Part shown: piece after piece, positions 1 to 64,000 of the stretch | How the letters are laid out: each line of letters begins with the position of its first letter | Position numbering within the stretch: position 1 is the stretch's first letter | DNA from: Odiellus spinosus | Lineage: Eukaryota > Arthropoda > Arachnida > Opiliones > Phalangiidae | Length of the DNA stretch: 64,000 nt | Direction of reading: 5' to 3' | Assembly (NCBI GenBank): GCA_963920705.1 | Contig: OY987236.1 | Span: forward strand, 5,876,190-5,940,189 | Program-made: the position numbers and the translations under genes | The notes under the pieces: model-generated | Told to the model about the DNA's origin: nothing | The model's database searches: none | What the model saw: the letters and a program-made list of their open reading frames with translations, nothing else

Positions 1-1030
1 GGGCAATCTGGTTACAAACTTAACTCGAGAATCTTTGAATCTTGTAGATTGGTTTTCTTTGAAAAATTGATGACTATCAAAAATTTAAACATGTATATTT
101 AATTTCATTATTTATTTCGCTTAATTACCACTTCCTTTATTCAAATAATGTAACCGTTTGACTTAATTTTAACTCGGGTCATAGGGTAATGTGGACACCA
201 ACTTACCAGAACATAAAATTCTCTATTGATTGATATATCAGACATTGTTGGCTAAAATCGTAAATTTTATTTCATTTGACTTTTTTAATTTCTCCTTCGA
301 ACGCAACCTTTTCTTAGCTGATATCTTTCAACAGAGGGTGAGTGAGCTTTGGTGAGGGTGTCCTGAATTTTGGAACTTTGATGTATGATCTGAGTGAAGG
401 ATAGCAGTCGTCGGGCAAGACTTAAACAACCAACCCCCAATAGCGCCTGCACTTTCCATATACTATACGTCTTTATCTCACTACGCTAGTTCTATTTTTT
501 CCTTTTTTTCTTGCGCCCTGTGGCATGGGGTCTTGAGGGCGATATATATATATACTAGGGCGTAAATAATTCGGCAATGTACGATACGAGGTTAAACGGG
601 GGGGGCCTCCTAGTCGCCTGTGTTTGTATGGGTGGTGCCATCAGGCATTCAACCAATTTACGACCGTCTTTACAACCTAGTTAATTTGTTTTTTATCTTT
701 TGATACCTAAGTGTATTCTAATTTACGAGCCGTGAGCCTGTTTTGATTTCTTCCGCCCTCAGTGTAACCAAACATAACCATCTTTTTTATTTACGCAATA
801 GCTCTTTTACTTTCACTAGGAGTTGACAAAATGAAGAAAGCTTCCGCGGAATGATACGCGATCTAAAATGTAATAAGGAAAAAAATAGTCTGTGCCAATT
901 CTCCTTAAACATTATAGTATATTGAGTTTAAACCTTTTTTTCATGGTAACAAAACCTGGGTCGGATTCATTTTAGGGTTAATTTACTTTCGCCTTATGCA
1001 TGATCAACAATTTGAAGGTATTAAAGTCCA
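1..1030. other. AT-rich intergenic DNA, no gene recognised
   Basis: I see no reading frame with family resemblance, no splice-linked exon set and no clear repeat here. A G tract lies near 599-606 and a short TA run near 541-553. Confidence 0.5.
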
Positions 1031-1370
1031 CCAGAAGCCGATGAAACCCTCCTTTGAAGTCTATTACTCTAATTTTCCATATAGCGCTCCTCTCTGTATG
1101 GGTAAAATTCCCAATTTTACGAGATCGGAGGGGTCCTACTTCATACCCCCCTGTCTACGGAAAATGGAAATTCTCTCTCTCCACAAACGACGACGTTTTT
1201 TTTGACGAACTCCGAGGCTGCTAGAGATATTCGCTCGACGAACTCCCGCTCCGAAAATATCTACCGTTAGGAGGCATACGAATCGAGCTTTTTGAAACTA
1301 ACCCATACAGAGAGGGGTAAACAAGACCAGGGAGTAATAGACTTCAAAGTAGGGTTTCATCAGCTTCTGG
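1031..1370 (+). mobile_element. MITE-like dispersed inverted-repeat element, family D copy 1
   Basis: This element of about 340 bp is bounded by inverted repeats reading CCAGAAGCCGATGAAACCCT on the left and the reverse complement on the right (AGGGTTTCATCAGCTTCTGG). The TIRs extend through a shared GAAGTCTATTACTC segment to about 40 bp. A second copy of nearly the same sequence lies at 58692-59030, 57 kb away. There is no coding capacity. Short open frames across it exist only because the copy is stop-poor. No target-site duplication is obvious for this copy, so the superfamily is unassigned. Confidence 0.8.
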
Positions 1371-3819
1371 CGAAACCAATTTCAACTTTAAAAACATTTT
1401 TCAGTCGTATCATTAATTCACTTAACATATTTAGATGTTACTTGAGATATTTGAGGGGCCCTTTTTTCTATTGTATATTTTTGATATTAGGATTTTTAGA
1501 ATCTGTTTATGGAAGGCAAAGTTTTTTTTAAAAATCAGAGCGAACTATATACTGTTCAAATAAAAACATTGCTCGCTCTAAAATTTACAATACAAATTTA
1601 ACAAGCGTAAAAGTTATCAATAATTCCATTGAAAATTCCGTTTTTCTGCGGTAGTTCGAGTTTCTTTCAAGATAGTATTTTAGTATATAGTTTTTGAGGC
1701 TTGAAAATACTAGAATGTTATTTTGTCGTGTCGGGTAGAAGGAGGGTTTTAGCATTGGCTGTCTTTCGTCAGTGGGCTATCATCGGCGGGCTTGGCTAGC
1801 CAGTTGTCAATCAAAATCAAACCTTTTTCGCTTTTTTTCTATACGGTTACGCTCCCGTTCAAGGAGAGTTAGTAGTGACTACTTCTTCCCTATGAGATTT
1901 AATATCGTGTATCAGTCCGACTTAGCATTTTTCTATACTGTCAAATGTTTTTGAACTGAATTGTATAGATAGTATAGTTTTTCTTAGCGGTGGCGGCGGT
2001 CTTTCTTTCAAGCTCTCTCTCGCGCGCCGACAAAATCTCGACTGACACTGAACAGAACAAACACCAAAAGATTGCCAAACGTAAACCTCGTACCTTCCCC
2101 TTCCACTAAACATCATTCGGGAAAAACTCGATTCTCTATTGACGGCCTAATCTATTTCCTAATACTATTTTAAGGGATTTGTCTATTTTTTCGTAACGTC
2201 GAAAATAAATAGAAAATCAGAAACTCTAAGAGCTCAAAATTGAAGGAATGAGAACATGTTTTGAGCCTAATTTATAGCTTTCAATCGATTCAGACTTAAA
2301 ATAATCCTTATTAAAACTCTTTAAAAGTTACACCTTTCAATCAGGGTTCGTAGAAATCGCCTTTTTAAATCAGAGAATTATAGGTTATTGAGAAAAAATC
2401 AGGGAAACCTTTATCTATAAATGGTTTAAATATAATGTTTTTACGCGTGTTTTAACAATCCAGGTCGATTGAAAATATTTTTAGTCTAGTATTCCTTGAA
2501 GATAATAAAGATAATGCCTTGATGAAATTTCGTTAATTCAATCCTCAATATTACTCCAACTTCAAAACCAAAATTCTATGTATACAAATTTTTGAAATAG
2601 ATCTATATGTAAAGAGAAATCAAAATTTATCCAAATGCTCAGATAGCGTAAAGAATATTAAGTCGCTCGTGTTGCGTGAATGTGACGTGTCATTCCTTAT
2701 AAGGGGTATAGAAGGAAGAGAGAGGGTCCGAGTTAAGCCTAATAATAGTCGAGATGAGAAGTCACGCCTCTCAACAATAGAGACGGAATAAAAGGGCAGG
2801 GGTATTAACCCCACCCACTGTATACTGTAGTCACGTCCACGTATCACTCGGAGTTAACCACAAGTAGCAAGCTTAAGATATACGAAATTAATCAACAAAA
2901 ATAATTGAAATCAGTTTAATACGCGCTGCAATCTATAACTGAATTATACTATTAATTTCTAATCAGTTTTAGAATTCAGTGGGTTTGAAGTTAGGTTGGT
3001 CCCCATCTATAAGAGGTCAAAGCTTAAAGCGTAGCTTTTGAACGCGTTCTAGTTTTCCTACTGAATTATTTGTCTCCGTTCATCGTTCAGTTTTGTATGT
3101 AGGCCATTATAGTGTCCGAGAGTCTCTTCCTCCCTGTAACGTCCTCATTAAACACTCGAAACTCCGCCGCCGTTCGCTCCCCCGCTTTGCAATACGTCAT
3201 GTCTATTACTTTTCCACAATCATTTCCTCCCGCTCTAACTCCTTGTATTGCACCAGGGCGCCCCAATTATTACTCCGAGCGTCCCTATATAGAGCTAGAG
3301 AGAGCTAGGGCCAAACAGAGCGGATATTCTAAATCCACACGTTACCCTAAAAATAATATATTAAAAGCGCGTACGGCTTGAAAGATGGACCCAGTTATTT
3401 CAATATTGTAATTTTCAACGTGCGTGATGACCTGATATATGGAGTTTGACGCGCCTTATATATACACCGATTTATTCTCTGACGTAAGTCAAAAGGATTT
3501 GTCAATATGTAGTACGTTAGATATGTTCCGGTTCCGGGTTATGTTAAGAAGTAAGCGGAATAAATCAGAAATATAAATTTTGAAATAATATAAAGGAAGA
3601 ATTCAGCCCGACAACAAATAGTTTTTATCGCATTTTCACTAGTTAAAAAAATTATAAACCATTATTAAGTTAGAAATTAGTTTTTAACTTGCCGTTAACC
3701 AGTCTCCGGCCAATGAGCGAAAGCGCTCTTCTTAAGCCTCGTTTTCACGAGAGTGGTTTGCGAGGAAAAAAAAAACAGGAATTGTGAGATCGCACCTATC
3801 TATTTCACATTTCTTTTTT
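1371..3819. other. AT-rich intergenic DNA, no gene recognised
   Basis: There are only short chance frames. The stretch at about 3090-3330 is more CpG-rich than its surroundings and could be promoter-like, but no linked gene is visible. Confidence 0.45.
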
Positions 3820-3902
3820 CTTAAGGCTGATGCACACAGACCTATTTTTAGCGCGCCTGCGTGAAACTCGTGAAAATAGGTCTGTGTGCATCCGCCTTTA
3901 AG
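3820..3902. repeat. Near-perfect 83-nt hairpin
   Basis: The left arm (CTTAAGGCTGATGCACACAG, continuing through ACCTATTTT) pairs with a right arm ending in GCATCCGCCTTTAAG, about 29 bp with very few mismatches around a loop of roughly 24 nt. The TTAAGG/CCTTTAA ends suggest a tiny transposon remnant. The size and shape would also suit a microRNA precursor. The fold alone cannot separate these. Confidence 0.7.
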
Positions 3903-3957
3903 CGCTTCAGAGATATGTCTTATTGATAAATCGCTTCAAATTTCGCTTTTATAAAAA

Positions 3958-4248
3958 CAAGAAGGATCAGATAAGGAGAGGAAAAGTAGGGCTGCGTTGA
4001 GTTAGAGAGAGAAAAGCCAACCTCCCACTCGGGTGGAAAGGGGGATAGGAAATTCTCGAGGTAAACTGTTGTCACGTGGTCACTAGCGTCGTTGGCTACT
4101 ACGAAGCTGATAAAGGATCCGTTTTACCCACGTGACAACATTTTACCACGAAACATCTCTACCCCCGTTCTCCCAGAGTGGGAGTTTAGGCCGACGCAGT
4201 AGGAACTGCGCCGTCCCCACTTTTCCTCTCCTTATCTGATCCTTCTTG
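3958..4248 (+). mobile_element. MITE, family A copy 1, 7-bp TSD
   Basis: This is a 291-bp non-coding element with TIRs beginning CAAGAAGGATCAGATAAGGA, about 35 bp of near-perfect inversion. It is flanked on both sides by ATAAAAA (3951-3957 and 4249-4255), a 7-bp target-site duplication. Internally a second inverted repeat brings two CACGTG hexamers face to face. Copies 2 and 3 lie at 5730-6020 and 14311-14602. A 7-bp duplication is compatible with P-like or Dada-like transposases but does not identify one. Confidence 0.92.
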
Positions 4249-4255
4249 ATAAAAA

Positions 4256-5722
4256 TGAGTCTTTAAGCCTAGTTTGAAACTTTTTACTGTCGGGAAAAAG
4301 CACGCGCTTCTCTCGTGATTTGACGGAGACTCGTGCAATCAGCAAACTTCATGACGCCGTATATTAAGAATAATTAGAGACATTTTTATTTCGAAGAAAA
4401 TGACGAAAATGATAAATTTATTTCAAACGAAGTAACTTTCATTAAAAACACATTAATATCAACAAAATATTACAAGCAGTAAAAACAATTTATCTCTTAA
4501 AAGATGTACTCTTAAATCCTAAGTAATATTTAGGATAAAAATCTAATGTAAAAGGCAATAATCCCTGATTCCCACCACACGCACACTCTGACTTATATGC
4601 TGCTCAAAAGTTCCAATCTTTCCATTAATCCTAGTCGTGTTTTGGATGGTACGCGTAATGCAACGCGTGGTGGTAAAAATAAACACCATTAGGCTTAAAT
4701 CTCCCTCTTTCCACAAGCAAATACAAAAGGATCGGAACTCGTAAATTAATGGCGAGAGAGGAAGTGTAGAGGGTGAGATTTCTACTTCCTCCCTTCCTAT
4801 ACATATTATATTATTACTTCCCGATTGTATCGAAGCCTAAAAATGATGAGCTTTAATCCTCTAATCCCGAGCTCTTCTCTCAATATGCGCAGGTTCGCGG
4901 TATTCGAAGTAATAAATAATAAAGCCTTATTGGGGTGGTAGATTCATTTGGTGTATGTGTTTGTAAAACAAACCTTCTCTAACCTCGCATGTGTTAATTC
5001 GAAAAGGTCGAACAAAATACAGTGTATTCTCACGCCCATCAACGTCACGTGACGGCGGTACACTCGTTTTAGCTGGCGCGCGACCTTACGGCTCAAAGGA
5101 CTCTTTCCCGCCAATTTCGAGCGCACGTGCGACCCCGTCTAGCGCCCGCAACTTCCCGCGGCCGACTTCCGACTCGAACGGGTGACCGGTCACGTGGCCA
5201 CCTTACGGTTTTTTTAATACTCTCCGTAACGTTATAGGAGGCCTTTAAAGTTGAGTCTTATTTTAGCCGTCCGTTTTATAGTACATCAGTAAATTTGAGG
5301 GTCCTTTTGGGGGATCTTGGCGGTCGACCGGATGCGATTGAAGATGTCACGATTACCAGGAAGCCGAGAGGCTCTCTTTTGTGTATCGTAAATGTAAGGC
5401 TCGTATTTTAACCTTAAACCATATTGGAAGGGGGTCAAAAGTCATTTTTTTCTTCTTTTTAAAAATTGGATTTTTACGAGTCAATGATTTTTAAGGGTCC
5501 TATTTCTAAACGTTCTTATTTCAATGACGGTTTATTTTCGACTTTATCCATATTTGAAAATAAAATTAGGCTTAAAAAATTACTGAAATTATATTTAAAA
5601 TTACCGCGATACTCAGGAACGATTTTTTATTCATCAAAATAGCCTTTAACTGTTTCTCCTTGTTAAGCCTAAACTAGTTTCGCTCGTCGTAAGTCATTAC
5701 ACGTGTTTCTTAAACCAGTTTC
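4256..5722. other. Intergenic DNA with a CpG-rich patch
   Basis: No gene is recognised. About 5035-5215 is markedly richer in C, G and CpG than the AT-rich surroundings and contains CACGTG-like sites, as a promoter might. No coding exon downstream supports that. Confidence 0.4.
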
Positions 5723-5729
5723 ACCTGAG

Positions 5730-6020
5730 CAAGAAGGATCAGATAAGGAGAGGAAAAGTGGGGCTGCGTTGAGTTAGAGAGAGAAGAGCCAACCTCCCAC
5801 TCGGGTGGAAAGTGGGATAGGAAATTCTCGAGGTAAACTGTTATCACGTGGTCACTAGCGTCGTTGGCTACTATGAAGCTGATAAAGGATCCGTTTTACC
5901 CACGTGACAACATTTTACCACGAAACGTCTCTACCCCCGTTCTCCCAGAGTGGGAGTTTAGGCCGACGCAGTAGGAACCGCGCCGTCCCCACTTTTCCTC
6001 TCCTTATCTGATCCTTCTTG
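5730..6020 (+). mobile_element. MITE, family A copy 2, 7-bp TSD
   Basis: This 291-bp copy is nearly identical to the one at 3958-4248 and in the same orientation. The flanking duplication is ACCTGAG (5723-5729 and 6021-6027). High identity between copies implies recent mobilisation by a transposase encoded elsewhere. Confidence 0.93.
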
Positions 6021-6027
6021 ACCTGAG

Positions 6028-9000
6028 CTTAATAGTTGCACAGCTAAGCCTAATTTATTTGTTTAAGCCTAATCTAAAAGGTGATATCCATAAAAATTGG
6101 TTATTGTATCTAGGATTATAATCTATACCATTCCCGATTAGGTATTTTTTGGAATTATTCTTTAATGCATACTCGTTGGATTTTGAGATCTCGATTCGCT
6201 GAGTATTAAGAAAATTTTACGTTTTAGATTAAACACGGATCGTTAACTGATTGAAAAGGTTTTGAGGGGAAATTGCTCTCAAAAAAGCTTCTCTTTTGCA
6301 CTCGAATCCCCAGTAACAATATCAAATCTACGTCTTTTTATTCAATCTCTCCAGACTATATATCCTCCCCTTTCTCTCTTTCTTTCTCGCCTTACTCTCC
6401 CCAAACTTGTAAAATGTGGAATCGAGGTAAATTTTGAATACTTAAGGAAGAAAATCGCCAAATAATCTCTTTTTTTCTGATATAAATTCACGATTACGAT
6501 TCCGCAAAAAAAAGGTTTTTTCCCTTTTTAGTAAAAATGGTTGATTTGACTCTAAGCATTGTAGTCAATTTGACATTTATTTGTCAGCGCGCACAAAGCT
6601 GTTCTCCTTTTATATCTGAGTAAATAATCGTATATAATTAAAAAGCAATCTAGCCTTATACGTGCATCCAAATCAATATGGAATGAACTACCTATAATTG
6701 GATATTTTCTGTTTTCGACGGAATCGCTATTTTTAGTCACAAAACATTGTGTTAAATCCTAACATAAATTATCATACTCATTAGGTTGGTAATTAGCTAA
6801 TTTTGTAGCTAACATGGTGTAAACCTAAACACTTATAACCGCACAAAGTGTGCACGCAAAAAACATTTGTAAGTCTAAGACAGAAGAGTTTTTTATTTTT
6901 ATTTTTATTATTTTTTGGCTCGTTTTTATCGCCAAAGTCGAAGTAAACCCGACCGAAGAAGTATAGTTTGGCCATGTGGATGAGACGAGTCTATATAGGC
7001 GTTTGACCCTTTGGTGCCCAGAGAGTAGCTGACATTTAGTATCTAACTTCCCCATGTATTTCCTACGAGCGCCTGTAGAAATGTTTTAACTGCCGTACTT
7101 TTTTGTTCGTAGAGAAGCCGACATTTAGGATGAAACTTGCCCGTGTATTTCCTATGGGCGCCTTTAAAAATGTTTCAACTGCTGAGCTTTGGTGTTTTAA
7201 GAAAAATAAACCAATTCAGGCTATATTTAATTTTCATTACTTAAAATAATTTTAAATTTTATTGTAATTTTAAGTTTACCTTCTCAATTTTCCCATACAA
7301 ATGTGTTCTAAGTTAATTTTCAAAGTATCTCATTCGCAATGCGTTGTATCGTAGAATTGCAACCTAGAAACCGATACTGTGGGGAGTGTGGTTCTAAGCC
7401 TCGGTTTATACGATGTTTACAAATAAGGTGGTTTCCCCTATCCTCGACACGTACTTCTCTGTATTGACGTTTGCTATTGGTGGATTCGGTTTCCACTATC
7501 GGCCTCGTTTCCATAGTAACCACGCGCAATTGGTGGGCGTTTCTATATTGATCCGTAAAATTTCACCAGGCTTTCAAAAACTGTGGGATGGTCATTTCTC
7601 TAAGCCTATAATATACGAGATAACTATTCGTGGAAATGCTAGAAACTGAACTGAAGTTAATCGTATAATTACCTTTAAGTATGTTAAGCGGGTTTGAGAT
7701 TTTGAGAGCGTACGTTTTCACAGAAATCACTAAGCCTAATTTGATACGTTAGGTGATTTACTAAGGCAAATCATTCCCTTGAAATTTTAGAGTGATACAG
7801 TTTATTGCAAAGACTTTAAGCCTAATTCTAAAATTAATTTTACAGACGACGTTAATATCAAACTTTAGCGCGTGATTTTTTTTTCTCCAAAAAGAGCTAA
7901 GCCTAATTTGAATTTATAAGGTACTCCCGAATATTGTAAAATTTAATTATCAGTTAAGATAAAATTAATTAATTAATTTATCCATATTCAGTCTTAAATA
8001 TTAATTATATTCTTAATTTAAAAATTTGTATCATATTTTTCGTATATAACCAATATGTGTTTTATATTTTCAAACAAAACTCCTCTAAATACCAAATTTT
8101 CGATAATAGCCCGATTAAATACTATCGAAAAAGGACATGCACTCGAAAAACATAAAAGGAGACGACCCTATAACTAAATAATGGAGTCCATTTTTTAAAA
8201 TCTAGAACCCCAGGCGTTTATTCGTACAAAGAGGGATCTTTTTGTTCCCTGATTGTAGGCCTATTTCGATTTGACGCGATAAACATCTCTACCTTTTCTC
8301 TCTCTCTCTCCTTCAATTCATCTTGAGCTTCTTATATACGTATGTAGTTTTTAAAAGGGGGTCCGCACTCTCTAACTCGGTCTAATCGCTCTATCTGGCG
8401 CGTGCTCAACTCGTGGTCCAAGGTTTGGGGTCTCGTGGTGCCCTCGGGGCGCAAAATATATCCTTCGTTCATCGTAAAAGGCCGAATGAAGCCGCGCTAG
8501 TGAAAGACGAGAAAATCCTCTGATTGGGGCTTTATATCATTCGGCTTCGCTAACTTAAAGTGCAAGTGTCACGAATCAAAATTAAGCTACAACTTTTAGG
8601 TTATTAATTGTGGATCATTTCGCCCTTTAAATTTTACCTCGAGTTCGCTGTAACCAATCAAGTGATTTTAATTTAGAATTTTTCGCATCAATAATCAAAT
8701 TATAATTAGATTTATTTTTAAACACGCACGCATCAAATTTTAATTTAAGTAATAAATTTAAATTACAACTGAGATAGCGGAGAATTGAGCCCATTAGAGT
8801 CTTAAAGAGACTGTAAATGACCGGTGGATTTGCCCAACCTCTATATTTAAGAAATACCACGTATCATTGACGTCACACCTCCCCTAGATACTAGTTACGT
8901 GAACGGCAATGAAACGTGATTTTTTTTTTCCATAAAATGTCGGGGAATTTACAGTTCCTTAACGCTTCCGTTAATTTCTTTCGCTCCCCTTAACGTAATT

Positions 9001-12000
9001 ATAACCAATCACTGATTATTATTCGAACAACCAATCGAAATGTCTGTATCCTTTGGATTACGCTGGACAATAAAACCTTTAACTCGATCCTTGTGAAAAT
9101 ATAGTTCAGGAAAATTTAGTTTTTCACGAGACTTTTTCTTTATATTGTAGGGACCAGAACCATGTAGGTTCCAAATTTTCGCTGACTCCTTCGATAAGCT
9201 TCTAGCTGGCTTTTAAAGTTTTGCTTGTCTGGCTAATTGAAGCTGCCCGCTCGCTCGGATCTCTCTCCAGATTTTTCGGGGGTTATATACTCTATAATTC
9301 GCCTTGTTTGAAACTTTTCTACCGATATACTCTATTTTCTATATATATTTTTCTGAAAAGATTTTGGATTGTAGGCTGGTTGGCTCAAAAGGCGCTTTCT
9401 ATTGTTATTTAAATAATAGGGTTTTGTTGCGTAATCCTTATAGGACCCCCTTCCCCCCATTATTTTGCAAAATTTTCTCTCTATGGGTTTATATTTTGCT
9501 TACTTAGACACACGTCGGGCTTTATAGATGCGGGTTTAGAGTTATTAATAGCCTTAGCAATTTTGCCCTTGACGTCATTGGCATCGTTCATTGTTATTGG
9601 TTGATCGAGATTGGTAGTCGTGACATTATTCACTATTCACCAAATTTTAAATTAACTTCTAAGGAGTATAAATTGCTCAAAATTCTGTAAAATCAAGAAC
9701 GAGATTTAGCTCTATTCTAAGATTGTGCCGCAGCACGTGTCGCGGGGATTTTATTAAGCCAAACTTGAGACGTCTTTTGATTAGTCGTAGGTTCTCTTTT
9801 TAATTGAATGCCAAAATCAGATAGTTCCAGATTTTTGGCGCAATTTGAAGACACTTCACGAAGGTTTTATTTCGCAAACATGTCTAATTTTAGAAGCCAA
9901 ATCAATTTAAAAATTCACTTAATTTCTCTTCACCTTCCATTTAAAGGCTCTATCTGCTCTAGAATTTGCTAAGCAAAAAAATAGGGCGACTTAAAGGGGC
10001 TTTAGAATACGCATATAGTCCCTTTAAGCCTAATTTTCAAATAGAAATTGAAAACATATATAATTAGCTTAACATATTGGTTTAAGTTTTTTTAACTAGT
10101 ACATTAGGCCTATTTTAACAACGGGGAATCGATACTTCATTCTCTCTTTAAGCCTTGGTAAATAATTCTACTGCATGCCTGCTTGACTGTACTTGGTTTT
10201 TGCAAATCTTGGATTCTTATACTAAGAGAAACAAACTTGTTAAAAGCTTGACTAACTTATATTAGGGTACATAGTTATAACATCAGAAAAGGGTTGTTGC
10301 ATATGCTTGCATATAAATATATATCTGGCTAGTTGGTAACCCAATATCCGAGAAGATATCGGGGCCACATAGAAGATAGGAAAAGCTAGGGGAAAATCAG
10401 CCAATTAGGAGTAATTCCGAGTATTCTTGCTTCTATAGTTCCCTTGGGAGTTATTTTACGACAACAAGAGGATACTCTTTATTTTTTTTCTTTCTTTGGT
10501 ACCATGCAGGGATCCCCCTTTTTCCAGAACATATTGGCCCAACTAACGAGATATAACCATTGTTTGTCATCCTATTTTATATAGGGCGGGTAACGGCCAG
10601 TCTTAATGTACCATCCCAAATTTGCAATACCATTTAAAGTCACCCATTTCATTGGGATGAACTCTAGCAGAGTAATATGAGTTAGAATTCAGAAATTATA
10701 AATAACAAGCCTTATTTTCAATTGTTGTATAAAAAACTATTGTATGTAGTTAGAAGTGATTTAATGTATGCCGTCTTGGTTTTTGATAATTCGTTGCACA
10801 TTGGGATTGACTCGATTGGTAAAATTTTAACAATGCCATAAAATCTTTGCTTGGGATGAACCATCTTGAGTTTGCAATGTATATAAATAAGCATACATTT
10901 AAATCTTAAGTTTTACTGTTTAACTTTCAATTGAATTCTTGAAGTAGAATGAACCCTATATTAAATTTCAACATGATTTAGTAACGCGTACAAAACTAGG
11001 CTAGCCCATTTAATTTATATGATTCCTAGGATTTCTAGCTTTAAACGCGTTGTATATTGAAGATGAAATTGATTTTTATTTAGTATATAGTTCGGGGAAG
11101 AATGGGGGGGGGGGGAGGGGTACTGAATCGCGTAACAAAATATTCTGGATGGGAAAATGTCGAATATAAGGTTACCCGGGGTTAGTGGCGGCCGACGCGA
11201 GAGGGAGTGAAATTATCTTCTTAGTCGTCCCATTATTTGGCTCTTTTATATTGTATAGATTGACATAATATTCCCTGACATGGGAATAGCCATTTCCCGC
11301 CCACATACGGAGAAATAGAGAACAGCCACGCTTCGCAATATGCCTTTTGTTGAAAAATTAGATCTCCACTATAGATATATAATATTATTAATCTTATACA
11401 ATAGAAATATATAGGATAAAGAGGTTTACTTCCAGGGATCATTCAATTTGTCGCGATTTCTTTTTTTAAGGGGGAGGGATCGCGTCTTTCTTTGTGTCGT
11501 TAGTTTTGCTCACATCTCAAATTTAATTATGCTGGCTACTTGACTGAAATTTATACAAAAATTTCGAATGTTTTAATTAATTTGGTTGAATCGTTATTAG
11601 GAAATTTAGATGAATTGTTTTTAAAGGGAGAATGAAGCCCAAGAAATTATTTTATATCGATTCATTACCGTTATATTTTAAGCTTTTACACAAAATCTAT
11701 TGATCATTGGGATTAACTTATAATATTATTAAATTAAATGAACTTCGTCAGTATATTTATTTTCTCAACCATAATTAATTTAACAATATATTTTGAATAT
11801 TAAGCTATTGAAATCAATTTCTAGCATACTCAGAAAGTAGGCTTAACAAAGATGCATGGAGAGCTATTAAACACTAGCTTAATATTTATAGATTTTTGTA
11901 CTGGTTATAGACTAAAGAATAAAAATAATTTCTCGGGATTCATTCTTCCTTAATTTTCCGTTTATTTCAAACAATTTTGACCGGTTAATATGCCTTAAGC

Positions 12001-14303
12001 GCGTGCTAATGGCGTGTGGTTTGACTTCATTTGTACGCTTTCGGTTTGACCAATCGTGAGGTCAAGTATCCTTGTTGTAAATCTTTCGGTCAGATATTTT
12101 GCGGGACGCTAAAATACAAATATGCAATTTTTTTTAATATTTTCATAATATTTATTATCCCTTTTGTTCCTTTAGAAATTATAAGATATTATATTAGGCT
12201 AAGCGCATATAGCGTAAAAATATTATAGAAAGACATTATTTCTGGATTCTTTCAATATTAGAGCGACTGATGGTCTATTATTTTTGTTATTTGGTGTCTT
12301 TGGGGAGCGATGGCGTCGGTTTGTCGGCCGTAACCGCCAATTTTGGGCCATTCTTTACGCGAGAATCCTTCCAGAAAAGCAACAATTCCACACACTCTAA
12401 GACGCGTGGAATTGTCTCCTCGTCCCTAATCTCTCCCCTCGTGAGAAAGTCAACACTCTAACCGGAGTTTCTTCGATTATTGCACTCCGCCTTCTTTCCC
12501 CAGATTTTATCTGACCTTTCTTCTATGTACTAGGAACTCTATAGGAACCCCTGGAGAAAATGGTCAGTTACTAATAAATGCTATCGGTCAGTTGGATATC
12601 TCTCATATCATCGTAAGCGTCTCTCTTTCTCCAAGGATTTGTAATGGTCAGATTATGTTGGGAATACTCACCCCTGGAACGATAGCTTTGCCCTGAACAC
12701 CGAAGCGCGGTTGTTGGAACACTTTTAAAGGGGCTTTTTTATTTTAACTCAAGGAAAGCCGAAATGTTTCACGTTTTGGTTGATGCATTTAAAATGGCAA
12801 AAATTTATATTCATTTGATGATGTAGAATATTTCTGGAATATGCTTGACCATAAGTTTAAAAAACGAAAGGCGAGACTCTCTGTATTTAATTCTTTCACG
12901 AAAAAGTCACCGTGAAAACGACCATATCACGTCATTTTCAGATTAGTAAAATTACAGGAAAACTTTAGCTACTCAGATATCATTTTAAAACAGCGAGGAT
13001 TTGTTTGTCCTCGTGAAATATGTTAAGTCGCTCTAGATTTTGACATTTTTTCCACTTTTTTATCTGCATTAAAATGGAATTAGGCTTAACAGGTTAAAAC
13101 AAAAAAATAGGTTTTATAAAAACTTTTATTAATATTTTTACGCTCCAAATTTTTTAGAAATAACATGTTGCTCGTTAAAGTCTATTCGGAAAGTTTATAA
13201 ACTCCCCAGGAACCGGGGGAGCTAACACTTCAAATTTAAATAGAAAACTATCCAGAATATCAATTAACATGCCAAGAAACGAGCTCCAAGGTGAGCGAAA
13301 TAGCCACTGTTAACACTGTGGGATTCCTATACATTTCTAGTTCTATTACTATGAATTCTTGGTTTCTCCAATCTTTCATTTCTTTTTTCTCATTCCTATT
13401 TCTTCTCTTCTGGTGGTGAAGCCGAGTTAGGTCATAGCTCACTAAGCTCGTTTGTCAGCTAGGAACCTTTAATGCCAGAGGGGTCTTTGGGGGTTATTTG
13501 GCGCTTGTTTTGCAGCAACGGATAGGGATCCACCCCCTCCCCCCCGGGTGCGGCTTTGACCAACAGTTTCCTAACAAAAGGTTCGCTATTTGTAACCTTC
13601 CTAGCTACAGAGTGAGAGGTTTTCGGCATCAAGCGGGCTCCTTGATTGCGTCAATAAGACGGAAAACACGCACCAAATCTCCCCCCCCCCCCTTAAAGCC
13701 AGAGTCAATTGGGGATTTCAACTCGTGCTACAAAGACGGAGCTTAATATAGGAAATGATAGATTCAAAGTGTATATAGTCTAGCTTTGAGCGATTTGAAA
13801 TCTGGAACTGATTCAGACGTATCTCGACGGATGCTTGTGGAAAGCGGAGTGAAACTATAGGTTTAGGGTGGGGGCATGAAGGTGGGATTGTGAGCCTGGG
13901 AGACTTTTAACGCGCTATTGGAAAGCATCAAAAACCGAAAACTTACCACCATCGTGTCACCCCCTTATCATTTCGACTCCCACATTCATTTCTCTCTCTT
14001 TATATCTTTCTTCCCCATATTCTGACTCTTGTTGATCATTTTCTTTCGATTTATTTTTAACGAGCTTTCAGTCTATCTTAGAATTGCATCCCTCCCTCCA
14101 TACCTAGCTACGTTCGCTAGAAGAAAAGGTACCTTTTCCCGGTTATTATATCAACAGTAAGTGACCAGTGATAGGTTGCTGATCGAACTTGGAGAACCCA
14201 ATTTCCTAATCGGAAATATGAACTTTTGACCCGATATTCGGTAAAATCTTCATATATGATAGGTTTTGATGATATTTAATTTTACTTTCGCAAGTTTCAT
14301 TAA
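6028..14303. other. Long gene-poor interval with scattered repeat remnants
   Basis: No protein family is recognised in any frame. The decamer TTAAGCCTAA and close variants recur between about 5.6 and 10.1 kb (for example near 7731, 7818, 7898 and 10025). The same sequence lies inside the TTAA-flanked MITEs elsewhere in the window, so these are probably eroded ends. A G tract sits at about 11104-11115 and C tracts near 13540 and 13681. A possible half-copy of the TTAA family begins near 11622. Confidence 0.45.
7027..7184 (+). repeat. Diverged direct duplication, two units
   Basis: A segment starting at about 7027 (GCTGACATTTAG, then CCCATGTATTTCCTACGAGCG, then ATGTTTTAACTG) is repeated at about 7118 with substitutions. 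The period is roughly 90 bp. It is non-coding. Confidence 0.6.
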
Positions 14304-14310
14304 AATTAAG

Positions 14311-14602
14311 CAAGAAGGATCAGATAAGGAGAGGAAAAGTGGGAACGGCGCGGCTCCTACTACGTCGGCCTAAACTCCCACTCTGGGAGAAAGGGGGACA
14401 GACGGGGGTAGAGATGCTTCGTGGTAAATTGTTGTCACGTGGGTAAAACGAATCCTTTATGAGACGCGCTAGATAGCGACCACGTGACAACAGTTTACCT
14501 CGAGAATTTCCTATCCCCCCTTTCCACCCGAGTGGGAGGTTGGCTCTTCTCTCTCTAACTCAACGCAGCCCCACTTTTCCTCTCCTTATCTGATCCTTCT
14601 TG
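14311..14602 (-). mobile_element. MITE, family A copy 3, 7-bp TSD
   Basis: This 292-bp copy is inverted relative to copies 1 and 2 and carries the same CAAGAAGG...CCTTCTTG ends. The target duplication is AATTAAG (14304-14310 and 14603-14609). Three independent perfect 7-bp duplications establish the element boundaries. Confidence 0.93.
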
Positions 14603-14609
14603 AATTAAG

Positions 14610-16198
14610 TAAAGCTAAGCTATCTTCGCAAAGGCGAGCTGAAATATCACCCTAATTTCACGCGCTTTTTTAAAAATGAATGTAAACCAGATTGGGGCGC
14701 GCAGCAATTCGCGCGCTTTTTTTGGCGGGAACTATGACTATAACTCGCGCGAAAATTGGCCACTCCCTTTTTCTGGAAATTTCAATTTTTGTCTCTCGAA
14801 TAATTAAAACTTGGTTAAAACGCTAATTTAAAATCATCTTTCCGAGAAAACGGTTGTATCTTTTTTAGTGAAATTTTATCTCGGCTACTTTTTACGCTTC
14901 ATCCGTGATTTGACTACCATCATTGTCTTGAAGGAACTATTCGAATTAAGACAGAGCTAAAATAAAGTAGTCTCACATGACTTCATATTTAAAGTTTTAA
15001 TCTCCTATTCGCTGTAGCTGTTTCAGAAAAGTCATAGTTTTAATCAGTAATATGGATATATGTGGGAATGATTGGTGTTAGCTTGTTATTTGAGCGTGGT
15101 GGTGCACCACTAAGGGGTTTTCCGAAGAATTCGTGCCTGGAGGACGATTTTCCACCTAAACTATCATTAAACGAGCAATAGTTGTTTTTCGACTCCTACT
15201 CCTGTATGGTATAGGAGTCGATTTTTGGTGACGCTCTTTCTCTTGGCTCGTGATTTTTGGCAGATTTCTGACACCCAACGTGCTGTAGGAAAACTTTTCC
15301 GATTTAACGAGATCTCTCATCCCCCCCCCCCACATTTTAGTTCTCCCTTTTTTTTCTTTTTTTTCAAAACTCATTAATTTTCTATTTTCCATCGGTTAAG
15401 CCGAGGTTTTAAAGTTTCTCAACAAAATACGAGGAACTGAGGTTCCAAAAAAAAAATTGTGTAGGATATATTACGAAAACAGTTTTCAAAATTAAAAATA
15501 ATAATTAGACACCTTGGAGGGAAAAAAGTTGTGATCTTTCAATGTTAATATTTTATTATGTAAAATATAATTGACAGTAAAAAGGTTACGCGCGTGTGCA
15601 CTAAATAATGGAAATAAATAATAAATATTAAAAACTATTTAAAGTAAAGCTTAAGGCTTGAATTTAAATACTATCATTATGGGCATACTACAAATTGATC
15701 TGAAAATAACGTTTTAGGCTCGGCTACACATGGCGCAAGAATTTCGGATTTTAACATGGAAATTTCAAACAAAAAAATATAAATCATTTGCTGTCAGCCT
15801 AGAAATCAAAATAACCTTTTTGGAAAACCTACTTTCTAGGTGCTAGTGGTCTAAATATAAATTTATAAGCCTATACATTTATAAATATTTTATTTAAATA
15901 ACTTTAATTAATGAGACTTCATGGTTTTAGCCTCAAAAACGTGATTTATTTGAAATTTTCAAAATTTTGATTTTATTTTCTTTTTAATATAGGCAAACAA
16001 GACAACAATATTTTTAAATTAAAACGACAACGGAGAAGAATGCAAATTGGTGGATAAAATGTGACTTTTGAGAAACAAATGGGCTTTTGCTAATTTTAGG
16101 TATGTAATTCTTTCAATTTAATTCTGTTTTCGTGTGAGCCATTTTTTACCTACAAAACCAAGTTAGTAATGTTATAATTGGAAAAATATATTGACTAA
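14610..16198. other. AT-rich intergenic DNA downstream of the SLC5 gene
   Basis: No gene is recognised. It includes a short C tract near 15320 and presumably the 3' UTR of the minus-strand transporter just below 16199. Confidence 0.45.
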
Positions 16199-19100
16199 TT
16201 ATCTTAATAAGTCAATTACCGGATAATCCTTATTACTTTTGCAAATATCGCTTATCAAATCTTCATCCACTTCGCGTACTCCATCTGAAAATTTATCTAC
16301 CAAAGAGACCCAAAATATTTATATCCGATTTTTATTTATTTTGATCTTTAAACTCTGACCTTACCCGTTATGTAAGATACAATCACCCCTATTATTATTG
16401 CGCTGAAAAATCCAATCGGCATATACCACGCGAAAGATATTTTATAAAGAGGAAAAACATCCCTGCAAAGGATACAAAACCAGAATCTGAGATAAGTACT
16501 TTTACGAAAAAGACCGCGCGAAAGCAACCTTATCACGTGCTAGAAGGCTCGAGAATCAACTGTATTCTCTACAATAGCCACGTGACCATAGTAATGACGT
16601 AGTATTGGTGCTAACCTTTATTTTAAAAATTTGAAAATGGCGATTATAATATGTATATAAATATAGAATGACTCGTGTTTTAACGATCTATTTCCATTTG
16701 TAGTTCATAAGAAAATCTGTGACAGCCTTACGTTAAACTCGCCCATCTGCAAACGTAAGATTTGCACGTATACCTCAGTCCAACAGCCGCTGTAGAATTG
16801 TTAGAAACATTCGTATTATTTATGTAACTGGAGTAATTCTGGATAATATCGCAAGCTTCGATTGAACGAGGAAGCTTCTTCGTTTGTATATTGCTTAGTT
16901 TGCTTCCGATTGCCATCCACAAACCAAACAAGACTGAAATTATCAAACCAACGATTGAACCCTAAATCAAAAAAAAAAAAAAAAGTTGAAATTCTATCTC
17001 AAAGAGATCTTACAAAATTAATTGATATTTACTTTTACATTGGCCTTTTTAACAAGCATTCCTATGAAAAATACGCCTGCTAAAGGCCCTCCAAAGACAC
17101 CCACTGCTGTAGTTATGATTGGAGTAGCTCTTCCAACGTAAGGAATGGCCAAAGCGAAACCAGTACATAAAACTCCATAAATCACAGCTAGATAGATAAA
17201 ACTTCAAGTATAGTGTTAAATCCTCTAATAATCCCTCCATTAACCCGTTATTACAAAAAGCTAGTGAGGTGAAGTACGCAAATACTAAAATATAAATACT
17301 TACTCAGTCCTCTGCATAGTAAGAGTTTATTTCTACGTCCGAGAGTACCCGAATAATTCGGGATTATAATATCGTGGACGGTAATGATCGCGAATGTGTT
17401 GATGAACGAAGAGAGGGAACTCAATGAACCACTGAAGATGCCCGCGGTTGCTAATCCAGCCAGGCCGGTGTATTGGCTCAAAACCGTTGAGATGTAGTAG
17501 ACTACGATCTACAAAAATGAGTTCAAATATTGTATATCATTTTAATTTAAAACTTAACACGTGAAAAAGCAGTCTATAATATTTTACAGCCGTAATTGAA
17601 ACCTCCTACGAACTTTATTAAGAATACATTTTCGATTTGGTTTCAACGGGGTTGATAAATATTATAGACGATGGACCAATTGTCATTTAAACCCACTTGA
17701 TCTTCGCTTTTGACCCCCGTTACTCTGCTATTCAAAACGGGATCGCATAGACTGTAATTGGCGTAAATAACAACAGCCACAGTGGCAGACAGAATTGAAA
17801 ATAAAATGAATAACACCGAACCAGCTACTATACACCTGTTAAAATGATAAAATATTTCAACACGTATATCTCACGTAACGTTGTGAAGTTTACATTTAAA
17901 ATAATTATGTCAGACGAAAAATTGTGTTGGTACGCGAAGCCATCCTAAATCTATATAGAAGATGGATACACCTACTCCAACTTCTATTTTTGTTTGATCT
18001 ATTAACTATACTGGACATCTATCTTAGAGGAATAACATAACCAGGGTTCATAAAAGACCTCTAAACAGTAAGAACTTACAAAACCCACTTTCGTGTCTGC
18101 TATGGATGAAGAAAAAACGTGGTTTTGTAAGTTACAACTTTAGCTTCTGTTGGTCGTTAGAGGACGTTTATGAACGCCAGGTTTAGATATTCCTCTTTAT
18201 ATATATTAAGATAGGTGTCCAGTAGTTTATAGTTCAAAGTTAATTCAAGTGTGGTATGGAAAATCAATCGACTTACATTTGAGCCTCTTTCAAGCCACGA
18301 ACGCTCAAAGCTCTTTGCATCGCCGCTTGACCAGTACCCAGGAAACTAAAACCAATTATTAAGCCACCAATAGATACTGCCCAGAAAGAATATCGGTTCT
18401 CAGTGTTTTCCAGAAACCTTTTAGAAATAGCGTAAATATTTTGCCAATTAAAAAAGTTAAAGGAACCATCTGCTATAGAAACTGCCCCTCGAAAGGTTTT
18501 ATTCAAGTAATTTCAATACTAAAGACCATATTGATGACTTATTTATGCTATTTGACAATTATATAAGCAGACAACGTTGATAAATTATCATAGAAGTAAA
18601 ACCTTTCAGGTGGCTTTTTCTCCAAAGCAGATGTTGGCTTTAATTTTGAAGGGAAGGTGAAAAGAGAATATTTTTTATTCGATTCCTACCCTAATATTAG
18701 GTGTGAATAGTTATATATAAATAATTAAATACATTTACGCTAGAGTTAAAATTTAGGATTTATTGTGTATAATTTCATAAACACTCCAGTAAAATTCCCT
18801 TTTCACCCGTAACATGTTTAAAATACTGACGACAGGTTTCCGATACGTTTTCCCGCTATTCCAATCTCCCAAACTTTGGATAATCCTCCTACATCGTACG
18901 TTCCCTTGATTATGATTAAAATTACGCAAGTAAAGATTAGGATTGACTGCGCTAAATCTGTCCAAATTACGCCTTTGATTCCGCCCTAAAATTTCAACTT
19001 TATATCGGATTATAAGAATCAAATATTATCTCGACACGCGCTTTGAAATTACCAGGCACGAATACACGACGCAAATAGCGCTAAATGTCAATAAACATGA

Positions 19101-19816
19101 CCAGTAAGGCAATTGAGTGATGACTGAAAGAGATATGGCTGGGACATACATGACGACGCTCATGTAAAGTATCTGCGCAAATAAGTAAAACTACCGAGTC
19201 ATATTGGTCAACGTTTTGATTAATTAAAGGTTTTCGAACCTGTTGCACAAGATAGACGAAAACGTATATTATTCTTAATGACTTGTTATAACGCATTTCA
19301 ATGTACTGAAACAAAAATAAACCTTAAGTCACGTGTAACGTGGTTTAATGGAATAAACCACGCGTTAGAATACAGATTAGCCAATCATAACTCGCGGTAC
19401 TGTCAAAACCTACTTCGTAAACACTGATGTATGGCATTTTGAAGAAAACTGGAACAACGATGTAGGCCACGATAATTCCTCCTAATCCATAAAACAGGTT
19501 GACAAAGAAGAATCCTGATCCATACATGTACATTTCTCCGATAATGGTGGTCATTCCGTGACCGGAACAGCAAGTCGCAAACTGTGGTATACCCCGAACA
19601 TATATTTAGAAACTAATTTTAGGCAATTGATTTAGATCAAATAATTATTACAATTGATACTGCTGCTGGTACTATGGCCATTTTACGATTTCCTATGGCA
19701 AATTCCTCTAAAGTTCCTTTAGTCAACCCTTTCCGACAATAATAAATACCAATGGCCAGACATATCACTTGAGAAGCTATTAGAATCGCGTAATCCGTAA
19801 TTCCAAATCGGCTCAT
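16199..19816 (-). CDS. SLC5-family sodium-coupled solute transporter (SMCT/SMVT-like)
   Basis: This is a multi-pass plasma-membrane Na+/solute symporter. Coding exons on the minus strand, in order: 19816-19652, 19581-19414, 19305-19240, 19172-19053, 18985-18847, 18472-18277, 17835-17697, 17508-17304, 17187-17039, 16961-16774, 16462-16365 and 16296-16199. All introns are GT-AG. The join gives 576 codons plus stop, close to the roughly 600 residues usual for SLC5. Family hallmarks are GGIKGVIWTD (residues 174-183) and the TM8 serine block SGSLSSLSS (357-365), which in SLC5 and bacterial homologs contributes to the Na2 site. N-glycosylation sequons cluster at 491-504, in the predicted loop before the last helix. 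The start is the first Met of the first recognisable exon. An acceptor-like CATTAG just upstream (exon from 19831) suggests a further 5' UTR exon. The substrate cannot be read from sequence, and monocarboxylate or vitamin transport is only the nearest family analogy. Confidence 0.9.
16494..16607 (+). repeat. Dispersed repeat copy inside SLC5 intron
   Basis: This segment of about 114 bp runs from AAGTACTTTTACGAAAAAGA to ATGACGTAGTATTGG. It matches the reverse complement of 54836-54941 closely, with small indels in the middle. It lies in the intron between exons 10 and 11 of the transporter. Confidence 0.7.
18004..18234. mobile_element. Hairpin-type MITE in SLC5 intron 6
   Basis: About 230 bp form one long imperfect inverted repeat. 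CTGGACATCTATCTTA, AGAGGAATA, GGTTCATAAAAGACCTCTAA and AACTTACAAAACC on the left each pair in order with the right side. It sits wholly in an intron. Part of the same sequence (GAGGCCGCTTATGAACCCCG) recurs near 40826, suggesting a family. Confidence 0.7.
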
Positions 19817-19831
19817 TGGTAATATTATAAT

Positions 19832-21054
19832 CTAATGGAAAAATAATAATTTTAGAAAATACACCAATCAAAATCACCTTAAAATTATGCTCACTTGTTG
19901 AAAGAAAATATTAAAATTTTCAAGAAAGATTCTTGCGTATTAGTTTCTTACGCGAGGTTCAAATATCTAATTTCAAGGGAAATTCGATTGGTGTACTAAA
20001 GGTTTCCCTAAAATAATTGTAATGATTTTTCGTACCAAACCTAGTTTAAATATGGCTGTTTTTTAAAAGATAAAATTACTCTTAAATCATTAACGGGTTA
20101 TTTTTTATTTATTTTTTTTTTCTCCTTTGTTTGACGAGCTAGTGTATTAAATACCTTACAGCTCCAGGGCAATATACAGATACTATCATGCAGACTAGAG
20201 TGCTATCCCAGCGTTGATTAAAATACAGAAATGGAGACTGTGAAACAGTTGTTTACCTTTACTAGCTGCTTTGCAAAATAACGTACCGTATTCAAGTGTA
20301 ATTATTCTCTTTCTCAACCTGAATACATATATTTTATTTTAACGTATAGGCCTTACTAGGATTTTAGGAAATTGGTTTATTAATTGTTACCCATAATTCT
20401 AAATAGAAAATTGAAAAGAGGGGGGATAAATTTGTCTTTGGGGATGAGTTTTTAATTGTTTTCGCCATATTTGATCACCTAGCGAATGTGTAGTTTCAGC
20501 TGTAACGTTTAGTTTGTTTACTGGTTCATTAGCAATGAATTGAAAGGAATAGAGAAGGCAAAGCTCCTTTTTTTTTTTATTCTATTGCTTAAAATCCATT
20601 GGAGGTAACAGAATAATGGAAAATTACGCGAATACTTGAACCTCAGTTTTTACCGTTTGAATTTACCGCCTGGATGTTGGTCGATTGTATCATTTATTCA
20701 CGGCCAACTTAGATCAGCTTCTCCGCCGGCCCCAAGTTGTCCCCCGCCCCCCCCCCCCCCCCAAGTTCCTTGGCCTGTTATGTCGTCTGCTGAAGTAGTA
20801 TCGTGAAGACGTGGACGCCGGACGGTGCACGGTGAAATCGTGTGGTACGCTCAGGACTCTGGTTATAAGGCTCTCTTTTATAGTAATACCCCAATTTAGG
20901 ATAAGAAATTACGTATATTATTAGCTGTGCGCAAATACTTCGATTCATTTATTTATTTTTGATACCAAGTATGCATTAGTTCGTTTTTTTATTTGAAAAG
21001 CCAAGGCTTAAGTTATATCAAGTGAAAGCGATTGTTTAAATTTAGGGTAGTGTT
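19832..21054. promoter_or_regulatory. Divergent intergenic region between SLC5 and TDP1
   Basis: The transporter (minus) and TDP1 (plus) start head-to-head about 1.2 kb apart, so their promoters must lie here or in upstream untranslated exons. A run of 16 C lies at 20747-20762 within a GC-rich patch (about 20700-20860) that would suit a TDP1 promoter. No TATA box was assigned. Confidence 0.4.
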
Positions 21055-24000
21055 ATGGCATCTAGAAAAACCCACGATATCTCAGATTCCGATGATGATC
21101 GTGAGGTAGAACCAACTTTAAAAATTCGCCAAAAACTCATAACTAATCGTGATAGTCAGTCTTCAAAGCGCAAGCATGAAAGTTCACCTAGAGCTGGGGT
21201 GGATAAGTATGTGGAACAAGGCAAAAAACACAAAAATGATAGCCCGAAAAAAGTGAAAGAAACATATGTTGGGAATAATTTAGGCTTTTATTTAACTCGG
21301 GTTCGAGGAATTTCTGATAATTATAATCACAATGGCATTGCGTATGATTTGAAAGGCATTTTATTGGATCATGATGGAGAATTAATGCAATCAGTGCAGG
21401 TAAAATATACGTGGTTCTTGAATCTTGATAAATTACGTTTAATGGACAAAATATTAGTTCAATTATGTATTCGACATACCCTGGCTGGTTAAACAATATC
21501 CTGAGAAACATAGGTAACTTGGACTGCCTTTGATTTTAAAGGGAGCCCAAAGGGGGTGCAAAAGACCAATATGGGGGGGGAAGACATTTTTAAAAAACGT
21601 CACTATCACGTGATAGGGAACTATTTTTCGTGAAGAGCCCTGGCGTAAATAGGCATCATCCGGATCCGGGGTGGAGCCACGAGGCCCACGTTGGAGTAGG
21701 GAGTGGGAGGACTCGGGGAAACGCGGAATACTACATAGCGGGGAACGCGCCCAAACACCTAGCGCCAGGATAGTTCTAGCGGCTATTTTGAACCCCACAA
21801 TTGGTTCCCATGATGACGTATTTTAAAAATGTCGACCCCTCTATTTGCACCCCCTTTGGGCTCCCTTTAAGAAAAGATGATAAAGTATATTTTTTAGAAC
21901 AAAGCCACTTTTAATAGTACATGGAGAACAAAGAGAATCTAAACAGGCACTAGAAAAATCAGCGGCCTCTTTTAAGAATGTGAAATTTTGCAAAGTAATT
22001 AGTTTTTAAACTTATAATTTCTCGTATTGCCATAATTTATCAATAAATGATAAATATACTTTTGCAGGCTAATTTACCCATTGTTTATGGGACCCATCAC
22101 ACGTTAGTAATTTTAATTAATTTATTTGCGCATTTAAGCCACTTTCGTAAAAATAATTTTGTTTTATTAGAAAAATGATGATATTAAAATACAATGATGG
22201 TCTAAGAATCGTAATACACACGTCAAATCTGATTCTACAAGATTGGGATCAAAAAACCCAAGGGTTTGTTTGTTTGTTATTTAAATATTTCCAATCTTAT
22301 TAGAACAATATAGTTAAGCTAATTTAAAAATTTTAAGAATCTGGATGAGTCCGATTCTACCAGAGCTTAAATCGGAATCAAATGATGGAGATTCCGTAAC
22401 CAACTTCAGGAAAGATTTCTTACAATATCTGGCAGCATACCAAATGCCCGAACTTCGAGAATGGTGTCAGATAGTAAAGAAATATGACTTTTCCTCCATA
22501 AAGTATGCTTTAGACACTAAACTTAGTGTGAAAAGGATAACCAAGCCATTTTTAGCCATTTTCCTCCATGGAAACTGTGTTATCCTTTTCACATTCAGAT
22601 CGTAGATTAGATAAACTAAAGAAAAGTAACCAAATTTGATATTTTTAGGGTTTTTTTAATTGGTTCGATACCAGGGAGGCATGTTGCTGCTAGTAAAACC
22701 TCATTTGGGCATTTAAAACTTAGAAAAGTACTAAAGTTACTAAAATTCAAAAGATTAAGAACGAACTTAAAATAATATATATCTGTTTAGATTCTTTCAA
22801 ATCACATTCATGAATTAGATGACTTCCGATCTTGGCCCTTAATAGCTCAATTTTCGAGCATAGGTTCTCTAGGAAGTTCCGAAAGTCAATGGTTATGTAG
22901 CGAACTACTTTCGAGCTTAACTGCCAGTAAATCCAAATTAACTTCGTCTCTGGATTATAGCAAATTAAATTTGGTAATACAAATTAATTTCTGAATAAGC
23001 GAAGAACGTTTAATTCAGTTATAAATTTTCGTTTAGATCTTTCCCAGTGTGGAAAATGTGCGGAAAAGTTTAGAAGGTTACCCGGCAGGAACTTCACTTC
23101 CTTACAGCTATAAAACTGAAATGAAACAAACTTATTTAAGACGTTACTTTTGGTAGGAAATCTTTTATAAGAAAATCGTGTCATAGTCAAATTTCTACAC
23201 TAAAATCCTGACTTAATTTAGCCAGTGGTCAGCAGATCGTACGGGTCGAACATACGCTTCCCCTCATATCAAAACCTACTTGAGATTTTCGCCTGATTGC
23301 TCCAAAATTGCGTGGTTTCTAGTAACAAGGTATAAATACAAGTGATGGGTTCGGAACTTTCGGTGTCATTAACCAATAATGAGGTTTTATCAAGATATAA
23401 AAGGAACACAAGCTGAGGCGGTAAATCCAGTTCCACACAATCATATATCATATGCGACGTCACATTCACTTGGGTGTGACGTTTTTCAAACTGGGTTAGT
23501 GCCTCAACTTCTTCCCTTTTAACCAATACTCTAAGATAAATGACAATCGTGGTGTAAATGTTTCGGTGTAAAAATTGTTTAATTTTGCTCCCAAACCTTG
23601 TAAACCTTGATATGGTTACGGCATCCGATAATTTGATATTGGCAAACATTTATTTTAAAGAGAGGGTGAACAGGAAAATGAATTTATTCTGCTTCTAAAA
23701 GTTAGACCTAGTCTAGGTTCTCCTTTTAATTAAATGCCAAAATCTGATTCTTTTGCAATTTTGTTTTTAAACAATTTAGAGACATTTTCCAAATGTTTTA
23801 ATACCTTATTTTCAGTAGTAAAATTGATTAAAAATTAACTTCATTTTCCCCTTCACCCACTCTTTAACTTGTCTAAATTTTAAATTTTCAAAACTTTAAT
23901 TTTATATTTAGCGCCAATTTATCAAAAGCAGCTTGGGGTTCGTTAGAAAAAAAAGGGGAACAGCTTGCGATTAGATCTTACGAACTTGGGGTCTTATTTA

Positions 24001-25265
24001 TTCCTCAATATCTGGTAATTCTCTAGTATTTCTACTTTTAAATCTATATGACTATATATAATTACAGTATTAATTTGGTTTTAAGTGTTCGAGTGACGTC
24101 TTTAAAGTCGAAGGTCCTGGAAGTTTTCCCGTACCTTACGATATCCCAGTTAAGAAATACGATACCGCAGGTAATCCAAGAGCTAGTTTCAAGCCTAATC
24201 TTAACAATAAACCCTAAGATGGTGATTATATTTCGTTCAGCGCAGCGGTTTTACATAATTAGCAGTTTTAAAGGGAGAATGCAACCTAAGTGTTTTTTGT
24301 TCGATCCCTTAGTGTTTAAATAGGCCTAACCCACCAGTAAAAAAATATTTACAAACAAATATTAAACTAGAAATCAATTTAAAACTGGAAAATAGACTTA
24401 GCTGGATTCATGTAAATCCTGAATTTCTTTGCATTGAATGGTTAGCGACCAACCAAATGCTAAAGTAAGTCTCATGGAGATATCACCTTAACCTTTGCTC
24501 ATTGGTCTCTGATCCTTTTCCTTATAGGCGAAGAAATTCAGGATTTTCCATTAATCTAGCATAAATTGATTTCTAGTTAATATTTGTTTTTGTAAAGTTT
24601 TTACTGTTGGATTAGGCCTATTTAAACTTTAAGGAATGGATAAAAAAGCACATTGTTAGGTCGTATTCTCTTTGTTTGCAATGTAAATTTTTGCACCCTA
24701 AACCTGAAAAAAATTTAGTTAAAACATATCGGTATTGATTTCGAATTATCTATTAACGATAATTAAATCTTAATATCTGGAGGGTGACCAGACTTACAAT
24801 TTTTTTAGATACATTCCTATCAACTCCCTTTTTCTCTAATTTTCCTATATTTTATCTTCTATTCATCATAACAGACAATGTTGAATGAATCCCCATCTTG
24901 TTTTCCATATAATGTCTAATTATTTGTGGTATGTGGTTCTTTGATGCTAGTTAAAAGCAGTGTTTCTATTATTCTGTTCTATAGTTTCCTGTAATTTAGT
25001 GTTATTTATCCTTTATTTTCCTATAATTCTTCTCTGAATTTCCCTGGTCACCCCGATATCCTTTATCAGCTGACACAATAATGCCCAAGATCACAAGGTA
25101 CTAGCCGATGATATGTTAGGCTAACATACATCATCTTAGGGGTTGGGATATCCATATATCGCAAAGATTTAACTTGAATTTCTTAATCTAGATGAGCCGT
25201 GGGTTTGGGATAGGCCTCATATTAAAGCCCCTGATCGAAATGGCAATAAATGGTGTCCACCGTAA
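21055..25265 (+). CDS. TDP1: Tyrosyl-DNA phosphodiesterase 1
   Basis: This nuclear repair enzyme hydrolyses the phosphotyrosyl bond between stalled topoisomerase I and the DNA 3' end. Exons: 21055-21399, 21458-21513, 21898-21994, 22068-22102, 22171-22263, 22338-22502, 22649-22727, 22791-22973, 23037-23152, 23222-23329, 23912-24014, 24086-24170 and 25192-25265. The join is 512 residues plus stop. It is a phospholipase-D-superfamily protein with two HKN motifs: THHTKMM (His177, Lys179) and PHIKTY (His405, Lys407) with [11 protein letters not shown] (Asn428). The N-terminal 65 residues or so are charged and low-complexity, as in other TDP1 proteins, and shorter than in human (about 608 residues in total). 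The C-terminus ends [12 protein letters not shown], matching the family's end. Introns 2, 6 and 12 carry repeats. The gene converges on NCAPD3, whose stop lies 211 bp downstream. Confidence 0.97.
21540..21866. mobile_element. TTAA-flanked MITE in TDP1 intron 2
   Basis: This 327-bp element has TIRs of about 23 bp beginning AGGGAGCCCAAAGGGGGTGC and is flanked on both sides by TTAA (21536-21539 and 21867-21870). TTAA duplication is typical of piggyBac and Kolobok superfamilies. The interior is unlike the family at 47162, but the AGGGA terminus is shared. Confidence 0.88.
22527..22593. repeat. Short hairpin in TDP1 intron 6
   Basis: TGTGAAAAGGATAAC pairs perfectly with GTTATCCTTTTCACA, 15 bp around a loop of about 37 nt with further partial pairing. 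It starts 24 nt after the exon 6 donor, so it could influence splicing or simply be a mini-transposon remnant. Confidence 0.6.
23269..23649 (-). CDS. Unrecognised antisense ORF within TDP1 intron 10
   Basis: A 126-codon frame starting with ATG runs antisense to TDP1 and mostly within its 582-bp intron 10. Its last 60 bases overlap exon 10 on the opposite strand. The translation has a non-repetitive, protein-like composition (for example [17 protein letters not shown] and [16 protein letters not shown]) but I recognise no family. A potential donor (GTATTT) lies near 23338, before the exon overlap, so it could be a first exon, a retrocopy fragment or chance. Confidence 0.22.
24272..24673. mobile_element. 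TTAA-site MITE, family B copy 1, in TDP1 intron 12
   Basis: The left end is TTAA followed by AGGGAGAATGCAACC. The right end (CGTATTCTCTTT) is a degraded inverse. Internal TAGGCCTAA and ATTCATG...CTGAATT blocks form inverted repeats shared with copies at 43911, 47162, 60607 and 61498. This insertion accounts for much of the unusually long last intron. Confidence 0.75.
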
Positions 25266-25420
25266 CATTGAAAAATTATTAATTTTGTACGGAGAGGAAT
25301 TAAAAGGGAAAATTAATTACTGTAATTTGTATGAAATATTAGCAAACTTTATTAGTTATAAACTTCTCTTTTTGAACATTACAAAATTTTGATACAAAAA
25401 TATACCTCTAGTATAATTGT

Positions 25421-25426
25421 TTTATT
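25421..25426 (-). terminator. Candidate polyadenylation signal for NCAPD3
   Basis: AATAAA on the minus strand, 50 bp past the NCAPD3 stop codon. Confidence 0.5.
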
Positions 25427-25476
25427 AATTTAACAAGTTATTTATAAATTCTTAAATTTTTATATTTAATCTGAAT

Positions 25477-28400
25477 TTAATCTCCTTCTTCTTCATCAGA
25501 ACTAAAAATCAATTCTGGTGAAGGTGGTTTATTTCTTTCCTTTTCCATTAAACCAATATCGTATTGTATCTCTTTAGCTAGTTGCGGTTCCTCCGCTAGC
25601 ATATCTTTAAGCTCATTTTTAAATTCTTTGGTGTATTCTGCTAGGAACTGCATGTAGTTTTTCATCACCGGAGTCTTTTTCACGATTGATTTTAACCCAA
25701 CGACAGCGTTAACGACTTTCCCGACTACGATAGCTTTAGCCTTTTTTCTTAGTTGCGTGTCACATTTGGGCTTTAGCCCGCATTCCTCCAAGGCATTAAT
25801 AAACGAGGAGCAATCCTTCAATTCTTCGCACAGTAATATATTTAACACGTCTGTAACGATGAATTTATTTTGATCATTCATGATTTTTTCTCTGTCGATA
25901 AACTTTCCTAGCGCGTGTTCGATTAGAGTAGAGTTTATTCTAACAAAGCGAAACTCTGGTTTAGTGTTTTCTATCATGAATTTATACAATTTCATTCGAA
26001 GGTTGAAATTCTCTTCTCCTTTTAAGGTAAAATGTTGGTCTTGGGAATCTTTTAAAGGTTCGAGAGTTTTTTCAAATCCATTTAGGAAGAATATTGTTTC
26101 TGCAAAACGTTGTACGAAGAAATTAGGATATCTTTTCGTTCCAAGATGTATGAGAAGTGATTTTGCGTAAAGCGATAGATCGAGATCCGAATTAATTATA
26201 ACATAAAGAAAGCGAAAAAATAATGATCCTTTCCATTTTAAAATATTTTCTTGTAACAATCGAGCGAAAAGAGTTAAAGCTTGGTAAGAAACAAATTTTG
26301 ACGGATGCCTAAAACAATTAGACATGATATTCAAATAAGGCTCGACGATGCTCGCATAACGATTGCAAAAATCACACAATGCAGTTAAGATGTTGATTAT
26401 TACATTAGGATCGGAAGAGGTTTTTAATTCTTGTACAAAAAGAAGCAAAGATTTTTGGGTTAGTTGTTCATCTTGAACGCATAATCTTCCCAGGCAAAGA
26501 ATAGCCATCTTCTTGATTTTATTACATTCTTTTCTGAAAGCCAAAAATATCAGATATTCTTGGGTTTTCGCAGTGACGTTTTTCGGGCTTATTTCTGATA
26601 ATATAGAATAAGTTTCTACAACTCGCAAGGCTTCAGTTTCTCTCGCATCAATTGCCTCAAAGTTTTCAACCTCAAAAAATTGGCCTAATTTAGAGTCACA
26701 CCTTTTCAAGTTAGCTTCAGCGAATCTTTCTAAATCTTTCCCATAACTTCGTTTATTTGTCAATACTGTCAACATTTGTCGTAAAGCTATTACAGTGGAG
26801 GATATTGCGACTAAAGGTACCGAAAATGCGGTAATATCTGTCTGGAAATGTTCAACTAAACTTTGTAAAGCGTTTTTGGAAAATGTTGGTGAACTGTTGC
26901 CAATAGTTTCAACTATGTTCTTAAAATTCTCATCTTCCTTTTCAATGGGGTGCTTTTTCTTTTCTCGCCACGCATATATGGCAAATTCGTAGTTTGTGTC
27001 TGGAAAGTTTTTGCAAGAAGTTAGCTGAGCTAATAACATCCACGCTACACCTTCAAAGTCGGTTGTTAATTTGTGTTGGAGCCTCATGACAAAGGGACTA
27101 CTTAGGCGACATTTATTCTTATTTACCATCTTTTGTAACATAACTTTAATATATCCTTGATAATCTTTCATGTTTGCTTGGCAAATTTTACTCAATATGA
27201 CCCAAGCTATTTGATTTTCAGTCAATATTCCATCTAATATTATTTCATCCAATTGATCCAAGCATTTTTGCTGAGCAGATTCTTCGCAGTCAAGCAGCAA
27301 TGGCAACAAATTTTGTATAAAGAGATTCTGCGCTAGTTCAGAGTCCGGGTGAGCTTTGAGAATCAAACTTATTGATTGGCACATTTCCTTTCTAATTAAA
27401 ACCGAAGGATCCGTCGCGAATTTCCCAAAAATCTTGTAATATTGGGGTTCCAGTTTCCTTTGACACATAATTCTCGTTATCAATATCAAGGTTGATTTTC
27501 GTACAAAAACTTTATCATTGTCAGCCAAATGTTTCACAATTTTTTCAAGATTCTTAAAGAGTTTTCTTTGCAAACTGATATTTTCATTAGATTGATCATT
27601 TTGCGTCAGAAAGTCTAAAATCTTGTCTCGCGATAATACGCTTAGAGCTTTAACTACGACAGTAGAAGATTTATCGTAACATCTATTCAATATTTTTTCT
27701 ATTACAAAGAGTGGCGTCGTATCAGGGAATTGTGAGATGGTTTTAATCTTGGCTTCATCTTGAAGTAAACAAGAAAGTATGTCCAAAGATATCATGCGTT
27801 GGGAAACTTCGTTTTCACTCGAATGTTTAATAGACCACTTCACAAGATCTACGAATAATTCATCTGGAAAATGGCTTATTATTTCGTAGCCCTGATGAGC
27901 CATTTTCTCTCTGCCTTCAGTTTTATCACATACACGAGCACATAATTGATGGAAGAAAATTTGGGACGGTTTTTTAACTTCTTGTCCTCCCTCGTTGACT
28001 ATTTTGACTAGGAAACGTTTAATTTGTACTAAATGATTAGAGGCTATAGGGTTTTTCTTTTCCGCAACAACATCTAGGAATTGTATCAATAAATTCTCCA
28101 TTATATACATATAAATCATTCCAGAGTGACCGTGCAATTCACAGCTTGCGATTGATTTCACGATTGAAAATGTCATGCCATTTATAGTGTGATTATTGGG
28201 CTCAATTTGATTTCCAGAATAATGCAATCCCATGCCTATAAGAGCTTTAATTAAGTCTCTTAATTCATCTTGATAATTACGGAATGATATTTTTTCAACT
28301 AGTTTGACAAGCGCATTCAGTATTTGCTTAATGAGGTGAATTTTTAAATTAACATTAAGGCAATTGGAAACTCCATAGGGAAAATGATCTTCATTTTCAT

Positions 28401-29049
28401 CGTCCATTGACAAATTTGACAATATTTCTTCCTGGAATTCTTCTTGGTCAAACCGTTTCTGTTTACCTCTCTTGACTGCTAATTTATTAGCTGCTGGTCT
28501 TTTTAAATTAACATAATTTGGAGTTATTGCTTTAACAATTTCATCTATTAAACTAGGCTGGAATATTCTAAATGCACTGTGACCTTTGACGGAGAGTAAA
28601 TTAAGATATAAAGCGCAAGCTAGTAATGATAGTTCTTTCTCAAGCACTCTTGAATTATCTATATTTCCTTTTCTTATGATTGGGTACAAGACGCACAAAA
28701 TTTTTTTTGGGTGGACGTCATTGTTCAACAAACCATCCCATAATTCATCTGCAGGTTGACTTCTATCCAAATCAGACAAACTATCTGGGAGATTCGGTGC
28801 TCGCTCCCCTTCCACTAGCAGATTATTTAATTTAACACACCACTGGTAAGCATCCAAAAGAATTTCTTTCAATATCCTGATTCGATTCCTTTCTTCTAGT
28901 TTTTTGTAGAAATCATTAACATTTTCATCAACGTCCGTGAAGGAGTTTTTCCAGAATTCCAATATTTTATCTTCATTCAAAAATTCTTGAGTTATGGGAA
29001 GTCGCTTAAAGCTGTCTATAAGACCATTGATTGTATTAGTTATTTCCAT
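25477..29049 (-). CDS. NCAPD3: Condensin II complex subunit D3
   Basis: This is a HEAT-repeat subunit of condensin II, which compacts mitotic chromosomes in the nucleus. It is a single uninterrupted frame of 1190 residues. The start ATG is followed by MEITNTINGL. Family features include an N-terminal helical region, a basic cluster (KRGKQKRF, about residue 195) in the place where homologs have a basic linker, repeated HEAT-like helix pairs, and the conserved Cnd1-type block at roughly residues 870-1030 (containing NILTALCDFCNRYASIVEPY and FRHPSKFVSYQALTLF). The tail is acidic, ending SSDEEEGD. At about 1190 residues it is shorter than the human protein (about 1498), chiefly at the C-terminus. 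The absence of introns is striking because the flanking genes have 7-12 introns. It may be a retrocopy that replaced the parent, or intron loss. NCAPD2 is the main alternative, but the fit is to D3. Confidence 0.9.
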   Translation of the reverse strand: MEITNTINGLIDSFKRLPITQEFLNEDKILEFWKNSFTDVDENVNDFYKKLEERNRIRILKEILLDAYQWCVKLNNLLVEGERAPNLPDSLSDLDRSQPADELWDGLLNNDVHPKKILCVLYPIIRKGNIDNSRVLEKELSLLACALYLNLLSVKGHSAFRIFQPSLIDEIVKAITPNYVNLKRPAANKLAVKRGKQKRFDQEEFQEEILSNLSMDDENEDHFPYGVSNCLNVNLKIHLIKQILNALVKLVEKISFRNYQDELRDLIKALIGMGLHYSGNQIEPNNHTINGMTFSIVKSIASCELHGHSGMIYMYIMENLLIQFLDVVAEKKNPIASNHLVQIKRFLVKIVNEGGQEVKKPSQIFFHQLCARVCDKTEGREKMAHQGYEIISHFPDELFVDLVKWSIKHSSENEVSQRMISLDILSCLLQDEAKIKTISQFPDTTPLFVIEKILNRCYDKSSTVVVKALSVLSRDKILDFLTQNDQSNENISLQRKLFKNLEKIVKHLADNDKVFVRKSTLILITRIMCQRKLEPQYYKIFGKFATDPSVLIRKEMCQSISLILKAHPDSELAQNLFIQNLLPLLLDCEESAQQKCLDQLDEIILDGILTENQIAWVILSKICQANMKDYQGYIKVMLQKMVNKNKCRLSSPFVMRLQHKLTTDFEGVAWMLLAQLTSCKNFPDTNYEFAIYAWREKKKHPIEKEDENFKNIVETIGNSSPTFSKNALQSLVEHFQTDITAFSVPLVAISSTVIALRQMLTVLTNKRSYGKDLERFAEANLKRCDSKLGQFFEVENFEAIDARETEALRVVETYSILSEISPKNVTAKTQEYLIFLAFRKECNKIKKMAILCLGRLCVQDEQLTQKSLLLFVQELKTSSDPNVIINILTALCDFCNRYASIVEPYLNIMSNCFRHPSKFVSYQALTLFARLLQENILKWKGSLFFRFLYVIINSDLDLSLYAKSLLIHLGTKRYPNFFVQRFAETIFFLNGFEKTLEPLKDSQDQHFTLKGEENFNLRMKLYKFMIENTKPEFRFVRINSTLIEHALGKFIDREKIMNDQNKFIVTDVLNILLCEELKDCSSFINALEECGLKPKCDTQLRKKAKAIVVGKVVNAVVGLKSIVKKTPVMKNYMQFLAEYTKEFKNELKDMLAEEPQLAKEIQYDIGLMEKERNKPPSPELIFSSDEEEGD

Positions 29050-29652
29050 AATAAACCTTCTAGAATGACAGTTATATTTTATTTATTTTGAAATTGGGCT
29101 GAAAAATTTCGTAGGCTCGTTTCACCATGACTATTCACGTGGTTATGTAGATTCAAAAATTACTTCACGAAGTTCACGTGCCAAAAGAATACAGCACTCC
29201 ATTTTCAAATCAGCCGATGTTTTCGTTTACATGCAGACGTCATCGTTCCAAGGGCAAAGGTCAATAACTCAGCGTATCAGCGCTACTCCCCGGCTACTGC
29301 AGTACTGGTACTACTGCGCAATCTCCATAAAACAAAGAAAATTAAAAATGAGTCGGCTTGTATTTTTACCGCGTGTGTGCTTTTTATCAAACGTTTTTCC
29401 GTTTTAATTCTGATGGATTTGTGCCCAAATTGGATTATATAAGGATAATTTCTTATAAAAATGTAAGTGTGACAAAATTTATTACTTGTTGAATGTTGAT
29501 CTTGTTTTTGTCTGAAAATGGATGCTTCTAAACTTTTGGCGGTTTCCCGCCCACCTTGCCATGGCAAACAACTTTAGCCCTAGTTTACCGATCCCAGTAT
29601 AGTCTCGGTCTCCATAATATTAAAAAAATATATAACCAACAAGGTTACGTTT
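29050..29652. promoter_or_regulatory. SELENON-NCAPD3 intergenic region
   Basis: This region must contain the SELENON polyadenylation site and the NCAPD3 promoter. Minus-strand AATAAA at 29478-29483 is a candidate SELENON signal. Two CACGTG hexamers (29136-29141 and 29175-29180) lie within 130 bp upstream of the NCAPD3 start codon. Confidence 0.45.
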
Positions 29653-29719
29653 AACTTCTTTAATTATCATTCGCAAGAATACTCGAAAGTTTTAATCTTG
29701 AAAATTCATACAAGAAGTT
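29653..29719 (-). promoter_or_regulatory. SECIS element (form 2-like) in SELENON 3' UTR
   Basis: On the minus strand, 64 nt after the SELENON stop, the RNA has the ordered parts of a eukaryotic SECIS. Helix I is AACUUCUU paired with AAGAAGUU. The core quartet is AUGA (29709-29706) opposite UGAU (29669-29666). Helix II (AUUUUCAAGA with UCUUGCGAAU) has one mismatch. An AAAA bulge lies at 29693-29690, 12 nt after AUGA. A mini-hairpin CU-UUCG-AG follows. Spacings fit the family consensus (AUGA, 10-13 nt, AA, 18-27 nt, NGAN). It would recruit SBP2 and eEFSec so that the UGA is read as selenocysteine. The structure was folded by eye. Confidence 0.88.
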
Positions 29720-29773
29720 GATTTAAAAATGCTTTTTTATATATAAAAAATAATGAATTTATTTCATTGCCAT

Positions 29774-31810
29774 TTATAATTTTCCAATCTTGGCTAAACT
29801 TTCTCGTAAAAACTCTAGATATGCCTTTTCAATATGGTCTCCGAACCTACAAATATAAAAAAATACATCTTTATTTAGTTTAAACTAACATCTATAGGTG
29901 TCTATTTACCCATCGCTTTCGCTTTCAAGCAAAGTGTTAGAATTTATATTATTTAATACACTGCCGTTAGGAAATGCGATAAATATTTCCACAGGAAAAG
30001 AATACAATTCTTGACATTCCTTTAAAAATAACTGAACAGACTTGTCAGTGGATTCTTCAAATTTCTACCAATGTGTTGTATAAGGAAAAAGTTAAACGCA
30101 ATTTTAGTTAAAATAATTTTAAATACTCAAAAACCCTACCTTCAGTTCTGAATGCAAAGCCCAAGTGCTTATAAAATAAGTGTCTAATATTCTTCTAAGT
30201 ACAGGACTCGCGAGAGTGTTTCGCAAAGTCCTTCCTGAACCTCAGCATGATTGGTCCTCCAATACGCCGTATAAAACCAATGAATGTATTAACTTATCTT
30301 CATACTTAGCAATTTGTAAAGCTTCGGTTAAGTTGTAATACGTAGTCTGAAATAATTCTATAAATTCCAACTGAACTTTAAAATTAGATAAATTTTACGC
30401 AACTATTCACCTTTAGAAAGGGGTACATAATCTGTTTTATTTTATTAGTAATATTTGGGCAAGTTTGTGTCCAAAAAATACTTTCATCTTTAGAATTAGT
30501 TGAACTTAAGCTAGCGTTGATCTTCATTAATGGTAAATATCCCAAATCAACTTCCATATGTTCTTTCTCATTTGGACCGTACATCCATTCCATATCTAAT
30601 GATAATAATTATATTATATGATATATGGATAAAGTTAAAATAGTAATAATAATAGCAGACCAATGTTTAAATCTCTATCTGCGGGAACTTCCATTTCAAA
30701 GGAGTAAACTTTAGTTCCATCTTTATTTACAACCAAGCTTCCACTAAATTGTGATGGTGTGAACCAGAAAGGAAATTTAGGTGGTTCTTCTAATTGAAAT
30801 TCCACGTGGGCTCTGAATTTAACATAAATTTAGGACTTTATATTTTTAATTGAAGTAGCAAATTACTTCTTTAGACTTGCCGAAAGATTATCTTCAATAG
30901 GTCGTCATTAAGAGCCTGTAGCCCCGCTAAAATTCCTCTTGGCTCAAAACGAGAATAGAGAAAAGGTCGGGGATGAAACATTTGAAATAACTTCTCAAGA
31001 AATGGGGAAGAATTGATAGGAGTATAGGCGAAACTTGATAATTGTTCTCCAGTTTGGCTTGATACGGGTGGTGGTAGTACCCACCAAGTTTCCCCGCAGT
31101 TAATGTTAGAAGATTTGGGAAGAAATATTTTAAAATGATCAGCCAAGAAACCTTTTTCTTTTATACTGGGTTCTATCCAGTTCAGAAGGCCATTAAACAA
31201 ATCAGGATTTCTCTATATAAAATGGAATTTGGGATTACGATTTGTTAAGCTCCAAAAATTTATTTTGAATTACTTTATTTTCTGTTACATAATCCTTAAG
31301 GCTTGATTGCAATTTTAAAGGTGTAAAATAGGTTTTCAAAATAACAATTTGATGGTTTAAATCACTGGGCATTCCTCGGAATTCATTACCTCCCTGATTA
31401 ATAGAGATTAAAACAAATTAAGTTTTGATATTTCAATTACTTAGAATTCATTATAAATAGTAGCTTTGCGTATCTTTAAATCTCATAATGCTCGTAGCTA
31501 TCAAGAAAATTTAATTTGCACTTACTCCGAGATTAGATTTTGGTTTATCGAGAGCACTTTTGTGAAACTGATAAAAATACGGAAGCCATTCGTTAAGCGT
31601 CAAAGCATTGTTTTTATCAATATCCAAATCATGAAACTCTCCAATACCGTGACTCGATATTTTGTAAATATCACAGTGATTATTTAAAGTACTTTGCCAA
31701 ATTTTAACGAAATTAGATCTTAGAAAAAACTCCCATATTACAATCAATAAAATTAGAGAAAAAAGACGTGATAGCTTGAAAGGATATATATATTTTAATA
31801 TATAAATCAT
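29774..31810 (-). CDS. SELENON: Selenoprotein N
   Basis: This is an ER-membrane selenoprotein, a calcium-sensing redox partner of SERCA in vertebrates. Minus-strand exons: 31810-31526, 31393-31289, 31212-30881, 30812-30661, 30595-30411, 30346-30140, 30064-29910 and 29846-29774, giving 497 residues if UGA is Sec. Visible parts are an N-terminal membrane anchor (about 16-30), one canonical EF-hand loop (63-74; Asp63, Asp65, Asn67, Glu74), conserved blocks GETWWVLP, MFHPRPF and DMEWMYG, and the redox motif SCUGSGRTLR with Sec at 388. The intron after exon 3 has a GC donor (GCAAGT), and all others are GT-AG. The protein is shorter than human (about 556-590 residues), mainly at the N-terminus. A SECIS follows the stop. 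The in-frame UGA would make automated annotation split or truncate this gene. Confidence 0.96.
30242..30244 (-). other. SELENON: UGA selenocysteine codon of SELENON
   Basis: The codon lies between UGC (Cys387) and GGU (Gly389) in the family's invariant SCUGSGR motif. The frame is open for the rest of the exon and rejoins homologous sequence (LRRILDTYFISTWAL), so the TGA is Sec rather than a stop. Confidence 0.95.
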
Positions 31811-33762
31811 CGTTTAAACTCTAGTAATAACGTAATTATTTTACACGTTAGTAACCAATTTAATTATTAATTACTAGTAACCTACAAATATAACCACAGC
31901 TGCTGAGCTGGCTAGTCGCCATATTTACTATTATTTTACTACTACAGCTATTATTGCGCAATATTTATGAATGAAAACTTTTGCCTGCCATCTGTTAGTC
32001 ATTCATATCTTTTTCCCGCCAAAGTTTCGCCGAAAAAATTTAAAAAGCTGAAAACATTTCCTTATAAGCGTTGTTAATTTTAATTTTTGGGGTCTGTTAA
32101 TAATTAAATAAGTAAATAATTAAAACTGTAGTTATATCAGCTGGTTTTTTTAGGTTATTGACCTATTATTTACATTGTAGTATTCGAAAGAGGGGGTTGA
32201 ATGGACTTAAGGTCTGTTTGTCTGACTCTTTATGAATGAAAAACCTTATCAAGTTCAAGGGCACGAAAAATACTGGGAAAATTTTGATTTTATTCCTTCT
32301 AATAAGTAGGTCTAACCATTTAACGCGGATGAAAGTGAATAATTATAGACTTTCTTTAATTACCGTATCTACACTGAACTGAATTTTTGGTTTTTTAGCC
32401 ACGTAGCTAATCCGGGAAAATATTAATATTAGGGTTTCAATTTAAATTACCAAGTTTTTTTTAACATATTCAGGATGATCACGCCTTCCTATTTTATCCT
32501 GTATTTTAAGATTAGCGACGCGTTTTTGTAAAATTTGCGCAAATCTTCAACGTTTAATTAGTTTAAATAATGGATGAAGTGATTTTTATATCGATTCAAT
32601 TCATTCAGGGTTGCCACAGGTCTGAGAAAACGTTTAACACCCAGGGAAATCGAAAATTGGGCATAGAAAATATTCAATCAAATATTAAGTTAATATTTAA
32701 CCTACTCTGAAACTTTATTTTGAAGTTAAAAGTGAAAGCTTCGTTGAAAAAAAGTATATGTTGGGCATGTAAAGATATCTATAACATCCGTGTTTAAAAG
32801 AGGTCCCGGAAATTAGAATTTGAGAGATGTCACTAATGAAAATACGAAATATAATTCGGGAAATTGTTGGAAAACTGGTTTTTATTTAATTTAAGCGTTT
32901 TTTTCTTATAAATTTAGGCCAATAATTTTAGCTTCCTGATTTAGGGTGTGAAAAACTACGAGTCTTAGTTATATTCGAACAAAAATAGAAATCCACGTAT
33001 AGTTTATTTTCTCTCTGTCTTAACTTTCGATCTTACACGGAAGTAGATACAAAATACCATATTTCTACTTGCGGAAGTAAAAAAACGAAAGGTGCCGCCG
33101 ACACAGAAAGAACTTATAGAATTTTGGTTGAAAATCTGAGTTTCTAATATAATAATATCACAAGTAAATCATCCTTCAAGTTTATACTGCTGGGTCGATT
33201 TTCTCAGTCCATGGTTTCACCCAAAGTATTCCGAAATTTGTACAAATAGGTTGCTAAGCTCAGTAAATTCTATCCAGAGTAAATCAGACTCGAAATCGCG
33301 ACGGCCGGGCAAGACACGATCCTTCGTTTCGTGAGAGAGAGAGTGGAGAGTTGTTGTCTAGACAGTTCAGTGCAATATTAGCATCGCCTACTTAGTTCCA
33401 ATCTCAACCGCTAGAGGCAATTTTGAATTTCATATCTCGACCGTTTAGTTTTTTATTTATTTATTTTTTTTCTCTCTTCGAGCGAAAGCTCTGACGACAA
33501 AACTTTCAGAACTTCATTCCGATCATAATATGCTTTGTTGTTGAGGCTGTGGTAATATTCGAGACAGTTTTAAAAAATACTTTCATCAAAACGTAGAAGG
33601 GGGGTTAGCTTGACTAAAGCCTGTTGATAATTCCTTCTATATTCCTGATATTATTAAGAGTAAATATTTGTGGAAAAACATTTAAAGATGGGTAAAATAA
33701 AGAAGCTAATACGGAATCTCTCTCCCTCGAGCCTTGACGTCATAAATTTGGTGGTTTAGTGG
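31811..33762. other. AT-rich intergenic DNA upstream of SELENON
   Basis: No coding sequence is recognised. The SELENON promoter should lie in the first few hundred bases above 31810. No TATA box was assigned. Confidence 0.45.
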
Positions 33763-33858
33763 AAATAAGTCACTTTAACACTTGAGATACAAATCACATG
33801 GTTTTATTTGAAAAAGCTAAAATTATTGCCGGTGTAAATTGCCGGACTTATTTACATT

Positions 33859-33901
33859 GTACGACGCGTTTCGGAGACCGATCTCCTTTTTCAAGTACGA
33901 C
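33859..33901 (-). ncRNA. Hammerhead-like motif, left arm of PLE
   Basis: Mirror copy of the motif at 36007-36049 in the opposite arm of the palindrome. Confidence 0.4.
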
Positions 33902-34026
33902 AATAATGAATTTTAGGTTTCACTATCTAACTTTATAAATTTTGACTTGGACTTTAGCCCATTTTCAAAAAACGGTAACAAAAGGGAAGGCCTATTTTTA
34001 TTTTTTTTATTTTTTTTTTATAATTT

Positions 34027-34998
34027 TTATATATCTACCAGATCAAACCAGTAATCGTTCATAAAAGTCCCCTTATCGATATTGAGCTGGCCTTGTTTTT
34101 TAATGTATAAACTTTCAATATATCGTCGTTTAAAGTAATGGGATTCATGTTTTAAAATGGATTTATCCCCCCAATTAATTTGATGTTTATTTTCCCACGC
34201 GTGGGCGGCCAAGCCATTATTCATATCTCTATTTTTAACAGCTCGAGTGTGTTCTTGAACTCTCGTATTGAGGGGTCTTTTTGTTTCACCTACGTAAGAG
34301 GCATCACAATCATTACAAGGAATATTGTAAACCACGCCCGCCGGATTCGTTTTTTTATTTCTGTTGTTAATGATATTTTTGGTTGGATTATTAAAGTAAT
34401 TTTTAAGGTTAGGGTTACGTTTATGGGCCAGATTAATATTTATTTGTTTAAGTTGCCTTTCTAATTTTTCGCTTTTATTTTTAATAAAGGGGAGGGCTAG
34501 ATAAGGTTTAGGTGCGTTATTGGGTTCCGGATTATTCTTGCATGTTTGTATATCAGATGCGGTTCTAGCCTGTTTAATTATTTTCCTAGGGAAGTTACTA
34601 TCGATAAGTTGTTTTTGGATGATGTCCTTGTCGTTTGACCATTCGGGGACAGTATATTTATTAAGCCTATGAAACATACTTCTTGCAATATTATTTTTAA
34701 TTTTAGATGATTGATAACTGCGATGATTTAAAAACCGGCCAGAATGGGTAGGTTTTTGGTAAAATTTATGTTGTATGGATGTTTGTAATCTAATTAGTTT
34801 AACATCTAAGAAATTTAATGAGTTTTTATCTTCAATTTCTAATGTAAATTGAATGTGTTTATCTCTAGAATTTAGGGTTTTAAGAAAAGGGTCAAGCAAT
34901 TTAATATTATGGTTCCACACAGCAAAGACATCATCCACATATCGCATCCAGTATGTGGGATGCGATATGTGGATGATGTCTTTGCTGTGTGGAACCAT
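34027..34998 (-). CDS. PLE polyprotein fragment: RT C-terminal part plus GIY-YIG endonuclease (left arm)
   Basis: A 323-codon frame. RT motif YVDD is at residues 20-23 (context MRYVDDVFAVWNH), supplying the catalytic Asp pair of the palm. The RT fingers and most of the palm are missing. A linker follows, then a CxxC pair (PCNDC) and the GIY-YIG-type nuclease: VVYNIP, SYVGETKR with its conserved Arg, and a downstream Glu in RRYIESLYI. The first 17 or so residues come from reading into the opposite arm and are not native. The fragment cannot encode an active reverse transcriptase. The nuclease domain is intact in frame. Confidence 0.9.
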   Translation of the reverse strand: MVPHSKDIIHISHPTYWMRYVDDVFAVWNHNIKLLDPFLKTLNSRDKHIQFTLEIEDKNSLNFLDVKLIRLQTSIQHKFYQKPTHSGRFLNHRSYQSSKIKNNIARSMFHRLNKYTVPEWSNDKDIIQKQLIDSNFPRKIIKQARTASDIQTCKNNPEPNNAPKPYLALPFIKNKSEKLERQLKQININLAHKRNPNLKNYFNNPTKNIINNRNKKTNPAGVVYNIPCNDCDASYVGETKRPLNTRVQEHTRAVKNRDMNNGLAAHAWENKHQINWGDKSILKHESHYFKRRYIESLYIKKQGQLNIDKGTFMNDYWFDLVDI

Positions 34999-35880
34999 AA
35001 TATTAAATTGCTTGACCCTTTTCTTAAAACCCTAAATTCTAGAGATAAACACATTCAATTTACATTAGAAATTGAAGATAAAAACTCATTAAATTTCTTA
35101 GATGTTAAACTAATTAGATTACAAACATCCATACAACATAAATTTTACCAAAAACCTACCCATTCTGGCCGGTTTTTAAATCATCGCAGTTATCAATCAT
35201 CTAAAATTAAAAATAATATTGCAAGAAGTATGTTTCATAGGCTTAATAAATATACTGTCCCCGAATGGTCAAACGACAAGGACATCATCCAAAAACAACT
35301 TATCGATAGTAACTTCCCTAGGAAAATAATTAAACAGGCTAGAACCGCATCTGATATACAAACATGCAAGAATAATCCGGAACCCAATAACGCACCTAAA
35401 CCTTATCTAGCCCTCCCCTTTATTAAAAATAAAAGCGAAAAATTAGAAAGGCAACTTAAACAAATAAATATTAATCTGGCCCATAAACGTAACCCTAACC
35501 TTAAAAATTACTTTAATAATCCAACCAAAAATATCATTAACAACAGAAATAAAAAAACGAATCCGGCGGGCGTGGTTTACAATATTCCTTGTAATGATTG
35601 TGATGCCTCTTACGTAGGTGAAACAAAAAGACCCCTCAATACGAGAGTTCAAGAACACACTCGAGCTGTTAAAAATAGAGATATGAATAATGGCTTGGCC
35701 GCCCACGCGTGGGAAAATAAACATCAAATTAATTGGGGGGATAAATCCATTTTAAAACATGAATCCCATTACTTTAAACGACGATATATTGAAAGTTTAT
35801 ACATTAAAAAACAAGGCCAGCTCAATATCGATAAGGGGACTTTTATGAACGATTACTGGTTTGATCTGGTAGATATATAA
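34909..35880 (+). CDS. PLE polyprotein fragment: RT C-terminal part plus GIY-YIG endonuclease (right arm)
   Basis: The mirror image of the minus-strand frame. The two 323-residue translations differ only at three residues just before MRYVDD, where each frame crosses the central spacer. The two frames overlap antisense across the centre (34909-34998). Transcription through the locus would produce a long self-complementary RNA. Confidence 0.9.
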   Translation: MVPHSKDIIHISHPVCGMRYVDDVFAVWNHNIKLLDPFLKTLNSRDKHIQFTLEIEDKNSLNFLDVKLIRLQTSIQHKFYQKPTHSGRFLNHRSYQSSKIKNNIARSMFHRLNKYTVPEWSNDKDIIQKQLIDSNFPRKIIKQARTASDIQTCKNNPEPNNAPKPYLALPFIKNKSEKLERQLKQININLAHKRNPNLKNYFNNPTKNIINNRNKKTNPAGVVYNIPCNDCDASYVGETKRPLNTRVQEHTRAVKNRDMNNGLAAHAWENKHQINWGDKSILKHESHYFKRRYIESLYIKKQGQLNIDKGTFMNDYWFDLVDI

Positions 35881-36006
35881 AAATTATAAAAAAAAAAATA
35901 AAAAAAATAAAAATAGGCCTTCCCTTTTGTTACCGTTTTTTGAAAATGGGCTAAAGTCCAAGTCAAAATTTATAAAGTTAGATAGTGAAACCTAAAATTC
36001 ATTATT

Positions 36007-36049
36007 GTCGTACTTGAAAAAGGAGATCGGTCTCCGAAACGCGTCGTAC
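36007..36049 (+). ncRNA. Hammerhead-like motif, right arm of PLE
   Basis: GTCGTAC, then CTTGAAAAA, then a perfect GGAGA-TCGG-TCTCC stem-loop, then GAAAC and GCGTCGTAC. The order (CUGANGA-like box, stem II, GAAA, stem) resembles the hammerhead ribozymes known near PLE ends. The first box departs from CUGAUGA, so cleavage activity is doubtful. Confidence 0.4.
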
Positions 36050-39000
36050 AATGTAAATAAGTCCGGCAATTTACACCGGCAATAATTTTAGCTTTTTCAA
36101 ATAAAACCATGTGATTTGTATCTCAAGTGTTAATAATTCTTTATTCGCTACCATGGTCTTCAAAATCAATCTTAAATAAGTCACTTTATTTCGATTTATC
36201 CTTTCCTTCTCGGCCCAGTAACTTTTCCGGAATTTATAAGCGTACATCACTTAATTTTCTGGGAATTTTCAGTCCTATTTTTTTTCTCTCTCTCTCGTGA
36301 CGTCAGAGCTTAGAGGCTTAACGTTAAATTATCAAAAATATTGCTTTTATAATCCCTCAAATAATTTCTATTTCAATCACCAGACGCTATATATTTTGAG
36401 GTTATATCGCTATCTTTTCCCTTTATGTTAAAAACGGTGCAATTTACATCGAGAATGCAATGAAGTAGAGCGTTTTATACTCTATAGTAGATATAACTAA
36501 TCGACTATATTTAAAGGGAGAATGAACTGATGAAACGAATCTATTATTTTATAAACTATACCACATTAAACCAAAAATTATAGTATCAGGGAATTTGAAT
36601 ATTGCAATGCACTGTCAAAGCTGAACTCAGATGTACACCGAATTCAAGAGTTTCAGATTCCTTGGTCTTGGCGCTGAAGTAGCGGGTTTAAAAGTATTAA
36701 AAGGACTTTGAGTTGGATGATCGCTTGGTCTAATTGAATGTGCCATCTGATTGGCCGAAGCGCCCTAAACTCACCGATCAGGCATACGTGTAGTTGTCAA
36801 AAATGTTCTGGTGTAGTTAATGTGTGTAAATGAAAGCGATTGGTTTCATTTCTGGCATTCTCGCTCCCTTTAGACGTAGGGGTGGGACGATATTAGCTAG
36901 CGGTTTTTGATTATTGACCCCCTAGATCGCTATTCTCGCGATTCTTCTCTCCCCGTGGTGCTCTGTTTTAAAAACGCATCCCCCCTCCTTGTCTGACGTT
37001 CACTTGGTCGACGATCTAGGCCACGCTAGGTAACCGTGCCGCCAACCCCTATCTTTTAATACCAGACACCACCTCGTCTTTACTTAGCGCATCATGAAGT
37101 TCCAGAAAAGTTTTAGCTCGCCCGCGTTCTCGGTTTCGCGGACCAACAGCCGCCTTTAATACTTCCTGGTGCTTTTTTGCTAGAATCTAGCTTCCTATAG
37201 TTCGTCTTTTAGGCTTAGCTACATCGTTGGTTCCTATACACCGTTCTATCCTGTAGGGTATAGGCTCGAAAATCACCGCGCAAATACTCGCTTTCGTACC
37301 AATACCATATCGTGTTCATTTTTGCGCGCTTGCCGGTGCTTTTTTTTTTTGATTTCACGAATTAATTTGTGTACCGGTTGATAACCATTTGGAATTACTT
37401 TTGGGAATTAACGCTCGTAATCGGATAAGATTAAAAGTGCCCTTTTTTATCACCATCTATGGTTACCATGGGTGCAAATACTACGGTAAAGGTAATTTTT
37501 AAACACTCAGTTATCGGTTTCTTTTCAAAATGGTTGGTTTTAAGATATGAAATTAATATTTAATTGGTTCGTGCTTAGGTGGTATTTGGTAATTTTAGTT
37601 TTAAAAGTTCTGTACCACAAATAATACAGATCATCTCCAATATCTTTAAAATTTCATCGACCAATTTGGTCCAAACTGTTGCCTATCCAATATTTTTGGA
37701 AATAAATTAAGGATCCGTGATAATTTTCTAAAACTTTCAATTTCGTCTTTGTAATAGAAAGGGTTCGATATGTTTAAAATGACCATCTCCTGTAAAAAGA
37801 TATCCTTGAAAAGCTTCCCTATTGGTTGTTATCGTTATTCGCTTGCTTGGTCTATTACCTTCCATATTAATCTTCATTCCAAATTTTTTAAATGGAAAAT
37901 TAAATCTACATAAAGCCTTCTTTAATTGGATTGTACGCGTAGAACAAATCTTGTCACGTGACTTAAAGCTTTGTAAAATGTAAAAAATACACCGAAACTG
38001 CTTCGGGAACTAGTTTCAAATCGATTGGGTTTGATGAAACGATAGTAAATTAGTTTATGATGATGATGTGTGGACAACGATTTGAACATCGGGTTGATTT
38101 TTACCGTTTCAAATCGTTTTGGATATCATAGTGTTACCGTATTGGGTGGCTCGAAAGTTTTTTATATGGCAAATACTTTCTAAAAATTTAGGGATCGCCC
38201 GTGTATTTTTATCCTTATATTTTGTCATCAATACTACGGGGCAATTGGTCAAGGAAAAATGATTTAGACATGGTCATGGAAAACCTAAAAAATTCAGGGA
38301 ATTTTAACTTAAACAAAAAATCGGTGGCAACCTGAAAAACTGGGATGATATATTTTAAGTTTTAGAATTAATTCAACTTTGCTCCTACTCAAAATCGCAA
38401 TTTTAGGTCGCGCGCCCAAAATAATTCTCATTATTTAGCGTTTTCCTTCCGTAAATACCGGATTTGTGGGTGCTCCCCCGTAAAGTATTTAGCAAACTAA
38501 ATCTTCCCTAAATTTCTTAAATTTCTCCCTAAATGTTTCATTGGGGCGACGTTCAATTCGGATAAAACACCACCCCCCTCGTCTTTACTTTATATATTAA
38601 TTAATTAATTTGGGGGAGAAAAGAGTTGTTTGTTTGTAAACCTTGACGCCCATTGCTCGATCGGAGTCTTCATCTTCTGGTTTGTGGCGCGGAACCGCAT
38701 TCCACCTGTTTACTAAGCGCTATTCCGGCATCCGGGTCATAGCCGAGATAGAAAACCATGTCGTCAATTTTAAAACCGAAACGCGATAGAAATAAATGAG
38801 AAAATACGCTAGAGAGAGAAAGAAATTTTTTTTGGAATTTTTCGCAACTAGAAAATAGATCAATAATTTCGTCTTAGTCCTAGATTAAAAACTTGTTTCT
38901 TCTTTTTATCTCTCTATTATAACTTCGATACATTTTTAATTAGAATTGCATCATCTAAGATCACTCAAAATTAAAATTTAGGACTTAATACTGAATTAAT

Positions 39001-39452
39001 TTGGTTGAACAAATTGATTTAAATATTTTGGAATAAGAGTTATTTATTATTTTAACACATCCTTCCCAATGCGTGCTTACAAAGAAATTATCGCAATTTT
39101 CTAAGAATTATTCCATCATGTTCAACGTTTTAAGTGACCAAATTTAAACATAAAAATAGGCCAATTGATTTGTATTTGTATACTGTATAAGTAATTAAAT
39201 TTAATTTAAATTTAAAGGGATAGTATCAGCTTCCAATGTAAAAATAAGCCCCACAGATCTTAAACAGGTGTTTGAATTTCGGTACAATGACTTCTCGTTC
39301 AGATAAGAATGACAAATAATCTATAGCCAATCAATTACAAGGATTAAAAACTCGATATTTTATTTTATAAATGTTTTTATCGGCATTAAAATGGTGTTAG
39401 GCTTAACAGGATGAAATCGCAACTTTGTTAATCAACTGTAAATTAACGGTTG

Positions 39453-39614
39453 CTAATACCCTTTTCAGAAGAGGCGTAACTAGCCGGTTTAATCCGATTT
39501 AACCATGGTTTATTCAAAATAAACCGAGGTTTATTGAACTGAAAAGGCTATGTAAACCTCGGTTAAATCTGATTAAACCACGGCTAATTACGCCTCGTCT
39601 GAAGAGGGTATTAG
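39453..39614. mobile_element. Short inverted-repeat element, family E copy 1
   Basis: This 162-bp element has ends CTAATACCCTTTTCAGAAGA and the inverse ending GAAGAGGGTATTAG. TIRs continue inward through GGCGTAACTAGCCGGTTTAA and its partner TTAAACCACGGCTAATTACG. No clear target duplication. A copy lies at 40449. Confidence 0.75.
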
Positions 39615-40448
39615 GTGTTATGTATTTTTAACGCTACTATTCTTTTTCATTATCCTTCTAAGTTGTTAGGGGCAATCTTTATAACCGTTAGTTGAACCTG
39701 GTTCGCCGCGATTGTCACCCCTGGGTGAGATTGTTATAGTCGTTAGGCTTAAGAGAAAATAGTTTGGTTGCTGTCATTTCCTGATAGAATTGCCCGCTAT
39801 TCCCTTAATGATCTTAAACGTTGTGAAACCAGGAAGTAAAATGGCGAGTTTTGAACTCTCGTGGTACGTGGTTCGATGGAATTAAGTATGGTCTTAGCTA
39901 GGCTTTTTGGGGAGGGTGGGACTTTGACCCTACGCACCTGCACGAGATATATAACTTTCTATTGCGCGATGTAACATTGACACACTCACACACATCCAAG
40001 TAGAAGTTAAAGCCCCAATCACGGTCAAGGTATTTTTTTCCACCAGTTTAGACCAGTCACTATCAGGCTTCGAAATAAGTTTTTTTTTACAACCAGTCCT
40101 CTGAACCAGTGACCCATGGTGTCTTGTATAACTAACCTGGTTCTTCTAATTTTTGTAAAATATTAGAATTAATAAACTAGTCCCTAAGACCAGTGACCCC
40201 CCTTCCAGTTTTTGAATTAACAAACTGGTTTTTGATTTGTATACTTGCCTTATTTCGAAGCTTGGTCTCTATGGTCCCATTATTTTGAGCTATATGTATA
40301 GAGTAGATAAGTGTATTGCTACTACAATCTATAGAATCCTGTTGTCATATAAATTTCCATATGTTACTATCTGTTTTTCATAAGTAAGGGCAATTTTAAA
40401 ATTCTTGTACACTTAATTTTGCGGTAATAAAATTAACATCTTAAATCC

Positions 40449-40577
40449 CTAATACCCTTTTCAGACGAGGTGTAACTAGCCGGTTTAATCAGATTTAACC
40501 GTGGTTTAATCACAATTAGCCGAGGTTAAAGCTGATTAAACCACGGCTAAGTAAGCCTTGTCTGAAGATGGTATTAG
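40449..40577. mobile_element. Short inverted-repeat element, family E copy 2
   Basis: This 129-bp relative of the element at 39453-39614, with the same CTAATACCCTTTTCAGACGA terminus and nearly complete self-complementarity, lies only 0.8 kb away. Confidence 0.75.
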
Positions 40578-41659
40578 AATGCTCGTGGGAAAATTAGAAA
40601 TTAAATGATGAAAACCCGAAGTATTCTGTGAGAATAATTCGCCTGAGAAAGTTAACATTAAAATTCCTATAATTTGAAATCTTTAAGAATTTTCACGGGA
40701 AAGTTAAAATTGAAATCTTTAGGACTTGTGTATGTTTTGAATGGAAAAAATAACATTGTAACCCCTAATATTTTCCTGTAAAATTGATATTGAAATCGTT
40801 AGATATTCTTAAGGCCACTGTTTGCCTTTAGAGGCCGCTTATGAACCCCGTTTTTTGTTAAACATCTTTATCTATTAATATAGGTGTACATTATTAATAT
40901 ACATAAGAAAACGTAGGCCTATAAGGGCCCATAATTCTCGTATTTCATATATTAGAGAAAATTAAATTTCAAATTTAATTCCCACCAGCTCTCTAAATTA
41001 TTTAAAAGTCCATATTTTATTTCTAGGTCCCTAAAAAGCTAAAATAGGTTCGTAAAGTTCCCCTCGAAAGAATTTTGGTCCCTTTTTTGCCCTTATTTTG
41101 GTGGGAACCCGATTAATTCAAAAAATTTGAAATCGTGACAATCGGTATTTAATATATAATATATGGAGTTAAATTTAAAGCTGCTATATTGTAGCCGGAT
41201 CCTGAGAGAGTTACCTAACATATTGAAAATATCACTACCACTTTCCAAGAAACCATCACGGATTTAGAGATTTAGAGTATAATCATCGTAACTTAAGGAA
41301 AAAAATGATTTACGTCATGATTACGTCAATATATTTTTCTTTTTTTTTTTTTTTCTTTGGGAAAGGGTTGAGACTATAAAGGAACGACAACGAAAAAAAT
41401 ATATAATATTTTCTTTGTTAAATGAATGTTTATGACGGCTATGATGTTTTAAAAAAATGATGGCTAGCTGCTATTAAGTTTGGCGAGTACCCTGTAACCT
41501 ACATCTCTGTGTCGTCATTCGTTGCCTCCAGACATCAAAACTAGTATACTTACCCATACTAATAAACCACGCGAAATTTGCATCAAACCCGAACTTAATC
41601 CAACCTTTCAAATAAAACTTTTAAAGTCATAGTTTCATCTAAGATATTATTCTTTTTAA

Positions 41660-42060
41660 AGGGAAAATTAAGACATTTTTCTATCGACTCTTAATAATTA
41701 AAATATGCATTATTGACTAAATTTCAAACGAATATTACTCTGAAAGTAGGCTTAACAAGGATCCATGAAGAGATAGATATCTTTGCATTAAAAAGTCTCC
41801 AGCCAATTAAAGAACCATAGCTTATCGGCGGAATAAAACGCGTACGTGATTGGCCCAAGACTGTTTAACGGTGAAATTTCAAACTATACATGTATCCTTG
41901 TTAAGCCTAATTAACAATCACGTACGCGTTTTCTTCCGACGATAAGAAATGCGCGCTATAACTCTTAAATTGGCCGGAGACCTTTTAATGTACAGATATC
42001 TATCACTCCATGGATCCTTGTTAAGCCTACTTTCAGAGTAAGCTAAATATTTATTTCTGG
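41660..42060. mobile_element. TTAA-site MITE relative with long inverted core
   Basis: The left end is TTAA followed by AGGGAAAATT. From about 41740 to 42037 there is a long inverted repeat (CTCTGAAAGTAGGCTTAACA paired with TGTTAAGCC...CAGAG; GGATCCATG paired with CATGGATCC). The right terminus is eroded, so the end is approximate. Confidence 0.6.
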
Positions 42061-42617
42061 CTTGATATTTGTAAAAGTTTTATAAAAGGGTGGGAATTTG
42101 AACCGAATTATTTCGTTTTAATCCCGCGTAAAGTGTACCCCAATTTTTAAAGACCCCAGGGTGGTATTGTTGGGCAGGGACTCGGTGTAAAATAAAATCG
42201 CGTAACTACTTCTTACCGTAGCTTCGTACTAGTTTGAAAATTCATTGCTAAACTCATTCAAGCTTCAAAGGGTTATTGTGTATTCGTGGTTTTATTTTGC
42301 AGAATATTTTTAAAATAAGTTTCGCGTGGTTGACCACCAATCCCAGAGACTTTCCGGGACTCTGAGATGTATTTAAATAAATAAATGGAATCCCATCAAG
42401 TAATACAAGGGAGGGTAAAATATTAAATTAATTTATTATCGAGATTTCGTTAAATTTAATTTATTTATTTATTATTAATCATTAAATCCTTGCTTCTACT
42501 AGCATATCGATATCGGTCTGTTCTACGCTATTGACGAGCTAGTTTATTGCCATTCAGCTCCATATTTAGACAAATCCATTAATAAATTGTTAAACTTCAA
42601 TATGAAGTTCAGTTAAG

Positions 42618-42938
42618 TTAAAATGATGGACAGTTAAAATGATGGACAGTTAAAATGATGGACAGTTAAAATGATGGACAGTTAAAATGATGGACAGTTA
42701 AAATGATGGACAGTTAAAATGATGGGCAGTTAAAATGATGGGCGGTTAAAATGATGGGCGGTTAAAATGATGGGCGGTTAAAATGATGGGCGGTTAAAAT
42801 GATGGGCAGTTAAAATGATGGGCAGTTAAAATGATGGGCAGTTAAAATGATGGGCAGTTAAAATGATGGACTGTTAAAATGATGGACTGTTAAAATGATG
42901 GACTGTTAAAATGATGGACTGTTAAAATGATAGACAGT
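42618..42938 (+). repeat. 16-bp tandem array, about 20 units
   Basis: The unit is CAGTTAAAATGATGGA in strict 16-bp period. Variants are blocked: GGACAG units first, then GGGCAG/GGGCGG, then GGGCAG, then GGACTG. This pattern indicates local amplification of neighbouring units. Non-coding. Confidence 0.95.
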
Positions 42939-42939
42939 T

Positions 42940-43366
42940 AAGTTGAAATGGATAGCAATTGAGTTAAAATTGATAGAAAATTAAGTTAAAATTGATAGTC
43001 AATTAAGTTAAAATTGATAGTCAATTAAGTTGAAATTGATAGGCAATTAAGTTGAAATTGATAGGCAATTAAGTTGAAATTGATAGAAAATTAAGTTGAA
43101 ATTGATAGAAAATTAAGTTGAAATTGATAGAACTTTAAGTTGAAATTGATAGAACTTTAAGTTGAAATTGATAGAAAATTAAGTTGAAATTGATAGAAAA
43201 TTAAGTTGAAATTGATAGGCAATTAAGTTGAAATTGATAGGCAATTAATTTGAAAGTGATAGAAAATTAAGTTGAAATTGATAGAAAATTAAGTTGAAAT
43301 TGATAGAAAATTAAGTTGAAATTGATAGAAAATTAAGTTGAAATTGATAGAAAATTAAGTTGAAAT
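42940..43366 (+). repeat. 22-bp tandem array, about 19 units
   Basis: The unit is AATTAAGTTGAAATTGATAG plus two variable bases (AA, GC, TC, CT). It directly abuts the 16-bp array and shares the TTAA(G/A)TT-AAA-TGAT theme, so the two probably derive from a common ancestral repeat. It ends in a T-rich tract at 43374. Confidence 0.93.
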
Positions 43367-43910
43367 TTCATCCATTTTTTTTTTTATTCTTCTTCTTTCT
43401 TTCTTTTCATCTCCCTCCTTTAAATTGCAAGCAATATTACCTTTTTAGCACCCTTAAAAGTAATATTATCACTTTCTTTATATTCCTTCAGGAGGTACGT
43501 ATCTTTCACCTCATCGAAGTGTAGACGGGAAATTTTCGCGCGTAAAAGTTTTTGGACGGAAAGTAGAACTTTTTGGGAAAGTTTTATTTTTTTTTTTTTA
43601 TTTTTATTTAGTTACATCCACCAAAATTTGTTCTATTTAACTTTTTTTTACTAGATTATGGTCGTATTTTATAGAATTTTATGATCCTCTTAGCTAGCTA
43701 GAATTATTCCTGATAGATTTCGGGCGAACGTCAAAATTTGGGTCCTTGATAATGTTTTTATTGAATTTATGACATTTTTAGTCGTAAATAATTCTGATTC
43801 TTCCTCCGAGGGACAGATCTCTAAAAGTATTTTGATCAGATTAATTTTGATTTTAATTAGACTTACATAAACGAAACTAAATAAATATTTAATTTGATGC
43901 AAAAGCTTAA

Positions 43911-44328
43911 AGGGAAAATCCAACCTAATAACAAGTGATTTTTTTTATCGATTCCTTATTGTTTAAATAGGCCTAATCCACTAGTGAAAAAATTTACGAA
44001 CGAATATTAAACTAGAAATAAATTTAAAACTTACCCGGAAAATAGGCTTAGCGAGATTCATGGAGATCCTGATTTCCTCCCGTATAAGTTCTAGCGACCA
44101 ATCGAATGCGATTGTAAGTCTCGTGGAGATCTCGCGTGAACGACGGGCCTTTGTTCATTGGTCGCTAGACCTTACACGGAGGCAATTCAGGATCTCCATG
44201 AATCCCGTTAAGCCTAATTTCTGGGTAAGTTTTAAATTTGTTTTGAAAACTTTTTATCGGTGGATTAGGCCTAATTAAACGGTAAGGAATCGATGAAAAG
44301 TCACTTGTTATTAGGTTGTAACCTATCT
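43911..44328. mobile_element. TTAA-site MITE, family B copy 2
   Basis: This 418-bp element is flanked by TTAA (43907-43910 and 44329-44332). The left end is AGGGAAAATCCAACCTAATA. The internal TAGGCCTAATCCA and GATTCATGGAGATCCTGA blocks are inverted toward the right end. Non-coding. Confidence 0.85.
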
Positions 44329-44388
44329 TTAATAAAATGACGTTAATCAAGGAGTTAACCGAATCTCATTCAATGTTGATAAAAGTAG

Positions 44389-44702
44389 CAAGAATCCATT
44401 CAGGTTCCTAAGAATATGGGAGCATAGCTTTAGCCTCTGGTACCTCCTCCCAAACTTTGTAACAAAAGTTCGTCTGCCATTTTCGCAACATTTGTACGCT
44501 TAGATCTTTTTTCGGTCGGCTCCATTTTTATTACCCAAAATATTATGTCAAGGTCGTTAGTGGCGCGGGTTAATAATAGGTTTCAGGAGCGATTTACTTG
44601 AAAAATCGATTCGAAGCAGACGAACTTTTGCTACAAAGTTTGAGAGGATGGTTATTGAATCGCGGTCCTCCCATATTCTTATGGAACCTGAATGGATTCT
44701 TG
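44389..44702. mobile_element. MITE with CAAGAATCC ends and 7-bp TSD (family A-prime)
   Basis: This 314-bp element has TIRs of about 35 bp starting CAAGAATCCATTCAGGTTCC, and a further inner inverted repeat around CAGACGAACTTTTG. It is flanked by AAAGTAG on both sides (44382-44388 and 44703-44709). The CAAGAA terminus and 7-bp duplication match family A, while the interior differs. It is therefore a second family mobilised by the same kind of transposase. Confidence 0.9.
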
Positions 44703-44709
44703 AAAGTAG

Positions 44710-47157
44710 TGAATCCCGGATTTGTAAAAAATGAAATAATAATGGGAAATTTTCAGGCCTGCATTAAAAATTATTGAAGGGGGGCGCGGAATTAATGCGT
44801 GCTCGACCCAAGTGAAAATAAACTTAAATCTCCATGATAAAAAGGGGAAAAAAATTGAGGTCTCAATTCGCGAACAGAGGAGAAATCTACGCCGAAAATG
44901 GGTTTTTTTTTTCTCGGATTTTTTTCTACTTTTATTACTGGGATACAGTCTTAGAAACAATGTTTTTTTCCAATTAGAAAACCGGTTTTACGATCGTAAT
45001 TTGGCTATCTTCCATGTTTGTAACGAATAAAAACAAAAAGTGGCGATAAATTTAAAGGTACAGACCGGGATAAAAAAAAGTGTGTCTTAAATTATAGAGC
45101 GTATATTAAAACGACTAATATCATATCGCAAAAAATTTAATAGTTAGTAGATATTAAGATATTTACGTTTATTATAAGCAAAAAGTGATCTCTAGTGAAC
45201 GCCATTTTAGTTTTTTCATACCCTTTCGATGCCTGCTGAGGATCGGCTTCGCCGATTGGTTTATTTCTCACCTAAAGTCACTTGACTCTAGCTGAAAATA
45301 GATGTGGGTATAAGCGCGCTCAATTTCTTTAGAGTCAAATAAGATATGCCGGGCCGAAACATAGGCTACTTCCGAAGGATCCCGCGCGCGAACACTAACC
45401 CGAAGGTCGGTCGGCCAGCTGAGCTAGTAGTAGTCAGTACTAGGTATTAACCGAGTCTTAAGTTGATTTGAAGAATTAGAAGGTAAGAACTAAACTGCAT
45501 TCATTAATTACGCAATTAGGCATGTTTTCGTAGAAAGTTAGAAATCACAAAATTACGAGTCTTCTTACGAAGTTACGAACAGACGATCCGACTGCAGCCG
45601 ACTCGAATGGCCTTCGTTTCGCGAATCTTTATTGGGTGACTTAAAGGCCAATCATTGAAGCGGATCCTTATTTTTAAAACTCGAAATGCCGGGAAGCAAA
45701 TATGGCGTTCTTCTAGGAACGTCAATTTCGGTTTTAAAATGATATTTATAAATTAACCAAGACTTAAATCACTATAATGTGTTTTGATTTGTAGGTTTTT
45801 AAGCATGCTCTTTCCAATGGAAGTACTTTTAAAGTTGGGTTGCCTTTCCCTTTAACAATTATATTATAAATAAATACGGTTCATTCCCCAAAAAAAACTT
45901 TTTATTTATTTATTTATTTTTTGATTGGGCAGTATGATTATTACTAGATTTTGATATTTTTACAGAAAATGTCTCTTGTTAAATATTTTTATGATAATCT
46001 GCACCTTTTCCCCTATTTTATTTTCGGATTTTGGTGGGAGCCCTGTAATATTTTTACATGAACCTTCCCTATTTGAATTTGATATAGATTTTATCAAAAT
46101 ATGTGTCCTGGAAATATTTGTCAGTTTAAAAAACTTCTTTTTCCGTGGAAATATTTGAAAAAAGTTGTCTGAAAAGCCAAGAAAATTTTAAACAATTATT
46201 TAGTTATAATATCTGACACCAAATCTTTTCTCTCTGGGGTCTTGAGAAAGCACCTTTAAAGATCTAAAGAAGGCGAACTTTCAATTTTTTTCACGTCTGC
46301 ATTTATTCATCCTCCGTCTAGGGAGTTTTTTGACCACCAGGTCGGCGCCCCTTTCATCTTCTTCTCCGATTACTTTTTTTTTTAATATTTAATTCGACCC
46401 AAATCATGCGGGTTTTTAGTTAAACACTAGTTTATGTCTGTCCATGTGTGATATTTCTTAAGGAATCAAATCGACTGGTCAAATATAGATACCATTTTGT
46501 TAGAAACCTCCACCTCATTTCTTTATTTATTTATTTTTTTATTTTTTTTTTTTTTTCGCGACCGAAACATCGTCTGCTAGTCTGGCATATTATCCAAAAG
46601 TATTTCTCCACATAATTGAAATAGAGGTCGATCTTTTGAACCCGACTACAGTATGGGATTAATTAATACAGACCTGAAATGGGTGTAAAAGGTCAGAACT
46701 TGCCCTGGTTACGATCCCGGTTTCGTCTACAAAAAATAAGACCCACCTAGTCTTTCCTATCCTCTCTCGTAGAAGGGGGTCGAGTACTATGACGCGCACT
46801 CACTAAAGCCAAACAAAATTCTTTTTATATTTGAAATAATTTCAAATTGCGATGGGATCTAGGCGCGTCATCTTGTTTGTTAGTTAATTGCGCCCGTAGC
46901 GTCTTTTGGCTTTAGGACTGCGCCAGAAGACGCGCTCGCTACGAAACAAGGTTATTGGAACGTAGAACCCTTCCAAGTCTTTGTGCCCTTCTACATCTCG
47001 CTCTTTCACACACACACACACACAACATACACACATCTCACACATACAAACTACATAAGACTAGGTTTGCCTATAAAAAAAAGTTAAGATAAAAAATTCA
47101 AAACTTCAGTTACTTTTTTTTTTTTACCCGTGGCTATTTTTCCTTTTTTTATTTTTA
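44710..47157. other. Intergenic DNA with GC-rich promoter-like patch and CA repeat
   Basis: No gene is recognised. 45340-45480 is GC- and CpG-rich and is followed by AATTAGAAG/GTAAGAAC near 45480, a good splice-donor-like sequence. This could be a non-coding first exon of the mpaB-like gene at 53 kb, which has an acceptor-like site at 52901. A (CA)n run lies at 47007-47024. Confidence 0.35.
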
Positions 47158-47161
47158 TTAA

Positions 47162-47602
47162 AGGGAAAATGTAACCTAACAACTAGTGATTTTTTTATCG
47201 AATCCTTATCGTTTAAATAGGCCTAATTCGCTAGTAAAATTACAAACAAATATTAAACTAGAAATAAGTTTAAAACTTACTCGAAAAATAGGCTTAACTG
47301 GATTCATTTAGATCCTGAATTTTTTTACATTGAAATTTCATCGACCAATGAGCAAAGGCCCGTCGTTAAGGCGAGATCTCAATGAGACTTTCAATAGCAT
47401 TTGATTGGTCCCTGACTCTTATACGCCGCTACGCGAAGAATTCAGGATCTCCGTGAAACTAGCTAAGCCTATTTTCCCGATAAGTTTTGAATTTATTTCT
47501 AGTTTAATATTTGTAATTTTTTACTGATACAATTAGGCCTATTTAAAGTTTTAAACGATAAGGAATCGGTACAAAAAGAACTTATTAAGTTGCACTCTCC
47601 CT
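47162..47602. mobile_element. TTAA-site MITE, family B copy 3
   Basis: This 441-bp element is flanked by TTAA (47158-47161 and 47603-47606). The ends are AGGGAAAATGTAACC and the inverse TTGCACTCTCCCT. It is the best-preserved member and defines the family's boundaries. Confidence 0.9.
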
Positions 47603-48140
47603 TTAAATGAATATTTTAGTGCACAATTCTAGGTAATCGTAATTCCCTGATTATTTTTTATTTATTAATTTCTCAAATTTATTACTAAATTATTCCTATT
47701 AGAATTTTCTCCAATTTACGCTACTCTTCCTTTAAATTTTTTCTTGGGAAAAACCTGTGAACTTCAGGTTTCATATTTATTTTTTCGCTTTTTATCTAAG
47801 TTACAAGGGAAATGTTTGAATTTTCGATTTTAACTTTTTAAGATATAATTCTTACGTATATATTGATGTGCCTGCAGAGATTTAAGTTTTAAAAACGTCT
47901 AGATCTTCCCATGTTCTTGACCCAATTCCAAGTTAAACCCAAAATTTTAATGTACGAAGCTTTTTCAATTTGAAAAAAAAAAAAAAAAAAAAAAGAAAAT
48001 TTTCTTATATTTTGACTCGAATCTTCTTTAAAATGAAATTTTCAAAAATTAAGCTCGAAAATAATTTGTACATAAACAAAATATTTTCATAATTTTTCTA
48101 TATTTTTTCTTAGTGAAATATTTGAATATTGCTTATATAT

Positions 48141-48438
48141 TAGCCGCGTTCATACTAGGCCTTGGAATCGATTTAAACCCTTTCAAAAGGTTTCGCTGGA
48201 GTCGTGTGAAAGGGAAATCCTCTTTTCTCGAATCGATTCGATTCGATTTCTCGAAACTGCTTCGGGAACCAGTTTCATACCGATTCGGTTTCAACAACCG
48301 ATAGATAAAGCTACAGTAAATCGATTTATAAAGATAATGCGTGAACACGTGACGCTTAAAACGATTCCTGGCGATTTGAATATCGGTTTGATTTTACCAT
48401 TTCAAATCGATTAAGAAATGCTAGTGTGACCGTAGCTA
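48141..48438. mobile_element. Inverted-repeat element, family C copy 1
   Basis: The ends TAGCCGCGTTCATACTAG and CTAGTGTGACCGTAGCTA are inverted. The interior holds repeated TCGATTTAAACC / CCATTTCAAATCGATT motifs in both orientations. Short frames on both strands are by-products. A relative is at 50692. Confidence 0.7.
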
Positions 48439-49960
48439 ATATATTACGGCCTAGAGCTTTAAATCAGGGTAATGATAATTACGTTTTGTGGTATAATTAC
48501 CAAACGGATTGAAAGTAAAAAATATTTTAAAAGAGGTTAAAGTTCAACGTTTTAAATCGTCTACAAGTCTACTTTTCAATATTTCTTCGTGTTTGGCTTC
48601 ATGTTAATGTAATTTTTCATATCCGAGTCACTTTGCCTGATCAATTTAAACTCAAATGGTCAAGCGTATCAAGAGAAAGCATTGCATTTTTCACGAGTGT
48701 CTTGTTTTTTTTTAGTCAGAAATAAGATTTTTGAAAGAGAAATTCCGCCTTTAAAAACAACCGAAATTCAAATAATTTAGTTCTACTAAAACTATGGGAA
48801 TTTTAGAACTCTATTGGGCCAAAATAGTTTCAAACTATAGCGAGAGTTAGAATGGGGGACGGAGTGCAAAATAAAATTCCAGAATAAAAATAATTTTAGT
48901 GATTTTGTTCCTTTTTAATCCAAAAGTTTTAAATTATAAATTCCTACATTACCGTAATTTTCAAATAACTTTTCATTACCATGGTAATTTAACACGTAAT
49001 TTACCAGACTAAATTACCGATTTCAAACTCTATAAACACAGTTTTAAAACTTTCAATACATTGAAAACTGCCCTTGAACAGAAGTATACGCTCTGAAAAT
49101 TAAAATATAAATTGGTTTTATATTTGTTTTCAAAGGGAGTTTACAAAATGCTTGAAAGTTACGGCGGATTGATACGCATTGTTAAACCTAATAAGGGGGA
49201 AATAGTCATTGACAACTACTATTGAAATCGAGAATAGAAGAAAACTAAAGTAGGACGAATGCAATCAATTAGAACTTTTAATATTAATATATTCTAATTT
49301 ATTTTGTTTATTTTAATTTATTAATTTATTCTGAGTGGTTAGGAAGTGATTACCCTTGAAATATGGCGTATATTTTTCCTTATTTTTAAAAATATTTACC
49401 ATAAATGGAAGTATGGGAAAATATTTCGAATAATTAAGATGTTTCTGTGGAAAGGGAAATTATTGTCAATCTAAACAATACATTTTTATAATTTTTTTTA
49501 TTGTGTAATATGCTTTGGTTTTGTCAAATCATTGCAAATAGTTTTTCATTATCGATATTAATTATTTACGAATAAGTTTATTTAAGGCAAATTAGTAGAA
49601 TTAGAGCAACTCAGAAAAGACGTTAATTTTTAAACAGAAATGCCCCAAATGAAATAAACTGAATTCAATGTAAGGCAATTTAAATTTTGGTCCACTTTTG
49701 TTCAATTCAGGTTATTTCATTTCGTCTGGTCGAATTCTGTCGAAATTTTCAAATTTAAACCATTTTTTGACCAAATTAGGGGATTTACCATATTTGGGAA
49801 AGTCGATTTCTTTGGTTTTTCTATGGCAGCACGTTAAAATGAATAGCAACTATGACGTCACGCGTATTTAAAAATAGCCTCGGTATTTTTTTTAAGTTTC
49901 CAAAGATTAAATTCGCTAGCTTGACACGAGATCAATTTAATTTAATCGAGTTTAATTTAA

Positions 49961-50009
49961 AGGGAAAATTAATTCAAAAGCTGTTCCATTTTTAGCTACA
50001 AGTTTCCCT
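49961..50009. mobile_element. 49-bp TTAA-flanked mini element
   Basis: AGGGAAAATT at the left and AGTTTCCCT at the right, flanked on both sides by TTAA. It looks like a drastically deleted family B member or a solo pair of ends. Confidence 0.5.
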
Positions 50010-52901
50010 TTAAAGCAATCGAAGCCAACTCGCCTTGAAGCCGGAAGTTTGACTAGCTTTAAAAATTTATTTATTCCGAATTAGGGAGATGTTTGTTCTA
50101 TCTGTGAAATTATTAAAATTTACATTTTCATTTCTAGTCCCATTTTAATTTATGATATTAACAAAGTATATCCCCATTTAAATTGCGTAATATTTAACAG
50201 TCTACCATTTGATTGAAATTTAAACGATTTCTTTATTTTTAATTTTATTTTAATTCGCGAATTATGATGAATTAACTAAATTGATGGCGTGGTGTAGGGG
50301 CGTCTGACTTCTTTGTTATCCGTAATTGAAAATGTTTAACGAGGGATATAAATATTTTTACGCTCTATTTTTTTTACTCTTCGAAATCCTAATAATCTAG
50401 ATTTTTGCGGGGTTTTTATATGGGTCTTTAAATATGTATATTTTCTTCCGAAAGAGTTCTTTATTATTATTTTCTTCTCTAAAATGAGATTTAAATCGGA
50501 ATTGAGCGTGCGTATCGTCATTCAAATCGGTTTTGTTTTATTTGACCCACAATTGCTTTCTCAGTTTAAAGTTACTTTCGTATTTAATGATTTTTAGTAT
50601 CGATATATTTCTATATATCGCGTGCAGAAGAGCCGTGTTCGCACTCTCTTATCGGTTGTTTTGATTTTGAAAACGATTTAAACTGCGATGATAAGCTTCG
50701 TTCACACTAGAGACTTTGAAACCGATTTGAACCGTGTTTGGAAAGGTTAAATTATAAAATTTTGGGGTCACCCGTGTAGGCCTTTCATCAAAAAATCCAA
50801 TTAATATCTCGACGAGTCGATTTGAACATTCGAAACTGTTTGAAAACGGTTTCAAGTGTGAACGTAGCAATATTATTCCTATAATTTCGAGATGATCCTA
50901 AGATATCTTAATTTTTTCCAAAAGTTTATTAAAACCAGGCGCTAGAATCGATTAATCGAAACTGCATATATTGAATCGGTTTTACCGTTTCAAATCGAGT
51001 TGGATACGCTAGTGTGAACTTAGCTTAAAATATATTTTTTCTTGGGTCACTAAACCACCGTAAAACTACAATTAAGTCAATAAATCAACCGATTTTGCTA
51101 TAAAATCTAAAGTATAGAAAATATTTTTAAGTATTTCTTATCAATTGTGAAATATTTAGACTTAATCAAGTAAATTCATTGTAATTATCATGGTTTTTCA
51201 AAATCAATTGATGCTCCTAGAAATATCAGGGAAAATCACTGATAAAATCAGTGAAATTGGTTCTTTAAATGTTTTATGAACCCTAGCTGTTATAGTTTGA
51301 ATGAAATTCTGGTTGGGGTTATTCCTTTTCGTTATCATATCCTAATTTCGCTATAAATGCTAATTAAGCCTTAGATTTGCTGACGACATTTAGAAGAAAA
51401 ACCATAATACAAATTTTATTTTAACCAGAGTTTGTTAGCTCAAACTAAATCTAATTCTAAGAGGATACAACGAAAGGGTACAGATTAAGGGGAATTTCGT
51501 TAAGCCAAAATTCGTCTGCTAAAACTAGTCCTAAATCAACTGGATATAACGAAAAAGAGACAAAATGTTAGGCTATAAGAAATTTCGTTATTATTAGACT
51601 TTATTGTATTTGTGTAATCGATTTTAACATTCAAAACTTTAGTTTTAACATCTTGCGTGTGAACGTGGCTATTAATACATCGAAATTGAAACATTTTAAT
51701 GTCGTTTAACCCCTTAGAGTGAAACGTGAAATAAATTTCAATACGTTTTCCTTGTTACGCTCGATAAATCGTAAAAATATCCCACAAGGTTTATTTTATT
51801 AAATGGTTTCGCTATTTTATTATCTACTTTTAGTAGACGTGGACAATTTTTTGATACATTGTTTACCACGTGATTATTTTTAAATTTATACTTTAAAGGG
51901 GTACTATAGGTTCTGATAACAAGTTAATGTTAATTGATATGCGTAAATACCGTATCAAAACTTGCTAAAGGTTTTCCGGCTATATATAATTAATTATCAA
52001 AGTCCGTCGCGAACGTGACTCGCTAAGCCTAAATCCTTTTCGAAAATTTTAGACCGTAAATATTATCGAGAAAACTTAGTTGCTGTGTAGAAAAAATAGT
52101 AATAGAAGCTACAATTTTTTGGGGACTTATTATCAAGCTGAAGCTCAGGGTTATCTCTACTTCCGGTAGCTCTCCTATTGGCGCAGAGTGACCGAACATG
52201 CATCGAGCAGTCGATAAAAGTAGTAAATACTAAGCAATTATAGACTTGGCGTTTAACGAAAAATGTATTGCGTGGCACTGATCTCCGGTAGTTGAATAGA
52301 CCAGATTGGATTGGGACAGCTACCAACTGAATTTTCTATTCCTATGGTACTAATAAAATGTCTGTGGGAAACCGACTCCATTCTGTCTATCTAGAACACA
52401 AGTTTTACTAGTGTGCACTTGCGATTTCTAAGACTAACTCTTATTGGCATTATCTATTGAGTCCTTTAGAAATATATCTTAAATTTACTGGAGCCTAATT
52501 TTGTAACTTTTATAATTAATCGCGAATTAATCTCATTTTAATTGTTCGACTTGTATTAAAGCTGTATACTTATCGGTTTTATTAATCAGTTGATTAAAAT
52601 TAAATTAATCGCGTGTGGGAATTTTATCAACAGTATTAGTTTTGATTGTCAAATATATACGCGTATATTTTAATATATAAAACCTTCATGGTATGAAATA
52701 AGTCGGTAAAATTGGGAAAAACCCTTTCCCTCTCTCGCACGACTCGTAGTAGGTCGAGTAATTAAGAACAATACCCTGACATGAGCCACATATCGTAATT
52801 TGTACTTTCTTTTCTCGTAACCAACCAATTTACCGAAGCCTTCCCCAAAATTTCTCGGGTTAATTTGCATTATTAATTTCTGTCTTTACCCCTATTTCTA
52901 G
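50010..52901. other. AT-rich intergenic DNA with a family C element
   Basis: No gene is recognised. It contains the element at 50692-51027 and a solo family C-like end (GTGTGAACGTGGCTA) near 51658. A polypyrimidine tract plus TAG at 52901 looks like a splice acceptor for the next gene. Confidence 0.4.
50692..51027. mobile_element. Inverted-repeat element, family C copy 2
   Basis: The ends TAAGCTTCGTTCACACTAG and CTAGTGTGAACTTAGCTTA are inverted. An internal third copy of the end (CAAGTGTGAACGTAGCAA, near 50852) suggests a nested or rearranged insertion. Confidence 0.72.
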
Positions 52902-53003
52902 GAGGATGTTCCTAAAAAAAGGCCCAACCGTTTGCCAGCGCGTTCGCCCCAGAGTTGGCATCAACGACGGGCGTAATAATCACCGTAACGTCGTAAGACT
53001 TAA

Positions 53004-56000
53004 ATGAAACCAACTATGGATAAGATCGAATCGGCGACAACGTCGAAAACTAGCGATTCGACGCGAACGACAAATCCGAACTCGAATCATAAATTGGAAG
53101 TTTTCCTACTAGGATCTGAGGAGGCCGGAGACTGCGGGTCGTCGCCCTTGAAGCCTCCGCCGTGGCTCGACAGAGAACGCTTCTATCGCGCCAGGGACAT
53201 CTTCAACAGATTCTTCTTCAGGTAGAACATCTACGAAATTATTTTACTAACACTAACACCGATTTAGGGCTATGAGATAACGATGGGAGCTCGATCGAAA
53301 AGTAAAAATCGTCGAACCCTTTTTATATTTACGATTTGATCCGGGAAAAACATTCTAGACATTTTATTCGTCCTATGACCTTGAATTCTAGAGGTTTCTC
53401 GGTTCCAAGGTCACTTTATGGTTGATAACTGTTAACTACTCAATTCAAGGTTGCCACGGGTCAGGAAATTTGAGAATTGGGTCAAAAGGTCGGGTGAAAG
53501 TCATTGATTTAAAAATTTGCGTCAAAAGGTTAAAGGTTAACGAAAAGTCAGGGAATTGAATCACGCAACTTTGTATCCCTGTAAAGAGGGATAATACTTT
53601 TTCATGCCGCGGAAGAAAGTAGAATATAATGTAGTCATTAAGTCAGTGAAAATTCTCCAAGAGGGTCAGGGAAATACTAAATTTTTGACAACCCTATAAT
53701 TGAAATAGGTTTAAATTGTTATGTCGTTATTGGCTTGGCAATTTGTGACCCACCTCTTCGAACGATCTCTTAAATGAAATGGATTATACGGTCAAAAATA
53801 TTCATGAACTTGCAGGATTTGAACTTGTGTTCAGAGGTCAGAATAATGACCTGATTATTGGTGTTTAGATGGGGCCAATCAGATTAGTTGCTGGGTGGTG
53901 CCAACACGGGCCCCATGGTGACTTCTCTGGGTTATTGGTTCTATAGTATGGTCAAGTTCAGCACCAAACTATTTTGAAAATTCCACAGGGAAAAAAAATA
54001 AGGAAAACTTTAAATTGTTTACTTTGGGGTTAGGTCAAAGGTCAGTGTCCATCAACCATATATAAAAAAGTATTGCTCCGCTTCAGGAAAATATATAATT
54101 ACTGGTAGTAGGTCTTGATGCCCTCGTCTTGACGACACTATTAACCCCTTATGAAAGAATTTAGCTACCGTAATTCGTGTTAGAGAAGTAATTTCAATGA
54201 GATTCAGAAGCGTTTCTTCGCATCTCAATTAACAGTTTTTCTCTAGCTGTGTCAGTGTATATGTGTACCCAATTTGGAAAGAGTTAATTAAAACTGATTA
54301 GGGTTGAAAGTGGGAAAAGCCGACAGACTTTCTTTTTTTCTTCTTCTTCTTCATATTTCCATTGATTGCGGAGATTTTTTCCTCGTGATGAGCCGCCTTT
54401 CTATTCATTCCTTTGGCCCACTTTCCATTCGAGAGAAATCTAAATTACTAGATTATCATTTTTTCGTGAAAAACATATATTTTTGATCTCGAGGTCATCG
54501 CATCTTACCATGTTTTTTAACAACATATTTTTTAGATGTCTATATAGAATGGTAATGCGCTTAGATTATTTGCATAAAGGGAAAAATAGTTATTTGTATT
54601 AATAATCCAAGGAGTTAGCGACATTATTAATGGATTTCAAGCTAAATCTCGATTTTAAGTTAAGACTTTTAGGGATTAAACTTTAATCGCGAAAGAGACG
54701 TAACATATATTTTAATTTTAAACTATAACGAAATTATGATATGAAAACTTTGCTTAATTTTAAAAATATGTAATCAAGTGAGGCTGTGAACTTCAATTGG
54801 ATATTGAGTAGCATATATACATATAAAATTCCCCGCAATACTACGTCATCACTATGATCGCGTGGCTATTTTAGAGCCTAGAGTGGGTTCTCTGGCACGT
54901 GATAAGACCGGTTTCGCGCGGTCTTTTTTGTAAAAGTACTTAATCCAGAAAGTCCTACCTTTCCTATGGAAATATCGTTAATTACGTCCCAGAAGTAAAC
55001 TTCGTCATGTATCGTAAAAAAAAAAACTTTATATTTTTGACATTTTCATTTTAAAGTTTATTTAGAACGAGTCAACCCAGAGGTATAAAATTTTAATATT
55101 ACGTTTTAATAGTATGATTAAACTAGATACAATCCGTAGGCCTCACTTTAAAGGTTTAACAGCTTAATATTTGTTTGTAAATTAATTTACTACTGAATAA
55201 GAAACCCATGTAGCAAATCACTCGTAAACAGGCTTCATTCTTCCTTTAAAAACGAGGTCAGCTGCCGAAACAAGCATTAATTTAGTAAAATACTTTTAAT
55301 TTCTAAACGGGTTCGAATAGAGACATTATTTGAGTAGTAAAAGTTCGAGAGACTTCAATCTATACCAAGGCGATTGTAATATCCTTTTACAGAAATTTTT
55401 AATAATAGTCTCGTTAACCGTTGATTTTCGTATAGCATATTTTTCGCGCACTTGGCGGGATTGATGTTGATCGTTCATATTCCGTCGATGGTTGGTCCGC
55501 TGCTCTCGACGGGAAATTCCTCGTCGATGGTGTGTCTCTTCAGGAGATACTTGGGCACGTTGCAGCACGTTCGCCGTTGGTACGAAGGGGACGTCTGGAA
55601 TCCTGCCGACGCCGCCCATAAGTCCATCGTCCAGGTGCGCAACATGCACAAAAGAGTCGGCGACAAGCTCAACAAAGCCAACCCAAGCAAGACGACGCCC
55701 CCTACTAACCTGTCTCCAGGAGACAATCAACCTCTAGTCGGAGGTGAGAACCCATGGTTTCCTACTTTATACGCCAATCATTTGGGTTGTTCCGCTAGTC
55801 GAACTTTGGTGTTGGCATTTTCGTTATGGCTAATTCGTGATTTGCTGGCTTAACCCGATTATCTTGTTCCATCTGAGTTGGTATCAATGGTTATTTTCCT
55901 ATCACGGTCTATTTGGTTTTGTATTTGCTTAAACGCTAATCACGTTCCCATTTGATTTCGTATTGGTTAATTTCCTATCACGTTCCATTTGATTCTGTGT

Positions 56001-57100
56001 TGGCTAATTTTATGTCACGTTTCTGTTCGAATTTGCTATTTTATTTACACGTAATCAAGTTTCATTTCGTATTGACTAATTTCTGATCACGTTCGCTTTT
56101 GGTATTGCCTATGTCTTATCTCATTCCATTTGATTTGGTATTGGCTAATTTCCTATCACATTCCATTTGCTATTTTCATTTATCGCGTAGCGTTTGGTTT
56201 TGGCTATTTTCATACTAAGTTCCATTTGACTTTGGTGTCCTATATCTAGCTTCGTCCGTCATTCCATTTTGGTTTTGATCTTGGCTATTTTCGTATCGCT
56301 TTCATTTCGCTTTGGTCTGACAAGCGTCACCACATTGAGACTCGACCGCGCTTTGGTGATGGTTCCTACATCCGTAGATCTCGTTAAATTTAAGCTTCAT
56401 ATTCTTTTGAAATCTCTGTCCGCGTGATTCAGAAGGCCGAGCTTCGTGTCCCGTCTCCTCCTCGTCGCCAGGAGAGGAATCGGGAACGGAAGTGAACCTA
56501 TCGGGTGGCTGCTGTCCCGTCTCCGGGAACTCCTCGTCGCTGTACATATCGCAACGGGACATGGCCTTAACCCAATTCGCGTTTTTGGGACTGATCGTCA
56601 TGTTTCCGACCAAGATCGGTATACGCTGTTCCAGGGAGGACCTGGAGTGTCTCATCCACTTTTGGCGGGGCATCGGATACCTGCTGGGCATCGACGACCG
56701 CTACAACGTTTGCGACGGCAACTACGACGAAACGGTCACGTGGTGTCGCGAGATTTTGAACGGTTGTATGAAACCCGAGTTGCTCAGCTCGGGTCCCGAG
56801 TCCTTGACCATGAGTCGGGACATTATTCGAGCCATGAACCATTTTATCGCTTTTCTCAGTTGGGAAGCCTTGGCCAGGTTCTGGTACGAGTTGTTAGACT
56901 TCCCGGTCAATTTCGCGTGCGGATTGTACCAGAAGACGGGCTATTGGCTCATGAGGTTAACTTTTAACTATTTTCTTAGGTTTCGCGCCTGTCATAATTT
57001 CTTTAATTACTTTCTACGAATAGTGATTAAGCAAACGCTAAAAAATCGCGACAAGTTCGAGAGGAAAATGAGGGCCAAATCGAGCACGGCGGCCGGTTGA
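53004..57100 (+). CDS. mpaB/rubber-oxygenase-like (DUF2236) protein 1
   Basis: The family (MPAB/Lcp catalytic domain) includes the fungal ER-bound oxygenase mpaB and bacterial latex-clearing heme oxygenases. Animal members are mostly uncharacterised. Exons: 53004-53221, 55436-55743 and 56472-57100, giving 384 residues. The ATG follows an in-frame TAA. Shared family blocks are the helix LAGLMLIVHIPSMVG, SSSMVCLFRRYLGTL, RRWYEGD, ISQRDMALTQFAFLG and HFWRGIGYLLGIDDRYN. A Ser/Thr/Lys-rich stretch of about 40 residues (140-185), absent from the paralog at 59.6-62.1 kb, is split by intron 2. The end is basic (RKMRAKSS). A heme-dependent oxygenase role is family inference, and the substrate is unknown. 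Confidence 0.85.
54836..54941 (-). repeat. Dispersed repeat copy in intron 1 of the mpaB-like gene
   Basis: Reverse-complement match to 16494-16607. Both ends are well conserved (AATACTACGTCATCACTATG; CGCGCGGTCTTTTTTGTAAA), and the centre is shorter here. Confidence 0.7.
55886..56290 (+). repeat. Degenerate tandem repeat in intron 2 of the mpaB-like gene
   Basis: Variants of TTCCATTTGATT..GGTATTGGCTAATTTCCTATCACG recur about eight times with an irregular period of 45-55 bp. Non-coding. Confidence 0.7.
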
Positions 57101-58691
57101 GCGACGCCTTGACCCAATTTTATTTTCGCGCCGGTCTTTAACTCGTCCTCTTCTTCGCTCTTTAAAAGCTGGAACGACGTCGCCACCTAGCCACGCGAAA
57201 CTCGAACTGTAAAATTTATTTGAAAATTATTTACAAAGAAATACCTCTCACGATTTTTATCCCGCAATTTTGTTTTGCGCATGCGTGGTATCTATTTTAA
57301 ATGACATTTCTCGTAAAATTTAATTAACGCGATATTCCGATATCGACGTATTAGAATAGAGCTTATTCCTCTCTGCAAAATTAAACCAATTTCGACATAT
57401 GTGGACCAAATATAAGCAAGTTATTAAATGATTTCTTTCAAATTGATGCGAAAAAACAAAGGGGTTCTATTCCCTTTAAAGCGCTTTTTCACCTTACACG
57501 TAATGAAATTCAATGAAATTACGAATTAAGAGACTTGCCCTTTTAAAATAGCTCTAAACAAATACGTATTTATCTGAAAATCAAGATATTTGACGAGGAA
57601 AATATACTCTTATTTAAATATAAACTTCAAAACGGAATTAATGCCAATATTTGAACAAGAAATTTCTCGCGGATCACAATGCCGTGACATGTTTTTTCCC
57701 GAAAAGTTTAAACACAAGTCCTTTTCAAATATAATAAAATATATATAATTTTTAGTTTTATTTCGCGAATAAAACAATAGGATATTCAAATTATTTTCCT
57801 TTAAAAAACGATGTAACGGATGAATGCGCGGAAAATTTAATATACCGTAATTTAAGATAAATTTAATTCAAATTTAAATCTAAACTGAACGTTTTATATT
57901 AAAAATATTCGTCGTTTATGATTATAAGGTTGCTTCGAAAAGTTAACGACTTAAGTGTTGTGAAGCAAAATGGCGGCTATCAACGCGTGGTCACATGACG
58001 TCATGGGCAACCTTCCTACCCCCCCCCCCCGGTGTTTCGCTAATGAATGACCCATTGCTCAAATTTAAATAAAAGTCACGAGAAGCGATTGTCAAAGTAA
58101 AAAAAAGCGCGCGTAATTATGTAAATTTTATTTCATATGTGATTTTTGATCATGCAATTAATTATAAGAGTGGTTAAATCAGCGGCCTGTTGCGTTTTGT
58201 TGAGCCCTATAGTTTGGACCCTTAAAGTAAATGCTAGGGGTCCGAGCTCACCATGTAGAGAAAATGTTCTCGAAAGATTTTCGTAATAAAAATAGAAACT
58301 TTATTAGGCAAACATTAAACATTTCGTATATTTTAATTTACATATTGTACTAAGAACGCATTTATGTACCTAATAACAGGGAGTAAAAGTATTAGGCCTA
58401 ACTCAATTAGCCTCAGGAAAAAATGAAACGTTTTATTAGGGTTTTATAGGGATGAGAAAGTGAATAGCAGACGAATTCTGGCTACAAAGTATATGCGAGT
58501 ATTGAAAGTATTGTTAGAGAGCTATATGTTGGCTTTGTTATTTTATATTAAAAGGGAATCATTTTATACAAATTTTCGGAATCATATTTTAGTCATATTC
58601 GTTAGCTTTTTAAACGAAAGTATTTGGCGAGCAGCTTTTAACAAAACTTATGAAGCTATTACAAGCTAATAATTGAAAAGGGTTAGTAATA
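57101..58691. other. Intergenic DNA between convergent mpaB-like genes, left part
   Basis: No gene is recognised. It holds the 3' UTR of the plus-strand gene and a C tract at 58019-58030. Confidence 0.45.
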
Positions 58692-59030
58692 TCAGAAGTA
58701 GATGGAACCCTCCTTTGAAGTCTACTACTCTAATGTTCCATATAGCGCTCCTCTCTGTATGGGTAAAATTCACAATTTTACGAGATCGGAGGGGTCCTAC
58801 TTCATCCCCCCTGACTACGCAAAATTGGAAATTCTCTCTCTCCCCAAACGACGACGTTTTTTTGGCGAACTCCAAGGCTGCTAGAGATATTCGCTCGACG
58901 AACTCCCGCTCCGAAAATATCTACCGTTAGGAGGCGTACGAATCGCGCTTTTTGAAACCAACCCATACAGAGAGGGGTAGACAAGACCCGGGAGTAATAG
59001 ACTTCAAAAGAGGGTTTCATCGGCTTCTGG
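58692..59030 (+). mobile_element. MITE-like element, family D copy 2
   Basis: Nearly identical to 1031-1370 in the same orientation. The TIRs are degraded at the left (TCAGAAGTAGATGGAACCC). TAATA occurs on both sides (58687-58691 and 59031-59035), a possible short target duplication. Confidence 0.8.
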
Positions 59031-59624
59031 TAATATGTAAGTTACTAAACTAAAAAACATTGTAATTTGTTTAAAGTTCGTTAGTTAGGCGTAATTATAT
59101 CAGATAATTATTTTAATTTTATACCAACTTTGAGTTGGTATTTCCTAAACAGTTAAAAACTGTATTAGTCTTAAGTATCTTTAGGTATGATTATCTTATT
59201 CCGAAAACTACACATTTTAAATATATCTACAGGAACTAATTTTAATCGTAACGTTTTGTAATCAAATGTAAGAAAATTTAAATCTTTCATATCTTAAATA
59301 TAAATTTAGTCCGAAATAAGAATTTTAAAGCTTTTGAAAGAGGAATTCCGCATTTAAAACCAGAGAAATTCGAATACAATTAATTTTATGAATACCGATA
59401 AATTACCGCGAGACTATAAATTAACCGCGTTAATTTTGGAATATATAAAAAAGTAGTCGATTTTCAACTTGGTCGGGTTTTTGCTGAATCATGTGGCAAG
59501 TACAAAATTTATTTACAATTATTTCTCTGAATTTATTTATTTTTGATTCTCACTATATTTGACATGTTATAGTCAAAAATACTATTCTATAATTACTTAA
59601 GTACTAACGCGCGCGTAAAATTAG
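59031..59624. other. Intergenic DNA, 3' side of mpaB-like gene 2
   Basis: AT-rich, with no gene seen. It presumably contains the 3' UTR of the minus-strand gene. Confidence 0.4.
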
Positions 59625-62084
59625 TTAACTCAGCCATTCTTCAACGATACTTAAATATCGTGAAATAGTTCGAACCATTAATCTTAACCGTACACGAAGA
59701 AGTTTAAGGTATCCATCTTCGTTACCATTATTAGCATTCCCAGAATCGTCAGTCAACCTCTTCTCGTAGAATCTTACGTCTTGGGTCGCGTTTTCGATCA
59801 AGTACTTAACCAAGGCATTGTACAAACACCGGAAGAATCCGAACTTCAAAAGGAAACCGTAAACCAAACGACCCAGACCGTAACCCAATCTATCGTAAAG
59901 ATCCATCTTGACGTCATGATGTATTCCCATAGTATCCAATTGGAAAGCGATCATGGCGCGCCATCGGAGGATTCGCAAGAAACTGGACATGGACTGAACT
60001 ATTCCTTGACTCATCTCGATCGATTTAGGTGACGCGTTTTGTACCGAGTGCGCGTAAATTTGTTCCGAGATTTCTCGACAATTAGTCAAAGTTTCATCCC
60101 AATTGTCCGTCACTATGTTGAACCGATCCTCCGTTCCCAGGAGGTGGGCTACGAAACGCCAGAAATGTCCCAAACATTGCAAATCTTCACGCGTACACCA
60201 AACACCCATCTTCTTGGGGTACAGTACCAAAAACCCCAAGAAAGCGAATTGGGTCATTGCCATATCGTACTGGGAGATACGTAGTTGGCTTCCTTCGCGG
60301 TAATTGGCCACGGTGGAGTGTTGGCGACGTACTTTTCGGATTGATTCACGGGCTTCCGATTGCTCGTTAACGATATCGCCTTCGTACCATTTTCGGACAT
60401 CCGATAAAGTTTTCAAGTATCGTCGCAGGAGAAGAACGGTGCTGGAAGATTTGCCAGTGTAGGCTAAGGTCTTGAAGATCGTCGGGATGGTTACCAGGAA
60501 TGTCAAGCCCATTAAATGGCCGAATAAAATGCTGTAGTCGGAATAATTTTAAGGAATAAATCATTAATAATCTCGTTGTCGAAATTATACGCTCTAATCC
60601 GTTTAAAGGGATAGTGAACTCCCGAGGAATGTGATTTACGGATAAAACATTTTTAAAGGTCTCGTTAATTTACAAAATACGCAGTAGCTATATGATCGAA
60701 CTCTCTAATAAATAGGCCTAATCCAAATTTAAACTAGAAATCAATTTAAAACTTATCTGGAAAATAGGCTTAGCTGGATTCATTAAGATCCTGAATTTCT
60801 TCCCATTAAAGTGTTAGCGACCAATCGAATGTTCTTAGAAGTATCGTGGAAATCTTGCCTTAACGACTTGCATTTTCTCATTGGTCGCTGACCATTCAAA
60901 GGGAAGAAATTCAGTATCTCCATGAATCCAGCTAAGCCTATTTTTCGGGTAAGTTTTAAATTTATTTCTAGTTTAATATTGATTTGTAAATTATTTTACT
61001 GTTGGATTAGGCATATTTAAACGATAAGAAATTTATAAAAATCGCTTGTATTAGGTTGCATTCTCCATTTAAAGAATATCATAAATACATTTTTATGAGT
61101 TACATAATTTTATTCATTTCAGTATCTCTTTTAGGAAATACATTCTAATATAAATATAAAACTCTGCTATTTTTGTTTGCTTAAAATCTATTCCCATCTT
61201 TTCTTAATAAGGATACCGCTTATGTTTAAAAAAACTTCATCTTAAGGAAAAAAAAGTCACGCAGCCAGCCTCGAGTTATCCGCTTCCTGGTTTTATATCC
61301 GAATTCATTTTATATTAGAAATTTGAAAAGAAAAAATAGAAAAATCGAAAAATAACACCAAATAGTACGCAAAATTTGAACCAATTTCAAAATCTAATTG
61401 GAAGCGCTTAAAGGAAAGAAATCACGACAAAAATTGATGGAAGTTCAATAAAAAGTTCAAAATTAGACAGGTCAAAATCGGTCTACAAATAAATTAAAGG
61501 GAGAATGCAACCTAAAAACAAATGATTTTTTATCGATTCCTTATCGTTTAAATAGGCCTAATCCAACAGTTAAAAAATTTACAAACCAGTATTAAACTAG
61601 AAATAAATTTAAACCTTACCATCAAAATAGGCTTAGCTGAACTCCTCATATCAGGACTAGAGACTTTGATCTGTGGCTCTTGTGTGGGGAATGCAGGATC
61701 TCCATGAATCCAGGATCTCCATGAATCCAGCTAAGCCTATTTTCCTGGTAAGTTTTAAATTGATTTCTAGTTCAATATTGGTTTTTATTTATTTATTTAT
61801 TTACTTAAACGATAATAAAAAATCACTTGTTGTTCGGTGCATTCTCCGTTTACTTTACCGTATAGGGAACCCTTTAAAGATCAGGAAAAATAACACCTTC
61901 ATCCCTTTAAAATGCCCAAGGTGAAAAATAAAAATAAAATTCAAATTTGTATACTTGCTTACCTAGCAAAATGTTGATGATAAAGTTTTTTGGCCCGTTC
62001 TATTTTCTTGACGTCTAACCAAACTGGATTTCCGGAATTACCAGAGTCTCCTGGTACCGTAATTCCACTTTTAATTATTTCCAT
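59625..62084 (-). CDS. mpaB/rubber-oxygenase-like (DUF2236) protein 2
   Basis: Minus-strand exons 62084-61963 and 60531-59625 give 342 residues. It is a paralog of the gene at 53004-57100. The first exon ends HQHFA in phase 2 and the next starts ILFGHLMGLTFLV, the same position and phase as intron 1 of the other copy. Shared blocks are SSSTVLLLRRYLKTL, RKWYEGD, ISQYDMAMTQFAFLG, HFWRFVAHLLGTEDRFN and NCREI. It lacks the other copy's second intron and Ser/Thr-rich insert and has a longer C-terminal tail of about 35 residues (LRVRLRLMVRTISRYLS). The two genes are tail-to-tail, consistent with an inverted tandem duplication. Two TTAA-site MITEs lie in its intron. Confidence 0.85.
60607..61068. 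mobile_element. TTAA-site MITE, family B copy 4
   Basis: This 462-bp element is flanked by TTAA (60603-60606 and 61069-61072) inside the intron of mpaB-like gene 2. The ends are AGGGATAGTG and GCATTCTCCAT. Confidence 0.82.
61498..61849. mobile_element. TTAA-site MITE, family B copy 5
   Basis: This 352-bp element has left flank TTAA (61494-61497) and right flank TTAC, one mutation away. The ends are AGGGAGAATGCAACCTAA and GTGCATTCTCCGT. The centre is rearranged, with CAGGATCTCCATGAATC in direct duplication at about 61691-61725. Confidence 0.8.
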
Positions 62085-62510
62085 TATTAACGAGCGAGTT
62101 ACTCAAATTGACAAATATTATCTTAATATCTTCTAATTTTTTCGTGTGGTAGAATTGGTTATTATTGGGTTATAGTTTAATTGTAATCCTCGTCATTTCA
62201 TGGCCGTTTATCTCAATTTTCACGATTGGATTTTCGATAGAAAGTTGTAGCGACGATATTATAATTCAAAAGCGCGTAATTTTATTTAAATTTACTAAAT
62301 ATTAGTAAATATTGACGACATACTTATTTACACGCCGTACTAAGGATTTGAAATAATTATAAAGCAAAAACCGATTAAATAAATAGCTATAATAGTTAAA
62401 GCGAAATCATATCGCTTTGTAGTAAAATTTTATTGCCCGAGAATTAGAACAGATGTAATAATTTAATTTTGGTAGCGCAGAATTTGAATCACAAAACTTT
62501 TTTAAATCTA

Positions 62511-62866
62511 AATAATGGCGCGAAACTTTGTAAAATCATAATAATGGCGCGAAACTTTGTAAAAATCATAATAATGGCGCGAAACTTCGTAAAATTAGAA
62601 TAATGGCGCGAAACTTCGTAAAATCATAATGACGCGAAACTTCGTAAAATTAGAATAATGGCGCGAAACTTCATAAAATCAGAATAATGGCGCGAAACCT
62701 CGTAAAATCAGAATAATGGCGCGAAACCTCGAAAAATCAGAATAATGGCGCGAAACTTCGTAAAATCGGAATAATGGCGCGAAACTTCGTAAAATCGGAA
62801 TAATGGCGCGAAACTTTGTAAAATCGGAATAATGGCGCGAAACTTCGTAATATCAGAATAATGGCT
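62511..62866 (+). repeat. 29-bp tandem array, about 12 units
   Basis: The unit is AATAATGGCGCGAAACTTCG followed by TAAAATCAG. One unit is shortened (AATGACGCG, near 62627). A GCGCG is present in almost every unit, so CpG-type sites recur at regular spacing. Confidence 0.93.
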
Positions 62867-63671
62867 ATTAATTAGTAAAATCGACCAAATGGTGGATGAT
62901 TTAAAAGTTAACTTTTGAAACCGAACCACAACACTGCAATGTTGATAATATGAATTAGCACATTATGAAGTTGAAATATATAGCACCGAAAAAATATTTA
63001 AAACGAATTAAAACTAAACCGAATTAAAATTTTAATTTTATTTAATTTATCCGAAAAAACCTTTAGCTTGAAAATGTTCGATTCTAAGGTATTTTAAATC
63101 CATGATTAGGTCCGTTGTGAGTCCGGAACTGTTCTGTTCCTTTTTCAACCCACTAGCACTTTCACTCGGCCGCCCGTTTCAACATTTTCTCCTCGTTTCA
63201 TTCACGAAAAAATCAAGAATAGTAGTAGACCCGGAAAAAAGTTTACCCCGCAGTTTTTTTCGCTATTTCCCTATATTTATATCCTACAATTCCAGCCCCA
63301 AAAATAACGGTATAAAGAAAACGGGGGGACCGTGATAATTTCCCCCACACCGCTTGTTCTTAACTTTAAACAGATATTTTTATTTTCAAATTAAAGGTGA
63401 AGTAACGTTTAAAAATCGTGTTATTAGATTAAATACTTGTACAATAGTTAATTTTAAACGTGCCAATTAAGTTCTACCCATCGAGAAATATAGTTTCGTT
63501 TCGTCTGCTCTACTTATACTCAATGTAGTACTATCGACAGTATATTCTCAATAGGGAGAGAGATGGAACAACTCTGAAATTCATGTGCTTGATCGTCTAG
63601 CGGACGAAAGTCCAGGGGTCAGGCTAATTAACAAAACCACACGCTTTGTCTGCCGAGGTTTAGAAATTAGA
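62867..63671. other. AT-rich DNA without recognised features
   Basis: I see no gene, RNA or repeat in this stretch. Confidence 0.4.
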
Positions 63672-63951
63672 CGAGGCTTAGAGAGTAGCCGAGGCTTAGA
63701 GAGTAGCCGAGGCTTAGAGAGTAGCCGAGGCTTAGAGAGTAGCCGAGGCTTAGAGAGTAGCCGAGGCTTAGAGAGTAGCCGAGGCTTAGAGAGTAGCCGA
63801 GGCTTAGAGAGTAGCCGAGGCTTAGAAAGTAGCCGAGGCTTAGAGAGTAGCCGAGGCTTAGAGAGTAGCCGAGGCTTAGAGAGTAGCCGAGGCTTAGAGA
63901 GTAGCCGAGGCTTAGAGAGTAGCCGAGGCTTAGAGAGTAGCCGAGGCTTAG
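63672..63951 (+). repeat. 18-bp tandem array, about 15.5 units
   Basis: The unit is CGAGGCTTAGAGAGTAGC, nearly invariant (one unit has GAAAGTAGC). Because 18 is divisible by three and the unit lacks stops, 130-codon frames stay open on both strands (repeating GLESSR on plus and SKPRLL on minus). These are artefacts of the repeat rather than genes. Confidence 0.95.
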
Positions 63952-64000
63952 GTTTCAGTGTTAAGGTAGACACATAACATGACTTATTTCGGGCCTCGTC

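What the first reader, a model, noticed from the sequence alone, without database searches (positions are those of the whole stretch)
33763..36188. Near-perfect 2.4-kb palindrome of a Penelope-like element with 15-bp TSD
Two mirror copies truncated at exactly the same RT position, just upstream of YVDD, are joined by 8 bp inside one target duplication. This implies a single insertion of a snap-back or template-switched product. The palindrome would extrude as a cruciform and its transcript would be long dsRNA, a potential source of siRNA against the family.
Basis: partly seen in the sequence, partly recalled or inferred. Interest (0 to 1): 0.8.

Follow-up and report, generated by a model that had tools for sequence, protein, structure and literature searches.

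The report
Palindromic insertion of a Penelope retroelement
A jumping gene of the Penelope type has inserted as two mirror-image copies joined head to head, a shape that recurs across this genome and looks like the product of copying from both cut ends of the target DNA at once.

Summary
The palindrome is real: 1,175-bp arms without substitutions (one 1-nt homopolymer difference), an 8-bp asymmetric centre and an exact 15-bp target duplication. It is not unique. Among 129 scored Penelope protein matches in the assembly, neighbours within 10 kb on opposite strands are head-to-head in 19 of 19 cases. Of 19 inverted pairs whose outer ends I measured, 15 have a usable 9-15 bp target duplication; in all 15 exactly one arm carries an extra 32-47 bp 'tail', here the ORF start. 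One-sided tails are known for Penelope elements; two RT start sites matching the tail, and extension of both target strands, are known in vitro for an Anolis element. Here the spacer is native sequence of the arm WITHOUT tail, so neither arm can be a plain snap-back copy of the other; two primings are needed. I favour two-sided target-primed reverse transcription with the cDNAs joined near the same template position. Arms agree within about 46 nt in 11 of 18 pairs (shuffled mean 1.7), but four further centres looked asymmetric. siRNA and cruciform roles are untested. A new member of a known kind; the interest is mechanistic.

The parts
33763..33777 (.). left target-site duplication AAATAAGTCACTTTA (its last TTA overlaps the element end)
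33775..34949 (-). left arm: 5'-truncated Penelope copy, sense on the - strand, no tail; its cDNA would start 40 nt inside the RNA relative to the tail arm, at UAA matching the TTA of the target (inference)
34950..34957 (-). 8-nt asymmetric centre; native continuation (CACATACT, sense) of the left, no-tail arm
   Evidence: L035 reads CACATACTGGATGCG; L036 differs by one base
34958..36133 (+). right arm: second copy, sense on the + strand, without substitutions against the left arm
   Evidence: (0 substitutions in 1157 ungapped columns)
36134..36173 (+). tail, present on this arm only: element sequence running into the first codons of the ORF, ending ..AAAATCAATCTT as in five relatives (L035 at 4814, L036, L038, L039, L040); the next 0-4 bases of target can also match the native sequence, so the end is known to within 4 nt
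36174..36188 (.). right target-site duplication
34958..35880 (+). ORF remnant: end of the RT from RYVDD, then the GIY-YIG-type endonuclease (35569-35673 matches PF01541 weakly)
   Evidence: E 0.016, 16 bits, below the cut-off of 22.6
34027..34949 (-). mirror ORF remnant of the left arm

Best explanation
This is one insertion of an endonuclease-bearing Penelope-like retrotransposon made by two-sided target-primed reverse transcription. The element's protein cut both target strands about 15 bp apart. Each of the two 3' ends primed reverse transcription on element RNA: one at the outer start site (giving the tail), the other 40 nt further in (no tail, with TTA/UAA pairing). Both antisense cDNAs grew to just upstream of the YVDD codons and stopped within 8-10 nt of each other. 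Their 3' ends were then joined by annealing of 0-2 nt (GG/CC) or by an end-to-end template jump of the RT from one cDNA onto the other, and filled in. Shown here: the two different outer ends, the single TSD, the arm identity, the native spacer of the no-tail arm, and recurrence. Shown elsewhere in vitro for an Anolis element (PMC11167929): cleavage and extension of both strands, and two internal start sites that correspond to the tail. Inferred: that each target end used a different start site, that both cDNAs used the same RNA, and the joining step.
For: Exactly one arm carries the extra 32-47 bp in 15 of 15 pairs with a usable TSD (19 examined). Neighbouring opposite-strand Penelope matches within 10 kb: 19 head-to-head, 0 tail-to-tail (from the 129 matches scored out of 766 candidates). 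In the window and five relatives the tail ends at ..CAATCTT (6 tails; in 4 of them the target continues with 3-4 bases that match the native AAAT, which would fit priming by the target end), whereas 6 no-tail ends lie at differing places within TTAATAATTCTTTAT. The spacer is native to the no-tail arm in the window and in C15:15351343 (L039: 20 nt in common with native L035 before it turns). The junctions with known native sequence show 0-4 nt of homology (my reading). Arm lengths agree within 46 nt in 11 of 18 pairs, shuffled mean 1.7, 0 of 20,000 shuffles reaching 11 (approximate lengths, threshold set after seeing the data). The arms share 6 variants absent from both nearest relatives. Papers: PMC11167929 (abstract and main text read), PMC3846280 (passages and Discussion read).
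Against: Independent cDNAs should differ in length, so equal arms need an added assumption (one shared RNA, or a jump to the other cDNA's end). In C17 the spacer belongs to the tail arm, and probably so in C274, so no fixed order of the two cDNAs holds. Not all pairs are symmetric: 7 of the 18 differ by more than 46 nt, and four further centres fetched (C8, C7:12442210, C9, C225; L060, L061, L062, L064) showed no symmetric centre, which would make it 11 of 22. If the window's source RNA had CTC, as in L035, there is no homology at the centre. Four of 19 pairs (L037, L043, C169, C11b) show no usable TSD; for C11b the script gave a 10-bp match 60 nt out, which I set aside because its flank is repeated. 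Two of the 15 TSDs (L042, L052) are only 9 bp. A hybrid of two primings plus a snap-back is not excluded.
Confidence: 0.68

Rival explanations
1. Snap-back: a single cDNA folds on its 3' end with an 8-nt loop and copies itself back, and the product is inserted.
For: Nearly equal arms, loops of 8 and 10 nt, 0-3 nt of pairing at the turn (window and L039); no substitutions between the arms.
Against: The loop is native to the no-tail arm, so that arm would be the template, yet the copy has 40 bp more at its outer end. Centres of 0 and 1 nt (L040, L057) are too small for a hairpin turn. A 7-bp hairpin with a 10-nt loop was available in the same sequence (CCACATA..TATGTGG, read) and was not used.
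Confidence: 0.15
2. Self-priming on an antisense RNA template, as proposed for A. vaga Penelope (PMC3846280).
For: Explains head-to-head orientation and palindromic centres.
Against: Target-primed copying of such a hairpin would put the native loop in the opposite orientation to that seen here (my derivation from the sequences). It does not by itself explain the one-sided tail.
Confidence: 0.06
3. The RNA itself was palindromic, transcribed from an older palindromic copy.
For: L039 arms share a private inverted RT segment, so rearranged templates may exist.
Against: No other copy among the scored candidates carries the window's centre. A fixed one-sided tail is not expected from it (inference).
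Confidence: 0.05
4. Assembly or library fold-back artefact.
For: Palindromes are prone to such errors; reads were not available.
Against: The flanks differ and each is found once in the assembly. There is a TSD and a one-sided tail, and the same pattern at 15 of 19 pairs.
Confidence: 0.03
5. Inversion, duplication or gene conversion after an ordinary insertion.
For: Arm identity could be kept by conversion between palindrome arms.
Against: The TSD encloses both arms, and the outer ends follow the tail / no-tail pattern at the 15 measured loci with a usable TSD.
Confidence: 0.03

Closest known systems
Adineta vaga Penelope families (PMC3846280)
   Same: Inverted head-to-head terminal repeats, a 31-bp tail on one of the inverted repeats, palindromes at the inverted junction, TSDs of 8, 9 and 10 bp in the passages I saw
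   Different: In the passages and Discussion I read, the inverted repeats are mostly pLTRs of about 200 bp; here symmetric arms run from about 0.1 to about 3 kb per arm (approximate). They infer self-priming, probably on an antisense template.
Poseidon of Anolis carolinensis, PAc (PMC11167929)
   Same: Two internal RT start sites that explain the tail; both target strands cut and extended
   Different: An in vitro study of extension products; in the abstract and main text I read, head-to-head palindromes are not derived from it and later steps are left open. PAc is described as tandem repeats. Its main RT start lies 111-118 bp into the ORF; here the tail ends about 21 nt into it.
LINE-1 twin priming (recalled, no call)
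   Same: Second target strand also primes on the element RNA, giving an inversion inside one TSD
   Different: In LINE-1 the two halves come from different parts of the RNA; here both arms hold the same part.

Membership tests
Penelope-like elements with endonuclease | Reverse transcriptase domain | tested here: met
   Relative L035 (97% identical DNA over the arm) has PF00078 RVT_1, E 2e-08, above cut-off; the window arms keep only RYVDD onward and have no RVT_1 match of their own
Penelope-like elements with endonuclease | GIY-YIG endonuclease C-terminal to the RT in the same ORF | tested here: inconclusive
   PF01541 at E 0.016 (window) and 0.38 (L035), both below the curated cut-off; motif VVYNIPC..ASYVGETKRPLNTR read by eye
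Penelope-like elements with endonuclease | pLTR running into the ORF start, with an optional tail of about 30-40 bp | tested here: met
Penelope-like elements with endonuclease | Target-site duplication | tested here: met
   15 bp here; 9-15 bp in 15 of 19 pairs
Penelope-like elements with endonuclease | Head-to-head inverted arrangement of copies | tested here: met
   19 head-to-head, 0 tail-to-tail, 10 same-strand neighbours within 10 kb among 129 scored matches
Penelope-like elements with endonuclease | Hammerhead ribozyme in the pLTR | tested here: inconclusive
   No Rfam hammerhead match up to E 5 at 33700-36250; relatives were not scanned; a degenerate core (GTACTTGAAAAAGGAG..CTCCGAAACGCGTCGTAC) is my reading only
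Penelope-like elements with endonuclease | RT phylogenetic placement | not tested
   no tree built

The most novel reading that the evidence does not exclude
Palindromes are the default product of Penelope integration, not accidents: a dimeric RNP primes both target strands on one RNA at two start sites about 35 nt apart, both polymerases run to the same template end, and the cDNAs are joined head-to-head. In two short copies (L041, L052) the centre is GTAC at the presumed ribozyme cut site, so ribozyme cleavage might supply self-complementary cDNA ends for the join.
Probability: 0.35. Interest if true: 0.75.

Novelty: new member of a known kind. Interest (0 to 1): 0.5.

Why it matters
How Penelope-like elements integrate is largely unknown (PMC11167929 says so). 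This locus, with its relatives in one long-contig assembly, separates two models: the orientation of the 8-nt spacer together with the one-sided tail argues against a plain snap-back and for priming from both target ends. It links the in vitro finding of two start sites and two-strand extension to a genomic product. It also shows how kilobase-size, near-perfect inverted repeats, potentially unstable and dsRNA-forming, can be put into a genome.

Tried and rejected
Rfam matches at the centre are miRNA models hitting the hairpin, all below gathering scores: rejected. I considered snap-back of the tail cDNA and of the no-tail cDNA: each contradicts either the spacer orientation or the tail. I looked for the private L039 junction elsewhere: the full 219 bases match only the two arms of L039 at 100%; one gapped 72% match (C7, within L036) I take to be another junction. 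I looked for an empty allele: none, each flank is found once. Native sequence at the centre of C14:1810376 could not be had, since the search found only its own two arms. At C274 it was judged only from 78% relatives, so the side of its spacer is uncertain.

What was left out. The 19 pairs are those whose outer ends I held: ten reached with the window's arm or its 3' end as query and nine from the protein search. Fetched but not measured: L044, L045, L046 and L047, which hold inverted pieces but look nested or decayed, and the C113 cluster in L034/L035. Of the 19 head-to-head pairs, seven were not measured at their outer ends (C113, C136, C225, C33:327005, C7:12441462, C8:11241369, C9). The 18 pairs leave out L043 (unclear centre) and these seven. 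For four of the seven the centre was fetched: L060, L062 and L064 gave no inverted match and L061 only 50-bp arms 900 bases apart; counted as asymmetric they would make 11 of 22.

Full report
Observation. The window holds an inverted repeat with arms 33775-34949 and 34958-36133. Between the arms there is no mismatch and one 1-nt gap in a homopolymer run (repeat search). The centre is 8 nt, AGTATGTG. The exact 15-bp repeat AAATAAGTCACTTTA stands at both ends. The central 128 nt fold to a single 60-bp stem with an 8-nt loop (0 of 200 shuffles fold as well). Each arm has the same open frame, from RYVDD to the end of a GIY-YIG-like domain.

What it is. In the same assembly (443 Mb, 286 contigs) the nearest relatives are 96-97% identical over the arm. 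One of them, in L035, keeps a 536-aa frame with an RVT_1 match (E 2e-08) and a weak GIY-YIG match below cut-off. L035 also holds a pLTR that runs into an ORF start, ATGGTCTTCAAAATCAATCTT (2121 onwards). The right arm of the window ends with these same bases (36134-36173); the left arm lacks them. In the window and in five relatives (L035 at 4814, L036, L038, L039, L040) the tail ends at ..CAATCTT; in four of these six (window, L035, L036, L040) the next 3-4 target bases also match the native AAAT, so the end is known to within 4 nt. Six arms without tail (window, L034, L036, L038, L039, L040) end at differing places within TTAATAATTCTTTAT. A tail on one of two inverted repeats is described for Adineta vaga Penelope (PMC3846280; passages, and Discussion). 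It is explained for Anolis Poseidon by two adjacent internal RT start sites, with cleavage and extension of both target strands in vitro (PMC11167929; abstract and main text).

It is not alone. The protein search scored 129 of 766 candidates (a lower bound). Among these, adjacent opposite-strand pairs within 10 kb are head-to-head in 19 cases and tail-to-tail in none; 10 adjacent pairs are same-strand. I measured outer ends for 19 inverted pairs: ten reached with the window's arm or its 3' end as query, the window included, and nine from the protein search. Fifteen have a usable TSD of 9-15 bp (two of them only 9 bp). In those 15 exactly one side has 32-47 bp between TSD and symmetric arm, and the other side between -6 and +2. 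The four others are L037, L043 and C169 (no TSD found) and C11b (a 10-bp match 60 nt out, set aside because the flank is repeated). CCATGG, the ORF-start mark, stands on exactly one side in 16 of 19, the four included, and on neither in C274, C11 and C5, which have the extra length without that word.

Centres. Small asymmetric centres are common: 10 nt in L039, 0 in L040, GTAC shared by both arms in L041 and L052, 13 in L042; 15, 4, 1, 29 and 46 nt in L055, L056, L057, L054 and L066. Other pairs have a longer one-sided middle (L058, L059, L061, L063, L065; L036-L038), and L060, L062 and L064 showed no inverted match in the stretch fetched. Using approximate arm lengths for 18 pairs, 11 agree within 46 nt; shuffled partners give 1.7 on average and at most 8 in 20,000 shuffles. 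The sample was not random, and the limit was set after seeing the data (see Tried and rejected).

Why not a snap-back. Relatives read ..CACATACTGGATGCG (L035) or ..CCCACAAACTGGATGCG (L036) at the truncation point. In the window this native continuation belongs to the left arm, the one without tail. A cDNA that folded back there would be the no-tail one, and its copy could not gain 40 bp of correct tail. A fold-back of the tail cDNA would have left the native loop in the other orientation. L039 shows the same side (native for 20 nt, turning after CTT), while C17 shows a 46-nt spacer native to its tail arm and C274 probably 4 nt of its tail arm. So two primings are needed here, and either cDNA may be the longer one.

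Mechanism proposed. Both target strands are cut. Each 3' end primes on the RNA, one at the outer start (tail), one about 30-47 nt further in, sometimes with a few bases of target-RNA pairing (TTA here). Both cDNAs stop at nearly the same template position and their ends are joined by 0-4 nt of homology or by a template jump. Shown: ends, TSD, spacer side, recurrence. Inferred: one shared RNA, the jump. The arms share six variants not in the two nearest relatives and have no substitutions between them, consistent with one source RNA and a recent insertion, or with later conversion between arms.

Artefact. Each flank occurs once in the assembly and no empty allele was found. A fold-back artefact would not make a TSD or a one-sided tail. 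Reads were not available.

Known or new. Head-to-head inverted Penelope copies, tails and palindromic junctions are in print (PMC3846280). The explanation given there is self-priming, probably on an antisense template. I searched the paper library for Penelope-like elements with inverted and target site duplication, pLTR and inverted orientation, hammerhead ribozyme, palindromes, both-strand target priming, head-to-head and twin priming. Among the listed titles and abstract openings I found none that derives the palindromes from priming at both target ends; only the two named papers were opened, and most subscription papers are not held. The locus is therefore a new, large and clean member of a known kind, with a useful argument about mechanism. 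The siRNA and cruciform ideas remain untested.

Noticed in passing
L041 centre about 640-659 (C7:1278062-1278271) and L052 centre about 790-807 (C5:10655676 region): Two short inverted pairs at different sites share the same centre CATTTGTACAAATG, i.e. both arms begin at GTAC, which is where a hammerhead ribozyme of the pLTR would cut (my reading, no Rfam scan of these loci).
   Followed up: partly
L039:544-1535 (C15:15351343-15352334): 959-bp palindrome in which both arms carry the same private junction between the EN end and an inverted RT segment; one search found the full junction only in these two arms.
   Followed up: yes
L055 (C14:1810376), L054 (C5:18263737): Centres of very large Penelope palindromes, about 2.5 and 3.1 kb per arm (approximate), with long open frames (775 and 853 aa) in both arms.
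   Followed up: partly
window 56411-57100 (+) and 59625-60548 (-): Two frames in opposite orientation that look related by eye; the second matches PF09995 (MPAB_Lcp_cat, E 5.6e-07), the first matches nothing at E 0.01.
   Followed up: no
window 25477-29082 (-): 1201-aa open frame with condensin-subunit matches (Cnd1, Cnd3), apparently a host gene in one long frame.
   Followed up: no
window 42616-43367, 62504-62865, 63652-63951: Tandem arrays (16-bp x20, 22-bp x20, 29-bp x12.6, 18-bp x16.7); 42-44 kb also has an unusual GC skew of 0.24.
   Followed up: no
L035:4844-5326: A frame with a BIR domain (inhibitor of apoptosis, E 3.3e-18) begins beside a Penelope 3' end on C113.
   Followed up: no
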